From the NCBI GenBank assembly GCA_011959285.1, contig BLLW01000002.1:1-64000 (forward strand): 64,000 nucleotides of DNA, in the 5' to 3' direction. Below are positions 1 to 64,000 of the stretch, piece after piece; positions within the stretch are counted from its first letter, which is position 1; each line of letters opens with the position of its first letter. The DNA is from Lachnospiraceae bacterium. Lineage in GTDB: Bacteria > Bacillota > Clostridia > Lachnospirales > Lachnospiraceae. The translations under genes were made by a program, and so were the position numbers. The notes beneath the pieces are model-generated. The model was not told the origin of the DNA, ran no database searches, and saw only the letters and a program-made list of their open reading frames with translations.

Positions 1-63
1 CCCACCCCCATACACCGCAGAAGCTTTATCAAAAATTTCCTGTAGGGTGGGAAAGGAGATACA

Positions 64-1707
64 ATGAGACTTTCATCTTATACAAATCAGATCAATCAGA
101 CGTTTGTTGAGAACATGAATTCAGAAAATACATCCACGCTGGAGCAGGGGCTTAAAAACGGCATGGATGCCGTTAGGGGCAGACTCCCGGGACAGTCTAT
201 TACCGGAGAAGTGCTGATGCGGGATGGAAGCGATATTCTGATTTCGCTTGGAGAGAATCAATTATTGCAGGCGAAACTTGAAGGAAGCATGTCAGCTCAG
301 CCGGGGCAGTTTTTGACATTTCAAATCAAAAATAATGCAAACAGCAAGATTGTCTTAAGCCCCTTATTTGAAAATTTAAGTCAGGATCCCAACGTGTCTA
401 AAGCGCTGCAGGCAGCGGGACTCCCTGAGACGAACCTAACAGCCGGAATGGTTAAAGCCATGATGCAGGAAGGGCTCCCCATCAATAAACAGTCTTTGTA
501 CCAAATGAACAGACTCATTAATGCAAATCCTCAGGTCAGCATGGAGACGCTGGTGCAGATGCAGAGGATGAATCTGCCCATCACCAAAGAAACCATTTTT
601 CAATTTGAGGCATACAAAAATTATCAGCATCAGTTAAGTGAGAGTCTTTCCGATATTGCAGATGCATTTACCCAGAGTTTTCAGGAACTGACGGGCAGCG
701 GTGAGCTCTCTCAAGGAATAAGCTTCTACAAAAATGTGTTGGGAATTTTGGCGGAAAGCACCGGAGAGGCGGCAGGAGGAGATGGAACAATCAATACCGC
801 AGAAGGCGAAGAACAGGTGATTCAAAATCCTGCCGGGCAGGGAGATGAGACGGCTGCCGTTTCAGATAAAAATACGCCGTCCCAAATCAAGACACAGCAG
901 CCTATCCTTCCGGAGAATGAATTAGAGGGTCTGGTGAGGGCATTAAAAAATGCAGATGCGCCGGACAAAATTGTAGGCGCAGTGGCACAAAACCGGATGA
1001 GCGGGCAGGCGCTTTTGCATGAAATTAACAAAATGCTTTCGGAGGATGCCATACCGGATAAAGAGAAATTTTTTGAGCTTTTAGAGAGCAGGGAATTTAA
1101 ACATGTGCTCAAAAATGAGATGAACAGGCAATGGCTGATGTTGCCAGAAGAAGTGGCAAATGAGCACAGTGTGGATAAGTTGTATGAGCGGCTAAACAGT
1201 CAGATGAATCGTTTGAATCAGATGCTGGCGCAGACTGCCAAAGCAGATACGCCGCTTGCAAAGGCGGTTGCCAATGTGACAAACAACATTGATTTCATGA
1301 ACCAGCTAAACCAGACCTTTACTTATGTCCAGATTCCTTTAAAAATGCAGGGTAAAGAGGCGAATGGTGAGCTGTTCGTTTATACCAACAAAAAGAGCCT
1401 TGCCAAGAAGGACGGGAGCGTAAGCGCCCTTCTCCATCTCGACATGGAGTATCTGGGAAGTCTGGATGTGTATGTGGCACTAAATGACCGGAAGGTCTCA
1501 ACTAAATTTTATTTAAAGGATGATGCAGCCCTTGACCTGATTGCCCAGAATATCGACCTTTTGAACAAAAGGCTGGAAGATCGGGGATATTCAGTGAATG
1601 CAGAATTTATTAATCGGGATGAAGACACCAATATGATGGATGAGATGTTGAAGCAGAACAAAAATATTTCTGTGCTGGCAGGCTATTCCTTTGACGCAAG
1701 AGCATAA
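64..1707 (+). CDS. FliK-like flagellar hook-length control family protein
   Basis: 547-residue protein. The last ~120 residues have the Flg_hook (FliK C-terminal) pattern of short beta strands, e.g. 'GELFVYTNKKSL' and 'LGSLDVYVALNDRK', followed by a long helix. The N-terminal two thirds is Gln/Asn-rich, helical and poorly conserved, as usual for this family. The start is backed by 'AAAGGAGA' 5 nt upstream. In Bacillus subtilis the equivalent pair ylqG-ylqH follows rnhB, and here an flhB-tail gene also follows within 16 bp, so rnhB probably lies just upstream of the window. Whether this copy controls hook length or is a paralogue with another role cannot be told from sequence. Confidence 0.75.
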   Translation: MRLSSYTNQINQTFVENMNSENTSTLEQGLKNGMDAVRGRLPGQSITGEVLMRDGSDILISLGENQLLQAKLEGSMSAQPGQFLTFQIKNNANSKIVLSPLFENLSQDPNVSKALQAAGLPETNLTAGMVKAMMQEGLPINKQSLYQMNRLINANPQVSMETLVQMQRMNLPITKETIFQFEAYKNYQHQLSESLSDIADAFTQSFQELTGSGELSQGISFYKNVLGILAESTGEAAGGDGTINTAEGEEQVIQNPAGQGDETAAVSDKNTPSQIKTQQPILPENELEGLVRALKNADAPDKIVGAVAQNRMSGQALLHEINKMLSEDAIPDKEKFFELLESREFKHVLKNEMNRQWLMLPEEVANEHSVDKLYERLNSQMNRLNQMLAQTAKADTPLAKAVANVTNNIDFMNQLNQTFTYVQIPLKMQGKEANGELFVYTNKKSLAKKDGSVSALLHLDMEYLGSLDVYVALNDRKVSTKFYLKDDAALDLIAQNIDLLNKRLEDRGYSVNAEFINRDEDTNMMDEMLKQNKNISVLAGYSFDARA

Positions 1708-1722
1708 GGCAGGTAGGATTTT

Positions 1723-2013
1723 ATGAAAGAAGAGAAGCAAAAAATAAAGCAGGCAATTGCCCTTTCTTATGATCCCGAAGACAATGCGCCCAGAGTTATT
1801 GCAAGCGGAAAGGGCGTGCTGGCGGAACGTATCATAGAAAAAGCGCAGGAAGCGGCAGTGCCGGTGCATCGGGACGACAAGCTGGCGGATACGCTTTCCC
1901 GGCTGGAGATTGGAGAGATGATTCCGCCGGAACTTTACGAAGTGGTTGCAGAGATTTTAGTATTCGTGGATGCCATGGATAAGATTAAGGCAAAGATTGA
2001 TAAAGCAAAATAA
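1723..2013 (+). CDS. FlhB C-terminal domain-like protein (FlhX/YlqH type)
   Basis: 96-residue protein made only of the cytoplasmic C-terminal domain of FlhB, the flagellar type III export switch protein. 'AIALSYDPEDNAPRVIASG' and 'HRDDKLADTLSRLEIGEMIP' follow the FlhB tail pattern. The self-cleaving NPTH motif of full FlhB is replaced by 'YDPED', and the membrane part is absent. Stand-alone tails of this kind (YlqH/FlhX) can partly replace the FlhB tail in some bacteria. It sits 15 bp after the FliK-like gene, the natural functional partner, since FliK signals to the FlhB tail. Likely one operon. Confidence 0.8.
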   Translation: MKEEKQKIKQAIALSYDPEDNAPRVIASGKGVLAERIIEKAQEAAVPVHRDDKLADTLSRLEIGEMIPPELYEVVAEILVFVDAMDKIKAKIDKAK

Positions 2014-2031
2014 GCGTTGCAGGAGTAATCA

Positions 2032-2409
2032 TTGAACAAAAGAAAAACGGGACAGCAATACGAGGATAAAGCGGCAGCTTATCTTGAACAATGCGGATTT
2101 ACCATCCTTGAGAGGAATTTCAGATGCAGGCAGGGGGAGGTGGATATTATAGGGCTGCATGAAAGCTGCCTGGTCTTTGTGGAAGTCAAGTACAGGAAAA
2201 ATGCAGCCGCTGGAACGCCGGAGGAGGCGGTGGGGCTTATAAAGCAGCAGAAAATATGCCAGGTTTCTGATTATTACAGATTGGTGCATCCTAAGAGGCA
2301 AGAAAGACAGATCCGATACGATGTGATCGCCTTTTGTGGGGAGCAGATCACATGGTATCGGAACGCGTTTCCCTATTTAAGGAAAGGCGGTACGGGCGTT
2401 TTCTGGTGA
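2032..2409 (+). CDS. UPF0102 (YraN) family endonuclease-like protein
   Basis: 125-residue member of the YraN/UPF0102 family, which has a Holliday-junction-resolvase-like PD-(D/E)XK nuclease fold. Visible: 'GQQYEDKAAAYLE' at the N-terminus, 'CRQGEVDIIG' carrying the catalytic E and D, and 'LVFVEVKYR' with the ExK pair. The start is a TTG with AGGAG 6 nt upstream; no ATG lies nearby. It follows the FlhB-tail gene by 18 bp in the same operon, an arrangement common in Clostridia. The substrate is not established for the family. Confidence 0.85.
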   Translation: MNKRKTGQQYEDKAAAYLEQCGFTILERNFRCRQGEVDIIGLHESCLVFVEVKYRKNAAAGTPEEAVGLIKQQKICQVSDYYRLVHPKRQERQIRYDVIAFCGEQITWYRNAFPYLRKGGTGVFW

Positions 2410-2442
2410 TGTGGGTAAAGAAAGATGGGAGGTCTTAGGTCT

Positions 2443-3312
2443 ATGGATTTAATCAGAAAAAACACAGATGGACACATGCGTGTGAACGCACATATGTGTG
2501 TTCGGCAATATAAGCAGATGGAATATCTGACCTTTCCCCTGTTAGAAGAGGTGGGAATGGTCAGACATTTATTTTCTACCAGAATAGGAGGCGTAAGCAA
2601 GGGGATTTATGCATCTATGAATTTAAGTTATTCCAGAGGGGATGATAAGGAGGCGGTGGATGAGAACTTTAGGCGAATAGCGGAAGTCTTTGAAACCACG
2701 CCCCACAGGATTGTATGTTCCAGGCAGACCCATACAACCAATGTGCGTCTGGTCACGGAAAAGGACTGCGGAAAAGGCGTGGTCTATCCGGCGGATTACG
2801 ATGATGTGGACGGACTTGTAACCAATGTGCCGGGGATTGTGCTGTGCACTTCCTACGCAGACTGTGTCCCCCTTTATTTTGTAGATCTAAGGAATAGAGC
2901 CATCGGTCTTGGGCATTCCGGCTGGCGGGGAACGGTGGACCGCATGGGGGAAGCAGTGTTAAAGACCATGGCGGATGCATTCGGGACGGAACCATCGGAT
3001 GTGTTGGCGTCGATTGGTCCCTCTATCTGTAGGGACTGCTACGAAGTGGGGGAAGAGGTGGCAGAAAGATTTAGACAAGGTTTTCCGGGAGAATGGAAGG
3101 ACTTATTGTTTGAGGGAAAAGAATCCGGAAAGTATCAGCTCGATCTTTGGGAGGCAAATAGGCGTGTTCTGTTAGGAGCGGGGATATTGGAAAATCACCT
3201 TGCGGTGACGGATCTGTGCACTTGCTGTAACAGCCAGTATCTGTTTTCACATCGTGCCAGCCAGGGAAAACGGGGGAATCTAGGTGCATTTTTGGAATTA
3301 AGAAAGTCTTAA
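2443..3312 (+). CDS. pgeF: PgeF/YfiH family protein (laccase-domain, DUF152)
   Basis: About 289 residues, full length for the YfiH/PgeF family (peptidoglycan editing factor, also described as a multicopper-type purine nucleoside-processing enzyme). The metal-binding signature is complete: 'SRQTHTTNV', 'ADCVPLYF', 'GHSGWRGTV' and the C-terminal 'CTCCNSQYLFSHR'. The ATG at 2443 is preferred over an in-frame ATG at 2425, because GGGAGG at 2427-2432 is spaced 10 nt from 2443 while nothing convincing precedes 2425. It is the last gene of the fliK-like operon; an 84-bp gap separates it from the two-component system. Confidence 0.88.
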   Translation: MDLIRKNTDGHMRVNAHMCVRQYKQMEYLTFPLLEEVGMVRHLFSTRIGGVSKGIYASMNLSYSRGDDKEAVDENFRRIAEVFETTPHRIVCSRQTHTTNVRLVTEKDCGKGVVYPADYDDVDGLVTNVPGIVLCTSYADCVPLYFVDLRNRAIGLGHSGWRGTVDRMGEAVLKTMADAFGTEPSDVLASIGPSICRDCYEVGEEVAERFRQGFPGEWKDLLFEGKESGKYQLDLWEANRRVLLGAGILENHLAVTDLCTCCNSQYLFSHRASQGKRGNLGAFLELRKS

Positions 3313-3396
3313 CTTTTTTCCTAAGTAACACTTAAAGTTTCTATGTTTTACTGATTATGTCAGATCACAAGATAAATCCAGAAAGAGGAAAAGAAG

Positions 3397-4089
3397 ATGA
3401 CCAACATTTTAGTGTGCGATGATGACAAGGAGATTGTGGATGCCATTGAAATCTATTTGAATCAGGAGGGCTATCAGGTTCATAAAGCCTATGACGGAGA
3501 GCAGGCGATACGGATGCTCAAGGAATTGAATATCCAGCTTCTCATTATTGATATCATGATGCCTAAACTGGACGGTATCCGTGCAACCTTAAAGATCAGG
3601 GAGTACAGCAGTATACCTATCATATTTCTGTCTGCAAAGTCAGAGGATGTGGATAAGATCTTAGGGCTGAACGTGGGAGCAGACGATTATGTGACCAAGC
3701 CTTTTAATCCATTGGAATTGGTGGCAAGAGTCAAGTCAAATTTGCGCAGGTACACTCAGCTTGGGAATTTAAATGTGGAGAACAATGCATTGTTCCAGGC
3801 AGGCGGACTTAGCATCAACGATGACACCAAGGAAGTGACGGTGGACGGGGAGAGCGTCAAACTGACGCCGATTGAGTATAACATTCTTCTTCTTTTGGTC
3901 AAGAATCAGGGAAAGGTATTTTCTATTGATCAGATTTATGAAAACATCTGGAATGAGGAGGCAATCGGGGCGGACAACACCGTTGCAGTCCATATCAGGC
4001 ACATCAGGGAAAAAATTGAGATCAATCCAAAGGAACCCAGATATTTGAAAGTGGTGTGGGGGGTTGGATATAAGATCGAAAAACAGTAG
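3397..4089 (+). CDS. OmpR-family response regulator
   Basis: 230 residues. The receiver domain (about 1-115) has the acidic pocket D8-D10, phospho-acceptor D52 in 'IIDIMMPKLDG' and the conserved 'TKPFNP' lysine. The C-terminal winged helix (about 135-230) has the 'LTPIEYNILLLLVKNQGKVF' core and ends 'VWGVGYKIEK'. It is followed 9 bp later by its cognate histidine kinase. The targets are unknown; the pair is of the VanRS/PhoP-like type common in Lachnospiraceae. Confidence 0.93.
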   Translation: MTNILVCDDDKEIVDAIEIYLNQEGYQVHKAYDGEQAIRMLKELNIQLLIIDIMMPKLDGIRATLKIREYSSIPIIFLSAKSEDVDKILGLNVGADDYVTKPFNPLELVARVKSNLRRYTQLGNLNVENNALFQAGGLSINDDTKEVTVDGESVKLTPIEYNILLLLVKNQGKVFSIDQIYENIWNEEAIGADNTVAVHIRHIREKIEINPKEPRYLKVVWGVGYKIEKQ

Positions 4090-4098
4090 AGGTATGAC

Positions 4099-6684
4099 AT
4101 GGAAAATCAGAGTAATCAACCAAAAGCACCAGAAAAGGGGAAAAGGCGAAGAAGCGGCGGCATCAAGTTCCTTCATCTATTGCAGCATCTTTTGTTCGTG
4201 ACGGCAGTCCTTCTTGTGATGGTGGTTCTTAACAGATCCTATGTGGTAGTGGATACTTTAAAGGGCGCGCAGGTATTTAAACTGGCGGGAGCGACAGAAG
4301 ATGAGGCTTTTGAAGATTCAAGGGTATTCAATACACTTTTGGGAAACAGCGTATCGGATCTAATCTGCTATGGAACGATAAGAGGACAGCTGGAAACAGA
4401 TGCAGCCTTTGATCCAGGGAAAAAGGTGGATGTGACCGCCTTTGCAGACAGGTATAACGGCTTGGCATCAGAATATATTACGGCGCAATATTACTTGGAG
4501 GACCTGATCAAGTGGGCGCAGGCTGGGTTCAACTATGAAAGAGTTTATATGAGCGGCGAGGAGGCGGACCGTTTTTTAAGCAGGAAAAGGACGGTGACCA
4601 AGGTAAACTTAGAGGATTACAGTGGCGGTACGGTGAGTTATTTAAATACGGATCTTTCCAGTTCCGTTACGGTGGAAGATGTGTCGGGCAATCTTTTGGA
4701 GGCAGGGACCACGGACAGGGATCCTGCTGACGCAAATGTGCTGAATAACCGATACCGCACGGCGGAAGGAAAGAACATTGAAGACTACGTATCCACTTGG
4801 GAAGAATATTATGCACTCTGCGGCAATGTGAAAAAGGCGGCAGAAGATTTAAACACCAATTATAATGAATATATTAAGTATAAAGAATATTATGATGCAG
4901 GAAATTCCAATGTGGTCTATGTGATCAGCAGAACCATTGGAAACAAGACGCAGATTTTTAGTAATATGGAGAACAGCTCTGCCAAGTTTTCCGAACTGAA
5001 AAAGGAGCTGCTTGGTCAGTGCGACAGATATATTTATTATGATCCTTATAACATGCAGTATGATACCAATACACTGATAGAGGAAGCTACGCTGCGCTAT
5101 ATTCTGAATGGATATGATTATTCTTATCCTGAGAACACTCAGATTTTAATCGGAGTCAGGTCAGAATATGGAGTGGAGGACTGCTTCTATCAGGCAAAGG
5201 CAGGTTTTGGAAGTTTTGTTCCTTACATGTGGCAGTATCTGCTCTGTGCATTGGTTCTGGGCATCCTCTATCTATTCCTGTTAGTGTTCCTTACCGCCAA
5301 GGAGGGGACTGTTTACAGGAAGGATACCGGTGAAAGGCGGCAAAGGCTTCATTCCGAAGACCACATTCCTACAGAAGTCATGCTGCTTGCAGGTATTGCC
5401 AGTACCATGCTTATGGTTTACGCAGGTAAAAGAGCGCTGGACTGGTGGGTGTGGTATCAAGCACAAGACAGTATCAAAGTGATACTTGCAGGAATCTATG
5501 CGCTGCTTGTAAGTGTTTTGTTTTCTTTCTTTTACTACAGTCTTGTAAGGAGAATCAAGGCGCGGAGGTTGTGGAAAGACAGTCTTTTGTGCAGAGTGGG
5601 ACAACTGATCAAAAGGTGGACCGCATATGCTTATGACTGCTCTGCGATTCTTCTAAGGGTATGGGTTCCGTATACGCTTTTGATTCTGCTGAATCTGGGC
5701 GGCGGGGTGAGTATGGGCTATATGTTTTATGATGGTTCCTTGGGTGTTAAAGCAGTTCTATTTGGATGCGCAGTATTGCTATTGGCGGACGGGGCGGCAG
5801 GATATGTGCTATACCGCTCGGCGCTTGCACGGCAGTTGATCTTAGAGGGAATCGAACTGATTAGGAATGGAAATCTGACACATAAGGTGGAAGAAGAAGG
5901 GATGCATGGGGATAATCTTTTACTTGCACGTGCGGTGAACAGCATCGGCGAGAGCGTGCGGACGGCGGTGGAAACCAGCATGAAGGATGAACGCTTAAAG
6001 GCGGATTTGATCACCAATGTGTCCCATGATATCAAGACGCCGCTGACCTCCATCATCAATTATGTGGATTTGATCAAGAGGGAAAATGTGAAAGAGCCTA
6101 AAATCAGGGAATATATTGAGGTCCTTGATACAAAATCTCAGAGACTTAAGCAGCTCACCGATGATTTGGTAGAGGCTTCCAAGATTTCTTCAGGAAATAT
6201 CGTACTTCAATGGGAAAAGATTAATCTCATCGAGCTTTTGAATCAGACTATCGGAGAATTTTCGGAGAAATTTGAAGAAAAGGCATTATATCCGGTGTTG
6301 AATGCTCCGAAAGGAAGCGTGTATATCGAGGCGGACAGCAGAAGAATCTGGCGGGTGATAGAAAATCTGTTCAACAACATTTATAAATATGCGCTGCCGG
6401 GAACGAGAGTCTACATCGATCTTGAACAGATACGGCAGGAAGGGCATACAGCGCAGGTGCAGCTTTCCGTCAAAAATATATCCGCCCAGCCTTTAAAGGT
6501 AAATCCAGAGGAGCTGACGGAACGGTTTATCAGAGGCGATGAATCAAGGACTACGGAAGGAAGCGGCTTAGGATTATCCATCGCGAAAAATTTGACACAG
6601 GCGATGAAGGGGAAATTTGAGATTGTCATGGATGGCGATCTGTTCAAGGTAAACCTGACCTTCTCGCTTTTGGAGGATGGATAA
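4099..6684 (+). CDS. Large membrane sensor histidine kinase
   Basis: 861 residues. One membrane segment (~28-45) is followed by a ~330-residue predicted extracytoplasmic region, then several hydrophobic segments (~375-600), a HAMP-like linker, HisKA with the phospho-accepting His643 in 'VSHDIKTPLTSI', and HATPase_c with the N-box 'NLFNNIYKYA' and G2 'GSGLGLSIAK'. It is roughly twice the size of a typical kinase because of the large sensor region and multi-pass membrane block. It follows the response regulator by 9 bp and is transcribed with it. The signal cannot be inferred from context. Confidence 0.9.
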   Translation: MENQSNQPKAPEKGKRRRSGGIKFLHLLQHLLFVTAVLLVMVVLNRSYVVVDTLKGAQVFKLAGATEDEAFEDSRVFNTLLGNSVSDLICYGTIRGQLETDAAFDPGKKVDVTAFADRYNGLASEYITAQYYLEDLIKWAQAGFNYERVYMSGEEADRFLSRKRTVTKVNLEDYSGGTVSYLNTDLSSSVTVEDVSGNLLEAGTTDRDPADANVLNNRYRTAEGKNIEDYVSTWEEYYALCGNVKKAAEDLNTNYNEYIKYKEYYDAGNSNVVYVISRTIGNKTQIFSNMENSSAKFSELKKELLGQCDRYIYYDPYNMQYDTNTLIEEATLRYILNGYDYSYPENTQILIGVRSEYGVEDCFYQAKAGFGSFVPYMWQYLLCALVLGILYLFLLVFLTAKEGTVYRKDTGERRQRLHSEDHIPTEVMLLAGIASTMLMVYAGKRALDWWVWYQAQDSIKVILAGIYALLVSVLFSFFYYSLVRRIKARRLWKDSLLCRVGQLIKRWTAYAYDCSAILLRVWVPYTLLILLNLGGGVSMGYMFYDGSLGVKAVLFGCAVLLLADGAAGYVLYRSALARQLILEGIELIRNGNLTHKVEEEGMHGDNLLLARAVNSIGESVRTAVETSMKDERLKADLITNVSHDIKTPLTSIINYVDLIKRENVKEPKIREYIEVLDTKSQRLKQLTDDLVEASKISSGNIVLQWEKINLIELLNQTIGEFSEKFEEKALYPVLNAPKGSVYIEADSRRIWRVIENLFNNIYKYALPGTRVYIDLEQIRQEGHTAQVQLSVKNISAQPLKVNPEELTERFIRGDESRTTEGSGLGLSIAKNLTQAMKGKFEIVMDGDLFKVNLTFSLLEDG

Positions 6685-6708
6685 AATATATTAAGATAAG
6701 GTGATAAA

Positions 6709-6749
6709 ACGGAGCAGGATATCGGCTGTGATGCCAGATCCTGCTCCGT
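6709..6749. terminator. Bidirectional hairpin terminator between convergent genes
   Basis: Perfect 12-bp stem: 'ACGGAGCAGGAT' at 6709-6720 pairs with 'ATCCTGCTCCGT' at 6738-6749 around a 17-nt loop. It lies in the 74-bp gap between the histidine kinase (plus) and prs (minus). T-rich flanks are short on both sides, so it could serve both genes. Confidence 0.75.
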
Positions 6750-6758
6750 CATTTTAGA

Positions 6759-7955
6759 TTATTCATTTAAAGAATAAGCAATTTCACGATTATTGTAACT
6801 TGCCAGAAACTCACGAATTTTTTCAGTAGGCGTATAAACGTTTGCCATGGAGGAATCGTGGTTCATGAAGTCAATGATAGAGGCCATAAATTTACTCATA
6901 TCCGCTTCCAGATAATAGGGGCGGGACTTAAGATCGGGAATCTGGTAGGTGAGATTCGTGGTCACGATCTTATCAAAATAACATTTCTCATAGGCTTCGT
7001 CGAAACGGGCGAGCCCGTCTGTAAAGAGTCCGAAGGTACAGCATATGTAAACACGTTTGGCATTCATTGCTTTTAATTGTCTGGCGGTGTCAATCATGCT
7101 TCCGCCGGAGGAAATCATATCGTCAATGATGATGACGTCCTTTCCATCGATATTATCTCCCAGAAATTCATGGGCAACGATGGGGTTCTTGCCGTTTATG
7201 ATGGTGGAATAGTCCCGGCGTTTATAAAACATGCCGGTATCTACACCGAGGACATTGGCGAAATAGACTGCACGGTCTAAGGCGCCTTCATCAGGGCTTA
7301 TTACGATGAGATGTTCTTTATCAATAAGGAGACTGTCGTCAGCAGCAAGAAGTGCCCGGATGAACTGGTAAGGGGGCGTGAAATTGTCAAAGCCTCTTAA
7401 GGGTTCTGCATTCTGTACTCTGGGATCATGGGCATCAAAGGTGATAAAATTATTTACCCCCATATTGCTCAGCTCCTCGATGGCATAGGCACAGTCAAGG
7501 GACTCGCGTCCGGAGCGTTTATGCTGGCGGCCTTCATAAAGGAAAGGCATGATGACGTTAATACGGTGGGCTTTTCCGTTGACCGCGGAAATAATCCTTT
7601 TTAGATCCTGATAATGGTCATCAGGGGATTTGTAGTTGGTGTAGCCGTTCATTCTGTATGAGATGCTGTGATTGCAGACATCTACAAGAATGAATAAGTC
7701 TTTGCCCCGTATAGATTCATATAGGACGGCTTTTCCTTCTCCGGAGCCGAAGCGGTAACAGGAGGCGTCCAGAATGTAATTGTCGGAGACGTACCCTTCA
7801 AAAGCGGGATCATTTTTGGCTATATTTTTTACATCTCTTCTGAAATTCACAAGATGATTGTTGACTTTATTTCCCAGCATGGCGGCGGAATCCATGACCA
7901 CCAGCTTTAATGGCGCAACCGGAATGGCTGCTTCTAATTCATGTAGATTAGGCAT
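6759..7955 (-). CDS. prs: Ribose-phosphate pyrophosphokinase (PRPP synthetase), long form
   Basis: Makes PRPP from ribose 5-phosphate and ATP for nucleotide, His and Trp synthesis. Visible: ribose-5-P/ATP region 'MPFLYEGRQHKRSGRES', 'TFDAHDPR', flexible-loop 'YKRRDYS', and the PRPP-binding loop 'VIIIDDMISSGGSM'. At 398 residues it is about 80 longer than the usual ~315, mostly through an N-terminal extension and insertions, a form seen in several Clostridia. GGAGGT lies 6 nt before the ATG. It is a single gene read from its own strong promoter at 7996-8024. Confidence 0.93.
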   Translation of the reverse strand: MPNLHELEAAIPVAPLKLVVMDSAAMLGNKVNNHLVNFRRDVKNIAKNDPAFEGYVSDNYILDASCYRFGSGEGKAVLYESIRGKDLFILVDVCNHSISYRMNGYTNYKSPDDHYQDLKRIISAVNGKAHRINVIMPFLYEGRQHKRSGRESLDCAYAIEELSNMGVNNFITFDAHDPRVQNAEPLRGFDNFTPPYQFIRALLAADDSLLIDKEHLIVISPDEGALDRAVYFANVLGVDTGMFYKRRDYSTIINGKNPIVAHEFLGDNIDGKDVIIIDDMISSGGSMIDTARQLKAMNAKRVYICCTFGLFTDGLARFDEAYEKCYFDKIVTTNLTYQIPDLKSRPYYLEADMSKFMASIIDFMNHDSSMANVYTPTEKIREFLASYNNREIAYSLNE

Positions 7956-7995
7956 AATGACCTCCAGAATGTAAATAGATTCTATATCACTTTAT

Positions 7996-8024
7996 TTTAT
8001 ATCATTATGGTAGTGACACGTCAA
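7996..8024 (-). promoter_or_regulatory. Sigma-A promoter of prs
   Basis: On the minus strand, TTGACG (8024-8019), a 17-nt spacer, then TATAAA (8001-7996). This is close to consensus and 41 nt from the prs start codon. Confidence 0.8.
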
Positions 8025-8041
8025 GAAAATTCTAGTAAAAT
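8013..8041 (+). promoter_or_regulatory. Probable sigma-A promoter of the DUF512-der-plsY-gpsA run
   Basis: GTGACA (8013-8018), 17-nt spacer, TAAAAT (8036-8041), 37 nt before the DUF512 start. It overlaps the -35 region of the divergent prs promoter, so the two may compete for polymerase. Confidence 0.6.
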
Positions 8042-8077
8042 AGAAAGAAGTAAAAGAAGGTATCAAGCAGGTAATTT

Positions 8078-9460
8078 ATGAAAAATAAAGTGCAGAAAGG
8101 TCATGTGATCAAAGAGGTTCTTCCAGGCAGCATAGCCATGGAACTGGAAATCGAGCCGGGGGATCGGCTTTTATCCATTGACCAGAATGAAATAGAAGAT
8201 ATTTTTGATTATCAATATTACGTGGAAAATGAGTATATTGAAATTCTCATCGAAAAACCGGACAAAGAGCAGTGGCTTTTGGAGGTAGATAAGGAGGAAG
8301 ATGAGGATTTAGGGATCGTGTTCGAGAGCGGGCTTATGGATGATTACCGTTCCTGCCACAATAAGTGTATTTTCTGCTTCATAGACCAGATGCCCAAGGG
8401 AATGAGAGAAACCTTATATTTTAAGGATGACGATTCAAGACTTTCCTTTCTGCAGGGCAATTATGTGACGCTGACCAATATGTCAGATCATGATGTGGAT
8501 AGGATCATCCGATATCGTTTATCGCCCATCAATATTTCCTTTCAGACCATGAATCCGCAGCTTAGGTGTAAAATGCTGAATAATCGCTTTGCAGGGGAAG
8601 CGCTGAAAAAGGCGGACAGGTTTTATGAGGCGGGCATATCCATGAACGGGCAGATCGTTCTCTGTAAGGGAGTAAACGATGGGAGTGAACTGGAGTACAG
8701 TATTCGCAGGCTGATGGAATATATTCCGGTGTTGGAGAGCGTTTCAGTAGTGCCAGTGGGTTTGTCTAAGTTCAGGGAAGGGTTGTATCCGTTGGAACCG
8801 TTTACTAAGGCGGATGCGGAAAAGGTGCTGGATTTAATCCACGGGTTCCAGAAGGAAATCTATGCGCAGTACGGCATTCATTTCATCCATGCCAGCGATG
8901 AATGGTATCTTACAGCAGACAGGCAGATTCCGAAAGGGGATACTTATGATGGATATCTCCAGCTGGAAAACGGCGTTGGCATGCTGCGGCTATTGATGGA
9001 TGAATTTGAGGATGGACTTAGGATGCTGGAAGCAAAGCGGCATGAGGAAAGCTTCAAGGATGAAAGCTCCATAGAATTTTCGGAGGAGATTTCTATAGTT
9101 ACGGGACAGATTGCCTACCCTTATATTTTGAAAATGGCGGAGCGGATGATGGAGCTGTTTCCGGGGCTTACTATTCATGTATATCCAATTATCAATCACT
9201 TCTTCGGGGAACAGATTACGGTTACAGGACTTCTTACAGGACAGGATATGGTATCTCAGCTTAAGGGTCAGAAACTAGGGAACCGGCTCTTGCTGCCTCA
9301 TAATACGTTAAGGAGCGGAGATGAGGTCTTCCTGGACGATATGACGGTGGCAGAGATGAAAAATGCTTTACAAGTAAAAATAGATATTGTAAAATCAAGC
9401 GGATATGACTTTATTGATGCTGTTTTAGGCAAAACGGTGTGCGGAAAGGACATGAACTGA
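8078..9460 (+). CDS. DUF512 / PDZ radical-SAM-like iron-sulfur protein
   Basis: 460 residues. An N-terminal PDZ-like domain (~8-60, 'GDRLLSIDQNEIEDI') precedes a radical-SAM-like barrel with the CX3CX2C motif in 'SCHNKCIFCFIDQMPKG' (~residue 90), and a C-terminal DUF512 domain. The family is conserved in Firmicutes and cyanobacteria, usually next to der as here (1-bp gap to der), but its reaction is unknown. The der link suggests a role near ribosome assembly; that is inference from context only. Confidence 0.88.
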   Translation: MKNKVQKGHVIKEVLPGSIAMELEIEPGDRLLSIDQNEIEDIFDYQYYVENEYIEILIEKPDKEQWLLEVDKEEDEDLGIVFESGLMDDYRSCHNKCIFCFIDQMPKGMRETLYFKDDDSRLSFLQGNYVTLTNMSDHDVDRIIRYRLSPINISFQTMNPQLRCKMLNNRFAGEALKKADRFYEAGISMNGQIVLCKGVNDGSELEYSIRRLMEYIPVLESVSVVPVGLSKFREGLYPLEPFTKADAEKVLDLIHGFQKEIYAQYGIHFIHASDEWYLTADRQIPKGDTYDGYLQLENGVGMLRLLMDEFEDGLRMLEAKRHEESFKDESSIEFSEEISIVTGQIAYPYILKMAERMMELFPGLTIHVYPIINHFFGEQITVTGLLTGQDMVSQLKGQKLGNRLLLPHNTLRSGDEVFLDDMTVAEMKNALQVKIDIVKSSGYDFIDAVLGKTVCGKDMN

Positions 9461-9461
9461 C

Positions 9462-10796
9462 ATGAGTAAAAAAAGAAAGCCCATTGTGGCGGTGGTGGGA
9501 AGACCAAATGTGGGAAAATCCACACTGTTCAATGTGTTGGCGGGACAGAGGATTTCAATTGTAAAGGATACGCCGGGAATCACCAGAGACAGAATCTATG
9601 CAGATGTGTCGTGGCTGGATAGGGCATTTACACTGATCGATACCGGTGGCATTGAGCCTGACAGTCAGGATGTGATTCTTTCCCAGATGCGTGAACAGGC
9701 GCAGATTGCTATGGACACGGCAGATGTAATCATCTTTATGGTGGATGTAAAGCAGGGGATGGTGGATGCCGACGGGAAGGTGGCAGACATGCTCCGCCGT
9801 TCTCATAAGCCGGTTATTCTTGCTGTCAACAAAGTAGACAATTATGAAAAATATATGACAGATACCTATGAGTTCTATAACTTGGGTATTGGAGAACCCC
9901 ATCCGATTTCGGCGGCTAATCAGCTGGGAATCGGGGATATGCTGGATGAAGTGGTCAGCCATTTTCCAGATGGCGGCAATGGAGATGAGGAAGATGAGCG
10001 GATTAAGGTTGCCATCGTAGGAAAGCCCAATGTGGGAAAATCCTCCCTGATTAATAAGATGATCGGAGAAAACCGGCTGATTGTTTCAGATATTGCAGGC
10101 ACCACCAGGGATGCGGTGGACACGCCAGTCACCTACCACGGAAAAGAATATGTTTTTATTGACACGGCAGGGCTTCGGCGCAAAAATAAGATAAAAGAAG
10201 AACTGGAACGCTATATGATCGTCCGTACGGTGAGTGCCGTGGAGCGGGCGGATGTTGTGATTTTAATGATTGATGCCAATGAAGGCGTGACCCAGCAAGA
10301 CGCAAAGATTGCCGGAATCGCGCATGAAAGAGGTAAGGCGGTGATTATTGCCGTGAATAAGTGGGATGCCATCGAAAAGGACAATAAGACGGTCAATCAA
10401 TATACTTCAAAGATTAGAGAAGTCTTGTCATATATGCCCTATGCGGAAGTTACCTTTATATCCGCCCTGACTGGTCAGCGCCTTACCAAGTTATATGAAC
10501 TGATTGATACGGTGAGCGAGAATCATGCAATGCGGGTTTCCACTGGCGTGCTCAATGAAATCATGAGCGAGGCTGTGGCGCTTCAGCAGCCGCCTTCTGA
10601 TAAGGGAAAACGGTTAAGGCTTTATTACATCACGCAGGTTTCGGTCAAGCCGCCTACTTTTGTCATTTTTGTGAACGACAAAGAGCTGATGCATTTTTCC
10701 TATACGAGATATATTGAGAATAAGATACGGGAGGCTTTTGGGTTTAAGGGTACTCCGCTTAAGTTCATAATCAGGGAAAGAAAGGAAAACAAATAA
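9462..10796 (+). CDS. der: Ribosome-assembly GTPase Der (EngA)
   Basis: 444 residues, standard length. Two tandem TRAFAC GTPase domains, with G1 'GRPNVGKSTL' (~res 11) and 'GKPNVGKSSL' (~res 188), G3 'DTGG' and 'DTAG', G4 'NKVD' and 'NKWD', plus a C-terminal KH-like domain. Der acts in late 50S ribosomal subunit maturation. It starts 2 bp after DUF512 and runs into plsY with a 1-bp gap, so the four genes are probably translationally coupled. Confidence 0.97.
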   Translation: MSKKRKPIVAVVGRPNVGKSTLFNVLAGQRISIVKDTPGITRDRIYADVSWLDRAFTLIDTGGIEPDSQDVILSQMREQAQIAMDTADVIIFMVDVKQGMVDADGKVADMLRRSHKPVILAVNKVDNYEKYMTDTYEFYNLGIGEPHPISAANQLGIGDMLDEVVSHFPDGGNGDEEDERIKVAIVGKPNVGKSSLINKMIGENRLIVSDIAGTTRDAVDTPVTYHGKEYVFIDTAGLRRKNKIKEELERYMIVRTVSAVERADVVILMIDANEGVTQQDAKIAGIAHERGKAVIIAVNKWDAIEKDNKTVNQYTSKIREVLSYMPYAEVTFISALTGQRLTKLYELIDTVSENHAMRVSTGVLNEIMSEAVALQQPPSDKGKRLRLYYITQVSVKPPTFVIFVNDKELMHFSYTRYIENKIREAFGFKGTPLKFIIRERKENK

Positions 10797-10797
10797 A

Positions 10798-11445
10798 GTG
10801 GAACGAATCATCTGTATTATTATTGGATATGTTTTTGGGATGTTCCAGACGGCTTTTATTTATGGAAAGCTTCACGGAATTGATATCAGAGAGCATGGGA
10901 GCGGGAATGCAGGGACTACGAACACGCTCCGCGTCTTAGGGACTAAGGCAGGGATGATTGTATTGGCAGGAGATATCATTAAATGCATTCTCGCTATTGT
11001 AATCTGTGGTGCGTTGTTTGATAAGTCTCACCCAGAAGAATTGTATCTGCTGAAACTGTATGCGGCAGCCGGCGCAATTTTAGGTCACAATTTTCCTTTT
11101 TATCTTAAATTTAAGGGAGGAAAGGGAATTGCTGCTACAGCTGGTCTTATTTTGTCCTTCCACCCTGCGTTTGTACCTATGGGGGTCATTATATTTTTTG
11201 GAGTCTTTTTCCTGACTCATTATGTTTCGTTAGGATCTCTCTTGGTCTATGCGGGACTGCTCATAGAGATGGTGGTGGCAGGGCAGCTGGGGATGTTCGG
11301 TGCGCCTAAAGAAGTTTTGATGGAGATGTATATTCTTACGGCAGTGCTCACGATTCTTGCCTACTATAAGCATCGGGAGAACATTGCCCGTCTCATTAAG
11401 GGACAGGAGAGGAAGACCTATTTGACTAAAAAAAATAAAGAATAA
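10798..11445 (+). CDS. plsY: Glycerol-3-phosphate acyltransferase PlsY
   Basis: 215-residue multi-pass membrane protein that transfers the acyl group of acyl-phosphate to glycerol 3-phosphate, the first step of phospholipid synthesis. The three PlsY motifs are present: 'GSGNAGTTNTLRVLG', 'GHNFPFYLKFKGGKGIA' and a C-terminal 'YYKHRENIARL'. The start is GTG immediately after the der stop. gpsA, which makes its glycerol-3-phosphate substrate, follows by 21 bp. Confidence 0.95.
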   Translation: MERIICIIIGYVFGMFQTAFIYGKLHGIDIREHGSGNAGTTNTLRVLGTKAGMIVLAGDIIKCILAIVICGALFDKSHPEELYLLKLYAAAGAILGHNFPFYLKFKGGKGIAATAGLILSFHPAFVPMGVIIFFGVFFLTHYVSLGSLLVYAGLLIEMVVAGQLGMFGAPKEVLMEMYILTAVLTILAYYKHRENIARLIKGQERKTYLTKKNKE

Positions 11446-11466
11446 GACGATTGGAGATAAGAAAGT

Positions 11467-12504
11467 ATGGCAAATATGGGAATCATAGGAGCAGGCAGCT
11501 GGGGATGTGCGTTAGCCCTTCTTCTTCATAAAAATGGACACCAGGTTACGGTGTGGTCCATCATGGAAGATGAAATTGAAATGTTAGAGAGAGAGCATGA
11601 ACACAAGGATAAGCTTCCGGGCGTCATTCTTCCAGAACAGATGATGTTTACCACAGATCTTGAGAAGGCTGTCAGCGGAAAGGATGTTCTTGTCATGGCA
11701 GTTCCGTCTCCTTTTACTAGAAGCACATCCGCCCAAATGGCGCCCTTTGTCAAAGACGGTCAAAAAATCATCAATGTTGCCAAGGGAATTGAAGAGTCCA
11801 CGCTTATGACACTTTCAGAAATTATCGAGGAGGAAATTCCGAAGGCAGAGGTGGCAGTGCTTTCAGGTCCTTCCCATGCGGAGGAAGTTGGAAAGGGGCT
11901 TCCCACCACCATCGTTGTGGGAACTAAGGATAAGGAGACGGCAGAGTATCTGCAGAACCTGTTCATGAGCAAGGTGTTCCGTGTCTATACCAGTTCTGAC
12001 GTGATGGGAATCGAATTAGGAGCCGCTCTTAAAAATGTGGTTGCCCTTGCTGCCGGAATGGCAGATGGTCTGGGATATGGGGATAATACCAAGGCAGCCC
12101 TTATTACAAGAGGGATTGCGGAAATCGCCAGATTGGGCATCAGTATGGGAGGCAGGATCGAAACCTTTTATGGGCTTACCGGAATCGGAGATTTGATTGT
12201 TACCTGTGCGTCCATGCATTCCAGGAACCGGCGCGCCGGCATTCTGATCGGAAAGGGTGCATCCATGGAAGAGGCGATGGCGGAAGTGAAAATGGTAGTG
12301 GAAGGCGTTTACTCTGCAAAGGCAGGATATGCGCTGGCACAAAAATATAATGTACCTGTCCCAATCATCGAGCAGGTAAATAAGATTTTATTTGAAGGCA
12401 GATCTGCGAAGGATGCCGTGAGTGAACTGATGCTTAGGGATAAAAAGGTAGAAAATATCGATTTAAGGCAATTGTATCAAAACAGTGTGGAGATACCGTG
12501 GTAG
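11467..12504 (+). CDS. gpsA: NAD(P)-dependent glycerol-3-phosphate dehydrogenase
   Basis: 345 residues, standard length. Reduces dihydroxyacetone phosphate to sn-glycerol 3-phosphate. The N-terminal Rossmann motif 'GAGSWGCALALLL' is clear. The catalytic lysine lies in 'ELGAALKNVVALAAGM', and the substrate-binding segment is 'GLTGIGDLIVTC'. It is co-transcribed with plsY, which uses its product. The order der-plsY-gpsA and the nearby spoIVA match other Firmicutes. Confidence 0.96.
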   Translation: MANMGIIGAGSWGCALALLLHKNGHQVTVWSIMEDEIEMLEREHEHKDKLPGVILPEQMMFTTDLEKAVSGKDVLVMAVPSPFTRSTSAQMAPFVKDGQKIINVAKGIEESTLMTLSEIIEEEIPKAEVAVLSGPSHAEEVGKGLPTTIVVGTKDKETAEYLQNLFMSKVFRVYTSSDVMGIELGAALKNVVALAAGMADGLGYGDNTKAALITRGIAEIARLGISMGGRIETFYGLTGIGDLIVTCASMHSRNRRAGILIGKGASMEEAMAEVKMVVEGVYSAKAGYALAQKYNVPVPIIEQVNKILFEGRSAKDAVSELMLRDKKVENIDLRQLYQNSVEIPW

Positions 12505-12543
12505 AGAAAAGGAAAGGCACTTAGGTGCGGAAATGAGGTTATC

Positions 12544-13359
12544 ATGAACGGACAGCAATTTAACAGTACCAGTGAATATGTGGCATCCGAGCAGCTTATG
12601 GCAAGCGTTAATGTGGCAATTGCGCTTCAGAAACCGCTGCTTATAAAAGGAGAGCCGGGAACAGGCAAGACCATGCTCGCAGAGGCTGTTGCCAAATCTT
12701 TAGGCAAAAAACTGATTATCTGGAATATCAAATCCACCACCAAAGCCCAGGACGGTCTTTATATGTACGATACGATTCAGAGACTATATGATGGGCAGTT
12801 TGGGGAAGAGGGCGTGGATGACATCGCCCATTACATCAAGTTAGGGAAGTTAGGAGAGGCGTTCGAGGCTGAGGAACAGGTGATTTTGCTTATAGATGAA
12901 ATCGACAAGGCAGATCTGGAATTTCCAAATGATCTTTTATGGGAGCTGGACCAGATGGAGTTTTATATCCACGAGACCAAGCGGACCGTAAAGGCAAAGC
13001 ACAGACCCATTGTGATTATTACATCCAATGCGGAGAAGGAACTTCCGGATGCTTTCCTTAGAAGGTGTATTTTCCACTACATCGACTTCCCGGATGAAGC
13101 GCTGATGGAGGAGATTGTTAAGACCCACTATCCTGATGTGGAGGAGCACCTTTTGAAAAATGCCATGGATGTGTTCTATAGCATCAGGGCTTTGCGGGAT
13201 ATTCGCAAAAAACCAAGCACCTCGGAACTGATCGACTGGATCAACGCCATGCAGATTGGCGGAATCTCTGCAGATGAGATAAGGGCAAAACTTCCGTTTA
13301 TCGGAGTGGTGGTGAAAAAGGATGAGGATCTTGAAACGGTAAGGACGAAACTGGATTAA
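12544..13359 (+). CDS. MoxR-type AAA+ ATPase
   Basis: 271 residues. Walker A 'GEPGTGKTMLAE' (~res 38), Walker B 'VILLIDEIDKADLEF', sensor 1 'IVIITSNAEKELPDAFLRRC', with the arginine finger region after it. MoxR ATPases act as chaperones, usually with a partner carrying a von Willebrand A domain; the VWA gene here follows by 26 bp. The substrate complex is unknown. GAGGT lies 5 nt before the ATG. Confidence 0.9.
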   Translation: MNGQQFNSTSEYVASEQLMASVNVAIALQKPLLIKGEPGTGKTMLAEAVAKSLGKKLIIWNIKSTTKAQDGLYMYDTIQRLYDGQFGEEGVDDIAHYIKLGKLGEAFEAEEQVILLIDEIDKADLEFPNDLLWELDQMEFYIHETKRTVKAKHRPIVIITSNAEKELPDAFLRRCIFHYIDFPDEALMEEIVKTHYPDVEEHLLKNAMDVFYSIRALRDIRKKPSTSELIDWINAMQIGGISADEIRAKLPFIGVVVKKDEDLETVRTKLD

Positions 13360-13385
13360 GAGTGCCTTAAGAAAGAGGTAAATGC

Positions 13386-14591
13386 ATGTTTTCGACGTTC
13401 TTTTACACCTGCAAGGAGAAGGGGCTGAATGTAACCTTGAGCGAGTGGCTTACCTTGCAGGAAGCATTGGATAAAGGGCTTTGCAACAGCAGCCTGACGG
13501 AATTTTATTATCTGGCAAGGATGATACTGGTCAAAAGCGAAACGGATTTTGACAAGTTTGATATGGCTTTTGAGGAGACTTTCAAAGGAATCCAGTCAGA
13601 GAATGAGATTTCCAAAAACATGATGAAGTGGCTGGACAAGTCGGAACTGATTGACATGGTGGACGAGGAAGAGCGTTATCGCATGAATGAGCAGGACGGC
13701 ATCCAGTTTATCGATAAGGATGACGTGGAAGCCAAATTCAAGGAAAGACTGCGGGATCAGGACAGCGAACACAATGGAGGGAGCTTCTGGATCGGCAGTA
13801 TGGGAAAGACAGCCTTTGGAAATATGGGCGGATTTATGGGCGGCATCCGGGTGGGCGGAACCACAGGCTACCAGAGCGCGTTTCAGGTGATTGGCGCCCG
13901 CAAGTACAGGGATTTTCGTGATGACAGGATGTTGGATAACCGTCAATTTCAGCTGGCGTTTCGAAAGCTGCGCCAGTTTTCCACGAAACTGGACATTCCA
14001 AAGACAGAGCTTGACATAGACGGAACCATAGATAAAACCTGCAACAACGGGGGATACCTTCAAATTGTCATGGATAAGCCCCGTAAAAATGCAGTGAAGC
14101 TTTTGCTTCTTATGGACTCCGGGGGAACCATGATTCCTTTCAGTTCCCTGCTTAATGAACTTTTTCAGGCAGTACACAAATCCAATCATTATAAAGATGT
14201 GAAAACCTATTATTTTCATAATTGTATCTATTCCAAGCTTTATAAGACGCCAGAATGTGAAAACGGCGATTGGATCGATACGGAATGGATGTTCCGCAAC
14301 TTGGACAGCGATTATAAGGTGATTGTGGTGGGAGATGCGGCAATGGCGCCGGAGGAACTTTATTCTACCAGCGGAAATTACAGGGGACCAAATGGTGGGC
14401 TCTCCGGCTGGGAATGGCTGCAGCTCTTAAAGCGGCATTACAAAAAGGTGGTATGGATGAATCCCAAAATGGCACCGGGACACGCACCCTGGAGGGAGGC
14501 GGAGACGGCGATCAAAGGGCTATTCCCAATGTATAAGCTGACGGTGGACGGCTTGAATCAGGCGATGATCAAACTGATGTTGAATAAGTAA
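13386..14591 (+). CDS. VWA-domain partner of the MoxR ATPase (CoxE-like)
   Basis: 401 residues. A helical N-terminal half is followed by a Gly/Met-rich linker near residues 135-160, then a VWA-like domain from ~230. Where canonical VWA domains have DxSxS (MIDAS), this protein has 'LLLMDSGGTMIPF', i.e. DSGGT, so metal binding may be altered. 'VVVGDAAMAPEEL' and 'HAPWREAETAIKG' are typical of the CoxE/YehP-like VWA group next to MoxR genes. Probably works with the upstream ATPase in the cytoplasm as a folding or metal-insertion machine; target not evident. Confidence 0.82.
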   Translation: MFSTFFYTCKEKGLNVTLSEWLTLQEALDKGLCNSSLTEFYYLARMILVKSETDFDKFDMAFEETFKGIQSENEISKNMMKWLDKSELIDMVDEEERYRMNEQDGIQFIDKDDVEAKFKERLRDQDSEHNGGSFWIGSMGKTAFGNMGGFMGGIRVGGTTGYQSAFQVIGARKYRDFRDDRMLDNRQFQLAFRKLRQFSTKLDIPKTELDIDGTIDKTCNNGGYLQIVMDKPRKNAVKLLLLMDSGGTMIPFSSLLNELFQAVHKSNHYKDVKTYYFHNCIYSKLYKTPECENGDWIDTEWMFRNLDSDYKVIVVGDAAMAPEELYSTSGNYRGPNGGLSGWEWLQLLKRHYKKVVWMNPKMAPGHAPWREAETAIKGLFPMYKLTVDGLNQAMIKLMLNK

Positions 14592-14631
14592 ACAGGAATC
14601 TTAAAGGTAGAAGGAAAGGCGTGGAAGAAAA

Positions 14632-15855
14632 ATGACGATTTTTGATGAACTAAAGGCAAGAGGGCTCTTGGCACAGCTGACAGATGAGGAAGAGATAAAG
14701 GAACTGATTAACAATGGAAAGGCAACCTTTTATATTGGATTTGATCCCACCGCAGATTCTCTGCATGTGGGACACTTTATGGCGTTGTGCCTGATGAAGC
14801 GTCTGCAGATGGCAGGAAATAAGCCGATTGCCTTGATTGGGGGAGGCACGGGCATGGTGGGGGATCCGTCGGGGAGAAGCGATATGCGTTCCATGATGAC
14901 CAAGGAAACCATCGATCACAACTGTGAATGCTTCAAAAAGCAGATGAGCCGTTTCATTGATTTTTCAGAGGGGAAAGCCCTTATGGTGAACAATGCGGAG
15001 TGGCTTCTTGACTTAAACTATATTGAGTTTCTAAGGGAGATTGGTCCTCACTTTTCCGTGAACCGTATGCTGACGGCTGAATGTTATAAGCAGAGAATGG
15101 AAAAGGGTCTCAGCTTTCTTGAATTTAATTATATGCTGATGCAGAGTTATGATTTCTATGAGTTATTTCAGAGATATGAATGTAATATGCAGTTCGGTGG
15201 AGACGATCAGTGGAGCAACATGTTAGGCGGAACAGAGCTGATCAGAAGAAAGCTTGGAAAGGACGCCTATGCGATGACGATTACCCTTCTTCTTAACTCA
15301 GAGGGTAAGAAGATGGGTAAGACACAAAAAGGCGCCGTATGGCTGGATCCTGATAAGACCAGCCCCTTTGAATTTTATCAGTACTGGAGAAACGTGGCGG
15401 ATGCAGACGTGCTCAAGTGTCTCCGCATGCTGACTTTCCTGCCCCTTACGCAGATTGAGGAGATGGATCATTGGGAAGGCAGCCAGCTCAACCAGGCGAA
15501 GGAGATCCTTGCATTTGAACTTACCAGCCTTGTACATGGGCAGGAAGAAGCGCAAAGGGCGCAGGAAAGCGCTAGGGCATTGTTTAGCAAAGGCGTTGCG
15601 GCTGATATGCCTACCGCAGAACTTGCACAGGAAGATTTTACGGACGGAACCATTGACATGATTTCTGTGCTGTGCAAATCCGGACTGGTGCAGAGCCGTT
15701 CGGAGGGAAGGCGCGCTATCGAGCAGGGTGGTGTCATGATTGAAAATGAAAAAGTAACGGATGTCAAAGCGGTCTTTGGAAAAGATACTTTTGCAGGAGA
15801 AGGCGCAGTTGTAAAGAGAGGCAAAAAGAATTTCCGTAAGGTGGTGCTCAAATGA
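14632..15855 (+). CDS. tyrS: Tyrosyl-tRNA synthetase
   Basis: 407 residues, class Ic synthetase. The HIGH motif appears as '[16 protein letters not shown]' and the KMSKS loop as 'KKMGKTQKG'. The tyrosine pocket contains '[10 protein letters not shown]' and '[10 protein letters not shown]', and a C-terminal S4-like RNA-binding domain starts near residue 345. Only 40 bp separates it from the VWA gene and no T-box fold is present, so expression probably depends on the upstream promoter. The last four bases (ATGA) overlap the start of the next gene. Confidence 0.97.
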
Positions 15856-16376
15856 GTATGGATGGGAATCCTTATGAGCGGTTGAAGCTGGAAACTGGAG
15901 ATGAACTCAGCTATCTTGGAACAAAGAGGATATTGACGGTGATTAGGGACGACAGAAAATTTGCAAAGGCGAAAGGTATTTCTGACCGGATTTTCTTATG
16001 GGTCCCCTATCATGCAGACTATGTGATGAAACGGGAACAGTTAGAGAGATGGTATCGAAGGGAAGCCCTTTCTGTTTTCACAAAAAAAGCTTCTGCCTAT
16101 GCTGAAATATTGAACGTGAGTTTCAATGAGGTTTATATCAAAGATCAGAGAAGCTGCTGGGGAAGCTGCAGCGGCAAAAAAAATCTGAATTTCAACTGGC
16201 GCATCCTTATGGCGCCGGAGCCGGTCTGTGATTATATCATTATCCATGAAGTATGTCATCTCGTACATATGGATCATTCTCCTGCGTTCTGGGAATTGGT
16301 AGAACGGTACTGTCCGGATTACAAAAAGCATAAAAAATGGCTTAAGAACTATACAGAACTTTTGTATTTGTTCTAA
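15852..16376 (+). CDS. YgjP/M48-type zinc metallopeptidase-like protein
   Basis: 174 residues, SprT/WSS1-like fold of the YgjP (DUF45) family. The zinc site is '[18 protein letters not shown]' (HExxH plus a downstream H). An upstream '[20 protein letters not shown]' block is diagnostic of the family. It begins inside the tyrS stop (ATGA overlap), so it is translationally coupled. The physiological substrate is unknown. Confidence 0.88.
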
Positions 16377-16402
16377 ACTATGGACAAAAAGAACTTCAAT
16401 TT

Positions 16403-16432
16403 GTAATAAAAAACAGCCTCTTCACATACATT
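16403..16432 (+). promoter_or_regulatory. Sigma-E-type promoter of spoIVA
   Basis: GTAATAAA (16403-16410), 14-nt spacer, CATACATT (16425-16432). This matches the mother-cell sigma-E pattern (ATA-type -35, CATACA-T -10). spoIVA is a known sigma-E gene in B. subtilis. The predicted start of transcription falls near 16439-16441, which excludes the ATG at 16442 as start codon in favour of 16460. Confidence 0.7.
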
Positions 16433-16459
16433 TAACTAAGTATGGAAGGGGCTGATTGT

Positions 16460-17947
16460 ATGGATTTAAATGGAAAGAAAGAATATGATTTATACAAAGA
16501 TATTCAATTAAGATGCGGCGGAGAAATCTACATAGGTGTGGTGGGACCGGTAAGGACCGGTAAATCCACTTTTATTAAGCGATTTATGGATCTTATGGTC
16601 CTGCCAAATATGACGGAATCCTATGAAAAGGAGCGCGTGGTGGATGAACTTCCCCAGAGCGCCGGGGGAAAAACGATCACCACTACTGAACCAAAGTTTA
16701 TTCCCAAAGAGGCGGCAAAGCTCACATTAGGGGATGGAGTCGAGGCAAGAGTGAGGCTTATAGACTGTGTAGGCTACATGGTGGACGGTGCCAGTGGGCA
16801 CATGGAAAATGAGGCGGAGCGCATGGTGAAGACGCCCTGGTCGGCGGAAGAGATTCCCTTTACCCAGGCGGCGGAGATCGGAACAAGAAAGGTCATCAAC
16901 GATCATTCCACCATCGGCATTGTGGTCACCTGTGACGGCAGTTTCGGGGATATCAAGAGAGAAAATTATGTGGCGGCGGAAGAGCGGACCATAAAGGAAC
17001 TGAAAAGATTAAGAAAGCCTTTCGTGGTGCTCTTAAATACGGCAAAGCCTTACGGGGAGGATGCGGCAAGGCTGGTTGAAGAGATTGGGAACAAATATGA
17101 AGTATCGGTGATGCCGGTCAACTGCGAACAGCTAAAGAAGGAGGACATCAACCAGATTCTTGAAAACATTCTGTATGAGTTTCCGCTTACCATGATTGAG
17201 TTTTATATGCCCAAGTGGGTGGAGATGCTGCCTGCCAATCACAAGATGAAGGTGGATCTGATCGAGCGTGTAAAAGAGCTTATGAATCAGTACAACTGCA
17301 TCCGGGATGTCAAGAACCATCCGGTTTCCATGGAGGGACCATTCATCAAAAAATGCAAAATGGACAGCATCGACATGGCAGACGGATGTGTCAGAGTGTG
17401 GCTTGAGGTGGATGATGCCTACTACTATGAGATGCTCAGCGATATGGTGGGTGAGACCATAGACAATGAATATCATCTTTTGTCTGTGCTGAAAGAAATG
17501 GCAAAGATGAAACGGGAATATGTCAAGGTCCTTCACGCGGTTGACGCAGTCAGGCAAAAGGGCTACGGTGTGGTGACACCGGAGCGGAGCGAGATCAGGC
17601 TTGATAAACCGGAAGTGATCAGGCATGGCAATAAATTCGGCGTGAAAATCAGGGCAGAAAGTCCCAGCATTCACATGATACGCGCCAATATCGAGACGGA
17701 AATCTCACCCATTGTGGGTTCGGAAGAACAGGCACAGGATCTGATCCGCTTTATTTCCGATTCCAGCCAGAGTGAATCAGGGATTTGGGAAACCAATATT
17801 TTCGGTAAATCGGTGGAGCAGCTGGTGAATGACGGAATCACAAGCAAGCTCACCATGATTGGGGATGAGAGCCAGTTAAAGCTGCAGGAAACTATGCAGA
17901 AAATCGTCAACGATTCAAACGGAGGCATGGTCTGCATCATTATCTGA
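16460..17947 (+). CDS. spoIVA: Spore coat morphogenetic ATPase SpoIVA
   Basis: About 495 residues, standard length (~492). SpoIVA polymerises on the forespore surface by ATP hydrolysis and forms the basement layer of the coat. Walker A 'GVVGPVRTGKSTFIKRFM', switch-like 'TITTTEPKFIPKEA', Walker B 'VRLIDCVGYMVDGA', and the conserved C-terminal end 'GGMVCIII' needed for membrane association. AAGGGG at 16446-16451 lies 8 nt before the ATG at 16460; an upstream ATG at 16442 sits at the predicted transcription start and has no ribosome binding site. Confidence 0.97.
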   Translation: MDLNGKKEYDLYKDIQLRCGGEIYIGVVGPVRTGKSTFIKRFMDLMVLPNMTESYEKERVVDELPQSAGGKTITTTEPKFIPKEAAKLTLGDGVEARVRLIDCVGYMVDGASGHMENEAERMVKTPWSAEEIPFTQAAEIGTRKVINDHSTIGIVVTCDGSFGDIKRENYVAAEERTIKELKRLRKPFVVLLNTAKPYGEDAARLVEEIGNKYEVSVMPVNCEQLKKEDINQILENILYEFPLTMIEFYMPKWVEMLPANHKMKVDLIERVKELMNQYNCIRDVKNHPVSMEGPFIKKCKMDSIDMADGCVRVWLEVDDAYYYEMLSDMVGETIDNEYHLLSVLKEMAKMKREYVKVLHAVDAVRQKGYGVVTPERSEIRLDKPEVIRHGNKFGVKIRAESPSIHMIRANIETEISPIVGSEEQAQDLIRFISDSSQSESGIWETNIFGKSVEQLVNDGITSKLTMIGDESQLKLQETMQKIVNDSNGGMVCIII

Positions 17948-17972
17948 TTTATTGAGGGACAGAACGATATAA

Positions 17973-18015
17973 AAGGAATCTCTTTGTGCTTTTCAGGCAA
18001 AGAGGTTCCTTTTTT
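17973..18015 (+). terminator. Rho-independent terminator after spoIVA
   Basis: 14-bp stem (17973-17986 with 17998-18011, one G-U pair), 11-nt loop, then a run of six T. Confidence 0.9.
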
Positions 18016-18019
18016 GCAG

Positions 18020-18898
18020 TCATTTTTCATTACGGCATAAATCTAAAAAAAATTTGGCGGATGCGGTGAGAAATTTTTGTTTATGGTAAATGATGTGGAA
18101 CTTTCGATGGAAGGACAGACCTTTGATGCGGATCTTTCTGACAAGCCCCTGCCCGAGCGCCGCACTTACCATTCGGCAGGGCAATACGGCAATCCCCAGA
18201 CCGTTAGCCACGGCATTTATCAGCGCGGCGGTGCTGGTGGATTCCCAGATAGGGGTAATGGAAAAGCCGGCTTCTTCCGTTACACGGTCGAAGGTTTCAC
18301 GGGTTCCGCTTCCGTACTCCCGCAAGAGGAATTTCTGACGGCGGAATGTTTCAATGGAAATTTCCTGTTCTGAGCAAAGCGGGCTGTCAGGGGGACAGAT
18401 GACGCTTAAGCCATCTTCCATGTATTCCTCCGTGATAAGGGAGGAAATGTGTGAAACGCCTTCGATTAAGGCAAAATCAAGCTCATTATTCATGATCTTT
18501 TCTTCTAACTGTGCAGACGGACCGATAGTGGCATGGACTTCTGTGCCTGGGAATTGACTGTAAAATGCCTTTACATATCCGGGCAAAAACTGAGAACCGA
18601 TTGTGATGCTGGCGCCCACCCGGAGAATACCGAAAGAGTCCCAATTTAACATTTTCTTTTCCATATCATCAAATAGAGTGGTGATATGGGAAGCATATTC
18701 CTTAAAACGAAGTCCTGCCTGGGTGATCTGCAATCGTCTTCCGATCCGGTCGAATAAAGCAATGCCGTAGTGGCTTTCTAGTTCCTTTATAGCAAGGCTT
18801 ACTGCCGGCTGTGTCATATGTAAGTTTTCGGCGTCTTTGGTTGTGCTGCAGTCATTGCTGCAGATTGATAAAAAGATTTTCAAATGCCGTATGGTCAT
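18020..18898 (-). CDS. LysR-family transcriptional regulator
   Basis: 292 residues. N-terminal helix-turn-helix (1-60) 'NLHMTQPAVSLAIKELESHY' and a C-terminal periplasmic-binding-like effector domain (~90-290). It is divergent from the chromate-transporter pair across a 107-bp AT-rich gap holding a 22-bp dyad (18926-18947), the usual layout for a LysR regulator of its neighbour. Likely controls chrA-type genes; the effector is not evident. Confidence 0.92.
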   Translation of the reverse strand: MTIRHLKIFLSICSNDCSTTKDAENLHMTQPAVSLAIKELESHYGIALFDRIGRRLQITQAGLRFKEYASHITTLFDDMEKKMLNWDSFGILRVGASITIGSQFLPGYVKAFYSQFPGTEVHATIGPSAQLEEKIMNNELDFALIEGVSHISSLITEEYMEDGLSVICPPDSPLCSEQEISIETFRRQKFLLREYGSGTRETFDRVTEEAGFSITPIWESTSTAALINAVANGLGIAVLPCRMVSAALGQGLVRKIRIKGLSFHRKFHIIYHKQKFLTASAKFFLDLCRNEK

Positions 18899-18925
18899 GT
18901 CTTTTTCCTTCTTTTGTAATATAGA

Positions 18926-18947
18926 TTTTATTATATATTTAATAAAA
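18926..18947. promoter_or_regulatory. 22-bp dyad, candidate LysR operator
   Basis: TTTTATTA (18926-18933) and TAATAAAA (18940-18947) form a perfect inverted repeat with a 6-nt centre, in the gap between the divergent LysR gene and chromate transporter. The high AT content makes chance dyads more likely. Confidence 0.45.
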
Positions 18948-19005
18948 TTATATTATTTTTATTATATTTATACAAGTGTTATGATGGGGAAAAGGAGGAG
19001 ATATT

Positions 19006-19587
19006 TTGAAAACAGATATACGTACTTACAGAAAACTATTTTTATCCACATTCCAGCTAAGTGCCTGTACATTCGGCGGCGGATTTGTCATGATTCCATT
19101 GATGAAAAAGAAATTTGTAGATGGGCTTCATTGGATAGAAGAACAGGAAATGATGGATCTGACGGCGATTGCCCAGTCATCGCCCGGAGCAATAGCCGTA
19201 AATGCTGCCATTCTTGTAGGGTATCGCTTGGCGGGAATTACCGGGGCTCTGGTGACGGCGCTGGCATCGGTTCTTCCGCCGCTTATCATTATTTCCATCA
19301 TTTCCTGCTTTTATAAAGCCTTCCGGGAACATGCGCTTGTGACTATGGTGATGGTGGGAATGCTGGCAGGGGTTGCGGCGGTTCTGTGTGATGTGGTACT
19401 TACCATGGGCGCTTCGGTTGTAAAGGAAAGAAAAGTGCTTCCAATCATGATATTGGCAGCGTCATTTATTGCTGTCCATTTTTTTAAAATAAATATTGGT
19501 CTTGTGATTTTGGTCTGCGGCGTGCTGGGGGCGGCAGATTCTTTTAGGCAAAAGAAGAGGAAGGAGAAAGAACGTGATTTATGTTGA
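19006..19587 (+). CDS. Chromate transporter family protein, first half-size subunit
   Basis: 193-residue short-chain CHR protein. 'STFQLSACTFGGGFVMIPLM' and 'IAQSSPGAIAVNAAILVGYR' are the family motifs, with about six hydrophobic segments. Such proteins occur as adjacent pairs forming one CHR transporter; the natural anion in gut anaerobes is uncertain. The start is TTG with AAAGGAGGAG 5 nt upstream. The partner gene overlaps its 3' end by 14 bp but is truncated, so the transporter may be inactive. Confidence 0.88.
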   Translation: MKTDIRTYRKLFLSTFQLSACTFGGGFVMIPLMKKKFVDGLHWIEEQEMMDLTAIAQSSPGAIAVNAAILVGYRLAGITGALVTALASVLPPLIIISIISCFYKAFREHALVTMVMVGMLAGVAAVLCDVVLTMGASVVKERKVLPIMILAASFIAVHFFKINIGLVILVCGVLGAADSFRQKKRKEKERDLC

Positions 19588-19879
19588 ATTGTTGTGGAGC
19601 TTTTTTCAGATTGGATTATTCAGTATCGGGGGCGGATATGCGGCGATGCCGCTGATCAGGCAACAGGTGGTGGATGAGCATATGTGGCTGACGATGCAGC
19701 AGTTTGCAGATATCTTGACCATCGCAGAGATGACGCCAGGTCCTATTGCGGTTAACGCGGCAACCTTTGTGGGGATTTGGATTGCAGGAATACCGGACAG
19801 CTTTTCGGACACCCTTGTTAAAAAACTGCCTCCTATCTTTTTGAGACCAGCGCAGGCATCTCACAAAACAACAGGCTGA
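19574..19879 (+). pseudogene. Chromate transporter second subunit, truncated
   Basis: The first ~74 residues ('QIGLFSIGGGYAAMPLIRQQ', 'TIAEMTPGPIAVNAATFVGI') are a normal CHR N-terminal half. After 'WIAGIP' at about 19796 similarity stops, and the frame continues ~27 unrelated residues to a stop, so about 115 residues and the later membrane segments are lost. The break coincides with the start of a series of gene fragments (19833-21085), so a deletion or rearrangement is the likely cause. Confidence 0.8.
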
Positions 19880-19902
19880 TCCAGCCGAACCCCATGCCCT
19901 GA
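19833..19902 (-). pseudogene. Orphan 3' end of an unrecognised minus-strand gene
   Basis: Reading minus from the break near 19902 gives 'LLQGMGFGWISLLFCEMPAL' plus four more residues and a stop at 19835-19833. This looks like the last hydrophobic segment of a membrane protein whose 5' part is gone. It lies between two clear junctions (truncated chromate transporter, sulfatase fragment). The call is speculative because the stretch is short. Confidence 0.3.
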
Positions 19903-20299
19903 AGTAAGTGGCAGCAAATGTTGTCCAGATGTTACGGTCAGATTACAATGATAGACGAGGCAGGAGGAAGGATTCTGGATAAGATTAAAGAATTAGGGTT
20001 TGATCAGGATACCCTGATTATCTGGACGGCAGATCATGGAGATGCGCTGGGCTGCCACGGGGGACACTTTGATAAAAACTGCTATATGCCGGAGGAGGTC
20101 ATGCGGATTCCCATGGCGATAAAGTACCCTCCAGTCATTCCGGCAGGAACAGCATTTACAGGGAAAATCGATGGAAGGAGTCTGCTTGAACTGTTTGGGG
20201 AGAAAAAATCATCCTGGCGCAAAGTGGTGCTGGCAGAAAAAAACGGTCATTTGACCCCGTGGATGGGAAGGATGGTGGCAGACCAAAGATGGAGCACAT
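19903..20299 (+). pseudogene. Sulfatase fragment A (C-terminal half)
   Basis: From 'KWQQMLSRCYGQITMIDEAG' to 'LTPWMGRMVADQRW' the reading frame matches the C-terminal half of a type I sulfatase: 'TLIIWTADHGDALGCHGGHF' carries the metal-binding D and H, then 'MPEEVMRIPMAIKYP'. The N-terminal half with the formylglycine C/S-x-P-x-R site is absent, and similarity ends at about 20297 before the normal C-terminus. No start with a ribosome binding site is seen, so this is a remnant. Confidence 0.85.
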
Positions 20300-20313
20300 G
20301 GAAAGCCATGTGC
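20294..20313. repeat. Perfect inverted repeat at a fragment junction
   Basis: GCACATGG (20294-20301), AAAG, CCATGTGC (20306-20313). It sits exactly in the non-coding scar between sulfatase fragments A and B and has no T-run, so it is not an obvious terminator. Confidence 0.6.
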
Positions 20314-20332
20314 CCTCTCCAGGCGGACTTAA

Positions 20333-20773
20333 GGTACAGCCCCCTACCGCAACGTGGAGGATGCCTTTGCATTTATAGATGAATTAAAGAAAGGCGATGC
20401 GCCTGATACGCCCTTTTTTATGTGGCTTTCCTTTGCAGAGCCTCACAGTCCCTATCAGGTTCCGGAACCTTATTTTGACTTATTTCCGCCGGAAGAATTG
20501 CCTGCGCTGGATACCGGGGCGGCGGATCTTGCCGCCAAAGGACCGCGATATCAGCGGCTTAGGGAATGCTGGGAGGAAGTGTTAGGCGGCGCGGTGGACG
20601 AGAGGATACCAAGGGTCCGCTCCAATTACCACGGCATGCTAAGGCTTCTGGACGACCAGCTAAAAAGGCTGATGAAGGGCTTGCAGGAACGGAAACTGGA
20701 TAGGGACACACTTGTGATCTATCTGTCTGATCACGGAGATTTTGTAGGAGAATACGGACTTATCAAAAAAGGG
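20333..20773 (+). pseudogene. Sulfatase fragment B (internal part of a second sulfatase)
   Basis: 'YRNVEDAFAFIDELKKGD', 'FFMWLSFAEPHSPYQVPEPY' and 'TLVIYLSDHGDFVGEYGLIK' are internal sulfatase motifs. Both fragments A and B contain the DHGD region with different sequence, so they come from two different genes. The catalytic C/S-x-P-x-R is missing upstream and the C-terminus is replaced in frame by a sulfatase-maturase tail after 'GLIKKG'. Confidence 0.85.
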
Positions 20774-21085
20774 TCCAACCCCTGTGACTTTTATGTGCTG
20801 GACCAGTATTGCTTAGGAAATATGAACTGCCATTCTATGAAGGAGATAGAAGATAAGAGAAAGAAATCAGGATTTATGGAGCGTTCCTTTTTCCACGCTG
20901 AAAAGTGCAGGGAATGCAAGTGGTTTTCACTGTGCAGAGGAGGATGCTTCCGCAGCCGGATAGAGACAGGGCAGGATAGGGAAGGAATAAACTATTTCTG
21001 CAGAAGCTATCAGATGTTTTTCGAGACCTGTTTTGAAAGACTGCGGCAGGTTGCAGTGGAAATATACGAGGCAGGAAATAAGTAG
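20774..21085 (+). pseudogene. C-terminal SPASM fragment of an anaerobic sulfatase-maturating enzyme
   Basis: Directly fused in frame to sulfatase fragment B. 'NPCDFYVLDQYCLGNMN', 'KCRECKWFSLCRGGCFRSR' and 'NYFCRSYQMFFETCFERL' are the cysteine-rich SPASM/twitch end of anSME, the radical-SAM enzyme that converts the sulfatase Cys/Ser to formylglycine. The radical-SAM core with CX3CX2C is absent, so it cannot be active. Its presence shows that a sulfatase-plus-maturase locus once stood here. Confidence 0.88.
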
Positions 21086-21087
21086 CA

Positions 21088-21125
21088 AAGTTTAGCCTGC
21101 TGCACTGCCCCGGCAGGCTGAACTT
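21088..21125 (+). terminator. Hairpin downstream of the maturase fragment
   Basis: 13-bp stem 21088-21100 with 21113-21125 (one G-U pair), 12-nt loop. Only a weak T-rich tail follows, so efficiency is uncertain. Confidence 0.55.
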
Positions 21126-21171
21126 CCACAATAATTATCTCAATATCCTCCACAATAAGTACTCCTTTTCA

Positions 21172-21200
21172 TTGCAGGCGCATGAAATCTGTGTTACTAT
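21172..21200 (+). promoter_or_regulatory. Sigma-A promoter of the nucleoside salvage operon
   Basis: TTGCAG (21172-21177), 17-nt spacer, TACTAT (21195-21200), 29 nt before the punA start. Confidence 0.65.
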
Positions 21201-21229
21201 TATAAATAAAACGAAAGGGAGGGATTTAC

Positions 21230-22051
21230 ATGAACCAAGTGTACGAAAAGGTTGTAAAATGTTATGAAAGTATCAAGGACAGGATCCCCTTTAAGCCTAA
21301 GGTTGCGTTAGTCTTAGGGTCGGGGCTTGGCAATTATGCGGATACTATGGATGTGAAGGCGGAAATCGATTACAGTGAGATCGAACAGTTTCCCGTTTCC
21401 ACAGTCCCGGGACATGCCGGAAAGTTCATATTTGGATATGTCAAGGATGTACCTGTAGTCTGTATGAAAGGGAGGGTACATTATTATGAAGGATATCCTA
21501 TTTCGGATGTAGTGCTCCCCACCCGTTTGATGAAGATGATGGGAGCTGAAATCTTATTTCTCACCAATGCTTCAGGGGGAATCAACCCGTCTTATGGCGC
21601 AGGAAGCTTTATGCTGATCAAAGACCACATTTCTTGTTTCGCACCCAACCCTTTGATTGGAGAAAACATAGAAGAATTTGGATGCCGTTTCCCTGATATG
21701 AGTACGGTCTATGACAGGGATCTGCAGTCTACTATCAGAAAGAAGGCAGAAGAATGCGGGATTCCTCTTACAGAAGGCATTTATGCCCAGCTTACAGGTC
21801 CGTCTTTTGAATCGCCGGCGGAAATACAGATGCTCCGCATTCTTGGCGCAGACGCTGTGGGCATGAGCACGGTGGTTGAGGCGATTGCAGCAAATCATAT
21901 GGGAATGAGGATCTGCGGCATTTCCTGTGTGGCTAATTTAGCGGCAGGCATGACAGACCAGCCCCTTACCCACGAAGAGGTGCAGGAAGCTTCCAATAAG
22001 GCGGCGCCGTTGTTCCGCCAGCTGGTGACAGAGTCGATTGCGTCATTCTGA
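21230..22051 (+). CDS. punA: Purine nucleoside phosphorylase
   Basis: 273 residues, trimeric PNP family. Splits (deoxy)guanosine and inosine into base and ribose 1-phosphate. Motifs: 'LVLGSGLGNYADTM', 'STVPGHAGKF', 'MKGRVHYYEGY', 'LTNASGGINPSYGAG' and 'GMSTVVEAIAANHMGMR'. First of three salvage genes (punA-cdd-amidohydrolase) with gaps of 26 and 29 bp. GGGAGGG lies 5 nt before the ATG. Confidence 0.95.
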   Translation: MNQVYEKVVKCYESIKDRIPFKPKVALVLGSGLGNYADTMDVKAEIDYSEIEQFPVSTVPGHAGKFIFGYVKDVPVVCMKGRVHYYEGYPISDVVLPTRLMKMMGAEILFLTNASGGINPSYGAGSFMLIKDHISCFAPNPLIGENIEEFGCRFPDMSTVYDRDLQSTIRKKAEECGIPLTEGIYAQLTGPSFESPAEIQMLRILGADAVGMSTVVEAIAANHMGMRICGISCVANLAAGMTDQPLTHEEVQEASNKAAPLFRQLVTESIASF

Positions 22052-22077
22052 AAAGAGATTACCAGAAGGAGAGAAAC

Positions 22078-22512
22078 ATGGTCGGAATAGAAGAGATACC
22101 GGTAAAGGAGCTGATCAGCTCTGCGATAGAAGCAAGAAAAAAAGCGTATGTCCCATACTCGGGATATATGGTAGGAGCAGCAGTCCTGACCAATGAACTG
22201 CGGATTTATACCGGCTGTAACATTGAGAACGCGTCTTATACGCCGACAATCTGTGCAGAGCGGACGGCAATCAGCAAGGCGGTCAGCGAAGGAAGGAGAA
22301 GATTCCTTGCGATTGCCGTTGTGGGGAGCCCTAACGGGGATGTGATTACCCAGTATGCATATCCTTGTGGTGTGTGCAGGCAGGTGATGCGTGAATTTGC
22401 CGATCCGGAGCAGTTTGTGGTAATTGTGGCAAGAAGTGAAGAGGATTATAAGCTATATCGCTTAAAGGAGCTGCTTCCTGAAAGTTTTGGACCGGAAAAT
22501 TTAAATGTTTAA
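22078..22512 (+). CDS. cdd: Cytidine deaminase
   Basis: 144 residues. Deaminates cytidine and deoxycytidine to uridine forms. Zinc and catalytic residues: 'TICAERTAI' (CAE) and 'YPCGVCRQVM' (PCxxC). The N-terminal 'YVPYSGYMVGAAVLT' is the substrate loop. In the same operon as punA, so both nucleoside classes are salvaged together. Confidence 0.95.
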   Translation: MVGIEEIPVKELISSAIEARKKAYVPYSGYMVGAAVLTNELRIYTGCNIENASYTPTICAERTAISKAVSEGRRRFLAIAVVGSPNGDVITQYAYPCGVCRQVMREFADPEQFVVIVARSEEDYKLYRLKELLPESFGPENLNV

Positions 22513-22541
22513 TATCCTAACATTTGAAAGGACTTTAACAC

Positions 22542-23846
22542 ATGAATATAAGACTATATAATGCCAAAATCCTGACGATGGAAGAGGGACGGGAGTTATT
22601 TGAAGGAGAAATCTGGATTCGGGATGACAAGATTATTTATGTAGGAAAAGGGACGGGACCGGATGAAATCTATGACGTTCTGCCGGGCGGATGTATCATA
22701 TGGGACAGAGAATTGGACTGTATGGGGAATCTTTTGATGCCGGGATTTAAAAATGCCCATACCCACTCAGGAATGACGCTCTTAAGATCTTATGCCGATG
22801 ACCTTCCGCTGGATGAGTGGCTGAATCACAAGATTTTTCCAGTAGAAGCCCAAATGACGGCTGAGGATATCCGAGAACTATCCAAGCTGGCGATTTTGGA
22901 ATATCTGACCACCGGGGTTACGGCAGTATTTGATATGTATCTGACGCCGGAGGCGATAGCAGCAGCCTTTGACGATATGGGAATGAGATGTGTGCAGGTA
23001 GGGGCTGTGAATAATTTCAGCCAGTCCCCAGCCATGGTGGAGGAGATGTACCAGAAACTTAATCATGCGGGTCCCCTTCAATCTTATGTGATCGGTTTCC
23101 ATGCAGAATATACCTGTTCAAGAGAACTGTTGGAGGAAATTGCAAAATTAGCGCATAAATACAAAGCACCTGTTTTTACCCATTTAGCAGAGACCGAAAA
23201 GGAAGTGGCACAGTGCATAGAGCGCTACGGAAAAACGCCCATGGCATTCTTGGATTCCTTAGGAATGTTCGATTACGGCGGAGGAGGATATCATTGTGTG
23301 CACATGACGCCCGAGGATATTGAAATCATGAAAAATAAGGGATTGTATGCAGTTACCAATCCCGGTTCTAATGTAAAGCTTGCCAGCGGGACAGCGCCCA
23401 TTACGCAGCTGCTCAAGGCTGGCGTTAAAGTTGCGGTGGGGACAGACGGACCTGCCAGCAACAATTGTCTTGACATGTTCCGTGAAATGTTTCTTGTGAC
23501 GGGACTTGCAAAGCTGAAAGAAAAGGATGCGTCTGCCGTGGACGCAATGGAAGTCTTGAAAATGGCGACCGTCAACGGCGCCCATGCAATGGGGCTTAAG
23601 GATGCAGATATGCTGAAGGCTGGGAAACAGGCAGATATCATTATGATTGATCTGAATCAACCCAATATGAGACCCCTTCATAATATTCCCAAAAATCTGG
23701 TATACAGCGGAAGTAAACAGAATGTCATCATGACCATGGTTGGCGGAAAGATTCTTTATGAAAAAGGAGAATTTCATACAAAGGATAGACCAGAAGAAAT
23801 CTACCGAAAAGCGGATGACATTGTCAAGAGGATCATGCGCAAATAA
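22542..23846 (+). CDS. 5-methylthioadenosine/S-adenosylhomocysteine deaminase-type amidohydrolase
   Basis: 434 residues, metal-dependent amidohydrolase. 'FKNAHTHSGMTLLRSYADD' (HxH and substrate loop), 'THLAETEKEV', 'YHCVHMTPEDIE' and 'VGTDGPASNNCLDMFREM' match the MtaD/ATZ-TRZ group. Such enzymes deaminate adenosine-type nucleosides (MTA, SAH, adenosine), which fits the PNP and cytidine deaminase upstream. Exact substrate choice cannot be read from sequence. Confidence 0.88.
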   Translation: MNIRLYNAKILTMEEGRELFEGEIWIRDDKIIYVGKGTGPDEIYDVLPGGCIIWDRELDCMGNLLMPGFKNAHTHSGMTLLRSYADDLPLDEWLNHKIFPVEAQMTAEDIRELSKLAILEYLTTGVTAVFDMYLTPEAIAAAFDDMGMRCVQVGAVNNFSQSPAMVEEMYQKLNHAGPLQSYVIGFHAEYTCSRELLEEIAKLAHKYKAPVFTHLAETEKEVAQCIERYGKTPMAFLDSLGMFDYGGGGYHCVHMTPEDIEIMKNKGLYAVTNPGSNVKLASGTAPITQLLKAGVKVAVGTDGPASNNCLDMFREMFLVTGLAKLKEKDASAVDAMEVLKMATVNGAHAMGLKDADMLKAGKQADIIMIDLNQPNMRPLHNIPKNLVYSGSKQNVIMTMVGGKILYEKGEFHTKDRPEEIYRKADDIVKRIMRK

Positions 23847-23861
23847 CAAAGGAGAACAACC

Positions 23862-25568
23862 ATGGAAAAGAAAAACAAAGTTTCGGCTTTAAGTTCTATC
23901 AAAACAAAAATTATTTTATTGATCGTATTATCAGTTCTTGTCACCACTACCCTATGCGTATCCAGGGTTATCTCAGTAGTGAGGGAAAGCCAGACTCTGG
24001 TGGTTAAAAATTACATGAAAGACATTGCCCTGATTGCAGGAGAAGGAATAGACCGTGAAATGACTTTTGTTGATGCGGCGTCTGTTTTGACAGCAGAGGA
24101 ACTGGGAAATATTGTAGGTTCCCTTCGAGTGGAAGGAATGGATTCAAGCTATGCTTATGTTGTATCTGACGGCGGAACGATGCTCTACCATCCTACGGCA
24201 GATAAAATCGGACAACCGGTTGAGAATGATGCGGTCAAGCAGCTCCTTGGGAAAATCGGGAAGGGAAACAGACCAGAATCAGATGTAATCACCTATGAAT
24301 TTAAAGGGGTTATGAAATATGCATCTTTCTATATTGGCAAGAATATGGACTATATTGTGGTAGTTACAGCTGATGAAGAAGAGGCGCTTGAAAGTATTCA
24401 TGTGATTTTAAAGGATAGTATTCTGGTAGCATTAATAACGCTTGTTCTTTGCTCTATTGTGGGACTTCTTGTAGCGATTAGAATCGTAAAACCAATTGAG
24501 AGGATAACGCAAATGACGACCAGCTTATCGGAGCTGGATTTCACCAGAAACGAGCATCAGGACTATGTAGAAAAGAGAAAAGATGAAACAGGTCTTATGG
24601 GACGGTCCATGAGTGTGCTCCGGAATCAATTGACATCTACAATTAAGTCTATTGCCGTGCACAGTCGTCATTTGTATGATGCGTCTACAGCAATGAACAA
24701 CAGTGCGGAGGAAACAGCTATTGCAATTGATCAGGTGGAGAAGGCAATCGCGGAAATCGCACAGGGGGCAACCTCACAGGCACAGGAAACACAGACGGCA
24801 ACAGAAAATGTCATCCTTATGGGCAACATGATTGAAGAGACCAATGAAGAAGTGGAAACTTTACGGGAAAATGCAAGAAAAATGCGTGATGCTGGCAATA
24901 AGGCGATTGGGATTATAGCCGATTTAAACACTGTCAATCAAAGGACAAAAGAGGCAATTCAGATTATTTATGATCAGACCAATACCACCAATATTTCTGC
25001 GATGAAGATCAGGGAAGCTACAGATATGATCAGCGATATTGCAGAGGAGACAAATCTTTTATCTTTAAATGCATCTATTGAGGCGGCAAGAGCGGGAGAA
25101 CAGGGAAGAGGCTTTGCAGTAGTGGCATCCCAGATTCAGAAACTTGCAGAACAGTCCAATGAATCTGCAAGGCAGATTGATGGAATCATCAATTCTCTGA
25201 TTGCTGATTCAGAAAAATCTGTAGATACAATGGAAGATGTAAAAGAAGTTATTGAAAAACAAAATGAAAATGTAATGAATACAGAGGGCGCTTTCCATGA
25301 AGTGAAGGATGGCATTGATAAATCCATTGACGGAATCCGTGCAATAGCAGCAAGGACAAAGAAACTTGACGAAGCAAGGATACGTGTGGTGGATGTTGTT
25401 CAGAATTTGACTGCAATCGCCCAGGAAAATGCAGCAAGCACAGAAGAAACCTCTGCGTCTGCTGCTGAGGTTGGATCAATCATAAGCAGTATTGCCGAAA
25501 ATGCAAAACAGCTGAATGAGATTGCAAATGAAATGGAAGAAAATATTAATTTATTTGTTGTGGAGTGA
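23862..25568 (+). CDS. Methyl-accepting chemotaxis protein (Cache-type sensor)
   Basis: 568 residues. Membrane segment ~16-36, extracytoplasmic Cache-like domain (~40-175, '[20 protein letters not shown]'), second membrane segment ~180-203, HAMP, then the coiled signalling domain with the tip '[20 protein letters not shown]'. Gap to the salvage operon is 15 bp, so it may be co-transcribed with it; a nucleoside-related ligand is possible but not shown. Confidence 0.93.
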
Positions 25569-25575
25569 GCGTTAA

Positions 25576-27282
25576 ATGGAGTATATTATTTTTGCGGCAG
25601 TGATGGCGGGGATTGTCGTGCTCTTTATAATCAAGGGGTTATATGATTATAAGCAGTCCGAAAAGAAATTTATCAGGAAACGTTATAGTGATTACGGCGT
25701 TTTGCCGCAAAGAGAGTATAAACCTGAACAATTTGAAGCGATATCACATTATTTTCAGAAACACGCAGACGGATTTTGCATCGATGATATCACTTGGAAT
25801 GATTTAAATATGGACGAAATATTCAAAAAAATGAATTTTACCTATTCGGCTGCCGGTGAGGAGTATCTTTATTATCTTTTGAGAAGACCCTGTATGGAGA
25901 AAGAAGAACTTTTTCATAGAGAGGAGATTATCCGCTTTTTTCAAGAGCATGCTGATGAGCGGGTAGCATATCAGGTCATGTATCATAAGCTGGGAAGAAC
26001 CGGAAAGTTTTCCATATATGATTATCTGGACTATCTGGATGGGTTGGGGAAGCGCAGCAATATGCCCCATTATCTTGCTCTTGTCCTGCTTGCGGTAAGC
26101 ATTGGGATTTTATTCATGGATGTAACCTTTGGAATCGTGATGTTGGTTTGTGTCCTGGCATTCAATAATGTTAGCTATTTTAAGGTTAAAGGTGAAATCG
26201 ATCCGTATATTATCAGTTTTGCGTATGTATTTCGTCTTTTAGATGCCGTTAAAACTTTAAAGGCAAAAACTCAGAAAGCAGAGAGTCTTAAGGACGAATT
26301 TGAAGTTCTAAAAAAGAGCAGCGCTTCTATGGGAGGATTTAAGAGAGGAGCGTTTATCATCATGTCAGGGGGAAGGATGTCCGGATCGGGCAATCCCCTT
26401 GATATGTTGTTGGATTTTGTAAGGATGGGATTTCATTTAGATTTGATAAAATTTAACCAGATGCTGTCGGAGACCAGGAAGCATATTTCGGATATTGACA
26501 ATATGATTACTATCATAGGTAAAATCGAAGCAATGATTGCAATTGGTGAATACAGGGCATCTCTGGAGGAATATTGCATTCCGGAGTTTGTGGGGAAAAC
26601 AGGTTTAAATGCAGAAGAACTATATCACCCGCTTATCAATGAACCGGTAAAAAATACGATTTACACGTCTTCTGGCATTTTGATAACAGGCTCCAATGCC
26701 TCAGGAAAATCAACTTTTTTAAAGACGGTTGCAATCAATAGCCTTTTTGCACAGACTATTCATACCTGCCTTGCAAAGCGGTACGAAACAGCATTATTCC
26801 GCATGGTATCTTCTATGAGTCTTAAGGACGATGTACAAAGTGGTGACAGCTACTATATGGCAGAGATTAAATCCATTAAGCGTATTTTAGACTTGACTTT
26901 GTCAGAAGGAATTCCTGTTTTATGTTTTGTAGATGAAGTGCTCAGAGGAACGAATACGGTGGAACGGATTGCAGCATCTACCCAGATTCTCAAGAGTCTT
27001 TGCAGAAATAACTGCATATGTTTTGCGGCAACCCATGACATTGAATTGACGCATCTTCTGGAAGGGATATTTGACAATTATCATTTTACAGAGAAGATAG
27101 AGGAAAATGATATCTCTTTCACGTACAAAATTATGGACGGAAGAGCATCCTCTCGCAATGCCATAAGGCTCCTTGGCATTATGGGATATGAACCTGCAAT
27201 CATTGGTGAAGCAGAGAAAATGGCGGCAGATTTTTTGGTGTCAGGAGTATGGCATAGGCTTGACTATCAGAATGCACAATGA
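25576..27282 (+). CDS. MutS-like ATPase with N-terminal membrane segments
   Basis: 568 residues. The C-terminal third is a MutS domain V ATPase: Walker A 'ITGSNASGKSTFLKTVAINS', 'DSYYMAEIKSIKRIL', Walker B 'VLCFVDEVLRGTNTVER' and 'CFAATHDIELTHLL'. The mismatch-recognition and connector domains of MutS are absent. Instead there are hydrophobic segments at ~3-20 and ~160-200. It belongs to a family of short MutS-like proteins in Firmicutes with unknown role, not classical mismatch repair. Starts 7 bp after the chemoreceptor stop. Confidence 0.82.
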   Translation: MEYIIFAAVMAGIVVLFIIKGLYDYKQSEKKFIRKRYSDYGVLPQREYKPEQFEAISHYFQKHADGFCIDDITWNDLNMDEIFKKMNFTYSAAGEEYLYYLLRRPCMEKEELFHREEIIRFFQEHADERVAYQVMYHKLGRTGKFSIYDYLDYLDGLGKRSNMPHYLALVLLAVSIGILFMDVTFGIVMLVCVLAFNNVSYFKVKGEIDPYIISFAYVFRLLDAVKTLKAKTQKAESLKDEFEVLKKSSASMGGFKRGAFIIMSGGRMSGSGNPLDMLLDFVRMGFHLDLIKFNQMLSETRKHISDIDNMITIIGKIEAMIAIGEYRASLEEYCIPEFVGKTGLNAEELYHPLINEPVKNTIYTSSGILITGSNASGKSTFLKTVAINSLFAQTIHTCLAKRYETALFRMVSSMSLKDDVQSGDSYYMAEIKSIKRILDLTLSEGIPVLCFVDEVLRGTNTVERIAASTQILKSLCRNNCICFAATHDIELTHLLEGIFDNYHFTEKIEENDISFTYKIMDGRASSRNAIRLLGIMGYEPAIIGEAEKMAADFLVSGVWHRLDYQNAQ

Positions 27283-27323
27283 TATGATAATTTAATGAAA
27301 ACATGAAAGGGTTTGATGAGCAT

Positions 27324-27488
27324 ATGGAAAATCTGATATTATTTTTTAATTCCTTTTTATCTTATCTGCTGGTATTGGCTGTAATCGTAGTATTAGCTGG
27401 GATTGCGATTTTTGTTGGCATTAAAATGCGCAAGCGCAAAAATGAACAGCTTGAAAAAGAAAGTAATACTGCAAATGCAAAGGCTTAA
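27324..27488 (+). CDS. Small single-pass membrane protein
   Basis: 54 residues beginning 'MENLILFFNSFLSYLLVL', with one hydrophobic segment (~5-33) followed by a Lys/Arg-rich cytoplasmic tail. Similar short sequences occur in other Lachnospiraceae as far as I recall. An in-frame ATG at 27303 would add seven residues; AAAGGG lies 12 nt before 27324, while 27303 has no good site. Function unknown. A terminator follows at 27572. Confidence 0.6.
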   Translation: MENLILFFNSFLSYLLVLAVIVVLAGIAIFVGIKMRKRKNEQLEKESNTANAKA

Positions 27489-27571
27489 GTGGCAGAATCT
27501 GTTTGAAAAATATAGAAACAATTTCATAACACCAGGCGCCTATAGCTTTATGGATTGGCGTTTGTAAAAGG

Positions 27572-27597
27572 AGCGCAAAGCCTGCTTTGCGCTTTTT
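27572..27597 (+). terminator. Rho-independent terminator
   Basis: 9-bp stem AGCGCAAAG (27572-27580) with CTTTGCGCT (27585-27593), 4-nt loop, followed by TTTT. Ends the chemoreceptor/MutS-like transcription unit. Confidence 0.9.
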
Positions 27598-27623
27598 AAT
27601 TATGTATTATTAAGGGGGCGTGT

Positions 27624-28325
27624 ATGGGCAGATTTGACATTATTCTATGGGACGTTGACCAGACGCTGCTGGATTTTAAAAAGTCGCAGGAATATGCGTT
27701 GCAGTATAGCTTTATGAAATTTGGAAGAGAAATTGATGATGTAGTTCAGGGGCAGTATGATGTGGTTAATCATGCCTACTGGAAGCGCTATGAACTTGGT
27801 AAGATTACTAAAGATGAACTACTTACAGGAAGATTTGCCACTTTATTTGAACAGCTTGGCATTAAGGAAATTCCGGTAGGGGAATTTCAAGCAGTTTATC
27901 AGAATGCGCTTGGCTCGGTTTATTATTTTAGAGACGATGCTTATCAGCTGTGCAGCAAATTAAAGGGGAAGGTTCGTCAGTACGCCGTGACCAACGGGGT
28001 ATCTTCTACACAGCGCAGGAAACTGCGCTTGTCAGGTCTTGATCAGATTTTTGATAATATCTTTGTTTCAGAAGAAATAGGAGCTCCGAAACCACAGCTT
28101 TTTTATTTTGAGAAATGTTTTCAGCAAATAGAAGGTTTCCAAAAAGAGAAGGCGCTGATTGTGGGGGACTCGCTATCTAGCGATGTGCAGGGCGCAAACA
28201 ATGCGGGACTCGCGTGCTGCTGGTATAATCCCTATAAATTTGAAAACAATACCGGACTTAAAATTGACTACGAAATACAAAATTTGTGGGAGGTGGAGGA
28301 AATCATAGCATGGCAAAATCAGTAA
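27624..28325 (+). CDS. HAD-superfamily hydrolase, YjjG-type nucleotidase
   Basis: 233 residues. HAD motif I 'IILWDVDQTLLDFKKS' (Asp nucleophile), motif II 'YAVTNGVSSTQ', motif III lysine in 'GAPKPQLFYF', motif IV 'LIVGDSLSSDVQGANNAG'. The pattern fits noncanonical pyrimidine nucleotidases (YjjG/YfnB type), which remove damaged nucleoside monophosphates. Overlaps the next gene by 16 bp. Confidence 0.85.
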   Translation: MGRFDIILWDVDQTLLDFKKSQEYALQYSFMKFGREIDDVVQGQYDVVNHAYWKRYELGKITKDELLTGRFATLFEQLGIKEIPVGEFQAVYQNALGSVYYFRDDAYQLCSKLKGKVRQYAVTNGVSSTQRRKLRLSGLDQIFDNIFVSEEIGAPKPQLFYFEKCFQQIEGFQKEKALIVGDSLSSDVQGANNAGLACCWYNPYKFENNTGLKIDYEIQNLWEVEEIIAWQNQ

Positions 28326-29305
28326 ATCAGAAAATGAAGTTGTTGTATATACTTAAAATTCTTACAGAAAAGACAGATGAGTCACATTGCCTTCCAGCCC
28401 AGGAGATTATTGCGCTGCTTGCCAGCTATGGTATTACGGCTGAAAGAAAGAGCATTTATGATGATATAGAATGTCTAAATCATTTCGGCTATGATATCGT
28501 CAACGTGAAGTCAAGAAAAGGAGGCGGCTACTATTTGGCGAGCAGGGAATTTGAACTACCAGAATTAAAGCTTTTGGTAGACGCTGTACAGGCGTCACGT
28601 TTTATCACCCAGAAGAAATCAAGGGAATTGATTTCAAAAATTGAAAAATTGGCAGGTCCTTATGAGGGAAAACAGCTGCAGAGACAGGTATTTGTGGCAG
28701 GTAGAGTAAAGACGGAAAATGAGAGTATTTATTATAATGTGGACCGCATACATAAGGCGATACAGGATAATGCGCCAGTAATGTTTCTTTATCTTGCATG
28801 GAATGTAAAAAAAGAGCTGGTTCCCAGACATGAAGGGAAGAAATACCGCATCAGCCCATGGGCTCTTACTTGGCAAGATGAAAATTATTACCTCATTGCT
28901 TATGACGATGAGGTAGGGCGCATCAAGCACTTTCGGGTGGATAAAATGAGCAATATTACGCAGCTTTCTAATGAAATCCGCAAGGGAGTGGAGGCTTTTA
29001 AGGAATTTGATATTGCCCAGTACACCAACAGGACGTTCGGAATGTTTGGTGGTGAGCCGGAGACGGTGTCATTACAGTTGCCGGAGCACATGATTGGAAT
29101 CATTTTTGACCGTTTTGGAAAGGAAATCGATCTGCGCAGGCTGTCGAATGGGAATGTGGGCGTAAGAGTCAAAGCGGCGGTGAGCGGACAGTTTTATGGA
29201 TGGCTCACAGGTCTTGGAAAGGATGTGCTTCTTTTAGGACCTGAGCATGTAAAGGATGGATATGTTGCTTTTATAAAAAATATAATGAATCAATATGAGC
29301 AGTGA
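28310..29305 (+). CDS. WYL-domain transcriptional regulator
   Basis: About 331 residues. N-terminal HTH ('IIALLASYGITAERKSIYDD') and a central WYL domain ('YRISPWALTWQDENYYLIAY'), with a C-terminal WCX extension. WYL proteins bind small molecules or nucleic acids. ATG 28310 has GGAGG 10 nt upstream and is preferred to a GTG at 28286 with no site. Translationally coupled to the HAD gene. Confidence 0.88.
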   Translation: MAKSVNQKMKLLYILKILTEKTDESHCLPAQEIIALLASYGITAERKSIYDDIECLNHFGYDIVNVKSRKGGGYYLASREFELPELKLLVDAVQASRFITQKKSRELISKIEKLAGPYEGKQLQRQVFVAGRVKTENESIYYNVDRIHKAIQDNAPVMFLYLAWNVKKELVPRHEGKKYRISPWALTWQDENYYLIAYDDEVGRIKHFRVDKMSNITQLSNEIRKGVEAFKEFDIAQYTNRTFGMFGGEPETVSLQLPEHMIGIIFDRFGKEIDLRRLSNGNVGVRVKAAVSGQFYGWLTGLGKDVLLLGPEHVKDGYVAFIKNIMNQYEQ

Positions 29306-29326
29306 GTGCTTTTGAATGGAGGAACA

Positions 29327-30505
29327 ATGAAACTACAAGTTGCAGATAGAATGAAAGATTATGAAGAAGGTGTTTTTCAGCTTTTAAATGAAAAGAAGGA
29401 AGAGGTAGAAAGGACTGGTAAAAAGGTATACAACCTGTCTGTGGGCACGCCTGATTTTCCTACAGATCCGCATATTATGGAGGCTGTGGTGAAAGCAGCG
29501 GAAAATTCTGACAACTATAAATATGCGCTGAAGCTTTTGCCGGAGCTTGCCCAGGCGGTGATCCGACGTTTTAAAGAACGTTATCATGTGACGCTTACAG
29601 AAGAAGAAGTGACAGATGTCTATGGGTCCCAAGAGGGAATTGCGCACATTGGTCTATCTCTTTGTAATCCTGGGGATGTGGTACTGGTGCCGGATCCAGG
29701 TTATCCGATTTTTTCAATTGGACCTTCTTTGGCGATGGCGGATGTGAGAACGTATGAATTAAGACCAGAGAATGATTATCTTCCTGATTTAGATGGCATT
29801 GATGAGGAGACTTGCCAAAAGGCCAAGTTTATGATTGTTTCTTATCCCCTCAATCCGATTTGCAGGATTGCGCCGGATTCTTTTTATGAAAAATTGATTC
29901 CGTGGGCACAGGCGCATGAAATTATAATCGTTCACGACAATGCATATTCTGATATTATTTATGATGGGCATATAGGGAAGTCCATTTTGCAGTTTGACGG
30001 GGCAAAGGAAAATTGCATAGAGTTTTATTCCTTGTCGAAAAGCTACAATTATACCGGAGCAAGGGCTGGATTTCTGGTAGGGAATCAGTATCTGGTACAG
30101 AACCTCAAAAAGCTGCGTTCTCAGATTGATTACGGAACCTTCCTTCCAGTCCAGTATGGTGCGATTGCAGCCCTTACGGGACCGGATGAGGGAGTCAGAG
30201 AGCGGTGTGCGCAGTATCAACAGCGAAGGGATGCGCTCTGCGGCGGGCTGAGAAAGATTGGCTGGGATATTCCCGACAGCCAGGGAACGATGTTTGCTTG
30301 GGGAAAGATTCCAAAAGAGTATTCGGATGATGTTTCCTTCGTGATGGAACTGCTTCAAAAATCAGGGGTGCTCTGTACACCGGGAAGCAGTTTCGGAAAA
30401 GGAGGGAAAGGACATGTGCGCTTTGCACTTACCCTTCCGGTAGAAGAGATTAATCTTGCGGTAGCTGCAATAGAGGCTTCCGGTATGATACAAAAGCATG
30501 ACTAA
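29327..30505 (+). CDS. PLP-dependent class I/II aminotransferase
   Basis: About 392 residues, fold-type I. The PLP lysine lies in 'FYSLSKSYNYTGARAGF'; other motifs are 'VPDPGYPIFS', 'VSYPLNPICRIAP' and 'HDNAYSDIIYDG'. It resembles LL-diaminopimelate/aspartate-type aminotransferases (DapL-like), but the specific substrate cannot be fixed. The usual 'NP[TS]G' stretch reads NPIC here, a small departure near the substrate site. ATG 29327 follows GGAGG by 4 nt; an upstream in-frame start has no site. Confidence 0.85.
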   Translation: MKLQVADRMKDYEEGVFQLLNEKKEEVERTGKKVYNLSVGTPDFPTDPHIMEAVVKAAENSDNYKYALKLLPELAQAVIRRFKERYHVTLTEEEVTDVYGSQEGIAHIGLSLCNPGDVVLVPDPGYPIFSIGPSLAMADVRTYELRPENDYLPDLDGIDEETCQKAKFMIVSYPLNPICRIAPDSFYEKLIPWAQAHEIIIVHDNAYSDIIYDGHIGKSILQFDGAKENCIEFYSLSKSYNYTGARAGFLVGNQYLVQNLKKLRSQIDYGTFLPVQYGAIAALTGPDEGVRERCAQYQQRRDALCGGLRKIGWDIPDSQGTMFAWGKIPKEYSDDVSFVMELLQKSGVLCTPGSSFGKGGKGHVRFALTLPVEEINLAVAAIEASGMIQKHD

Positions 30506-30571
30506 AGTACTATGTAAAATAATAAACAATTCCAATTTGTTTTTTTGGGCATATTTTATGAGCTTATCAAG

Positions 30572-30600
30572 TTGACATCTGTATAGGGTTTCATTATACT
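30572..30600 (+). promoter_or_regulatory. Strong sigma-A promoter of nrdD
   Basis: TTGACA (30572-30577), 17-nt spacer, TATACT (30595-30600). Near-consensus; the two NrdR-like boxes lie just downstream. Confidence 0.85.
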
Positions 30601-30608
30601 AGTTACTA

Positions 30609-30654
30609 GTACAATATCTTGACTTATATAGGACGAAAATACTATATTTAGTGC
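30609..30654 (+). promoter_or_regulatory. Pair of NrdR-box-like sites
   Basis: Cores CAATATCTTG (30612-30621) and CTATATTTAG (30642-30651) each match 9 of 10 positions of the NrdR core CwATATaTwG. Their starts are 30 bp apart, about three helical turns, as for paired NrdR boxes. They sit between the -10 and the nrdD start, fit for repression. Confidence 0.6.
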
Positions 30655-30691
30655 CTTGCATTGCGGACGAGAGGAAAATGGAGGAAATGAA

Positions 30692-32869
30692 ATGAGTGAA
30701 ATGCAGGAAAAAACTGCAGAATACGGCGCGCTGTTTAAGCCGGAGAGAATAGTCAAAGTGATTAAAAAGGATGGCAGCCTGGAAGCATTTAATGTGCAGA
30801 AGGTAATTGATGCTGTGGGGAAAAGTGCTTACAGGGCTTTGACGAAATTCACCGATGAGGAGAAGAAACATATCTGCCAATATGTTGTGGAGAAAGTGAA
30901 TGAACTGGAGCAGGATGAGATACCGATTCCGATTATGCATAATATTGTAGAAAGCGCGCTTGAGGACGTAAAGCCCATTGTGGCAAAGAGTTACCGTGAT
31001 TACCGCAATTATAAGCAGGATTTTGTCCGCATGATGGATGATGTGTACAAAAAGAGTCAGTCGATTATGTATGTGGGGGACAAGGAAAATGCCAATACGG
31101 ACAGTGCCCTTGTGTCTACGAAGAGAAGTTTGATTTTTAATCAGTTTAATAAAGAGTTATATCAAAAGTTTTTTATGACTACAGAAGAGATACAGGCGTG
31201 CAGGGATGGTTATATTTATGTTCATGATATGTCTGCAAGGCGGGATACCATGAACTGCTGTCTCTTTGACGTGGCTAATGTATTGACCGGCGGTTTTGAG
31301 ATGGGAAATATCTGGTATAATGAACCTAAAACACTGGATGTGGCTTTTGACGTAATTGGAGATATCGTCTTAAGTGCAGCAAGTCAGCAATACGGTGGTT
31401 TTACCGTTCCGGAAGTGGACAAGATCTTAGAGCCATATGCTGAAAAAACCTACCAGAGAAGTCTTAAGAGATATGCCAATTTAGGAATCGACGAGGAGAC
31501 GGCGCAGGCAGAGGCTTATGCGGATGTAAAGCGCGAGTTTGAACAGGGATTTCAGGGATGGGAATATAAGTTTAATACGGTTGCATCAAGCCGCGGCGAT
31601 TATCCGTTTATCACAGTGACAGCCGGCATTGGTACGGGACGCTTTGCACAGCTTGCCACCATTTCTCTTTTGAATGTAAGAAGAAGAGGACAGGGAAAGA
31701 AAGACTGTAAAAAACCGGTGCTTTTTCCTAAAATTGTGTTTTTGTATGATGAAAATCTTCATGGTCCCGGCAAAGTTCTTGAGAATGTGTTTGAAGCCGG
31801 CGTGAAGTGTTCTGCTAAGACCATGTACCCTGACTGGCTTTCTCTGACAGGAAAGGGGTATATTGCCAGTATGTATAAGCAGTATGGAAAAGTGATTTCT
31901 CCTATGGGATGCCGTGCTTTTCTTTCCCCTTGGTATGAAAGAGGCGGCATGCATCCGGCAGATGAAAATGACAAGCCTGTGTTTGTAGGACGTTTCAATA
32001 TCGGAGCAGTATCACTCCACTTGCCTATGATCCTTGCTAAATCAAGACAGGAAAATAAAGATTTCTTTGAAGTGCTGGATTATTATTTAAATTTGATTCG
32101 CCAGCTCCATATAAGAACTTATGCATATTTAGGAGAAATGCGTGCCTCCACGAATCCCCTTGCGTATTGCGAAGGCGGATTTCTAGGCGGTCATTTAAAG
32201 CTGACGGATAAGATTAAGCCGATTTTAAAGTCTGCTACAGCAAGTTTCGGCATTACAGCTTTTAATGAGCTGCAGGAGTTGTATAACGGAAAGTCGCTGG
32301 TAGAGGATGGAGAATTTGCACTGGAAGTACTGGAACATATCAATCAGAAGGTAAATGAATTTAAGGAAGAAGATGGAAATCTCTATGCTATATATGGAAC
32401 GCCTGCGGAGAGTCTTTGTGGTCTTCAGGTAAAGCAGTTCCGTGCCAAATATGGGATCGTGGAAGGGGTTTCAGACAGGGAATACGTATCTAACAGTTTT
32501 CATTGTCATGTTTCCGAAGAAATCACGCCGATTCAGAAACAAGATTTAGAGTATCGTTTCTGGGAACTATCAAATGGTGGGAAGATACAGTATGTAAAAT
32601 ATCCAATTGACTATAATGTGGAGGCAATTAAGACGTTGATTCGCAGGGCAATGGACATGGGATTTTATGAAGGCGTTAACTTATCCCTTGCTTACTGTGA
32701 TGACTGTGGTCATCAGGAGTTGGAGATGGATGTATGTCCGGTATGTGGAAGCAAGAATCTGACGAAGATTGAGCGGATGAACGGCTACCTGTCTTACTCC
32801 AGAGTACATGGAGACACTAGGCTGAATGAAGCGAAGATGGCGGAAATTGCAGAAAGGAAGAGCATGTGA
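30692..32869 (+). CDS. nrdD: Anaerobic ribonucleoside-triphosphate reductase, large subunit
   Basis: About 725 residues. Class III glycyl-radical enzyme that makes dNTPs without oxygen. N-terminal ATP-cone ('IVKVIKKDGSLEAFNVQKVI'), catalytic barrel, C-terminal zinc site 'YCDDCGHQE...CPVCGSKN' and the glycyl-radical loop 'RMNGYLSYSR'. The ATG at 30692 has GGAGG 7 nt upstream; an upstream in-frame TTG (30656) has none. The activase nrdG follows by 4 bp, then dut. Confidence 0.95.
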   Translation: MSEMQEKTAEYGALFKPERIVKVIKKDGSLEAFNVQKVIDAVGKSAYRALTKFTDEEKKHICQYVVEKVNELEQDEIPIPIMHNIVESALEDVKPIVAKSYRDYRNYKQDFVRMMDDVYKKSQSIMYVGDKENANTDSALVSTKRSLIFNQFNKELYQKFFMTTEEIQACRDGYIYVHDMSARRDTMNCCLFDVANVLTGGFEMGNIWYNEPKTLDVAFDVIGDIVLSAASQQYGGFTVPEVDKILEPYAEKTYQRSLKRYANLGIDEETAQAEAYADVKREFEQGFQGWEYKFNTVASSRGDYPFITVTAGIGTGRFAQLATISLLNVRRRGQGKKDCKKPVLFPKIVFLYDENLHGPGKVLENVFEAGVKCSAKTMYPDWLSLTGKGYIASMYKQYGKVISPMGCRAFLSPWYERGGMHPADENDKPVFVGRFNIGAVSLHLPMILAKSRQENKDFFEVLDYYLNLIRQLHIRTYAYLGEMRASTNPLAYCEGGFLGGHLKLTDKIKPILKSATASFGITAFNELQELYNGKSLVEDGEFALEVLEHINQKVNEFKEEDGNLYAIYGTPAESLCGLQVKQFRAKYGIVEGVSDREYVSNSFHCHVSEEITPIQKQDLEYRFWELSNGGKIQYVKYPIDYNVEAIKTLIRRAMDMGFYEGVNLSLAYCDDCGHQELEMDVCPVCGSKNLTKIERMNGYLSYSRVHGDTRLNEAKMAEIAERKSM

Positions 32870-32873
32870 GTAA

Positions 32874-33383
32874 ATGAGATATCACAATATTACAAAGGAT
32901 GATATGTTAAATGGTGATGGACTGCGTGTAGTTCTATGGGTCTCGGGATGTTCTCATTGCTGCAAGGAATGTCATAATCCTATTACATGGGATCCTGCCG
33001 GTGGAATTTTGTTTGATGAGAGCGCCAAGCAGGAGATTTTTGGACAACTTGATAAACCCTATATTTCTGGCATTACGTTTTCAGGTGGAGATCCGCTTCA
33101 TGCAGCTAATCGTTTGGATGTGAGAAATTTTATAGTAGAAATTAAGGAAAAATATCCTGAAAAGACGATTTGGCTCTATACAGGAGACATATGGGAGAAT
33201 ATCGTGCATTATTCTATTATGCCGTATATTGATGTACTGGTGGATGGTGAATTTCAAATCCACAAAAAAGACAATAAACTCCTTTGGAAAGGAAGCAGCA
33301 ACCAGAGAGTGATTGATGTCAAAAAAACGCTCAGGCAGACGGATCCTTCTGTTCCCGTTCTGCATTGTGCAGATTACGCATAG
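32874..33383 (+). CDS. nrdG: Anaerobic ribonucleotide reductase activating protein
   Basis: 169 residues, radical-SAM activase that places the glycyl radical on NrdD. The cluster motif is CX3CX2C in 'VSGCSHCCKECHNPITW', with 'GITFSGGDPL' as the SAM-binding GGE-like motif. Four base pairs after nrdD, the usual arrangement. Confidence 0.95.
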   Translation: MRYHNITKDDMLNGDGLRVVLWVSGCSHCCKECHNPITWDPAGGILFDESAKQEIFGQLDKPYISGITFSGGDPLHAANRLDVRNFIVEIKEKYPEKTIWLYTGDIWENIVHYSIMPYIDVLVDGEFQIHKKDNKLLWKGSSNQRVIDVKKTLRQTDPSVPVLHCADYA

Positions 33384-33400
33384 AAAGGATTTTCTGATTG

Positions 33401-33835
33401 ATGGAAACAATTAGGATTAAATATTTTACAGATAAGATTGAGAAACTTACTTATATAGATGGCAAGTCAGACTGGATTGATCTTCGTGCGGCTCAGGATA
33501 TAGATTTAAAGCAAGGGGAATACGCCTTAGTTCCGCTGGGAGTGGCAATGGAACTCCCTCAGGGATATGAGGCACATATCGTACCGAGAAGTTCTACTTT
33601 TAAAAATTTTGGCGTTATCCAGACCAATCATCAAGGCGTAGTGGATGGTTCTTACTGTGGGGATAATGATCAATGGTTCATGCCGGTATATGCCATACGA
33701 GATACGCACATTTCCTGCAATGACAGAATCTGTCAGTTCAGGATTGTGGAGAATCAGCCCAAAATCAATTTTCAGGAAGTGAGCGTTTTGACGAAGGCAG
33801 ACAGAGGTGGTTTTGGAAGCACGGGAAAGCAGTAA
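33401..33835 (+). CDS. dut: dUTP diphosphatase (dUTPase)
   Basis: 144 residues, trimeric dUTPase fold. Motifs in order: '[11 protein letters not shown]', '[12 protein letters not shown]', '[13 protein letters not shown]', 'ICQFRIVEN', and the C-terminal Gly-rich '[10 protein letters not shown]' that closes over the substrate. It removes dUTP and supplies dUMP for dTMP synthesis, matching its place behind nrdDG. A TTG at 33398 directly before the ATG is also possible. Confidence 0.92.
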
Positions 33836-33855
33836 TTGTAAAATATTTTAATTTA

Positions 33856-33885
33856 GTATAAAATAACTCCTTTTGCCACATAATG
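33856..33885 (+). promoter_or_regulatory. Sigma-G/F-type promoter of the SpoVAF-like gene
   Basis: GTATA (33856-33860), 18-nt spacer, CATAATG (33879-33885). Matches the forespore pattern GnATR-N18-CATnnTA except at the last base. The downstream gene is of a forespore-expressed class. Confidence 0.5.
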
Positions 33886-33921
33886 CTAAGAGAATGCATA
33901 AGTGTGCGGAAGGAGTTTTTT

Positions 33922-35340
33922 ATGGATAAAAATAAGATGAGTTCTTCACTTTCTGAAAATATGAAATATTTAAATAATTATCTTGCCGTAGATGCTAATT
34001 TTGATATTATTTATCGTGTTATAAAAATTGGTGGGAAAGAAGCGTGCATGTATTTTATTGATGGTTTCTGTAAGGATGAACTGATGCAGAAAATGCTTCA
34101 ATACTTTATGGATATCAAAGAGGAAGAAATGCCAGAGGATGCCCATGGTATGTCAAAGAGCAATCTGCCATATGTAGAGGTGGATTTACAGGACAAATGG
34201 GATCAGATCACTTATTTTATTATGTCAGGGGTATTTGCACTTTTTATTGACGGATATGACCAATGTCTGCTGATTGACTCAAGGACCTACCCGGCAAGGA
34301 GTGTGGGAGAGCCGGAAAAGGATAAGGTGCTGCGCGGTTCCAAGGATGGATTTGTGGAAACCATCGTTTTTAATACGGCTTTGATAAGACGCAGAATCAG
34401 AAGCGCACAGTTGCACATGGAAATGCTTCATGCTGGAAACAGTTCGCAGACGGATATCGTGCTTTGCTACATGGATGACAGGGTGGATCATGCGTTTTTA
34501 AATCAGATTAAAGAACGTATCAATCATATACAGGTGGATGCACTCACTATGAATCAGGAAAGTCTGGCAGAATGTCTGTATAAGAAGAAATGGTACAATC
34601 CATTTCCTAAATTTAAATTTACAGAAAGACCTGATACTGCTTCGGCTCAAATTCTGGAGGGAGATATCGTCATTTTGGTAGATAATTCTCCTTCTGCTAT
34701 GATTACGCCTACCTCTATCTTCGATGTGGTGGAAGAGGCAGATGACTATTATTTCCCGCCGATTACCGGAACATATCTTCGGTTGTCCAGATTTTTGATA
34801 GCGATTCTGACTTATTTCATGACACCTACATTTTTACTTCTCATGCAGAGCCCAGAGTGGATTCCAGCCGGATTTGAATTTATCATGGTGAAGGATACCA
34901 CCAATATTCCTTTGATCTGGCAGTTTTTGATTTTGGAACTTGCTATTGACGGGCTTCGGCTTGCAGCAGTGAATACGCCTAATATGTTGAGCACGCCGCT
35001 CAGCGTTATGGCGGCGCTGGTTCTGGGAGAGTTTTCAGTAAACAGCGGATGGTTTAATTCAGAGGTTATGCTGTATATGGCGTTTGTTGCAATTGCAAAT
35101 TATACGCAGGCAAGTTATGAACTCAGTTATGCAATTAAATTTATGCGAATCATCAATTTGATTCTGACGGCAATCTTTGGTATATGGGGATATATTGCAG
35201 CGGTTATCCTGCTCATTCTTGCAATTGGAACAAACAGAACGGTATCTGGGAAGAGTTATGTCTATCCATTGGTTCCTTTCAACCTGAAACAGCTTTCAAA
35301 GAGACTGTTCAGATACAGACTGCCTGGATCACGTGAATAA
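33922..35340 (+). CDS. SpoVAF/GerA-family spore germination protein
   Basis: About 472 residues. A soluble N-terminal domain ('ACMYFIDGFCKDELMQK', as in SpoVAF) precedes the GerA core 'LEGDIVILVDNSPSAMITPT' and at least four membrane segments (~290-460, including 'AAVNTPNMLSTPLSVMAALV'). GerA A-subunits and SpoVAF sit in the spore inner membrane and act in germinant response. No B or C subunits are next to it, which favours a stand-alone SpoVAF-type role. ATG 33922 has AAGGAG 6 nt upstream; an earlier in-frame start is unsupported. Confidence 0.88.
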   Translation: MDKNKMSSSLSENMKYLNNYLAVDANFDIIYRVIKIGGKEACMYFIDGFCKDELMQKMLQYFMDIKEEEMPEDAHGMSKSNLPYVEVDLQDKWDQITYFIMSGVFALFIDGYDQCLLIDSRTYPARSVGEPEKDKVLRGSKDGFVETIVFNTALIRRRIRSAQLHMEMLHAGNSSQTDIVLCYMDDRVDHAFLNQIKERINHIQVDALTMNQESLAECLYKKKWYNPFPKFKFTERPDTASAQILEGDIVILVDNSPSAMITPTSIFDVVEEADDYYFPPITGTYLRLSRFLIAILTYFMTPTFLLLMQSPEWIPAGFEFIMVKDTTNIPLIWQFLILELAIDGLRLAAVNTPNMLSTPLSVMAALVLGEFSVNSGWFNSEVMLYMAFVAIANYTQASYELSYAIKFMRIINLILTAIFGIWGYIAAVILLILAIGTNRTVSGKSYVYPLVPFNLKQLSKRLFRYRLPGSRE

Positions 35341-35350
35341 AGATAAATTT

Positions 35351-35372
35351 GTCCAGCCCGTAAGGGCTGGGC
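35351..35372. terminator. Hairpin after the SpoVAF-like gene
   Basis: GTCCAGCCC (35351-35359) pairs with GGGCTGGGC (35364-35372) around GTAA. The following 'AAAATCTTT' is a weak tail. Confidence 0.6.
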
Positions 35373-35392
35373 AAAATCTTTACGGATATAGT

Positions 35393-35421
35393 TTGTAAAA
35401 TATGAGTAAAAATGTTAAAAT
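35393..35421 (+). promoter_or_regulatory. Probable sigma-A promoter of the degV gene
   Basis: TTGTAA (35393-35398), 17-nt spacer, TAAAAT (35416-35421), 39 nt before the start codon. Confidence 0.55.
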
Positions 35422-35459
35422 ACAAGCAATATGAAGAACCAAGATAAGGAGAGAGTAGG

Positions 35460-36335
35460 ATGGAAGTATTTAAAATTATTACAAACACGACGGCAGATCT
35501 TCCGATGGATTACATAAAAGAAAATCAGCTTGGGCTGGTTTACTTTAATTATATTATGGATGGAATCTCTTACGGGAAAGATAAAGAACTGGATTGGAAA
35601 GAGTTTTACCGCCTGATGCGCGAGGAAGGAAAGATGCCTACTACTTCCCAGGTAAACCCTCAGCAATACAAGGAATATTTTGAGGAATTTCTAAAAGAGA
35701 ATAAAAATCTGCTTTATATTTCATTTTCCTCCGGTTTAAGCGGTTCCTGTGGCAATGCAATGCTTGCGGCAGAAGAACTGATGGAAGAAAGAGAAGATTG
35801 TCATATCATTGTGGTGGATTCTAAGTGTGCTTCTATGGGTGAGGGATTGTTTGTCCATAAGGCAGTCATGATGAAAGAGCAGGGTAAAACCATGAAAGAG
35901 ACGGCAGACTATCTGAATGCGCTGGTGCCTCATCTTACGCATGTTTTTACAGTAGATGATTTGAACCATCTATATAGAGGAGGGCGTGTCAGCAAGGCGG
36001 CGGCAATTGTCGGAACGATTGCAGGCATCAAACCCATCCTTCATGTGGATGATGAAGGTCACCTGATTCCGCTAAGCAAGGTGAGAGGGCGCAAAAAATC
36101 TTTAAATGCATTGGTGGATTATATGGAGCAAAAGGTCAAAGATGGATATCTTGAAAAAAATGATATCGTGTTTATCAGCCATGGGGACGCTTTGGCTGAT
36201 GCGGAGTATGTGAAGGAAGAAATTGGAAGGCGTTTTGGAATTACAGAGTTTAAAATCAATCACATTGGTCCCACCATCGGCGCACATTCAGGTCCCGGAA
36301 CAATTGCTTTGTTTTTTGAGGGCATCAGCAGATGA
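35460..36335 (+). CDS. DegV-family fatty-acid-binding protein
   Basis: 291 residues. 'IITNTTADLPMDYIKEN' at the N-terminus, 'TTSQVNPQQYKEYF', 'ISFSSGLSGSCGNAML' (fatty-acid carboxylate pocket) and the C-terminal 'HIGPTIGAHSGPGTIALFF' are the DegV/FakB signature. Members present fatty acids to the FakA kinase for phospholipid synthesis; no fakA lies next to it. Single gene. Confidence 0.92.
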   Translation: MEVFKIITNTTADLPMDYIKENQLGLVYFNYIMDGISYGKDKELDWKEFYRLMREEGKMPTTSQVNPQQYKEYFEEFLKENKNLLYISFSSGLSGSCGNAMLAAEELMEEREDCHIIVVDSKCASMGEGLFVHKAVMMKEQGKTMKETADYLNALVPHLTHVFTVDDLNHLYRGGRVSKAAAIVGTIAGIKPILHVDDEGHLIPLSKVRGRKKSLNALVDYMEQKVKDGYLEKNDIVFISHGDALADAEYVKEEIGRRFGITEFKINHIGPTIGAHSGPGTIALFFEGISR

Positions 36336-36377
36336 AAGAGAGGAGCTGCTGGTCATCTATATTTTCTGTATGTAAAA

Positions 36378-36408
36378 ACAGGAGGCAGATTGGAAGTCTG
36401 TCTCCTGT
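36378..36408 (-). terminator. Terminator of the minus-strand chemoreceptor
   Basis: 12-bp stem 36378-36389 with 36397-36408 (one G-U pair). On the minus strand it is followed by TTTTT. It may also stop degV transcription from the other side. Confidence 0.85.
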
Positions 36409-36423
36409 AAATCGTTTATCTGA

Positions 36424-37791
36424 CTAATTTGTAGAAAATTGTAGAATATTTTCTAAATCTGCAATTAGTTCTCTGGAATATACTTCTGCACTATAATAAA
36501 TTTGTTCAGCCTTTGAGTAATTTCCGTCTTTTATTGCAGAAATGACTTCTCCGCCAAATTTGTGGAATCGCTGGTGCTTACTTCCAAGACCATCCCATAT
36601 GGAACGAACAGCGGGAATCTGGGGAGTCATGGAATAATAAAAATGACCAAACCCGCATTTGGAAGAATCTAACTGTAATGGAATGATATTGCGTTCGTTT
36701 ACCATTTTTTCGAGATTCTTGAGCCAAGATTTGTGTGCAGTAATTGCGCTGCTTACTTGCTTGGAAAATTCTGTGTTTTCTAAATGGAAGAAAGCATCTT
36801 CAGTCATAGAACCCATTTGCTTTATGGTATCGTCCAAGGTTTTTTCGATATCAACGACAGGCTCTGTTGCTTTTTTGAGTTCCTGACTGACATTCATCAT
36901 AAATTCGGTGCTGTCTCTTAACTGATTTTCCATTTCATTCATGGAACTGCTGAGTTCTTCACTGACAGCGGCAATAGAACTGATGGATTCGCTGACCATA
37001 GAAACGTGGGCTTGATTTTCGCTGTTCAATTCCCAGACATTTCCAATCTTTTCGGTCATTGCTCCAAGAGCGCTTATAGTTCCTGCGGCACTTTCAACAC
37101 TTTGCTGTGATGCCATTTTCATTTCTTCCACAAATTCACTCATATTTCCGGTCAGCTTCTGGGTCTCTTCTGCCAATTTTCTGATTTCTGCGGCTACAAC
37201 GGCAAAACCGCGCCCTGCTTCACCGGCTCTTGCCGCCTCGATGGATGCATTTAATGCCAGAAGATTGGTCTGCATGGATATAGTGTCGATTCCTGAGATA
37301 ACTTCATTCATGGAGTTGATAACTTCAAGCAGGTTATCCATATCTTTCTGCATCTGGTGGGAACTTTCAATGGTCTGGGAGGAGAGATCCTTGATGGAGG
37401 TAAGTTCGTTCTGACAGGCGTCAATCTTGCTGTAAACCTCCTCTGCTTCCGAGGCAACTTTGACAATTGTGTTGGTAAGTTCCTCATGCTGATTATCTGC
37501 ATTTCCTGTTGTGTATGAATTTCCGGTCGAAGATCCAAAGATAGTTTCTGCAGCTTTTGCTACATTATGGGAGATATCGACAATTTTCTGTGTTTCATAC
37601 TGCATTGTAAGATCAAGGGAACTAATCTGCATAACAGCTTTGAGGTTCATCTCAAAGATTTCTGCAAACTGTTTTCTTGCACGGAATAGCCGCTGATAAA
37701 TGTTATTTAGTTCGGGTTCCCGGGAATAATCCTCAGCCTTTAGCTGGGAAACTGCTTTCATAAGCACTGTTGTTTTCTTATTTCCTGCCAT
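36424..37791 (-). CDS. Soluble chemoreceptor with C-terminal CZB zinc-binding domain
   Basis: 455 residues with no membrane segment. The methyl-accepting signalling hairpin is central, with tip '[20 protein letters not shown]'. The C-terminal ~120 residues form a chemoreceptor zinc-binding domain ('[16 protein letters not shown]', 'CGFGHFYYS', '[13 protein letters not shown]' supply H, C, H, H). CZB domains sense zinc or oxidants such as hypochlorite in other bacteria. Divergent from a second chemoreceptor. Confidence 0.92.
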
Positions 37792-37825
37792 TTAGCACCT
37801 CTTCCTTAGATATGTATATATTTTA

Positions 37826-37899
37826 TGTCATGTTAAAATGACAATATTATATAAGATTATAATAAAAAAAAATAAATATATTTGCAACCATTTTAACAT
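37826..37899. promoter_or_regulatory. Inverted repeats between divergent chemoreceptors
   Basis: TGTCAT (37826-37831) GTTAAA ATGACA (37838-37843) is one dyad. Overlapping it, ATGTTAAAATG (37830-37840) has its exact inverse CATTTTAACAT at 37889-37899, 48 bp away. Such paired sites suit a looping regulator. The rest of the 229-bp gap is very AT-rich; a plausible minus promoter is TTGCAA-N17-TATTAT around 37863-37890. Confidence 0.4.
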
Positions 37900-38020
37900 A
37901 TATTTTTTATTTTCAAATATTTTCACAAATAATATTGCTATTTTTTGTTTTTTTCTGTAAGCTGATAGTAATAAATTACGTTTTTTATTAATTCATGTCA
38001 CGCTGAAAGGAGCGTTCAAA

Positions 38021-39703
38021 ATGAAAAGGGCAATTAATCAGTCTCTTCTTATCTTTCTTCTAAATGGTATTTCCATTATTTCACTTATTTTTATGGTGCT
38101 GTCTTTATATTCTTATAGCAATGTAAGCAGCCAGCTCAATGAAGCCAGTGAAGAGCGGTTTCTGCTGACCTATAATGCAAATCGTTTTATGAATGGCTCC
38201 GCTTATCTGACAAATGAGGTACGTGCGTTTTCTGCTACTGGAAATCAGGAGCATTACGACAATTATTGGAATGAGATTAATAATCTTAAAAACAGGGATT
38301 TAGGTGTTGCTGCCATGCAGGAAATCGGGATAACACCGAAGGAGCAGGAAATGATTGACGATATGTCAGCCCTTTCCAACAAGCTGGTTCCCCTTGAAGA
38401 TGAGGCGATGAAGAATGTACAGGCAGGAAAAACAAAAGAAGCGCTTGACTATGTTTATGGTGAAGAATACAGTACATCTATTGCACAGATTAACTCATTG
38501 AAGGAACAATTCTTAAATGACTTGGACGAAAGAACACGGGCGCAGGTAAATGAATTGGCATTGTCTGCTGACTCGATTAAGTCTTCTATGTTTTTTGCCC
38601 TTGCGTTGGTTGCGATTTTGCAAATTATTGTTATGTTTATCACAAGAAGGAAGATTCTTCGCCCTGTTATTATGGTTCGAGATCAGATGAAGGAGATTTC
38701 GGATGGGAATTTATCAGCAGAATTTCAGCTACAGCCAAACACATCTGAGATTGGGATGCTGGTTGCGTCTATCCATGAAACAAAGCGTGAACTTAAGAAA
38801 TATATTTATGATATTGATTCTAAACTGGCACAGATGGCGCAGGGCAATATGGATCTTTTTATGGAATTTAATTATCGGGGAGAATTTCTTCCTATTCATG
38901 ATGCAATGTGTCAAATTTTGGACTCCTTGAACAGAGCGCTTTCCCAGATCAATCTGACGGCGGATCAGGTATCGCTTGAATCTAATAGAATGGCGGCTGA
39001 TGCACAGGTTCTCTCAAGTGGTGCAGTAGAACAGGCAGCGGCAGTGCAGCAGCTCTCTTCAAGTGTTCAGGAAATATCTAATCAGGTGGATTACACTTCA
39101 AAGGATGCGGATCATGCAAGAACGTTTTCTGTCAGCGCGACGACACAACTGGAAATCAGCGAACAGAAGATGAAAGATTTGACAGAGGCAATTGAAAATA
39201 TTTCTGTAGCATCCAGGCAAATTGGCGGAATTATTAAGACTATTGAGGATATTTCCTTTCAGACCAATATTCTTGCCCTCAATGCATCTGTTGAAGCGGC
39301 ACGTGCAGGTGAGGCCGGTAAGGGATTTGCAGTTGTGGCAGATGAAGTGCAAAGTCTTGCTAATAAAAGTTCAGCAGCAGCGAAAGATATAACGGAGCTT
39401 ATAGAAAATTCTATGAAGTTAGTAGGTCAGGGAAGCACCTTGTCTGTCGATACAACACAGGCACTTGAGGCGGGTGTTGCGCAATCCCGTAAAGCAACTG
39501 AATTGGTAGAGAGAATCGCAGAATCTGCACTGCAGCAGGTACAGTCGCTGAAACAGTTGACACAGGGAATGGAACAGATTGCAGAAGTGGTACAGACGAA
39601 TGCCGTTACCGCTGAAAAATCGGCAGCATCGGCTGAAAAGCTGAACAGCCACGCGGAAGAACTGAAAGTTTCAGTACATAAATTTATGCTTCGTAAATGT
39701 TGA
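38021..39703 (+). CDS. Methyl-accepting chemotaxis protein (4HB-type sensor)
   Basis: 560 residues. Membrane segment ~10-30, helical four-helix-bundle ligand domain (~32-185), second membrane segment ~188-208, HAMP, and signalling hairpin with '[20 protein letters not shown]'. AAAGGAG lies 8 nt before the ATG. A clear terminator follows. No che operon is in the window. Confidence 0.93.
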   Translation: MKRAINQSLLIFLLNGISIISLIFMVLSLYSYSNVSSQLNEASEERFLLTYNANRFMNGSAYLTNEVRAFSATGNQEHYDNYWNEINNLKNRDLGVAAMQEIGITPKEQEMIDDMSALSNKLVPLEDEAMKNVQAGKTKEALDYVYGEEYSTSIAQINSLKEQFLNDLDERTRAQVNELALSADSIKSSMFFALALVAILQIIVMFITRRKILRPVIMVRDQMKEISDGNLSAEFQLQPNTSEIGMLVASIHETKRELKKYIYDIDSKLAQMAQGNMDLFMEFNYRGEFLPIHDAMCQILDSLNRALSQINLTADQVSLESNRMAADAQVLSSGAVEQAAAVQQLSSSVQEISNQVDYTSKDADHARTFSVSATTQLEISEQKMKDLTEAIENISVASRQIGGIIKTIEDISFQTNILALNASVEAARAGEAGKGFAVVADEVQSLANKSSAAAKDITELIENSMKLVGQGSTLSVDTTQALEAGVAQSRKATELVERIAESALQQVQSLKQLTQGMEQIAEVVQTNAVTAEKSAASAEKLNSHAEELKVSVHKFMLRKC

Positions 39704-39752
39704 TTGTGAGTTTTTTGAAATTGTGGAATGGAAAAAGATGTGATGAATATTC

Positions 39753-39779
39753 AAAAGGCAGGTTTACCTGCCTTTTTTT
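39753..39779 (+). terminator. Terminator after the chemoreceptor
   Basis: AAAAGGCAGG (39753-39762), TTTA, CCTGCCTTTT, with a run of seven T to 39779. On minus it could also end the uninterrupted cotJ transcript. Confidence 0.92.
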
Positions 39780-39810
39780 GAATCTCATAAAAAATATAGA
39801 GTATAGCTTT

Positions 39811-39900
39811 TCAATTTTTACATTTGTCAAATTCTGGGTTAAATGCGTAGAAGTTCTTGGAATCAAGTTTATCCTGTACAATGCGCAATGCTTCGCCGAA
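39811..39900 (-). pseudogene. cotJC: Detached 3' end of cotJC (25 codons plus stop)
   Basis: On the minus strand the frame reads RFGEA, then LRIVQDKLDSKN, FYAFNPEFDKCKN and a stop (39813-39811). This is the typical C-terminal end of CotJC manganese-catalase coat proteins. The missing first 176 codons lie 7 kb away at 46,911-47,438. The two parts share 'TTCGGyGAAGCA'; joining through it restores an unbroken frame with no gained or lost base. No start codon or ribosome binding site precedes this piece. It remains silent unless the element between the halves is removed. Confidence 0.92.
39889..39900 (-). repeat. Left attachment site core of the cotJC element
   Basis: Plus-strand TGCTTCGCCGAA. 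Direct repeat of TGCTTCACCGAA at 46911-46922, one mismatch (39895 G versus 46917 A). Both encode 'FGEA' of CotJC on minus. Confidence 0.85.
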
Positions 39901-39920
39901 ACGGGAGGATTGAAGTAAAT

Positions 39921-40262
39921 TTATCTGTTGATTTTCTGCATTTTCTTTATAATCGACTGCCAATACATGCGGTCTTTCAAGACCCGGATTACCGTAATGG
40001 TGGAATCCTCCACAACAAAGAAGATTAAATATGTACTGTAAGGCTTGAAATAAATGCTCAATCCCTCAATTACATATCCCGTAGCTTCATAGCCTTTGGG
40101 AAAGGAATCCAGCTCTTTGATAGCCTTCTTTATCTTCTTTGAAAAGTTTTCCGCGTATTCTCGATATTTGAAGGTGTCGAGAATATACTTTTTTGTTGAT
40201 TTAATATCTAAAAGCGCGTCCTTGGATATTAAGATTTTATATTTCTTTGGTTTGTCCGGCAT
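39921..40262 (-). CDS. RelE/ParE-family toxin
   Basis: 113 residues. 'KYKILISKDALLDIKSTKKY', 'AIKELDSFPKGY', 'KPYSTYLIFFVVEDSTITVI' and 'RVLKDRMYW' match the RelE/ParE fold. Whether it cuts mRNA (RelE) or poisons gyrase (ParE) cannot be told. The antitoxin stop overlaps its start (TAATG). It ends 20 bp from the left end of the element, so it is element-borne and may punish loss of the element. Confidence 0.85.
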   Translation of the reverse strand: MPDKPKKYKILISKDALLDIKSTKKYILDTFKYREYAENFSKKIKKAIKELDSFPKGYEATGYVIEGLSIYFKPYSTYLIFFVVEDSTITVIRVLKDRMYWQSIIKKMQKINR

Positions 40263-40432
40263 TATATCTTGTCAATTTCCTCCCAAGCTTCATCGAGTGT
40301 ATAAACATCGCCCTTTTTCATACTGTTTATTCCTTTGGAGAGTTCGTCATATAACGCGCCTATGGCTGCTTTTTCGGAATATTCAGTTTTTAGGATTTCC
40401 TGATTTCTGATTGCCCGTGCTGCAGGTGCCAT
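40262..40432 (-). CDS. Antitoxin of the RelE/ParE pair
   Basis: 56 residues starting MAPAARAIRNQEIL and ending 'MKKGDVYTLDEAWEEIDKI'. AAAGGAAG lies before the ATG and the stop overlaps the toxin ATG by one base. Small acidic partner immediately upstream of a RelE/ParE toxin is the standard layout. The short N-terminal region is too short for a full DNA-binding fold to be named with confidence. Confidence 0.75.
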   Translation of the reverse strand: MAPAARAIRNQEILKTEYSEKAAIGALYDELSKGINSMKKGDVYTLDEAWEEIDKI

Positions 40433-40461
40433 AGTATCACTTCCTTTCGATTGTTGATTTT

Positions 40462-40491
40462 ATTATACGGTATTTAGTATTGGTTTATCAA
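40462..40491 (-). promoter_or_regulatory. Sigma-A promoter of the toxin-antitoxin pair
   Basis: On minus, TTGATA (40491-40486), 18-nt spacer, TATAAT (40467-40462), 30 nt before the antitoxin ATG. The 9-bp palindrome ATACsGTAT overlaps the -10, a possible autoregulatory site. Confidence 0.65.
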
Positions 40492-40547
40492 CAGATTTTT
40501 AGTAATTTTCCTCAAAACTGTATGTCTTAGACTTTCATGGTTCATGG

Positions 40548-42056
40548 TTAAATGTTCCAAGTGATTTCAATGTTTCCGTCTGCAATGCGAATAACTTTGA
40601 TGAGCGTATCAACTACCGCCTGTCTGTCATTGAAAGAGAGCGTTTCCCATGTTTTTACATGATTGGTTATCTGCTTCAATCTGCCCTCTGTATCTGTGAC
40701 TTTTGCCGTAATGATTTCTTCCTGCAAGACTTTACGCTCTGCATCCAGTTCTGATATTTTTTCGTCTATGTACTTCATCAGAACGCCGCTTGCCCCGGAC
40801 ACTTTGGAGAGAAGTTCTTCGATTTCTTCCCCAATCTGTGTCAGACGGATTTTTTTCGTCATGTTTGCGTGTTCCTCCCCTGTGTTAGATATACAGGAAA
40901 GTTTCTGAAACTCCGACAGTCTTTCTTTGATTGCACCAAGCATATATTCTTCCAAAACGTCTGCATAAACCGTACAGCCTGCCCCTGTGCAGTTGCTTCC
41001 CCTGCTTCCCGACTGGCTGCAAACAAAGTATCGTCCCCACTTTGTTTTTGCCTTGCGGATTGTCAGAGCATAACCACAGTTGCCGCATTTTACCTTGCCT
41101 ACAAGCCATGAGTTTTTGGGTTTACAGGTCTTTGTGGACTGTCGGTTGTTCAGACACCGTATGCGGCACGCCAACCATGTCTTAGAGGGGATAAAACCCT
41201 TATGCGGCGCAAGCACAATCTCTTTGTTGGACAGGTCACTTTGCTTTCTTGAAGTGGAAACAGTACCTTTGTAGAGATAGCAGGCATTGTAACCCGTGAA
41301 ATCACTTGCCGGATTATAGATGTTTGCACCTTGGCTTTGGAAAAACTGATACACATCAATGTCAGCTTCGACATATACGGGATTACGGAGCATTTCACTG
41401 ATACGGGCGGTGTTCCAGTTTGCACCACGCAGATTTTTAATCTGGTGTTCATTTAAATACCGCACAATATCTCCGAGGGAATTGTCCGTGTCCGCATACA
41501 TGGAGTAAATCAGCTTTAACTGTTCGCTTTCTTCCGGGACTTCCTCATACATGGAAGTGCGGATATTGTCAATGACCGTGTTCGTCAGACGGTAGCCGTA
41601 GGGAATACGCCCACCCATGTAGAAGCCGCGCTTGCACCGTGCATAATAAGCGTCCGTTACCCGCTTTTGTATGGTTTCCCGTTCCAGTTGGGCGAACACG
41701 ATACAGATATTCAACATAGCCCTGCCAATCGGCGTGGACGTATCAAATTTTTCCGTGGAAGAAACAAACTCAACATGATATTTCTGAAATATTTCCATCA
41801 TGTTTGCAAAGTCCAGAATGGAACGGCTGATACGGTCAAGTTTGTAGACAATGACACGCTTTATTTTGCCTGTGCGGATATCATTCATCATATTTTCAAA
41901 GCCGGGACGGTTAGTGTCCTTGCCCGAAAATCCTCTGTCCGTATATTCGATACAGGATTCCCCGTGGGTTTCGTATCTGCAATACTCAAGCTGACTTTCT
42001 ACGGATATGCTGTCCTTTTTTTCGATTGACTGTCTTGCATATAATGCGTCATACAT
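40548..42056 (-). CDS. Large serine recombinase (TnpX/SpoIVCA class)
   Basis: 502 residues. N-terminal resolvase domain with Ser10 in 'LYARQSIEKKDS' as nucleophile and 'VIVYKLDRISRSILDF' and 'TPIGRAMLNICIVFAQLERE' helices. Then a Recombinase domain ('PYGYRLTN'), zinc ribbon 'KCGNCGYALTIRK' with 'CSQSGSRGSNC', and a C-terminal coiled coil (~410-460). Full length, all key residues present. Catalyses site-specific integration and, with a directionality factor, excision; expected to act on the repeats at 39889 and 46911. GGAGGTAGA precedes the ATG. Confidence 0.95.
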   Translation of the reverse strand: MYDALYARQSIEKKDSISVESQLEYCRYETHGESCIEYTDRGFSGKDTNRPGFENMMNDIRTGKIKRVIVYKLDRISRSILDFANMMEIFQKYHVEFVSSTEKFDTSTPIGRAMLNICIVFAQLERETIQKRVTDAYYARCKRGFYMGGRIPYGYRLTNTVIDNIRTSMYEEVPEESEQLKLIYSMYADTDNSLGDIVRYLNEHQIKNLRGANWNTARISEMLRNPVYVEADIDVYQFFQSQGANIYNPASDFTGYNACYLYKGTVSTSRKQSDLSNKEIVLAPHKGFIPSKTWLACRIRCLNNRQSTKTCKPKNSWLVGKVKCGNCGYALTIRKAKTKWGRYFVCSQSGSRGSNCTGAGCTVYADVLEEYMLGAIKERLSEFQKLSCISNTGEEHANMTKKIRLTQIGEEIEELLSKVSGASGVLMKYIDEKISELDAERKVLQEEIITAKVTDTEGRLKQITNHVKTWETLSFNDRQAVVDTLIKVIRIADGNIEITWNI

Positions 42057-42098
42057 TCTATCTACCTCCTAAAACGTAAGACGCATATCCACAAAATG

Positions 42099-42127
42099 AT
42101 CATATCGTTTCCATGATTGTTTTGCAA
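42099..42127 (-). promoter_or_regulatory. Sigma-A promoter of the recombinase
   Basis: On minus, TTGCAA (42127-42122), 17-nt spacer, TATGAT (42104-42099), 43 nt before the recombinase ATG. ACGCATAT occurs twice around it (about 42081 and 42135), possibly operator half-sites. No sporulation-type promoter was seen for the recombinase. Confidence 0.7.
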
Positions 42128-42132
42128 GGGAC

Positions 42133-42312
42133 TTACGCATATTTTTTGAAAATCTGATAGAGCCGCGCTCCGATTTCCTGTCGTGTTTCCTGTTCTGATT
42201 TTTTTTGAAAGGCGGGGTAGATGTTTGTAACGGTCAGCCTCATTTTATCTATGGAAAGACTTTCCATGCGCATTTGAGTATCGGGTGTAGGAGAGTTATT
42301 AGTTTTTGGCAT
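42133..42312 (-). CDS. Small element-encoded protein upstream of the recombinase
   Basis: 59 residues: begins MPKTNNSPTPDTQMRMESLS and ends 'EIGARLYQIFKKYA'. AAAGGAG lies 7 nt before the ATG. Its position, size and basic C-terminus resemble the small TnpW-type proteins near recombinases of clostridial mobile elements. A role as recombination directionality factor is possible but unproven. Too short for routine gene callers. Confidence 0.6.
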   Translation of the reverse strand: MPKTNNSPTPDTQMRMESLSIDKMRLTVTNIYPAFQKKSEQETRQEIGARLYQIFKKYA

Positions 42313-42422
42313 AAACGTTCTCCTTTGACGGTTTCTCTAAATTTTATGAGGAGCGGCAAGTACACTATACGGGAATAGCGTAAACTCCCCCTCTACTACT
42401 TACTACGCACGGGAGGTAAAAA

Positions 42423-42464
42423 ATGGCAAAGTTTTCGGAAAATTTTATAAAAAGTTTAGAATAG
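42423..42464 (+). other. 13-codon ORF with a strong ribosome binding site
   Basis: GGGAGGT then ATG at 42423; reads MAKFSENFIKSLE and stops. It is the only plus-strand reading frame with a good site in the 450-bp gap 42313-42764. Either a leader peptide or the scar of a lost gene. Confidence 0.3.
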
Positions 42465-42480
42465 CTGAATAGCAAGCATA

Positions 42481-42565
42481 GGGATTGAGTACTCAATCCC
42501 AAAAAATTCTATATCCTTTTAAGAAGTGGCGTATAGAATTTTTATTTGTTGGGAAATTCCCCAAC
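42481..42565. repeat. Three consecutive palindromes in the element
   Basis: 42481-42500 is a perfect 20-bp palindrome (GGGATTGAGT and its inverse, no loop). 42502-42513 AAAAATTCTATA is exactly inverted at 42532-42543. GTTGGG (42548-42553) is inverted at 42560-42565. None is followed by a T-run on its hairpin side for a simple terminator. The rest of the gap 42313-42764 shows no other gene I can support. Confidence 0.75.
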
Positions 42566-42722
42566 CCTTACAGGAATATGAATACGGAAAACAAATACAG
42601 ACAGTTAGAACGTGAGCAGGAAGCGTTTTAAGGGCATTTCATGGGCGTTTTGTAGTGCAACAAGGGGAATTACCATTGCCGCCCGAATAAGGGCTTCTAA
42701 ACGTCCACAAGGGCAGAAAAAG

Positions 42723-42764
42723 ACACCGGGAAATGACAATGTATCAATCATCATTCCCCGGTGT
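42723..42764 (-). terminator. Terminator of the MATE-GNAT-MATE-regulator transcript
   Basis: 14-bp stem (42723-42736 with 42751-42764, one mismatch). On minus the hairpin is followed by TCTTTTTC. It lies immediately after the winged-helix stop. Confidence 0.82.
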
Positions 42765-43148
42765 TTATCCGCTGAATTTATAGCCGACACCTAACACGGT
42801 TTTTATGTAGGTCGGGTTTTTGCTGTCCGGCTCTATCTTTTTCCGTAAATTATAAATCACGTTGACAACGCTTGCATGGCAGCTATCGCTGTCCATGTTC
42901 CATACGGTTTCAAAAATTTGTGTCTGTGTAAGGACAATGCCGGGATTGGAAGCAAGGAATACAAGGGTATTATATTCAAGGCGGGTAAGGTTTATTCCCC
43001 CGTTCATAAATACCCGGTGTTGGGTCTGCCTTATTTCCAGTCCCGGAAAAAATAACACGGAAGCGGGTGTAATTTCCATAGGTTCAAGTTGTATATAATC
43101 GGATATTGCCGCTATGATTTTGTCAATTATTTTTTTCTTCCTGTTCAT
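42765..43148 (-). CDS. OmpR-type winged-helix protein without receiver domain
   Basis: 127 residues. 'GINLTRLEYNTLVFLASNPG', 'QIFETVWNMDSDSCHASVV' and 'YIKTVLGVGYKF' form a complete Trans_reg_C DNA-binding domain. The ~120-residue phospho-receiver is missing. Just upstream on minus a GGGAGGT-backed ATG (near 43180) opens a six-codon frame that stops at once, as if a normal response regulator lost its receiver by deletion. Could be a genuine stand-alone regulator of the cassette. Confidence 0.78.
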   Translation of the reverse strand: MNRKKKIIDKIIAAISDYIQLEPMEITPASVLFFPGLEIRQTQHRVFMNGGINLTRLEYNTLVFLASNPGIVLTQTQIFETVWNMDSDSCHASVVNVIYNLRKKIEPDSKNPTYIKTVLGVGYKFSG

Positions 43149-43205
43149 TAAGTGTCAGCAATAATATTTTCCCATGTTACCACCTCCCGGTATGCGGTTG
43201 TCTTT

Positions 43206-44537
43206 CTAATTACATTTTATTGTTCTGTGATAAATAAAAAATGAAATAATTGCGGTAATAAATTCAGCCACCCAAAAAGCATTCCATACGCCGACTGCGC
43301 CAAAAAGTTTGCTAAACAAAAATGCGGACGGAATGATAATGATAATATAACGGCATAGAGAAATAATTAATGACGGCATACCCTTTCCTAATCCCTCTAA
43401 CGCACCTGATGAGGTTACAGAAATAGCTGAAACAAGAAAGCCTGCGCTAATAACACGGAGTGCAATTTCCCCAGTATGAATTGTTTCCGGCACATGAGTA
43501 AACAGGTTTATTAGTTGACCGGGAATGAGCAAACAAATAATAGTGCCTAAAACCATAATTACGCTACTCATGCAAAGAACAATATTATAAATTTCCTTAA
43601 CACGCTTTTGTTCACCAGCTCCATAATTATAACCAATTAAAGGGCGCATTCCTTGAATGATACCATTAGCAGGAAGATATAGGAAAGTCTGCAATTTATA
43701 ATAAATTCCTAAAACTAAAATATATACCTCTGAATATGAGGACAGAATGGAATTTAGCGCTGAAATTAAAACAGATGGCAAAGCCATATTTAAAGTTGCG
43801 GGTATACCAACAAAATACAGTTTGAAAGCTGTTTCTTTATCAAAAGTAAGAAATTGTCTGCTAATGTGAATACGAATAGGGCGTACAAAGTAGATAACTA
43901 AATAGATAGCAAGCGTTATTGCCTGTCCAATGCCGGTTGCCAATGCTGCTCCCTCTATTCCCATTGCAGGGAAAAAACCAATCCCAAAAATAAGCACTGG
44001 ATCTAAGATAATATTTGCGATACACCCACACATCATACTTATCATGGTTACTTTCATATTACCTACGGCTTGGAATATTTTTTCAAATGTTCCGCCTAGA
44101 ATAATGATAAAAGTAAAAGAAAACGCTATAACAGAATATCGAATACCAAAATCAATAACGGGTTCTGATGATGTAAATACTCTTAAAAAAGTTGGAATAA
44201 TAGAAATTACACTAACTGTAATAACTATACTATGTATAATAGCAAATACCATGCCTTGTGTAGCTGCCATATTTGCCCTTGAATATTCTTCTGTACCCAA
44301 ATAAAAAGCTATTGCTGCGTTAATTCCTATGGCAAAGCCAATAGCAACAGCATTGATAAAATTCTGAACAGGAAAGACTAATGACAATGCCGTCATAGCG
44401 TCCTCACTAATTTGGGCTACAAAAAAGCTATCGACAATGTTATATAAAGAATTTACCAACATTGAGAGTACCATAGGAAGTGACATTGATAAAATTAACG
44501 ACAATACAGGTTTTTCTTTCATAAATTTTTCGTCCAT
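43206..44537 (-). CDS. MATE-family efflux transporter 1
   Basis: 443 residues with 12 hydrophobic segments in two repeats. Typical MATE signals are 'LSLILSMSLPMVLSMLVNSL' at the start and 'FGIGFFPAMGIEGAALATGI'. Exports cationic drugs or metabolites using a Na+ or H+ gradient. GGGAGGAG precedes the ATG. Third gene of the cassette behind the attenuated promoter. Codon use is AT-rich compared with chromosomal genes. Confidence 0.92.
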   Translation of the reverse strand: MDEKFMKEKPVLSLILSMSLPMVLSMLVNSLYNIVDSFFVAQISEDAMTALSLVFPVQNFINAVAIGFAIGINAAIAFYLGTEEYSRANMAATQGMVFAIIHSIVITVSVISIIPTFLRVFTSSEPVIDFGIRYSVIAFSFTFIIILGGTFEKIFQAVGNMKVTMISMMCGCIANIILDPVLIFGIGFFPAMGIEGAALATGIGQAITLAIYLVIYFVRPIRIHISRQFLTFDKETAFKLYFVGIPATLNMALPSVLISALNSILSSYSEVYILVLGIYYKLQTFLYLPANGIIQGMRPLIGYNYGAGEQKRVKEIYNIVLCMSSVIMVLGTIICLLIPGQLINLFTHVPETIHTGEIALRVISAGFLVSAISVTSSGALEGLGKGMPSLIISLCRYIIIIIPSAFLFSKLFGAVGVWNAFWVAEFITAIISFFIYHRTIKCN

Positions 44538-44579
44538 TTTAACTCCTCCCTTAATTTGCGAACATAAAAAAACGTGTAT

Positions 44580-44987
44580 TTATTTGTTCGTCATAAAGCA
44601 AATAGGATTTTTTGTAAAACCAAAAGGCTCATAAAATTTTTCTGCATTTTCGGTTATCAGCATTCCTAACAATGGTTTTAAATCTTCATTTTCCGTAATT
44701 GTTTTAAGAAGCTGCCTGCCTATACCTTTATTACGAAATTCTTTTTTAACAACTACATCACAAATGTAAAAATGCGTTGCATAATCAGTAATCACTCTGG
44801 CAAATCCAACTTGTTGTCTGTTTTTTGTAAATGCACCATAGCAGATTGAATTATTTAATGATTTGATGATAGTCTCTTTTTTTCGCTCTTTCGCCCATAC
44901 AGTTTGCCTTAAAAGATTTACTACTTCTTTTTGGGACATATTTTCAACCCCCGTTTTAATTGTAATAGATGTATCTTCCTTGTACAT
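44580..44987 (-). CDS. GNAT-family N-acetyltransferase
   Basis: 135 residues. The acetyl-CoA loop is 'VKKEFRNKGIGRQLLKTI' (RxxGxG), preceded by 'GFARVITDYATHFYICDVVV' and ending 'YEPFGFTKNP', a normal GNAT fold. GGAGGT lies 8 nt before the ATG. It starts 2 bp after one MATE gene and another MATE follows, suggesting acetylation and export of related compounds; substrate unknown. Confidence 0.88.
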   Translation of the reverse strand: MYKEDTSITIKTGVENMSQKEVVNLLRQTVWAKERKKETIIKSLNNSICYGAFTKNRQQVGFARVITDYATHFYICDVVVKKEFRNKGIGRQLLKTITENEDLKPLLGMLITENAEKFYEPFGFTKNPICFMTNK

Positions 44988-44989
44988 TT

Positions 44990-46351
44990 TTATTTACCTC
45001 CAACTATCTCTTTATTATTATTTTGAAACCTCAATCTCAAAAATAGAATGACTGCTACAACAAACGTCAATAATTCAGTAACTGGAAATGCAATCCATAT
45101 ACCATTGATTAGTAATGCTTTTTCTAAAATCCACATAATAGGTATCAAAAAAAACATCTGTCTAAATATTTGTATCATAATGCTTGACAACACTCTTTCA
45201 ATCGCTTGCATATAAGTCGAAATCATTGTAGAAAGCCCACAAAACAAATAACCTGCTGCCATAATCCGCATTGCAATAATCCCATAAGAACGCATTTTTT
45301 CCGAAGCCATAAACAAACTCAAAATCTGTGTCGGAAACAGCATGATAATTAATGTCCCAAACATCATTAGAGAAGTTACTAAAATTGTACTGTATCGAAA
45401 AACTGATTGAAGCCTTTTTAAATTTCCTGCTCCATAATTAAATCGCATAATGGGCAAACAGCCTTGTATTAATCCATTAATAGTCATAATAATTAACTGC
45501 TGTATTTTAAAATATGCTCCAAAAAAAGCAATGCTCGTATCTGAATATGCGACTAAAAACAGATTTACAATCGTTACGGTAAAAGCGTTTAGGGCATTCA
45601 TAATAAAAGAAGGCAGACCTAAAATAACTATTTTTTGTACAATGCTCCATTCAAACCGAAATCCAACTGTTTTAAGTGCTATTTTATGTTTTGCTTTTAA
45701 AAACATAATAAATGCCAAAACCATTGAAACAGAATATCCCAAAACTGTTGCCGTAGAAGCTCCTTTAATACCCATTGCCGGGAAAAAACCTATTCCAAAA
45801 ATAAGAAGCGGGTCAAAAATGAAATTGGTTATAACACCCGTCAGTTGAAACAACATGGGTTCAATCATGTTTCCAGTTGCCTGTATCATTTTTTGAATAA
45901 CGATATGAACCATGTTTGGTATCTGCATAAAAGAACAAACACCCATATACTCCATACACAAAGTATAAATATCGTTATTTTCAGTAAACGATTTGAAGTA
46001 TGGGGATATAATTAGTAATACCGTTATATTTAAAATAATGCCAACCAAAAAGGAAAGAATCAGTCCAAGAGTAAACGTTTTATTTGCTTCCTCTTGTTCA
46101 CGTTTTCCAAGATGTCCCGCAATTAGGACATTGATACCAACCCCAATCCAAATAGATACCGCATTCATTAATGTTGTGATTGGAAAAGACAGAGAAACAG
46201 CCGTTAATGCGTTCTCACTTAACCGGGCGACAAAAGCACTGTCTAACAAATTGTATGAATATTGAAGAAACATGGAAAATAGTGGCGGTAATGACATTTC
46301 AAAAATCAGCTTTCCAACTGGCATAACTGCCATTTTATTTTCAGCCATCAT
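44990..46351 (-). CDS. MATE-family efflux transporter 2
   Basis: 453 residues, 12 hydrophobic segments. 'KLIFEMSLPPLFSMFLQYSY' and 'GIGFFPAMGIKGASTATVLG' are MATE signals. It is a diverged homologue of the other MATE in the cassette, sharing the 'FGIGFFPAMGI' block. First structural gene after the promoter (46485-46513) and attenuator hairpin. Two tandem ATGs (46351 and 46348) follow GGAGG; the second has the better 7-nt spacing. Confidence 0.92.
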   Translation of the reverse strand: MMAENKMAVMPVGKLIFEMSLPPLFSMFLQYSYNLLDSAFVARLSENALTAVSLSFPITTLMNAVSIWIGVGINVLIAGHLGKREQEEANKTFTLGLILSFLVGIILNITVLLIISPYFKSFTENNDIYTLCMEYMGVCSFMQIPNMVHIVIQKMIQATGNMIEPMLFQLTGVITNFIFDPLLIFGIGFFPAMGIKGASTATVLGYSVSMVLAFIMFLKAKHKIALKTVGFRFEWSIVQKIVILGLPSFIMNALNAFTVTIVNLFLVAYSDTSIAFFGAYFKIQQLIIMTINGLIQGCLPIMRFNYGAGNLKRLQSVFRYSTILVTSLMMFGTLIIMLFPTQILSLFMASEKMRSYGIIAMRIMAAGYLFCGLSTMISTYMQAIERVLSSIMIQIFRQMFFLIPIMWILEKALLINGIWIAFPVTELLTFVVAVILFLRLRFQNNNKEIVGGK

Positions 46352-46445
46352 ATATCCTCCAAAATTTGATAAACATTTTCCGAATTATAACAACAAAAAG
46401 CCACACAGTTATCAAACTGATAACTGTGTGGCAAAAAGATGACAT
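46341..46445 (-). other. Possible leader ORF spanning the attenuator
   Basis: 34 codons from the ATG at 46445 (begins MSSFCHTVISLITVWLF), reading through the whole hairpin and ending 11 bp inside the MATE 2 start. Mostly hydrophobic. The ribosome binding site is weak. A ribosome translating or stalling here would open the terminator hairpin, as in drug-inducible leaders. Confidence 0.35.
46395..46432 (-). terminator. Attenuator-type terminator in the MATE 2 leader
   Basis: Perfect 15-bp stem (46400-46414 with 46418-46432) and 3-nt loop. On minus it is followed by TTTTT (46399-46395). It lies between the promoter and the MATE 2 start, 44 nt from the ATG, so it would stop transcription before the cassette unless disrupted. 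Confidence 0.85.
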
Positions 46446-46484
46446 ATCAATCCGGAAAAGTCCACTCAAAATTTTCTTTAAAAA

Positions 46485-46513
46485 AGTATAAGGAAATTTT
46501 TTTTGCTTGTCAA
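46485..46513 (-). promoter_or_regulatory. Near-consensus sigma-A promoter of the efflux cassette
   Basis: On minus, TTGACA (46513-46508), 17-nt spacer, TATACT (46490-46485). Confidence 0.85.
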
Positions 46514-46538
46514 TAGTTTTTTAGAAATGTTAAGTTTA

Positions 46539-46691
46539 ATGAAAATGCAAAAAGAATATATAAATATTACTTCATATCTTCAGCAGGCAGAAACACAAGC
46601 ACGGCAAATTCTTCTTTATGCCTTTCACAGACTATCAACGCCAAACAGCCAAGTCAAGGACGTAAACGCCGCTAAAGCGGTAAATCCTTGA
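46539..46691 (+). CDS. Small ORF near the right end of the element (doubtful)
   Basis: 50 codons beginning MKMQKEYINITSYLQQAETQ. The first ~35 residues look protein-like (amphipathic helices), but the ribosome binding site is poor and the 3' third lies inside a large inverted repeat. May be a truncated element gene. The rest of the gap from here to the right end (46696-46910) shows nothing I can assign. Confidence 0.25.
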   Translation: MKMQKEYINITSYLQQAETQARQILLYAFHRLSTPNSQVKDVNAAKAVNP

Positions 46692-46695
46692 CTTG
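46650..46695. repeat. 46-bp nested inverted repeat
   Basis: CAAGTCAAGGA (46650-46660) pairs perfectly with TCCTTGACTTG (46685-46695). Inside, CCGC TAAA GCGG (46669-46680) is a second small hairpin. About 215 bp from the right end of the element; no T-run follows. Confidence 0.75.
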
Positions 46696-46862
46696 ACTGT
46701 CTGTTATTGATAAAGGGTAATTAAGGCATAAATGAATATCTGTGTTGTAGCAACCTCTTTTCCTTTCCATTTCCTTCATGCGATAGGGAAAAACCAAGCT
46801 TGTCCTTTCTTTTGGGGCGAAAGCTGAAGTCCACAGCTTTGAGGGGCGTGTGGGTATGCGTC

Positions 46863-47438
46863 TTAGTGATTATATTGTGCGTGTTCCGATTTACTGCAAT
46901 CTTCCCGGTTTGCTTCACCGAATCTTTGAAAGTGAACGATTTCACGGGCACGCAGGAACCGGATGGGATCACAGACATCACTGTCGTGAACCAGACGTAG
47001 GATATTGTCGTAAGTAGTGCGGGCTTTTTGCTCTGCTGCCATATCTTCAAACAAATCCGTGATTGCATCCCCCTTCGATTGAAATTCACAGCTGTTAAAA
47101 GGAATTCCCCCTGCCGCCATAGGCCAGATGCCAACGGTATGGTCAACGTAATAGTTGGCAAAACCAGATGCTTCAATTTCTTCCATGGATAGATTCTTTG
47201 TCAGCTGGTGGACAATGGTTGATACCATTTCAAGGTGTGCTAATTCCTCTGTTCCAATATCCGTCAATATGGCAGCAACCTCATTATACGGCATGGAATA
47301 CCGCTGTGAAATATACCGCATGGAAGCTCCCAATTCCCCATCAGGACCGCCATACTGCGACATGATAGCCTGAGCAATCTTAGCATTTGGCTCTTTGATA
47401 TTAACGGGAAACTGTAATCTTTTCTCATAACTCCACAT
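46863..47438 (-). CDS. cotJC: CotJC manganese-catalase-type coat protein, interrupted
   Basis: As it stands, 191 residues, of which the first 176 (to 'HFQRFGEA') are CotJC and the last 15 come from element sequence. Mn-catalase ligands are visible in 'DIGTEELAHLEMV' (E, H) and 'AREIVHFQRFGEA' (E, H). 'PMAAGGIPFNSCEFQ' is a CotJC hallmark. The true C-terminal 25 residues are at 39811-39888. Third gene of cotJA-cotJB-cotJC. CotJ proteins sit in the spore coat and are made in the mother cell. Whether the chimeric tail is tolerated is unknown. Confidence 0.93.
   Translation of the reverse strand: MWSYEKRLQFPVNIKEPNAKIAQAIMSQYGGPDGELGASMRYISQRYSMPYNEVAAILTDIGTEELAHLEMVSTIVHQLTKNLSMEEIEASGFANYYVDHTVGIWPMAAGGIPFNSCEFQSKGDAITDLFEDMAAEQKARTTYDNILRLVHDSDVCDPIRFLRAREIVHFQRFGEANREDCSKSEHAQYNH
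46911..46922 (-). repeat. Right attachment site core of the cotJC element
   Basis: Plus-strand TGCTTCACCGAA, direct repeat of 39889-39900 with one mismatch. Confidence 0.85.
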
Positions 47439-47441
47439 AAA

Positions 47442-47714
47442 CTAACATCCTCCTTCCCAAGGCCAGGGCTGGGTCGCCCATTTCCATTCATCTTGGTTGC
47501 AGCCGTCTGCGTCAGATATTCTAAGAGGACCGTATTTTGCGGCGTATTCCCTCATAGCTTGATTTTTCATGCGGACATAGTGGCTTAAATATTCAATGGC
47601 TTCTTTGTCTGTCGGATGGGTGTCTAGGTATTCATTCATTTCTACGATAACAAAATCGATTACGCCGATATCATGGAACAGTCTGCGCTGCTCACTGTTA
47701 TTTGTGTTCGTCAT
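47442..47714 (-). CDS. cotJB: Spore coat protein CotJB
   Basis: 90 residues. 'IVEMNEYLDTHPTDKEAIEY', 'AKYGPLRISDA' and the Trp-rich end 'WKWATQPWPWEGGC' are typical of CotJB. The start at 47714 overlaps the cotJA stop by ATGA and has AAGGAG 9 nt upstream; the ATG at 47723 is too close to that site. CotJB is needed for coat incorporation of CotJC in B. subtilis. Confidence 0.93.
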   Translation of the reverse strand: MTNTNNSEQRRLFHDIGVIDFVIVEMNEYLDTHPTDKEAIEYLSHYVRMKNQAMREYAAKYGPLRISDADGCNQDEWKWATQPWPWEGGC

Positions 47715-47881
47715 TTTACGCATCTCCTTCCTGTAAAAGGTTTTTCCAGTTCGGGGAATATTGTACCTGCTTTATATGCCTCATCCAGATTTTCAAAGAC
47801 ATTGGTAAGATGCTGCCAAGGGACATAGGCCATTGCAATGGGAAAACGATCAAAATATTCGTTAAAACTGTAATCCTGCAT
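47711..47881 (-). CDS. cotJA: Spore coat associated protein CotJA
   Basis: 56 residues beginning MQDYSFNEYFDRFPIAMAYV. 'PWQHLTNVFENLDEAYKAGT' and 'FPELEKPFTGRR' are the CotJA signature. AGGAG lies 4 nt before the ATG. First gene of the operon. Earlier in-frame starts have no ribosome binding site. Confidence 0.93.
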   Translation of the reverse strand: MQDYSFNEYFDRFPIAMAYVPWQHLTNVFENLDEAYKAGTIFPELEKPFTGRRCVK

Positions 47882-47917
47882 AATTCTCCTCTCATAAATC
47901 AGAAAGTAATTTAATAA

Positions 47918-47944
47918 TATAGTATGATAGGAAAAATTTCGGGT
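47918..47944 (-). promoter_or_regulatory. Mother-cell (sigma-K/E-type) promoter of the cotJ operon
   Basis: On minus, AC (47944-47943), 16-nt spacer, CATACTATA (47926-47918), an exact match to the sigma-K -10 CATAnnnTA. The -10 also differs from the sigma-E form by one base; cotJ is sigma-E-dependent in B. subtilis. Confidence 0.55.
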
Positions 47945-48063
47945 TCCGATTAAACACAAACTTTTCACACTTTTTTTTCATTTTTAACACAATTTGGAAT
48001 TAAATTATTAAAAGAAATTTAAGCGCTTTAAATGCAATTTTATGAAAAAGGAGGAATGCAGTC

Positions 48064-49044
48064 TTGATAGAAGTTGAGAATCTTGTAAAAAGATATGGAA
48101 GCCATTTGGCTGTCGATCATCTTACATTTCAAGTTGAGCCGGGGAAAATATATGGTTTTTTGGGACCGAACGGAGCCGGAAAAAGCACCACCATGAATAT
48201 TCTTACTGGATACATAGCAGCGACAGAAGGGAGTGTGAAAATCAACGGCTACGATATTTTGAAGGATGCGGAGGAAGCAAAAAAATGCATTGGATATCTG
48301 CCAGAGATACCGCCTTTATATCAGGATATGACAGTTAAAGAGTATCTGATCTTTGCCGCGGCACTTAAAAAGATTTCCAAAATAAAGTTTAAGGAACAGA
48401 TTGATGAAATCATGAATCTTACCATGATTTCAGATATTCAGGACCGGCTGATTAAAAACCTATCCAAAGGATATAAGCAGCGCGTGGGGTTGGCGCAGGC
48501 GGTATTGGGCTATCCGGATGTAATCATTTTGGACGAACCTACCGTGGGGCTTGATCCTAAACAGATCATTGAAATTAGAGATTTGATTAAAAAGCTGGGG
48601 GAAAAGCATACCGTCATCCTAAGCTCCCACATTTTGTCAGAGGTGCAGGCAATCTGTGATGAAATCATGATTATCTCAAAGGGAAAGCTTGTAGCATGCG
48701 ATACACCGGAAGGTCTTACGGGGCGGATGGCAAAAAGCGCCCAGCTGGAGCTGACAATTATGGGAAGTGAGGAAAAGGCGGAACGTGCCATAAAAGGTTT
48801 AAAAGGTATACAAGCCGTTCGGTTTGAGGAAAGCAGTGAAAAGGATTGCGTGAAGGCAACTATACAAACAGACTTAAGTGAAGATATCCGCCCCTCTCTC
48901 TTTTATGTTTTGGCAGAGGAAAAACTTCCGATTATGTCGCTGAATCGGGCAGAAAAGTCTTTGGAGGACGTATTTTTGGCGCTTACGGAAACGGATACGT
49001 GGGAAGAGAAGGAGGGGAAGCAGAATCATGATAGCGATTTATAA
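48064..49044 (+). CDS. ABC transporter ATPase (GldA/ABC-2 type)
   Basis: 326 residues. Walker A 'GPNGAGKSTTMNILTGY', signature 'NLSKGYKQRVGLAQAV', Walker B 'VIILDEPTVGLDP', H-loop 'LSSHIL', plus a ~100-residue C-terminal domain. The start is TTG with AAGGAGG 9 nt upstream. Overlaps the permease gene by 17 bp. Energises the fused permease. Confidence 0.93.
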   Translation: MIEVENLVKRYGSHLAVDHLTFQVEPGKIYGFLGPNGAGKSTTMNILTGYIAATEGSVKINGYDILKDAEEAKKCIGYLPEIPPLYQDMTVKEYLIFAAALKKISKIKFKEQIDEIMNLTMISDIQDRLIKNLSKGYKQRVGLAQAVLGYPDVIILDEPTVGLDPKQIIEIRDLIKKLGEKHTVILSSHILSEVQAICDEIMIISKGKLVACDTPEGLTGRMAKSAQLELTIMGSEEKAERAIKGLKGIQAVRFEESSEKDCVKATIQTDLSEDIRPSLFYVLAEEKLPIMSLNRAEKSLEDVFLALTETDTWEEKEGKQNHDSDL

Positions 49045-51136
49045 AAGAGAATTAAAGTCTTATTTTTGTTCTTTTTTGGGCAGTTTGTTTATCGGTGTAA
49101 TGCTGTTTTTGATGGGAATTTATTTTTCTGTCTATAACCTTTTTATGGGATATCCTTATATTGGATACGCTTTGTCTTCCGTTGTATTTCTATTTTTGAT
49201 TGGTATCCCGATTCTGACGATGCGTATCCTGTCAGAAGAGCGGCATCAGAAAACCGACCAGCTGATTCTCACAGCACCGGTCGGTGTGAGTAGTATTGTG
49301 CTTGGAAAATTTCTGGCATTGGCAACGATATTTGCCATTCCGGTGGGAATCATCAGTATCTATCCGTTGATATTAAGCCTTTTTGGGACGATTGCATTTG
49401 GGGAGACTTATGTTGCCGTGCTTGGATTTTTCCTTTATGGACTTGCCTGCATTGCAATCGGCGTTTTTGTTTCGTCTCTTACGGAAAGCCAGGTGATTGC
49501 GGCAGTCATTACATTTGGCGTATTGTTTTTGGGATATGTGATGTCGGGAATTTGTAATATGATTTCTTCTACAGGAAATTTCTTTACCAAAATTCTGAGC
49601 GCTTTTGATATGGTAAGCAGATTTGACACATTTTTAAACGGCTCTCTGCAGATGACTAGTGTTGTTTATTATGTATCGTTTGTTTTGCTGTTTCTGATTT
49701 TGACGGTACAGTCAATTCAAAAGAGGCGCTTCCAGATTTCAGGCAGGACTTTCAGCATGAGCACTTATAGCGTGGCGATGGTGATTATCAGCACGGCAGC
49801 TGCGGTATTGCTCAATATGTTGGTTGTAGAATTGCCGCTGCGGTTTACATCATTTGATGTTACCTCTAACAGGTTGTATTCCCTGACAGACGAAACAAAG
49901 AAAATGATGTCCTCTCTGGAGGAGGATATTAAGCTTTATGTGCTGGCAAATGAAAAACAGGCGGATTCGACGCTGGATGCCACATTGAAAAAATATGCAG
50001 ATTTAAGTTCCCATGTGAAAGTTTCTTATGTAGACCCTGCGGTGAACCCAAAGTTTTTTACTAAATACACGGATTCCGATGTGTCATTCAACAGCATTAT
50101 TGTAGAAAGCAGTAAAAGATATAAAGTCATAGATTACAGCAATATTTATCAGACACAGTTGGATTATTCCACCTATTCCTCTGTTGTTACAGGGTATGAC
50201 GGTGAGGGACAGCTTACCAGTGCGATTGCCTATGTGACGATGGATGACATGCCAAAGATGTATCTTCTTGAGGGGCACGGCGAGGCGGTTTTTGACGCAG
50301 ATTTTACAGCGGCAATTAAAAAAGAAAACATAGAATATGAAACCATCAACCTGATGAATTATGATGTTGTTCCGGAGGATGCCTCCTGTGTAATCAGCTA
50401 TGCGCCGTCAGAAGATTTTTCAGATGACGATACAGAAAAAATGCTGAATTATATGAAAAAAGGAGGAAATGTATTTCTGATTGCAGGTTACACGGAAAAT
50501 GAAATGACCAATTTCAGTCAGTTGCTTGACTTTTATGGCGTGGAGGCAACGAAAGGATATGTGATTGAAGGAGACAGGAATTGCTATTATCAGAACCCCT
50601 ATTTCCTGCTTCCTCAGATTATATATGACGACATAACGCAGAGTGCTTACAACAGTGGGAATTATGTTTTTGTTCCTGGCGCTTTGGGGCTTACGGTGGA
50701 GGAGCGCGATGAAGTGACGGCAGTCACGTTCTTGCTTACCTCAGAGAATAGTTACGCCAGAAATGACATGGAAAGCAGCGCTGGCTATGAAAAACAGGCT
50801 GGCGATCAGGAGGGACCATTTGCGGTTGGGATAAAATGCGAAAGGACGGTAGGCGATACATCCTCCAACGCAGTTATTTATTCCTGTAAAGAGCTGTTTA
50901 CGAGTGATGCGGATGCAATGGTGGCGGGAACAAATTTAAGACTTTTTACAAGCACCATTGGAAGCTTTGACGATCATAATGTCAGCGTTTCCATTCCCGT
51001 TAAGAGCTATGAAATCAGCACGCTCACTATAGCGCAAAATAGCATTCTTCTTTTGGCATTGTTTACAACAGTCATTATACCACTTGTATTTTTGATCAGC
51101 GGATTTATGATCTGGCTGGGAAGAAGAAAACGTTAA
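49028..51136 (+). CDS. Fused ABC-2 permease and GldG-like auxiliary protein
   Basis: 702 residues. Residues ~1-235 are a six-segment ABC-2 permease (GldF-like, 'IYKRELKSYFCSFLGSLF'). A membrane segment at ~247-268 leads into an ABC_transp_aux (GldG-like) extracytoplasmic domain ('SNRLYSLTDETKKMMSSLEE', 'MYLLEGHGEAVFDADF'), with a closing membrane segment at ~678-698. In Bacteroidetes gldF and gldG are separate genes for gliding; in Firmicutes the system is widespread with unknown substrate and no gliding. Confidence 0.88.
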   Translation: MIAIYKRELKSYFCSFLGSLFIGVMLFLMGIYFSVYNLFMGYPYIGYALSSVVFLFLIGIPILTMRILSEERHQKTDQLILTAPVGVSSIVLGKFLALATIFAIPVGIISIYPLILSLFGTIAFGETYVAVLGFFLYGLACIAIGVFVSSLTESQVIAAVITFGVLFLGYVMSGICNMISSTGNFFTKILSAFDMVSRFDTFLNGSLQMTSVVYYVSFVLLFLILTVQSIQKRRFQISGRTFSMSTYSVAMVIISTAAAVLLNMLVVELPLRFTSFDVTSNRLYSLTDETKKMMSSLEEDIKLYVLANEKQADSTLDATLKKYADLSSHVKVSYVDPAVNPKFFTKYTDSDVSFNSIIVESSKRYKVIDYSNIYQTQLDYSTYSSVVTGYDGEGQLTSAIAYVTMDDMPKMYLLEGHGEAVFDADFTAAIKKENIEYETINLMNYDVVPEDASCVISYAPSEDFSDDDTEKMLNYMKKGGNVFLIAGYTENEMTNFSQLLDFYGVEATKGYVIEGDRNCYYQNPYFLLPQIIYDDITQSAYNSGNYVFVPGALGLTVEERDEVTAVTFLLTSENSYARNDMESSAGYEKQAGDQEGPFAVGIKCERTVGDTSSNAVIYSCKELFTSDADAMVAGTNLRLFTSTIGSFDDHNVSVSIPVKSYEISTLTIAQNSILLLALFTTVIIPLVFLISGFMIWLGRRKR

Positions 51137-51149
51137 GAGGAGAAAGAAG

Positions 51150-51713
51150 ATGAATGAAAAAAGGAAAAAACAATTGCTGTTTTTGGTGATTTTCTTTTGC
51201 TTGCTGCTTGCAGTATTTGTTGCGATTAAGATTTATCAGTCAGGCGCGCGGGAAAGTGAAGAGACGGATGAGGAAAGCTGCCTGGTCATGCAGATCGATC
51301 CGTCACAGGTGAAAGAGATTGGCATCATAAACGGTACAGAGTCCATTAACCTTTCAAAGAGAGGGCAGGAATGGAAATGCCTGGAAGATGAAAACGCAAT
51401 AATTGACAGTGAGGCTGTGACACGTTTTCTTGAACAGGCATCGAATATCGTTTCAGATATCAAGATTGAGCAGGTAGAGGATATGGCACAGTATGGGCTT
51501 GAGCAACCAAAACTCAATGTAACCTTGCAATGGGAGGACAATATGTATATTCTAAAAGTGGGGGATTTTAATTCTGTTATAGACAGCTGCTATATCAGCC
51601 TGAATGATGAGAAAACGGTATATACAGCGGATATCACATTGTATAATGGACTAAATAAAACACTGGATGATTTTAAGCAGATAAACATAGAAGGGGATGA
51701 GACTTCGGAATAA
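51150..51713 (+). CDS. DUF4340-domain membrane-anchored protein
   Basis: 187 residues. One membrane segment (~7-27) then a DUF4340 repeat ('VKEIGIINGTESINLSKRGQ', 'YGLEQPKLNVTLQWEDNMYI', 'VYTADITLYNGL'). Family members are often 300-450 residues with repeated domains, so this is a short version. 13 bp after the permease fusion, the standard third component of this exporter. Confidence 0.82.
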   Translation: MNEKRKKQLLFLVIFFCLLLAVFVAIKIYQSGARESEETDEESCLVMQIDPSQVKEIGIINGTESINLSKRGQEWKCLEDENAIIDSEAVTRFLEQASNIVSDIKIEQVEDMAQYGLEQPKLNVTLQWEDNMYILKVGDFNSVIDSCYISLNDEKTVYTADITLYNGLNKTLDDFKQINIEGDETSE

Positions 51714-51745
51714 CACTTGAAAACAATGGTGTAATGTGCTTTAAT

Positions 51746-51764
51746 GTTATTGAAAATCGTTATA
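51746..51764 (+). promoter_or_regulatory. Fur-like box upstream of feoA
   Basis: The 19-bp stretch starting GTTATTGAAAATCG matches the Fur consensus (GATAATGATAATCATTATC) at 14 of 19 positions. An overlapping GTTAT-AG-ATAAC dyad follows. 22 bp before feoA. Confidence 0.55.
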
Positions 51765-51786
51765 GATAACAAAAGAGGGAAAAGCA

Positions 51787-52014
51787 ATGTCATTGTTTGA
51801 AGGCATAAGAGGAGCAAATTATGAAATCAAGGGTCTGTATGTCGAAGAGGGGATTACTCGTCGGCTGCAGGCTCTTGGTCTGAATGACGGCACCATTATT
51901 ACAGTTCTTAACAGGAAAAAGAATGGAGCGTTGATTATACGTGTGAGGGGAACAAGGCTTGCCATCGGTAGACATATCAGCCAGGGAATTGAAGTGGAGG
52001 AGAGTAACCTATGA
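51787..52014 (+). CDS. feoA: Ferrous iron transport protein FeoA
   Basis: 75 residues, SH3-like. 'EEGITRRLQALGLNDGTIIT' and 'GALIIRVRGTRLAIGRHISQ' are the FeoA core. FeoA is a small cytoplasmic partner of FeoB. Overlaps feoB by 4 bp (ATGA). Confidence 0.93.
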   Translation: MSLFEGIRGANYEIKGLYVEEGITRRLQALGLNDGTIITVLNRKKNGALIIRVRGTRLAIGRHISQGIEVEESNL

Positions 52015-54011
52015 AATATGATGAGACAGTTCATGTGGCATTCGTAGGGAACCCTAACTGCGGGAAGACTACATTATTTAATGCAATCACAGGTTCTAAG
52101 CTAAAAGTGGCAAACTGGCCGGGGGTCACGGTAGAAAAGGTGGAGGGAGAGGCTGAATATGAGGAAATCCACATGACGCTGGTGGATACGCCGGGCATCT
52201 ACTCGCTTACCTGCTATACAATCGAAGAAAAGGTTACGAGAAGCTGTGTGATGGATGACGATGTCGAAGTAATCGTGAATGTGGTGGATGCCTCTTCTCT
52301 GGAAAGAAATCTTTACCTTACGCTGCAGCTCTTGGAGCTGGGCAAGCCGGTGGTGCTTGCCTTAAATATGATGGATATTGTGGAAGAGCGGGGAATGGAG
52401 ATTGACCTGCACAGACTTCCGGAACTTCTCGGCGACATTCCGGTGGTTCCGGTCTCGGCGGCAAAGAGAAAAGGGCTGGATATTCTGCTTCACGCTGTGA
52501 CTCATCACTATGAGGAGGGAACTAAAGGAGATCTTTTACATTACAGTGAAAAAATTGAAGATAAGATAGATAAACTTTCCGTGATGATGCAGGCTCATTA
52601 TCCCACCCATTCTTCCGTGAGGTGGCATGCGATCAAGCTGCTTGAAGATGATGAGGATGTGAAGAATGAGCATCCTATTCAGGTTGATAATATCGTGGAA
52701 CATAGTTATGAGAAAGAGATTATTCAGACAAAGTATGCATACATTGAACACATCATAAAGGAAGTGTTGTTTTATCGGAAAAAGAAGAAGGATAGTACAG
52801 ACAGGGTGGATAAGGTATTGACGCATCCAATTTGGGGTATACCGGCTTTTTTGTGTATTATGGCATTTGTGTTTTTTATGACTTTTACCATAGGAGATTG
52901 GCTGAAGGGATATTTTGAAGCTATTGTGGATTTCTTTTCGGGAAGTGTGGGTGGGTTTCTCACAGGCATTCACGCGGCAGACTGGTTGATTTCGCTGATC
53001 GTGGACGGTATTATTGCCGGGGTTGGGGGAATCCTCACCTTTATACCCAATATAGCGATTTTGTTTCTTGCGCTTGCTGTTTTGGAAGATAGTGGGTATA
53101 TGTCCCGGGTTGCTTATGTGATGGATGGAATCATGGGAAAGGCAGGGCTTTCTGGAAAGGCTTTTCTTCCCATGATATTGGGATTTGGCTGCACAGTACC
53201 TGCAATCATGGCTTCCCGCGCACTTGAAACAGAAAAGGATCGCAGGCGGACCATGATTATAACGCCGTTTATGTCATGTTCGGCAAGACTTCCGGTGTAT
53301 GTACTTTTTTCTGGAATGTTCTTTGGAAACTATGCGCACATTGCTGCATTTTCTATGTATGTGATCGGTATGCTGTGTGCCATACTTGTTGCAAGAGCGC
53401 TTCACCTCTATGAAAAAGAGAAGGTAAATGACAGTCTTTTGATTGAACTTCCAGAATATAAGAGACCCAACGGGAGAACCATCCGGATTTATGTGTGGAA
53501 TAAACTAAAAGATTACCTCTCAAAAGCAGGAACGACTATCTTTATTGCATCCATCATCATCTGGGCAGTGTTGAATTTTGGCTTTGCAGGAATGGTGACA
53601 GACCCGGCGGACAGTTTTGGGGCTGCAATTGGCAGATGGCTTGAACCAGTCATGCGCCCGGCAGGGCTCGGCATGTGGCAGATTATTGTCTCCCTGATTG
53701 CGGGGATTTCGGCAAAGGAAGTGGTAGTTTCAAGCTTTACAGTTCTGTTCGGCGTTGGAAATGCACAGACAGCGGCGGGGCTTGGCATGGTTGCGGAGAA
53801 TTTAAAGAACATCGATCCTTCCTTTGGTCCTTTAAATGCCTATTGTATGATGCTGTTCGTCCTTCTGTATGTGCCCTGTGCGGCAGCAATGGCAACCATA
53901 CGCAAGGAAAGTGGGTCAGCGGTATTCACGATGAAGCTTGCATTTTTTCAGATTCTGTTTGCCTGGTTCGTATCTACCATTGTTTTTCAGATTGGAAGTC
54001 TCATTTTGTAG
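52011..54011 (+). CDS. feoB: Ferrous iron transporter FeoB
   Basis: 666 residues. N-terminal G domain: G1 'GNPNCGKTTLFN', G2 'WPGVTVEKVEG', G3 'DTPGIYSL', G4 'LNMMD'. A helical regulatory domain follows, then about 8-11 membrane segments including Gate motifs 'GFGCTVPAIMASRALET' and 'GISAKEVVVSSFTVLFG'. Imports Fe2+, suited to an anaerobe. No feoC follows. Confidence 0.96.
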   Translation: MKYDETVHVAFVGNPNCGKTTLFNAITGSKLKVANWPGVTVEKVEGEAEYEEIHMTLVDTPGIYSLTCYTIEEKVTRSCVMDDDVEVIVNVVDASSLERNLYLTLQLLELGKPVVLALNMMDIVEERGMEIDLHRLPELLGDIPVVPVSAAKRKGLDILLHAVTHHYEEGTKGDLLHYSEKIEDKIDKLSVMMQAHYPTHSSVRWHAIKLLEDDEDVKNEHPIQVDNIVEHSYEKEIIQTKYAYIEHIIKEVLFYRKKKKDSTDRVDKVLTHPIWGIPAFLCIMAFVFFMTFTIGDWLKGYFEAIVDFFSGSVGGFLTGIHAADWLISLIVDGIIAGVGGILTFIPNIAILFLALAVLEDSGYMSRVAYVMDGIMGKAGLSGKAFLPMILGFGCTVPAIMASRALETEKDRRRTMIITPFMSCSARLPVYVLFSGMFFGNYAHIAAFSMYVIGMLCAILVARALHLYEKEKVNDSLLIELPEYKRPNGRTIRIYVWNKLKDYLSKAGTTIFIASIIIWAVLNFGFAGMVTDPADSFGAAIGRWLEPVMRPAGLGMWQIIVSLIAGISAKEVVVSSFTVLFGVGNAQTAAGLGMVAENLKNIDPSFGPLNAYCMMLFVLLYVPCAAAMATIRKESGSAVFTMKLAFFQILFAWFVSTIVFQIGSLIL

Positions 54012-54167
54012 CAGGCAATTTGTCACGGTAAAGATATCGGGATGAACAGTTTTAGCGAAAGGCGGAACTGGCATGGGGTTATTGACTTCCTTGTGGGTTT
54101 ATGCAAAAATATACAGGTAAAACCTTGTTATGACACGTTATTTTCATTTTGAAAGAAAGGCAGATAT

Positions 54168-55655
54168 ATGAGAGGAATAGATACCCAGGTCCGCAAAAAT
54201 AGAAGACGGATTTTTAAGGAAGTGGCAGACTTAGCTTATACGTCTCAAAATTTAAAGGACGACGTTGAGGCACTGCCATATAAGATTGTGGATTATGATG
54301 AATCGGAATATGAAAGCATCTATAGGGAACGCGCCATCGTAAGGGAGCGAATCCGTTTGGCGATGGGGTTATCCTTGCGCCCGGAAAACGCACCAGTCCA
54401 TGTTACGCAGGGGCTTGAGGAGAGTAATATTGACGAGAAATACTATGAACCTCCTCTGATGCAGGTCATTCCATCTGCCTGTAATGCATGTCCTGAAAAT
54501 AAATATGAAGTAACCAATAAGTGTATGGGATGCGTGGCGCATCCATGCCGGGAGGTCTGCCCTAAGGGAGCAATTACCATGGTCAATGGAAAGTCGGTGA
54601 TTGATCAGGAAAAATGTATCAAATGCGGCAAATGCAAGTCTGTTTGCCCGTATGATGCGATTTCCCATCAAATCCGTCCCTGTCTGGATCATTGTGGTGT
54701 AAATGCAATCAAAAGCGATACAAAGGGGCGTGCCTATATTGATACGGAACTTTGTGTCTCCTGTGGACAATGCATGGTCAGCTGCCCCTTTGGCGCTATT
54801 GCTGACAAATCCCAAATTTTCCAGCTGATTCGGGCAATGCAGACAGGGAGGAAGATTGTAGCCCAGGTAGCGCCTGCCTTTGTGGGACAGTTCGGAAAGG
54901 AAGCGACCCCGGACAAAATTAAGGCGGCGCTAAAAGAATTGGGATTTTATGATGTGTATGAGACGGCTATCGGCGCAGATATGGGCGCCATAGTGGAGGC
55001 GGAGCATTATGTAAAAGAAGTGTCCACAGGGGAGCTTCCATTCCTGCTTACTTCCTGCTGTCCTTCTTGGTCTATGCTTGCCAAAAAGTTTTTCCCTGAA
55101 ACCATTGATAAAATATCAAATGCTTTGACGCCCATGGTGGCAACGGCGCGCAAAATTAAAGAAGATCATCCTGATGCCAGTGTCGTGTTCATAGGACCTT
55201 GCGCCTCCAAAAAGCTGGAGGCTTCCCGCAGAACGATTCGTTCTGATGTGGATTTTGTCATCACCTTTGAAGAATTGGCAGGGATGTTTGAGGCAAGAGG
55301 ACTTCTGCCAGAGGCGGTTTCTGCAATTGATCAGATGAATGATGCTACCGGTGCAGGAAGAGGATACGGTGTTGCGGGCGGTGTTGCCAGCGCTATCGAA
55401 GAGTGCATTCGAGAGTATTATCCTGATGTAGACGTCAATATTGAACATGCGGAAAGCCTTACGGAGTGTAAGAAAATGCTGATGCTTGCAAAGGCAGGCA
55501 AAAAGAACGGCTGTCTAATCGAAGGAATGGCATGCCCCGGAGGCTGTATCGCAGGAGCCGGTACCAATATTGCGATTCCACAGGCGATGAAGGAAGTTGC
55601 CGGGTTTAAGGCACAGGCCGAAAGAAAAATTCCCGAGAAGGAAGAGAATCTGTAA
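54168..55655 (+). CDS. [FeFe]-hydrogenase-family protein (group B-like)
   Basis: 495 residues. Ferredoxin-like part (~100-225) has CxxCxxC motifs '[15 protein letters not shown]' and '[15 protein letters not shown]'. H-cluster domain: L1 'TSCCPSW', L2 '[10 protein letters not shown]', L3 '[14 protein letters not shown]'. L1 and L3 cysteines are all present. The L2 and L3 variants differ from the classical group A forms (MPCxxKxxE, GGG), as in group B or sensory types. A 156-bp gap separates it from feoB; no maturases (HydEFG) are in the window. Confidence 0.88.
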
Positions 55656-55677
55656 AAAGAAAGGAACGGTCATTAAA

Positions 55678-57141
55678 ATGACAAAAATAAGAACAAGATT
55701 TGCACCCAGTCCCACAGGCAGGATGCATGTAGGCAATTTGAGGACAGCCCTTTATGCATATTTGATTGCAAAGCATGAAGGAGGAGATTTTATCTTAAGG
55801 ATTGAGGATACAGATACGGAGCGCTATGTGGAGGGCGCTGTCGACATTATATACCGTACCCTCCAAAAGACGGGGCTTAACCATGACGAGGGACCGGATA
55901 AGGATGGCGGTGTAGGTCCTTATGTACAGTCTGATAGGCAGAAAGCAGGCATTTATCTGGAATATGCAAAAAAACTGATTGAGAAGGGGGAGGCTTATTA
56001 TTGCTTCTGCGACAAGGAACGGCTATCGGGATTAAAAGCCCAAATCGTTGAGGGAAAAGAAATTACAGTATACGACAAGCACTGCCTTTCCTTATCGTCC
56101 AAAGAAGTGGAAGAAAAATTAAAAGCAGGAGTTCCCTATGTCATCAGGCAAAATAATCCTACAGAAGGAACGACTTCCTTTCACGATGAAATTTATGGAG
56201 ATATCACAGTGGATAATTCGGAATTGGACGACATGATTCTAATTAAGTCGGACGGTTATCCAACATACAATTTTGCCAATGTAGTGGATGACCATCTGAT
56301 GGGTATCACCCATGTGGTAAGGGGAAACGAATATCTTTCTTCATCTCCTAAGTACAACCGACTCTATGAGGCGTTCGGCTGGGAGGTTCCGGTGTATGTA
56401 CACTGCCCGTTGATTACGGATGAGGAGCATCATAAGCTGAGCAAAAGATGTGGTCATTCTTCTTATGAAGATTTGATTGAGCAAGGGTTTTTGACGGAAG
56501 CGGTGGTCAACTTTGTAGCGCTGTTGGGATGGAGTCCTTCCGAGAGCAATGAGGAAATATTTTCTCTTGAAGAACTTGCAAAAGTATTTGATTACCATCA
56601 TATGTCAAAATCACCGGCAGTTTTTGACTATACCAAGCTAAAGTGGATGAACGGCGAATATATTAAGGCAATGGAAGATGAGGTTTTTTATGAGAAGGCA
56701 GAGCCTTTCTTAAAGCAGGCAGTCTCCAGAGACATTGACTTAAAAAAAGTGGCGTCTATGGTCAAGACCAGAATAGAAACTTTCCCAGATATTCCGGCGT
56801 TAATTGATTTCTTGCAGGAACTGCCGGAATACGATCCTTCCATGTATGAGCATAAGAAGATGAAGACCAACAGAGAATCATCGCTAGAGGTTCTAAGGGA
56901 TGTTCTTCCACTTTTGGAGGAGCAGGAGGACTACTCAAACGATGCACTTTATCAACTGCTGATTTCTTATGTGGAGGGAAAAGGATGCAAAAACGGTTAT
57001 GTGCTCTGGCCGGTAAGGACAGCCGTTTCAGGAAAGCAGATGACACCTGCAGGTGCAACGGAAATTATGGAGCTTCTTGGGAAAGAAGAATCTATTGCCA
57101 GAATAAAGAAAGGGATCGAACTGCTTGAAACAACCAAGTAA
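55678..57141 (+). CDS. gltX: Glutamyl-tRNA synthetase
   Basis: 487 residues, class Ic. HIGH motif in '[19 protein letters not shown]', KMSKS loop '[10 protein letters not shown]', and a helical anticodon-binding C-terminus. ATG 55678 fits the universal N-terminus ([14 protein letters not shown]); a longer in-frame reading through the previous gene is not meaningful. Probably non-discriminating (also charges tRNA-Gln) as in most Firmicutes, which is family knowledge. Confidence 0.96.
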
Positions 57142-58954
57142 GACACAAAAACAGGCAATTGCCCATTTGTTGGGACCGGCACAGGTAATCGCCGGTCCCG
57201 GCAGCGGCAAGACTTTTGTCATTATCCAGCGTATTTTATATCTAATCAGACACAATCATATTCCGCCTGATCGAATCTTAGTCATCACCTATACAAAAGC
57301 GGCTGCAGCCGAAATGAAAGATCGATATGAAAAGGAATGTGCCCATGAAAAAATGTATATGGGAAATGTTCACTTCGGAACTTTTCATAGTATCTGCTAC
57401 AATATCTTAAGACAATGCGGTTTTGTCGGACCGGATGCATTAATCAAAGAGGGCGATAAACGAAAGCTCCTTCAGCTCATCTTAAATAATCACGGATTAT
57501 CTTCCAAATGTTCCTATGATAATATTACAAATCTGCTAAATTCCATAAGTCATATGAAAAATCTATCTGCGGATACTTTGGATAGTTTTGTTTGCACTGT
57601 AGATATTTCATTTGAGATATTTATGAAAATAAAAGAAGAGTATGACCGGTATATGCGGGAGCAGGGGCTGCTTGACTTTGATGATATGATTCTGCAATGC
57701 TTTGAAATACTTTCAAATCACCATATATTGTGCAAAAAATATCAGAACTTATTTGAATATATTTTAGTGGACGAATTTCAGGATATCAATTTGATTCAGT
57801 ACCAGCTTTTAAAGCTGTTAGCACAGCCTGCGGATCATCTTTTTGTGGTAGGAGATGATGACCAGTCAATCTATGGTTTCAGAGGAACAGCGCCGGGAAT
57901 TATGAAACAGTTTTTGAATGATTTTCCGTGTTGCAAACAAATCCTCCTGACAGAAAATTACCGCAGTGGGCAGAAAATCGTCAGACTTGCGGAACATATG
58001 ATTGGAGGCAATAAAGACCGCTTTACAAAAGTTTTTTCTCCCATGAGGGAAGGGGGAAGGGTACAGGTTTTGTGCTTTCATACGCACAGAGAGGAAGAAT
58101 GCAGTCTTATTGCACAAATGGCTGTTCTGAAAAAGGAAGAACTACAAAATACTGCTGTCATTTTAAGGACTAATCGAGAAGTAGTGCAGTTTAGTGAGCT
58201 TTTAAAGAGCGAAGGGATTGCAGTAGATGGAAGAAGAATTGCAGATGCGGATTTTTTTCATGGATTCATTATGGAAGATATGCTGGCTTTTCTTTCATAT
58301 ATTTATGAAGGAAAACGTAGAGAGAGCCTGATTCAATTTATGAATAAGCCCAATCGCTTTTTGACTCGGTCGGTATTTTTGGGCGAAACGGTCAATGAAG
58401 AACAAGTAAAACATTTTTATCAATACAACTGTTCTATGCTGACTGAAATCAATACATTTTTTGGACAATTGCATATAGCGGCTTCTCTCCATCCCTATCT
58501 TTCTTTATCTTTGTTTCGGAATGGACTTGGGTATGATAGATATCTGATGGAAAAGGCGGAAAATGAAAGGGAATGCCAAAGATTTTTAAGACAAGCGGAT
58601 CAGATCCAGTGCTGTTTTAAAGAATTTTCTATAGCAGGTTCGGTCAGAGATTTTGTGGAGAGAAAAGCAGAACAGGCAGGGGCGAAAAATGCACAGACGA
58701 TAGAAGAAAGGGGCGTCCATGTTTTGACCATGCATGGCGCTAAGGGGCTGGAGTTTGACAGGGTATTTCTACCAGATGTGAATGAGGGGATTATCCCCAG
58801 AAAGGATTGTCTAGAGCGGGAAAGCGTTGAAGAAGAAAGAAGGCTCCTGTATGTTGCCATTACAAGAGCCAAAAATGAATTAGCGATTTACTACACAAAA
58901 GAACGGGGGAAAAAGCCTTCCAGATTCTTAGAAGGGATTATTCCTCATCCATGA
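57125..58954 (+). CDS. UvrD/Rep-type superfamily 1 helicase
   Basis: 609 residues. Motif I '[10 protein letters not shown]', Ia '[11 protein letters not shown]', II 'VDEFQDIN', III '[13 protein letters not shown]', IV '[12 protein letters not shown]', V '[17 protein letters not shown]', VI '[13 protein letters not shown]'. Shorter than UvrD/PcrA (~740), lacking their C-terminal extension. Starts at TTG inside the 3' end of gltX (17-bp overlap). Likely DNA repair or recombination; its 3' end overlaps the convergent DUF1292 gene by 17 bp. Confidence 0.9.
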
Positions 58955-59297
58955 CCTCGTCAAATTCTACGCTGTCAAGGTACTCGTCAAAAGCGTCTGC
59001 GACGATTTCGTATTCCTCGTCATCTTCAATAAATTCCAGCTCGGGTTCTTCGTTTTGATTTGTCTCGTTTTCGTGGTAGCGGTAAAACCACACTTCACCA
59101 TCGTTGTTTTCTCCATTTTCGTCAAGGGGAAGCAGGACAATGTAGTCTTGTTCTTTTACGGTTAGGATCGTGACAATAGCACAGGTAACAGAGGTGCCGT
59201 CCATCAGGTCTAAGGTTACGGTCATCTCTTCTTGGGCGTCTATCATCTGCTCCTGTCCAGGATCACTTAAACGGTCTTCTTTTTGGTTGTTATTCAT
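58938..59297 (-). CDS. DUF1292 family acidic protein
   Basis: 119 residues, strongly acidic, with 'EVWFYRYHENET' and the repeated Glu/Asp tail 'ELEFIEDDEEYEIVADAFDE' as in the YrzB/DUF1292 family. AAAGGAG lies 5 nt before the ATG at 59297; an upstream in-frame ATG has no site. Function unknown. Convergent with the helicase; no terminator between them. Confidence 0.85.
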   Translation of the reverse strand: MNNNQKEDRLSDPGQEQMIDAQEEMTVTLDLMDGTSVTCAIVTILTVKEQDYIVLLPLDENGENNDGEVWFYRYHENETNQNEEPELEFIEDDEEYEIVADAFDEYLDSVEFDEVMDEE

Positions 59298-59388
59298 AGG
59301 GTCTCCTTTATCTGCACGCAAGGTTTATTTGGTATGATTCCATTTTACTAGTGATGAGGCATCTGTGCAAGAGAAGCATAAATATTTT

Positions 59389-59418
59389 TTGTACATTTAG
59401 CACGATTTGTGGTATCAT
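59389..59418 (+). promoter_or_regulatory. Possible sigma-A promoter of the GH13-like gene
   Basis: TTGTAC (59389-59394), 18-nt spacer, TATCAT (59413-59418), 45 nt before the ATG. Confidence 0.5.
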
Positions 59419-59463
59419 ATATTGTGAGTAATTAGTCTTTACTATACAAACAGCGGAGGGCGC

Positions 59464-61428
59464 ATGAAATCAGATTTGAACATAACATATTTTAAACCGG
59501 ACAGACAGGGTGTATTTCTTGCAGAGAACAGTGTGAAATTTGCGACATATTTACTCACAAATAAGGATTGCGGAGTCGTTTTGTACGATAAAAAAGGTGC
59601 GTCGCTTCGTATTCCGTTTAAAGATGAGGGAAAAAGAGGAAACCTATATGGACTTCAAGTAGACGGCGAAGATCTTGAGACGTATACGTATAATTATTAT
59701 ATAGATGAGCAGATTTTGACAGATCCCTATGCGCAGGGGGTGCGCGGATTGGAAAAATGGGGCGCCGGAAAAACAAAAAAGAGAAAGACATATGGAACGC
59801 TGTCACGCCATACATTTGACTGGCAGGGGGACATGCCTCTAATGATACCGCCAGAAGAGAGTATTCTATATGGAATCAATGTGCGTGCCTTTACTATGCA
59901 CAAAAGTTCCGGTGTCAAAAACAGGGGGACTTTTGAAGGCGTTGTTGAGAAAATTCCCTATTTAAAAGAAATGGGAATCACAGCGGTAGAACTAATGCCA
60001 TGTTATGAGTATGATGAGTGCATCTTACAGGAAGATTACCACTACAAGCCTTATTCAACGCAGGCAGTACCCCCTGCTGCTGCTTTGGCGGCAGGAGGGG
60101 AAGCCCTACCTTTTGGCTTAGAGAAGGAAATGGTGCGTCTGGATTGCTGGGGGTTCCAGAAAGGGTTTTATTTTGCTCCTAAAGCAGCTTACAGCGCCTC
60201 CAAATCATCTTCATATTCGTTCAAGGAGCTGGTGCGTGAATGCCATAAAAGCGGAATAGAAGTTATGATGCAGTTTTATTTTCCGCCAGAGATCAGGCAG
60301 CTTTATATGCTGGATGTCATAAAATACTGGGTTATGGAATACCATATTGATGGTGTAAGAATCAGCGGGTTTCATATTCCTTTCCGGCTCCTTGCCGAAG
60401 AGCCCATATTAAAAAATACAAAAATCTGGTGCAGTTATCTGCCGGAAGAGGATCTTCCCGTTATTTTTAATCCGGTTTTTAAGAATTTTATTTCAGACAA
60501 CAACAGTTTTCGATATGATATCAGACGTTTTCTAAAGGGAGATGAAGGGCTTTTGAATCAGGCGATTTTTTATCAGCGCCGCAATCCGCCAGAGTATAGC
60601 GTAGTCAATTATCTTGCAGATTATGATGGGTTTTCGCTTTATGATTGTGTTTCCTATGAAAGAAAGCATAATGAGGCAAACGGAGAGGATAATCGTGACG
60701 GAATTGATGTGAATTTGACTTGGAACTGCGGCATTGAAGGTGATACCCGAAGAAAATCCGTGTTGGATCTTCGCCTTAAACAGATTAAAAATGCGCTGTC
60801 TTTTGTCTTCCTTTCCCAAGGCATTCCTTTTCTCTTTAGTGGTGATGAATTTGCATCTTCCCGCGGAGGGAATAATAATTGTTATTGCCAGGATAATGAG
60901 ACTGGATGGGTTAATTGGAAGAGCACCCTTTTTTCAAGGGAAGTGTTGGCATATGTCAGATTTTTAATTAGACTACGCAAATCACATGCCATCCTTCACA
61001 TGAAGGAAGAGATGCGGGTGATGGATTACAAGGGGCTTGGTTATCCAGATATATCCTATCATGGAGCCGAGGCATGGCGGCCGGATTTAAGTTATATCGG
61101 CAGGATGATCGGTATTGTCCTTAATGGACAGTATGTACCTGGCGAAGAAGATGCGTCCTTTTACATTGCTTACAACATGCATTGGGAATCGCACAAACTG
61201 GCATTGCCAAAGTTTTCCAACGGACAAAAATGGGTAAAGTTGTCGGACACTTCCCTTTTAACGGAAGCATACACGGAACAAAGCAGTTCCCCAATTGAAG
61301 ATTTTGTCGTTACGGTAAACAGCAGGAGCATTTCTGTGTTTATGACTAAGAAGTGTGAACCTGCCTCCGGAAAGAATAAAAAGAAAAAAATAGCAGCAAG
61401 AAGAAAAGAAAGACAATTAAAGACATGA
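59464..61428 (+). CDS. GH13 glycogen-debranching (GlgX/isoamylase)-like protein, catalytic residues lost
   Basis: 654 residues. N-terminal CBM48-like domain (~1-115), then a GH13 barrel with the isoamylase/GlgX block 'HNEANGEDNRDG' and 'GIPFLFSGDEFASSRGGNNN'. The nucleophile motif GFRFD reads 'DGVRISGFH' (Ser301 for Asp), the acid/base motif AEPW reads 'KIWCSYLP' (no Glu), DVVYNH is absent, and the AHDG motif reads 'ADYDG' (His lost, Asp388 kept). It therefore should not hydrolyse alpha-1,6 bonds; a glycan-binding or regulatory role is likelier. The frame is intact, so it is not a decaying gene. Confidence 0.85.
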   Translation: MKSDLNITYFKPDRQGVFLAENSVKFATYLLTNKDCGVVLYDKKGASLRIPFKDEGKRGNLYGLQVDGEDLETYTYNYYIDEQILTDPYAQGVRGLEKWGAGKTKKRKTYGTLSRHTFDWQGDMPLMIPPEESILYGINVRAFTMHKSSGVKNRGTFEGVVEKIPYLKEMGITAVELMPCYEYDECILQEDYHYKPYSTQAVPPAAALAAGGEALPFGLEKEMVRLDCWGFQKGFYFAPKAAYSASKSSSYSFKELVRECHKSGIEVMMQFYFPPEIRQLYMLDVIKYWVMEYHIDGVRISGFHIPFRLLAEEPILKNTKIWCSYLPEEDLPVIFNPVFKNFISDNNSFRYDIRRFLKGDEGLLNQAIFYQRRNPPEYSVVNYLADYDGFSLYDCVSYERKHNEANGEDNRDGIDVNLTWNCGIEGDTRRKSVLDLRLKQIKNALSFVFLSQGIPFLFSGDEFASSRGGNNNCYCQDNETGWVNWKSTLFSREVLAYVRFLIRLRKSHAILHMKEEMRVMDYKGLGYPDISYHGAEAWRPDLSYIGRMIGIVLNGQYVPGEEDASFYIAYNMHWESHKLALPKFSNGQKWVKLSDTSLLTEAYTEQSSSPIEDFVVTVNSRSISVFMTKKCEPASGKNKKKKIAARRKERQLKT

Positions 61429-61961
61429 AAGCATGGAATCATTTTAAAACTATAACTTACCATAAATTTTTGGTGATGAAGGGCTGCTTTAAAGTAGGAC
61501 TATATAAACAGGGAATGCTCCACGACTTGTCAAAATACAGTCTCAGCGAGTTTCTGGTGGGAGCAAGGTACTATCAGGGAAACAGAAGCCCTAATAATGC
61601 AGAAAGGGAAGCGATTGGCTATTCCTCTGCATGGCTGCATCACAAAGGACGTAATAAGCATCACTATGAATACTGGATTGACTATAGCACCAAAGACATT
61701 GCAGGTGGGATGGCGCCGGCGCCTATGCCTGTAAAATATGTGGTGGAGATGCTCATGGACCGAATTGCAGCGTCGAAGGTCTATAATAAGGAACGGTATA
61801 CGGATGCTTCTCCGTGGGAGTACTACGCAAAGGGCAGGGAAAAGGTGCCGCTTCATCCAAAGACTAAAAAGCTTTTGGAAAAGCTTCTTCACATGCTTTC
61901 CGAACGGGGGGAAGATTACACTTTTGCCTACATCAGGAAAAAGCTTCTTCATAATGCGTAG
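61425..61961 (+). CDS. DUF5662 family protein
   Basis: 178 residues. 'GMLHDLSKYSLSEF', 'SSAWLHHKGRNKHHYEYW' and 'MDRIAASKVYNKERY' give an HD-domain-like set of His/Asp residues, so a metal-dependent phosphohydrolase is conceivable. The family (DUF5662) has no established function. Overlaps the GH13-like gene by ATGA, so the two are translationally coupled. Confidence 0.8.
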   Translation: MKAWNHFKTITYHKFLVMKGCFKVGLYKQGMLHDLSKYSLSEFLVGARYYQGNRSPNNAEREAIGYSSAWLHHKGRNKHHYEYWIDYSTKDIAGGMAPAPMPVKYVVEMLMDRIAASKVYNKERYTDASPWEYYAKGREKVPLHPKTKKLLEKLLHMLSERGEDYTFAYIRKKLLHNA

Positions 61962-61972
61962 ACCATGATTTC

Positions 61973-62000
61973 ACCATTTTTATCACTGCTGCATATGATA
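61973..62000 (+). promoter_or_regulatory. Sigma-K-like promoter of the high-cysteine protein
   Basis: AC (61973-61974), 17-nt spacer, CATATGATA (61992-62000), exact match to the -10 CATAnnnTA. 28 nt before the ATG with AAAAAGGAG between. Confidence 0.45.
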
Positions 62001-62028
62001 AAGCATATGAAAAAGGAGTGATAAAAAC

Positions 62029-62307
62029 ATGAATTGTCTGATTTGGGTATTATTACTATTATGCTGCGGAAATAACGGAAGTTGTTTTGACGGCGGATGC
62101 GGATGTGGGCGTGAAAGAAATGAATGCAGAGAACGCGGCAGAGGAAACGATGGCTGTGGATGCGGCAGTGTGAATAACGGATGTGGAAACGAACGCCACA
62201 ACGAGAATGACTGCGGATGCAGAACAGAATTTCGTTCAGAACCTCGTTTTGAGCAAAGACCCTTTGTATTCAATCAGAACGCAGGATGCGGATGTGATGA
62301 ATCATAG
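62029..62307 (+). CDS. Small high-cysteine, Gly/Asn/Arg-rich protein (HCB protein 13 type)
   Basis: 92 residues: hydrophobic start MNCLIWVLLLLCCG, then repeats of CGCG ('DGGCGCGRE', 'DGCGCGS', 'NDCGCRTE', 'AGCGCDES'). It resembles the chorion-class high-cysteine proteins annotated in Clostridia, whose role is unknown. AAAAAGGAG lies 10 nt upstream. The sigma-K-like promoter suggests a late mother-cell product, perhaps a cross-linked coat or exosporium component. A long inverted repeat follows. Confidence 0.75.
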   Translation: MNCLIWVLLLLCCGNNGSCFDGGCGCGRERNECRERGRGNDGCGCGSVNNGCGNERHNENDCGCRTEFRSEPRFEQRPFVFNQNAGCGCDES

Positions 62308-62340
62308 GAAAAGTTAGAAATAATTAAAATTTAATATTTA

Positions 62341-62393
62341 AAAATAAGAATGTCATGTTATAATAGCCTATGTATGCATGACATTCTTATTTT
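62341..62393. terminator. 17-bp perfect inverted repeat after the high-cysteine gene
   Basis: 62341-62357 is exactly inverted at 62377-62393 with a 19-nt loop. The A/T-rich ends give a T-run on both strands. Confidence 0.75.
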
Positions 62394-62462
62394 ATGTATA
62401 CGAAATAATATTTTATACACAACAAAAGACACACCATATGTTGTCTTATGAACGGAGAAGTT

Positions 62463-62888
62463 ATGAAAAATTTGTTGAATCAAATTCTTAAATTTGGCAT
62501 TGTAGGTCTTTTTTGCTTTATTATTGATTTTGGAATCACTACCGGACTTGCCAATTTTCTTGGAGTGCATTATTTGTTTTCCAAGTTTCTTGGTTTCGTT
62601 ATATCATCAGTTGTAAATTACCTTTTGAGCATCAAGTTTGTTTTTACTAAGAAGAAAGAGATGGATCAGAAGAAAGAATTTACAATTTTCTTGATTCTTT
62701 CCGCAGTCGGTCTTGCCATTAATGAAGTCGTCATGTTCCTCTGCATTGATGTGGTTTACAAAAACAGTGATGCACTGCAGGGGCTTGTTTCGGATGCGTT
62801 AATGGTTTCTATCGGCGCTATTGCCGCAACCGGTGTGGTTATGGTCTACAACTTTATTTCAAGAAAATTGTTTTTGGAAAGAAAATAG
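62463..62888 (+). CDS. GtrA-family membrane protein
   Basis: 141 residues with four membrane segments. 'FGIVGLFCFIIDFGITTGLA' and 'SSVVNYLLSIKFVFTKKKE' are the GtrA signature. GtrA proteins are thought to assist transfer of lipid-linked sugars across the membrane; no glycosyltransferase is adjacent. ATG 62463 has GGAG just upstream and is preferred to 62448. Confidence 0.88.
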   Translation: MKNLLNQILKFGIVGLFCFIIDFGITTGLANFLGVHYLFSKFLGFVISSVVNYLLSIKFVFTKKKEMDQKKEFTIFLILSAVGLAINEVVMFLCIDVVYKNSDALQGLVSDALMVSIGAIAATGVVMVYNFISRKLFLERK

Positions 62889-62891
62889 GCA

Positions 62892-63635
62892 ATGGACGCA
62901 AAGCGTTTTGAGGAAATAAGAAATAACATTGCCGGAGTGGAAAGAGCGCGCTGTGGAATAGGAACTTTGCAGGAAAAGACAGTTCATGCAATACTGAAAG
63001 ACTACTATGCGCCAGATAAGGACATGCAGGAAATTTGGGTGGGCGGATATGTTGCAGATATTTATACCGGCAAGGAAATTATAGAGATTCAGACCGCTGG
63101 TTTTGATAAACTCAGGAGTAAACTGGATTCTTTTCTGCCGCATCATCAGGTGACAATTGTGCATCCGATTCCCAGAATCAAATATTTGATCTGGATGGAC
63201 GAAGAGACAAAGGAATACTCTAAACCCAGAAAAAGCAACGTAAAGGGCTCTGTTTACAGGGCTTTTTATGAGTTATACAAGATAAAGCCTTATCTGTCTG
63301 ATGAAAATCTTCATCTTTGCTTTCCACTATTGGAATTGGAAGAATACAGGCTCCTTAATGGTTGGAGTAAAGACAGGAAACGGGGATCACGGCGTTATGA
63401 CAGGATTCCAACTGCACTGTTGGGGGAAGTGAGGATTGACTGTGTCAGCGATTATGCAAGCCTCATTCCAGATGGTCTTCTGGAACCCTTTACCGTGCAG
63501 GAATTTGGAAAAGCAGTGGGGGAGCGGAAAGAAACGGCAGCAAAGGTTTTACATATTCTGAATTATCTTCATGTGATCGAGCGGCGTGAAAACAGGGGAA
63601 GAGCCTACACTTATTGTACAGTAAAGAAAGGTTGA
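62892..63635 (+). CDS. Unrecognised conserved-looking protein, possible nuclease-like plus winged-helix
   Basis: 247 residues. The N-terminal half has '[20 protein letters not shown]' followed by a Leu-rich helix and '[20 protein letters not shown]', reminiscent of PD-(D/E)XK restriction-like folds (D...ExQ instead of ExK). The C-terminal ~70 residues ('[20 protein letters not shown]', '[16 protein letters not shown]') look like a winged helix. It starts 3 bp after gtrA and is followed by miaB. I do not know its function. Confidence 0.6.
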
Positions 63636-63644
63636 TTATCGTTA

Positions 63645-64000
63645 TGAGAATTACCGAAAAGTATAAAGGACAGGAAGAAACAGTCCGTCAGATTGCCTAT
63701 ATAGAAAAAGCAGGCGTTTATGTGGAAGCATTATCTCATAAACTGGGGCGGAAACCCGCCTGCTGTGTGACGACATTTGGATGCCAGATGAATGCCAGAG
63801 ATTCAGAAAAACTGGCGGGCATACTTGAAAAGGTAGGATATGAGCTTACAGAAGAGGAAAATGCGGATTTTGTCATTTTTAATACTTGTACGGTCAGAGA
63901 CAATGCCAATCAGCGTGTGTACGGGCGCCTTGGGCATCTAAACAGTCTGAAGAAGAAAAATCCCCACATGAAGATTGCGCTATGCGGATGTATGATGCAG
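63645..64000 (+). CDS. miaB: tRNA-2-methylthio-N6-dimethylallyladenosine synthase MiaB (5' part, runs off the window)
   Basis: 118 codons present. The UPF0004 N-terminal cluster motifs are clear: '[20 protein letters not shown]', '[13 protein letters not shown]' and 'LCGCMMQ'. These cysteines bind the auxiliary 4Fe-4S cluster. Methylthiolates i6A37 in tRNA. In Firmicutes mutS often follows. The radical-SAM and TRAM domains lie beyond the window. Confidence 0.95.

Follow-up and report, generated by a model that had tools for sequence, protein, structure and literature searches.

cotJC is a sporulation-specific gene, and in this Lachnospiraceae genome it lies in two pieces, which raises the question of whether the gene is lost or is put back together when the cell sporulates. 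The window analyzed here is the whole 64-kb stretch of contig BLLW01000002.1. On its minus strand, codons 1–176 of cotJC are separated from the last 25 codons and stop by an element of 7,022 bp, measured repeat to repeat (Table 1). The sequence-only reading of this DNA had claimed a cotJC gene split by a serine-recombinase element with both halves intact and in frame, and its coordinates proved right: a computed join at the 12-bp core yields 201 residues with the frame unchanged. If left unspliced, the frame of the N half continues 15 codons into the element and gives a 191-aa open reading frame at 46863–47438. The two genes upstream are, we presume, cotJB and cotJA.

Table 1. Positions of the features discussed, in window coordinates
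Feature	Position	Strand	Basis
Sigma-E-type match of spoIVA, positive control in the same window	16406..16432	+	Motif match
3' half of cotJC, last 25 codons and stop	39811..39888	-	ORF reading, joined frame
att core, C side, TTCGGCGAAGCA on minus	39889..39900	-	Repeat comparison, G403 alignment
Element arm, other attP half	39901..39920	-	Arms compared by eye
ParE-type toxin of toxin-antitoxin pair	39921..40262	-	PF05016, 3.5e-09
56-aa ORF before parE, probable antitoxin	40262..40432	-	Position only; without Pfam match
Large serine recombinase, 502 aa, N-terminal YARQS	40548..42056	-	PF00239, PF07508, PF13408; motif by eye
Sigma-A-like promoter match TTGCAA-N17-TATGAT before recombinase	42099..42127	-	By eye, without control
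59-aa conserved small ORF, candidate recombination directionality factor (RDF)	42133..42312	-	Match in 75/80 loci
Sigma-E-type promoter match ATA-N17-CATAAAAT before small ORF	42341..42368	-	Consensus match; same-genome controls
Winged-helix Trans_reg_C protein, cargo	42765..43148	-	Pfam
MATE transporter, cargo	43206..44537	-	Pfam
GNAT acetyltransferase, cargo	44580..44987	-	Pfam
Second MATE transporter, cargo	44990..46351	-	Pfam
Element arm, half of attP; inverted repeat of 39899–39920	46889..46910	-	Arms compared by eye
att core, N side, TTCGGTGAAGCA on minus	46911..46922	-	Repeat comparison, G403 alignment
5' half of cotJC, codons 1–176, Mn_catalase domain	46911..47438	-	ORF reading, Pfam; unspliced frame open to 46863
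Presumed cotJB, directly upstream of cotJC	47442..47723	-	ORF list
Presumed cotJA, first gene of operon	47711..47881	-	ORF list; start inferred
Sigma-K-type match of cotJ operon, AACC-N15-CATACTATA	47918..47945	-	Consensus match

We considered whether the split might be an artifact. An assembly error was ruled out, because many independent genomes share this junction, among them the named strains A4 (locus L013), 14-2 (L070), 28-4 (L076) and Parablautia muri (L016), which we take to be cultured. By hand count, the complementary halves lie on one contig and strand in 49 of the 77 split genomes described below. A second intact cotJC masking the split was also rejected, as the other Mn_catalase matches in the source genome comprise only a distant 183-aa protein. 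A search with the joined protein counted two CotJC matches in this genome; the N half is the one listed, and the second is taken to be the C half. The host genome encodes sigma-E, SpoIIID and SpoIIIAA, with SpoIVA inside the 64-kb window, and carries a sigma-K-like gene in one frame, which scores 280.9 bits, under the family cut-off of 298.65. The host is thus equipped as a spore former.

The element encodes a complete large serine recombinase, as the sequence-only reading had stated, with Resolvase, Recombinase and Zn_ribbon_recom domains and a YARQS sequence that is presumably its active-site motif. Six of the eight element proteins match Pfam families (toxin of the toxin-antitoxin pair, recombinase, winged helix, two MATE and GNAT), while the two small ORFs, including the 59-aa one, have no Pfam family; no phage structural or replication gene was found among the eight by Pfam. 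Short direct repeats flank the element and form its recombinase core, as in skin-like elements. These repeats with FGEA, already noticed in the initial reading, are 12 bp long and differ by one mismatch: on the plus strand, TGCTTCGCCGAA at 39889–39900 and TGCTTCACCGAA at 46911–46922, so that both cotJC ends carry TTCGG[T/C]GAAGCA on the minus strand. They are centered between two inverted arms of 22 nt, ATTTACTTCAATCCTCCCGTTT and ATTTACTGCAATCTTCCCGGTT, which is the layout of an attP site and goes beyond coincidence. Across related loci, the Gly codon preceding the crossover varies in its third base on the N side, whereas the C side mostly has T there; for the Ala codon, the third base is usually A on the N side and varies on the C side. 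This pattern fits a crossover in between, and the crossover dinucleotide would be GA within the Glu codon of FGEA.

The joined sequence that the sequence-only reading would expect in close relatives exists. The joined flanks align without gaps over 201 bp, at 82.6% identity, to the one same-genus genome in the sample (G264), which is uninterrupted at this site and has its own cotJC interrupted at another codon; 29 intact CotJC proteins from other family genomes also read through FGE. A second genome, G403 (the genome of locus L005), carries the same insertion. Its host flanks are 82–84% identical to those of the source genome, and the right half of the element together with the cotJC C half placed beside it is 99.7% identical between the two; the middle of the element, 43303–46348, is absent from the contigs compared. 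In the host halves, 56 of 516 and 6 of 78 positions are different, compared with 1 of 551 at the left end of the element and none over 39890–40299 at the right end, the differences at 40300 being end gaps. One core base, 39889, differs. Between the two genomes, the cotJC N half has a pS of 0.44 and a pN of 0.015, and the C half shows 7 synonymous and no nonsynonymous differences. A near-identical element in diverged hosts, with divergence beginning at the cores, points to recent transfer. By this comparison, the element reached the source genome and G403 recently and separately, or passed between them.

To place the element among its relatives, we retrieved recombinase relatives from GTDB genomes and kept 80 of 94 loci for analysis. 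The cotJC C half flanks the recombinase in 71 of the 80; in 70 it lies downstream and is open to a stop 20–54 codons on in each, and in L077 it lies on the recombinase's other side, inverted. Five loci have the N half alone (L025, L035, L049, L057 and L071), and L071 has no recognizable C half. A profile search found no cotJC piece in L008, L055, L056 or L021. The sequence of L021 ends about 800 bp past the recombinase; L055, L056 and L008 have the same right arm, which terminates in TTTCGGTGAA and is followed by non-cotJC DNA, so that these three would be off-target insertions with the same breakpoint or else misassembled contigs. Where both halves are present, they rejoin in frame in 29 of 31 loci; the two failures are L019, for which the wrong N match was picked, and L045, which has a variant core. 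Full-length CotJC is absent elsewhere in 19 of 20 carrier genomes searched from the genomes of the 80 loci, and G416 has one. The attP pattern of the excised form had no matches in IMG/VR and none in 397 family genomes. Assemblies of growing cells need not show the excised form.

Intact halves could reflect either function or youth. The synonymous divergence of the recombinase is below that of cotJC in 90% of 325 pairs, which indicates that many insertions are young and transfer is common; intact halves in young insertions, including that of the source window, prove little alone. Overall, dN/dS is alike in split and intact cotJC copies. A more informative case is the clade of L066, L067 and L069, which shares an insertion and has collinear elements at 92–95% identity. 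Here the N half shows 29–37 synonymous against 1–3 nonsynonymous differences (pS 0.25–0.32), and the C half shows 2–6 synonymous against 0 nonsynonymous differences. The recombinase pS, at 0.16–0.21, is somewhat under that of cotJC. With the recombinase pS as a clock, a neutral C half, which has 51 nonsynonymous sites, would be expected to show about 8–11 nonsynonymous differences, and none is seen. On these counts, both halves are under strong purifying selection in this clade. With both halves so constrained, joined CotJC is probably produced.

A small ORF, mostly of 54–71 aa, adjoins the recombinase in 75 of the 80 loci; the five misses are four contig ends and L077, which lacks the ORF. 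Searches of this ORF were little help in naming it: the named proteins among the 120 profile matches listed are hypothetical proteins, the AF2 model is weak (pLDDT 68), and no PDB match had an E-value below 9.9. In the DNA preceding the small ORF, the sigma-E-type motif ATA-N16-18-CATANNNT is present in 69 of 76 sequences, the source window included (74 of the 76 longer than 60 bp), against a background of 0.016 per 110 bp; these sequences are related, and 69 of 76 is not a count of independent events. The motif is absent in the other seven (two too short). In L072 and L073, the upstream block ATAGTGTACTTGC...CATAAAAT is kept despite a small-ORF protein at 25–30% identity. The sigma-E-type signature also precedes spoIVA and spoIIID in the source genome, and spoIIIAA with a 15-nt spacer; all three are sigma-E genes. 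From its position and this promoter match, the 59-aa ORF is a likely candidate for the recombination directionality factor.

At site D (insertions near codon 176, as in the window), 62 of 67 distinct sequences have the sigma-E-type motif in the 450 bp before the recombinase, compared with 4–10% of random windows. It is likewise present in 8 of 9 sequences of undetermined site and 6 of 8 at site C, and weakly in 4 of 17 at site B. All 12 site-A sequences and the single unclassed one lack it. As a universal mark of such elements it therefore fails at sites A and B. In the counts of distinct sequences, L187 and L031, L193 and L067, and L190 and L077 were each counted once, and L085 is the window; for L004 and the window, and for L053 and L055, only the recombinase DNA is identical. 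Upstream of the host cotJ operon, the sigma-K-type consensus NACN-N14-17-CATANNNTA is matched in 38 of 64 distinct sequences, the window among them, against a background of 0.16 per 900 bp. A sigma-E-type host promoter was tried and set aside: it matches in 900 bp at 5 of 64 loci (background 0.1), which means it is not the rule for the operon, and sigma-K fits better. The sigma-A, sigma-E and sigma-K sites are predicted promoters, identified as consensus matches in related sequences. By analogy with known systems, they predict an order of events in which the directionality factor comes first, then excision, and then the coat gene.

Taken together, we favor the reading, to which we assign a probability of roughly 0.78, that this is a 7,022-bp site-specific mobile element whose recombinase and likely 59-aa directionality factor, the latter behind a predicted sigma-E promoter, excise it in the mother cell to give one 201-residue CotJC. 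In this mechanism, the recombinase would be made in growing cells from the sigma-A-like promoter and alone would integrate. Sigma-E would then drive the 59-aa protein in the mother cell only, turning the reaction to excision; crossover at GA within this Glu codon of FGEA would restore cotJC and release a circle, after which cotJABC would be transcribed by sigma-K. The spore would retain the integrated copy, so that the element would be inherited, and at low cost, since only the doomed mother cell makes use of the gene it occupies. We infer that excision is developmental, as the earlier reading had proposed, now better founded by the selection on the halves and by the sigma-E-type and sigma-K-type matches.

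Other explanations give the same split gene a different meaning. A plain mobile element could use the conserved cotJC as its attB without developmental control, with CotJC loss tolerated and the halves intact through youth. The frequent and recent horizontal movement fits this account, as does the vegetative-type promoter match on the recombinase, but youth does not explain the purifying selection on both halves in L066, L067 and L069, where the C half lacks the nonsynonymous changes expected of it. Apparent off-target insertions and the unrecognizable C half of L071 speak for it as well, and cotJC-homologue mutants of C. difficile are cited as having less catalase but no significant coat defect (PMC11222575); yet a sigma-E-type match stands before the small ORF, and 19 of 20 carriers have no other full-length copy to fall back on. 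We consider this explanation unlikely.

Excision might instead be constitutive or stress-driven and leaky, yielding a mixed population that is not tied to the mother cell. Excised yin was detected at all time points according to the available text of that study (PMC10747680), and a sigma-A-like promoter match stands before the recombinase here; nevertheless, the small ORF is preceded by a strongly conserved sigma-E-type block that resembles the spoIVA and spoIIID promoters of the same genome, and scans of IMG/VR and the 397 genomes returned no attP form. Such leakiness seems to us quite unlikely. It is very improbable that the element end simply supplies a new C terminus and that the truncated 191-residue CotJC is the working product. 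The N half does stay open for some codons into the element, often through EANREDCSKSEH or a near variant, but the resulting tail, counted from the core, spans 6 to 51 codons over 29 loci, ends EANRAE, EANRAG or EANRVR even within the clade of L047, L066, L067 and L069, and leaves unexplained a detached C half that is conserved to its own stop.

Splits of cotJC also occur at other sites across the family. The joined protein was used to search 397 family genomes; 243 of them had a CotJC match, and the 113 whose best match was weaker or partial were re-searched. Complementary pieces of cotJC, broken at any of four codons or at more than one of them, were found in no fewer than 77 of the 243 genomes; the number is a floor because it comes from the 113, the source genome being among the other 130. 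Site A, near codon 30, is interrupted in 29 genomes; site B, near 65, in 34; site C, near 135, in 15; and site D, near 176, in 11. Two positions are interrupted in 12 of the 77, and 62 of the 77 have no full-length copy. The 113 re-searched genomes also include 19 with full-length copies only and 17 unclassed. Gaps between pieces on the same contig range from 1.6 to 118 kb. In two genomes the gene lies in three pieces, collinear over 43 kb in G409 and spread over 15 kb in G410.

Forty regions at sites A–D were fetched for recombinases. At 35% identity, the distinct recombinases group by site, in clusters of 83 (74 from D and 9 of undetermined site), 13 (12 from A and 1 unclassed), 9 (8 from C and 1 labeled D), and 9, 7 and 1, all from B. 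It is somewhat more probable than its opposite that cotJC in Lachnospiraceae is a gene spliced at the DNA level in development, with site-dedicated recombinase families at the four codons (~30, 65, 135 and 176), serving as a shared harbor for elements of 1.6–118 kb and having up to three pieces rejoined in the mother cell by independent excisions. The att-site family of the element, its horizontal movement, and the use of three further cotJC codons by other recombinase families go beyond the sequence-only reading.

Several known systems offer points of comparison, cited here from the accessible portions of the papers. In the skin element of Clostridioides difficile, the recombinase CD1231 is sigma-A-driven, and expression of the directionality factor CD1234 under sigma-E and SpoIIID confines excision to the mother cell (PMC5025042). 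The cotJC element shares with skin, which splits sigK, an in-frame split of a sporulation gene, a sigma-A-type recombinase promoter, and a small gene with a sigma-E-type promoter, the RDF in skin (PMC5025042), the promoter matches here being predicted. It differs in that its target is a coat gene rather than a sigma factor, in that it is a 7-kb element, moving between species, whose cargo comprises MATE, GNAT and toxin-antitoxin genes, and in that, unlike CD1234, its candidate-RDF 59-aa ORF has no named-family match. Like gin in gerE of Bacillus cereus ATCC10987, it is a non-phage element in a mother-cell gene, gin having the serine recombinase GirC and its partner GirX (PMC5595907); gin, as described there, is 28.6 kb with three serine recombinase genes, whereas the cotJC element has one and occupies another gene in another host family. 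SP-beta of Bacillus subtilis, with SprA and SprB, rebuilds the spore-envelope gene spsM by serine-recombinase excision (PMC4191935), as is predicted for cotJC, but SP-beta is an active prophage, while by Pfam the eight cotJC element proteins include no phage gene.

The elements yin (yabG, Clostridium botulinum), vfbin (spoVFB) and vrin (spoVR) also intervene in sporulation genes (PMC4191935, PMC10747680). As far as these sources describe them, each is one element in one gene, unlike cotJC, in which several recombinase families use four codons and which lies in up to three pieces. The phi027 prophage of C. difficile R20291 adjoins a cotJC homologue, CDR20291_1465; in contrast to the gene studied here, that homologue is described, in the part of the report available, as a 678-bp gene downstream of attR and not split (PMC11222575). 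The cotJC element is predicted to work like the skin, SP-beta, gin and yin kind, with a putative RDF and a putative mother-cell promoter. Neither a cotJC-interrupting element nor multi-site splitting was found among the matches listed in the literature searched, with subscription journals mostly outside its scope, in line with the sequence-only reading, which knew of no described element in cotJC.

In the accessible parts of that literature, sporulation-gene elements are single cases from Bacillus, Geobacillus and Clostridium. In the present family, separate recombinase families interrupt a single coat gene at four of its codons, which affects no fewer than 77 of the 243 genomes that have a CotJC match; the element studied moves between species. 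The question of why mobile elements sit in mother-cell genes thereby becomes open to a comparative test, in which one gene has been entered from several origins and intact relatives serve as controls. If the reading is true, the loci would provide a set of recombinases that come with natural att sites and with candidates for their directionality factors, and annotation would wrongly call many spore formers cotJC-defective.

The 7,022-bp element that splits cotJC carries two inverted copies of TAAGACGCATAYCCACA, one of them in the leader of its large serine recombinase (see table). With at most two mismatches allowed, this sequence was found on 18 of 35 cotJC 5'-half sides and in 28 of 76 recombinase leaders, compared with 0.3% of random windows. 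The toxin block near the right end looks like an optional retention module, because in several relatives (e.g. L006 and L010) the interval between the recombinase and the right att site spans just ~65 bp. Elsewhere in the same genome, three consecutive large serine recombinases are encoded at G000:C33:15703-19378.

Features of the element and of related loci
Feature	Position	Remarks
ParE-type toxin and preceding 56-aa ORF	39921-40432	between recombinase and right att site
Inverted copy of TAAGACGCATAYCCACA	42077-42093	recombinase leader
Inverted copy of TAAGACGCATAYCCACA	46849-46865	inside left element end
Site-C element, same-genus genome	L186 (G264) 4380-8542	recombinase in two copies, one whole and one broken
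Close element relatives outside cotJC	L055 3418; L056 3151; L008 about 11640	

The elements located outside cotJC have their breakpoints at the same core as the cotJC insertions, and two of the three contigs are labeled Spirochaetales and Mailhella. Their positions reflect either transfer or contigs that were misbinned or misassembled. At a further locus (L071, 11509), part of the right arm is followed by a reading frame without resemblance to CotJC; this locus may be a split cotJC copy that has decayed.

In the site-C element (near codon 135) of the same-genus relative, a sigma-E-type motif lies near each recombinase copy. Promoters at site D (near codon 176, the position of our element) and some at site C (L186, L187 and L220) have in common, downstream of their -35 ATA, the block ATANNGTAC[AA/TT]G, perhaps a SpoIIID-type site, and the site-C and site-D loci that share it differ in their small ORFs.
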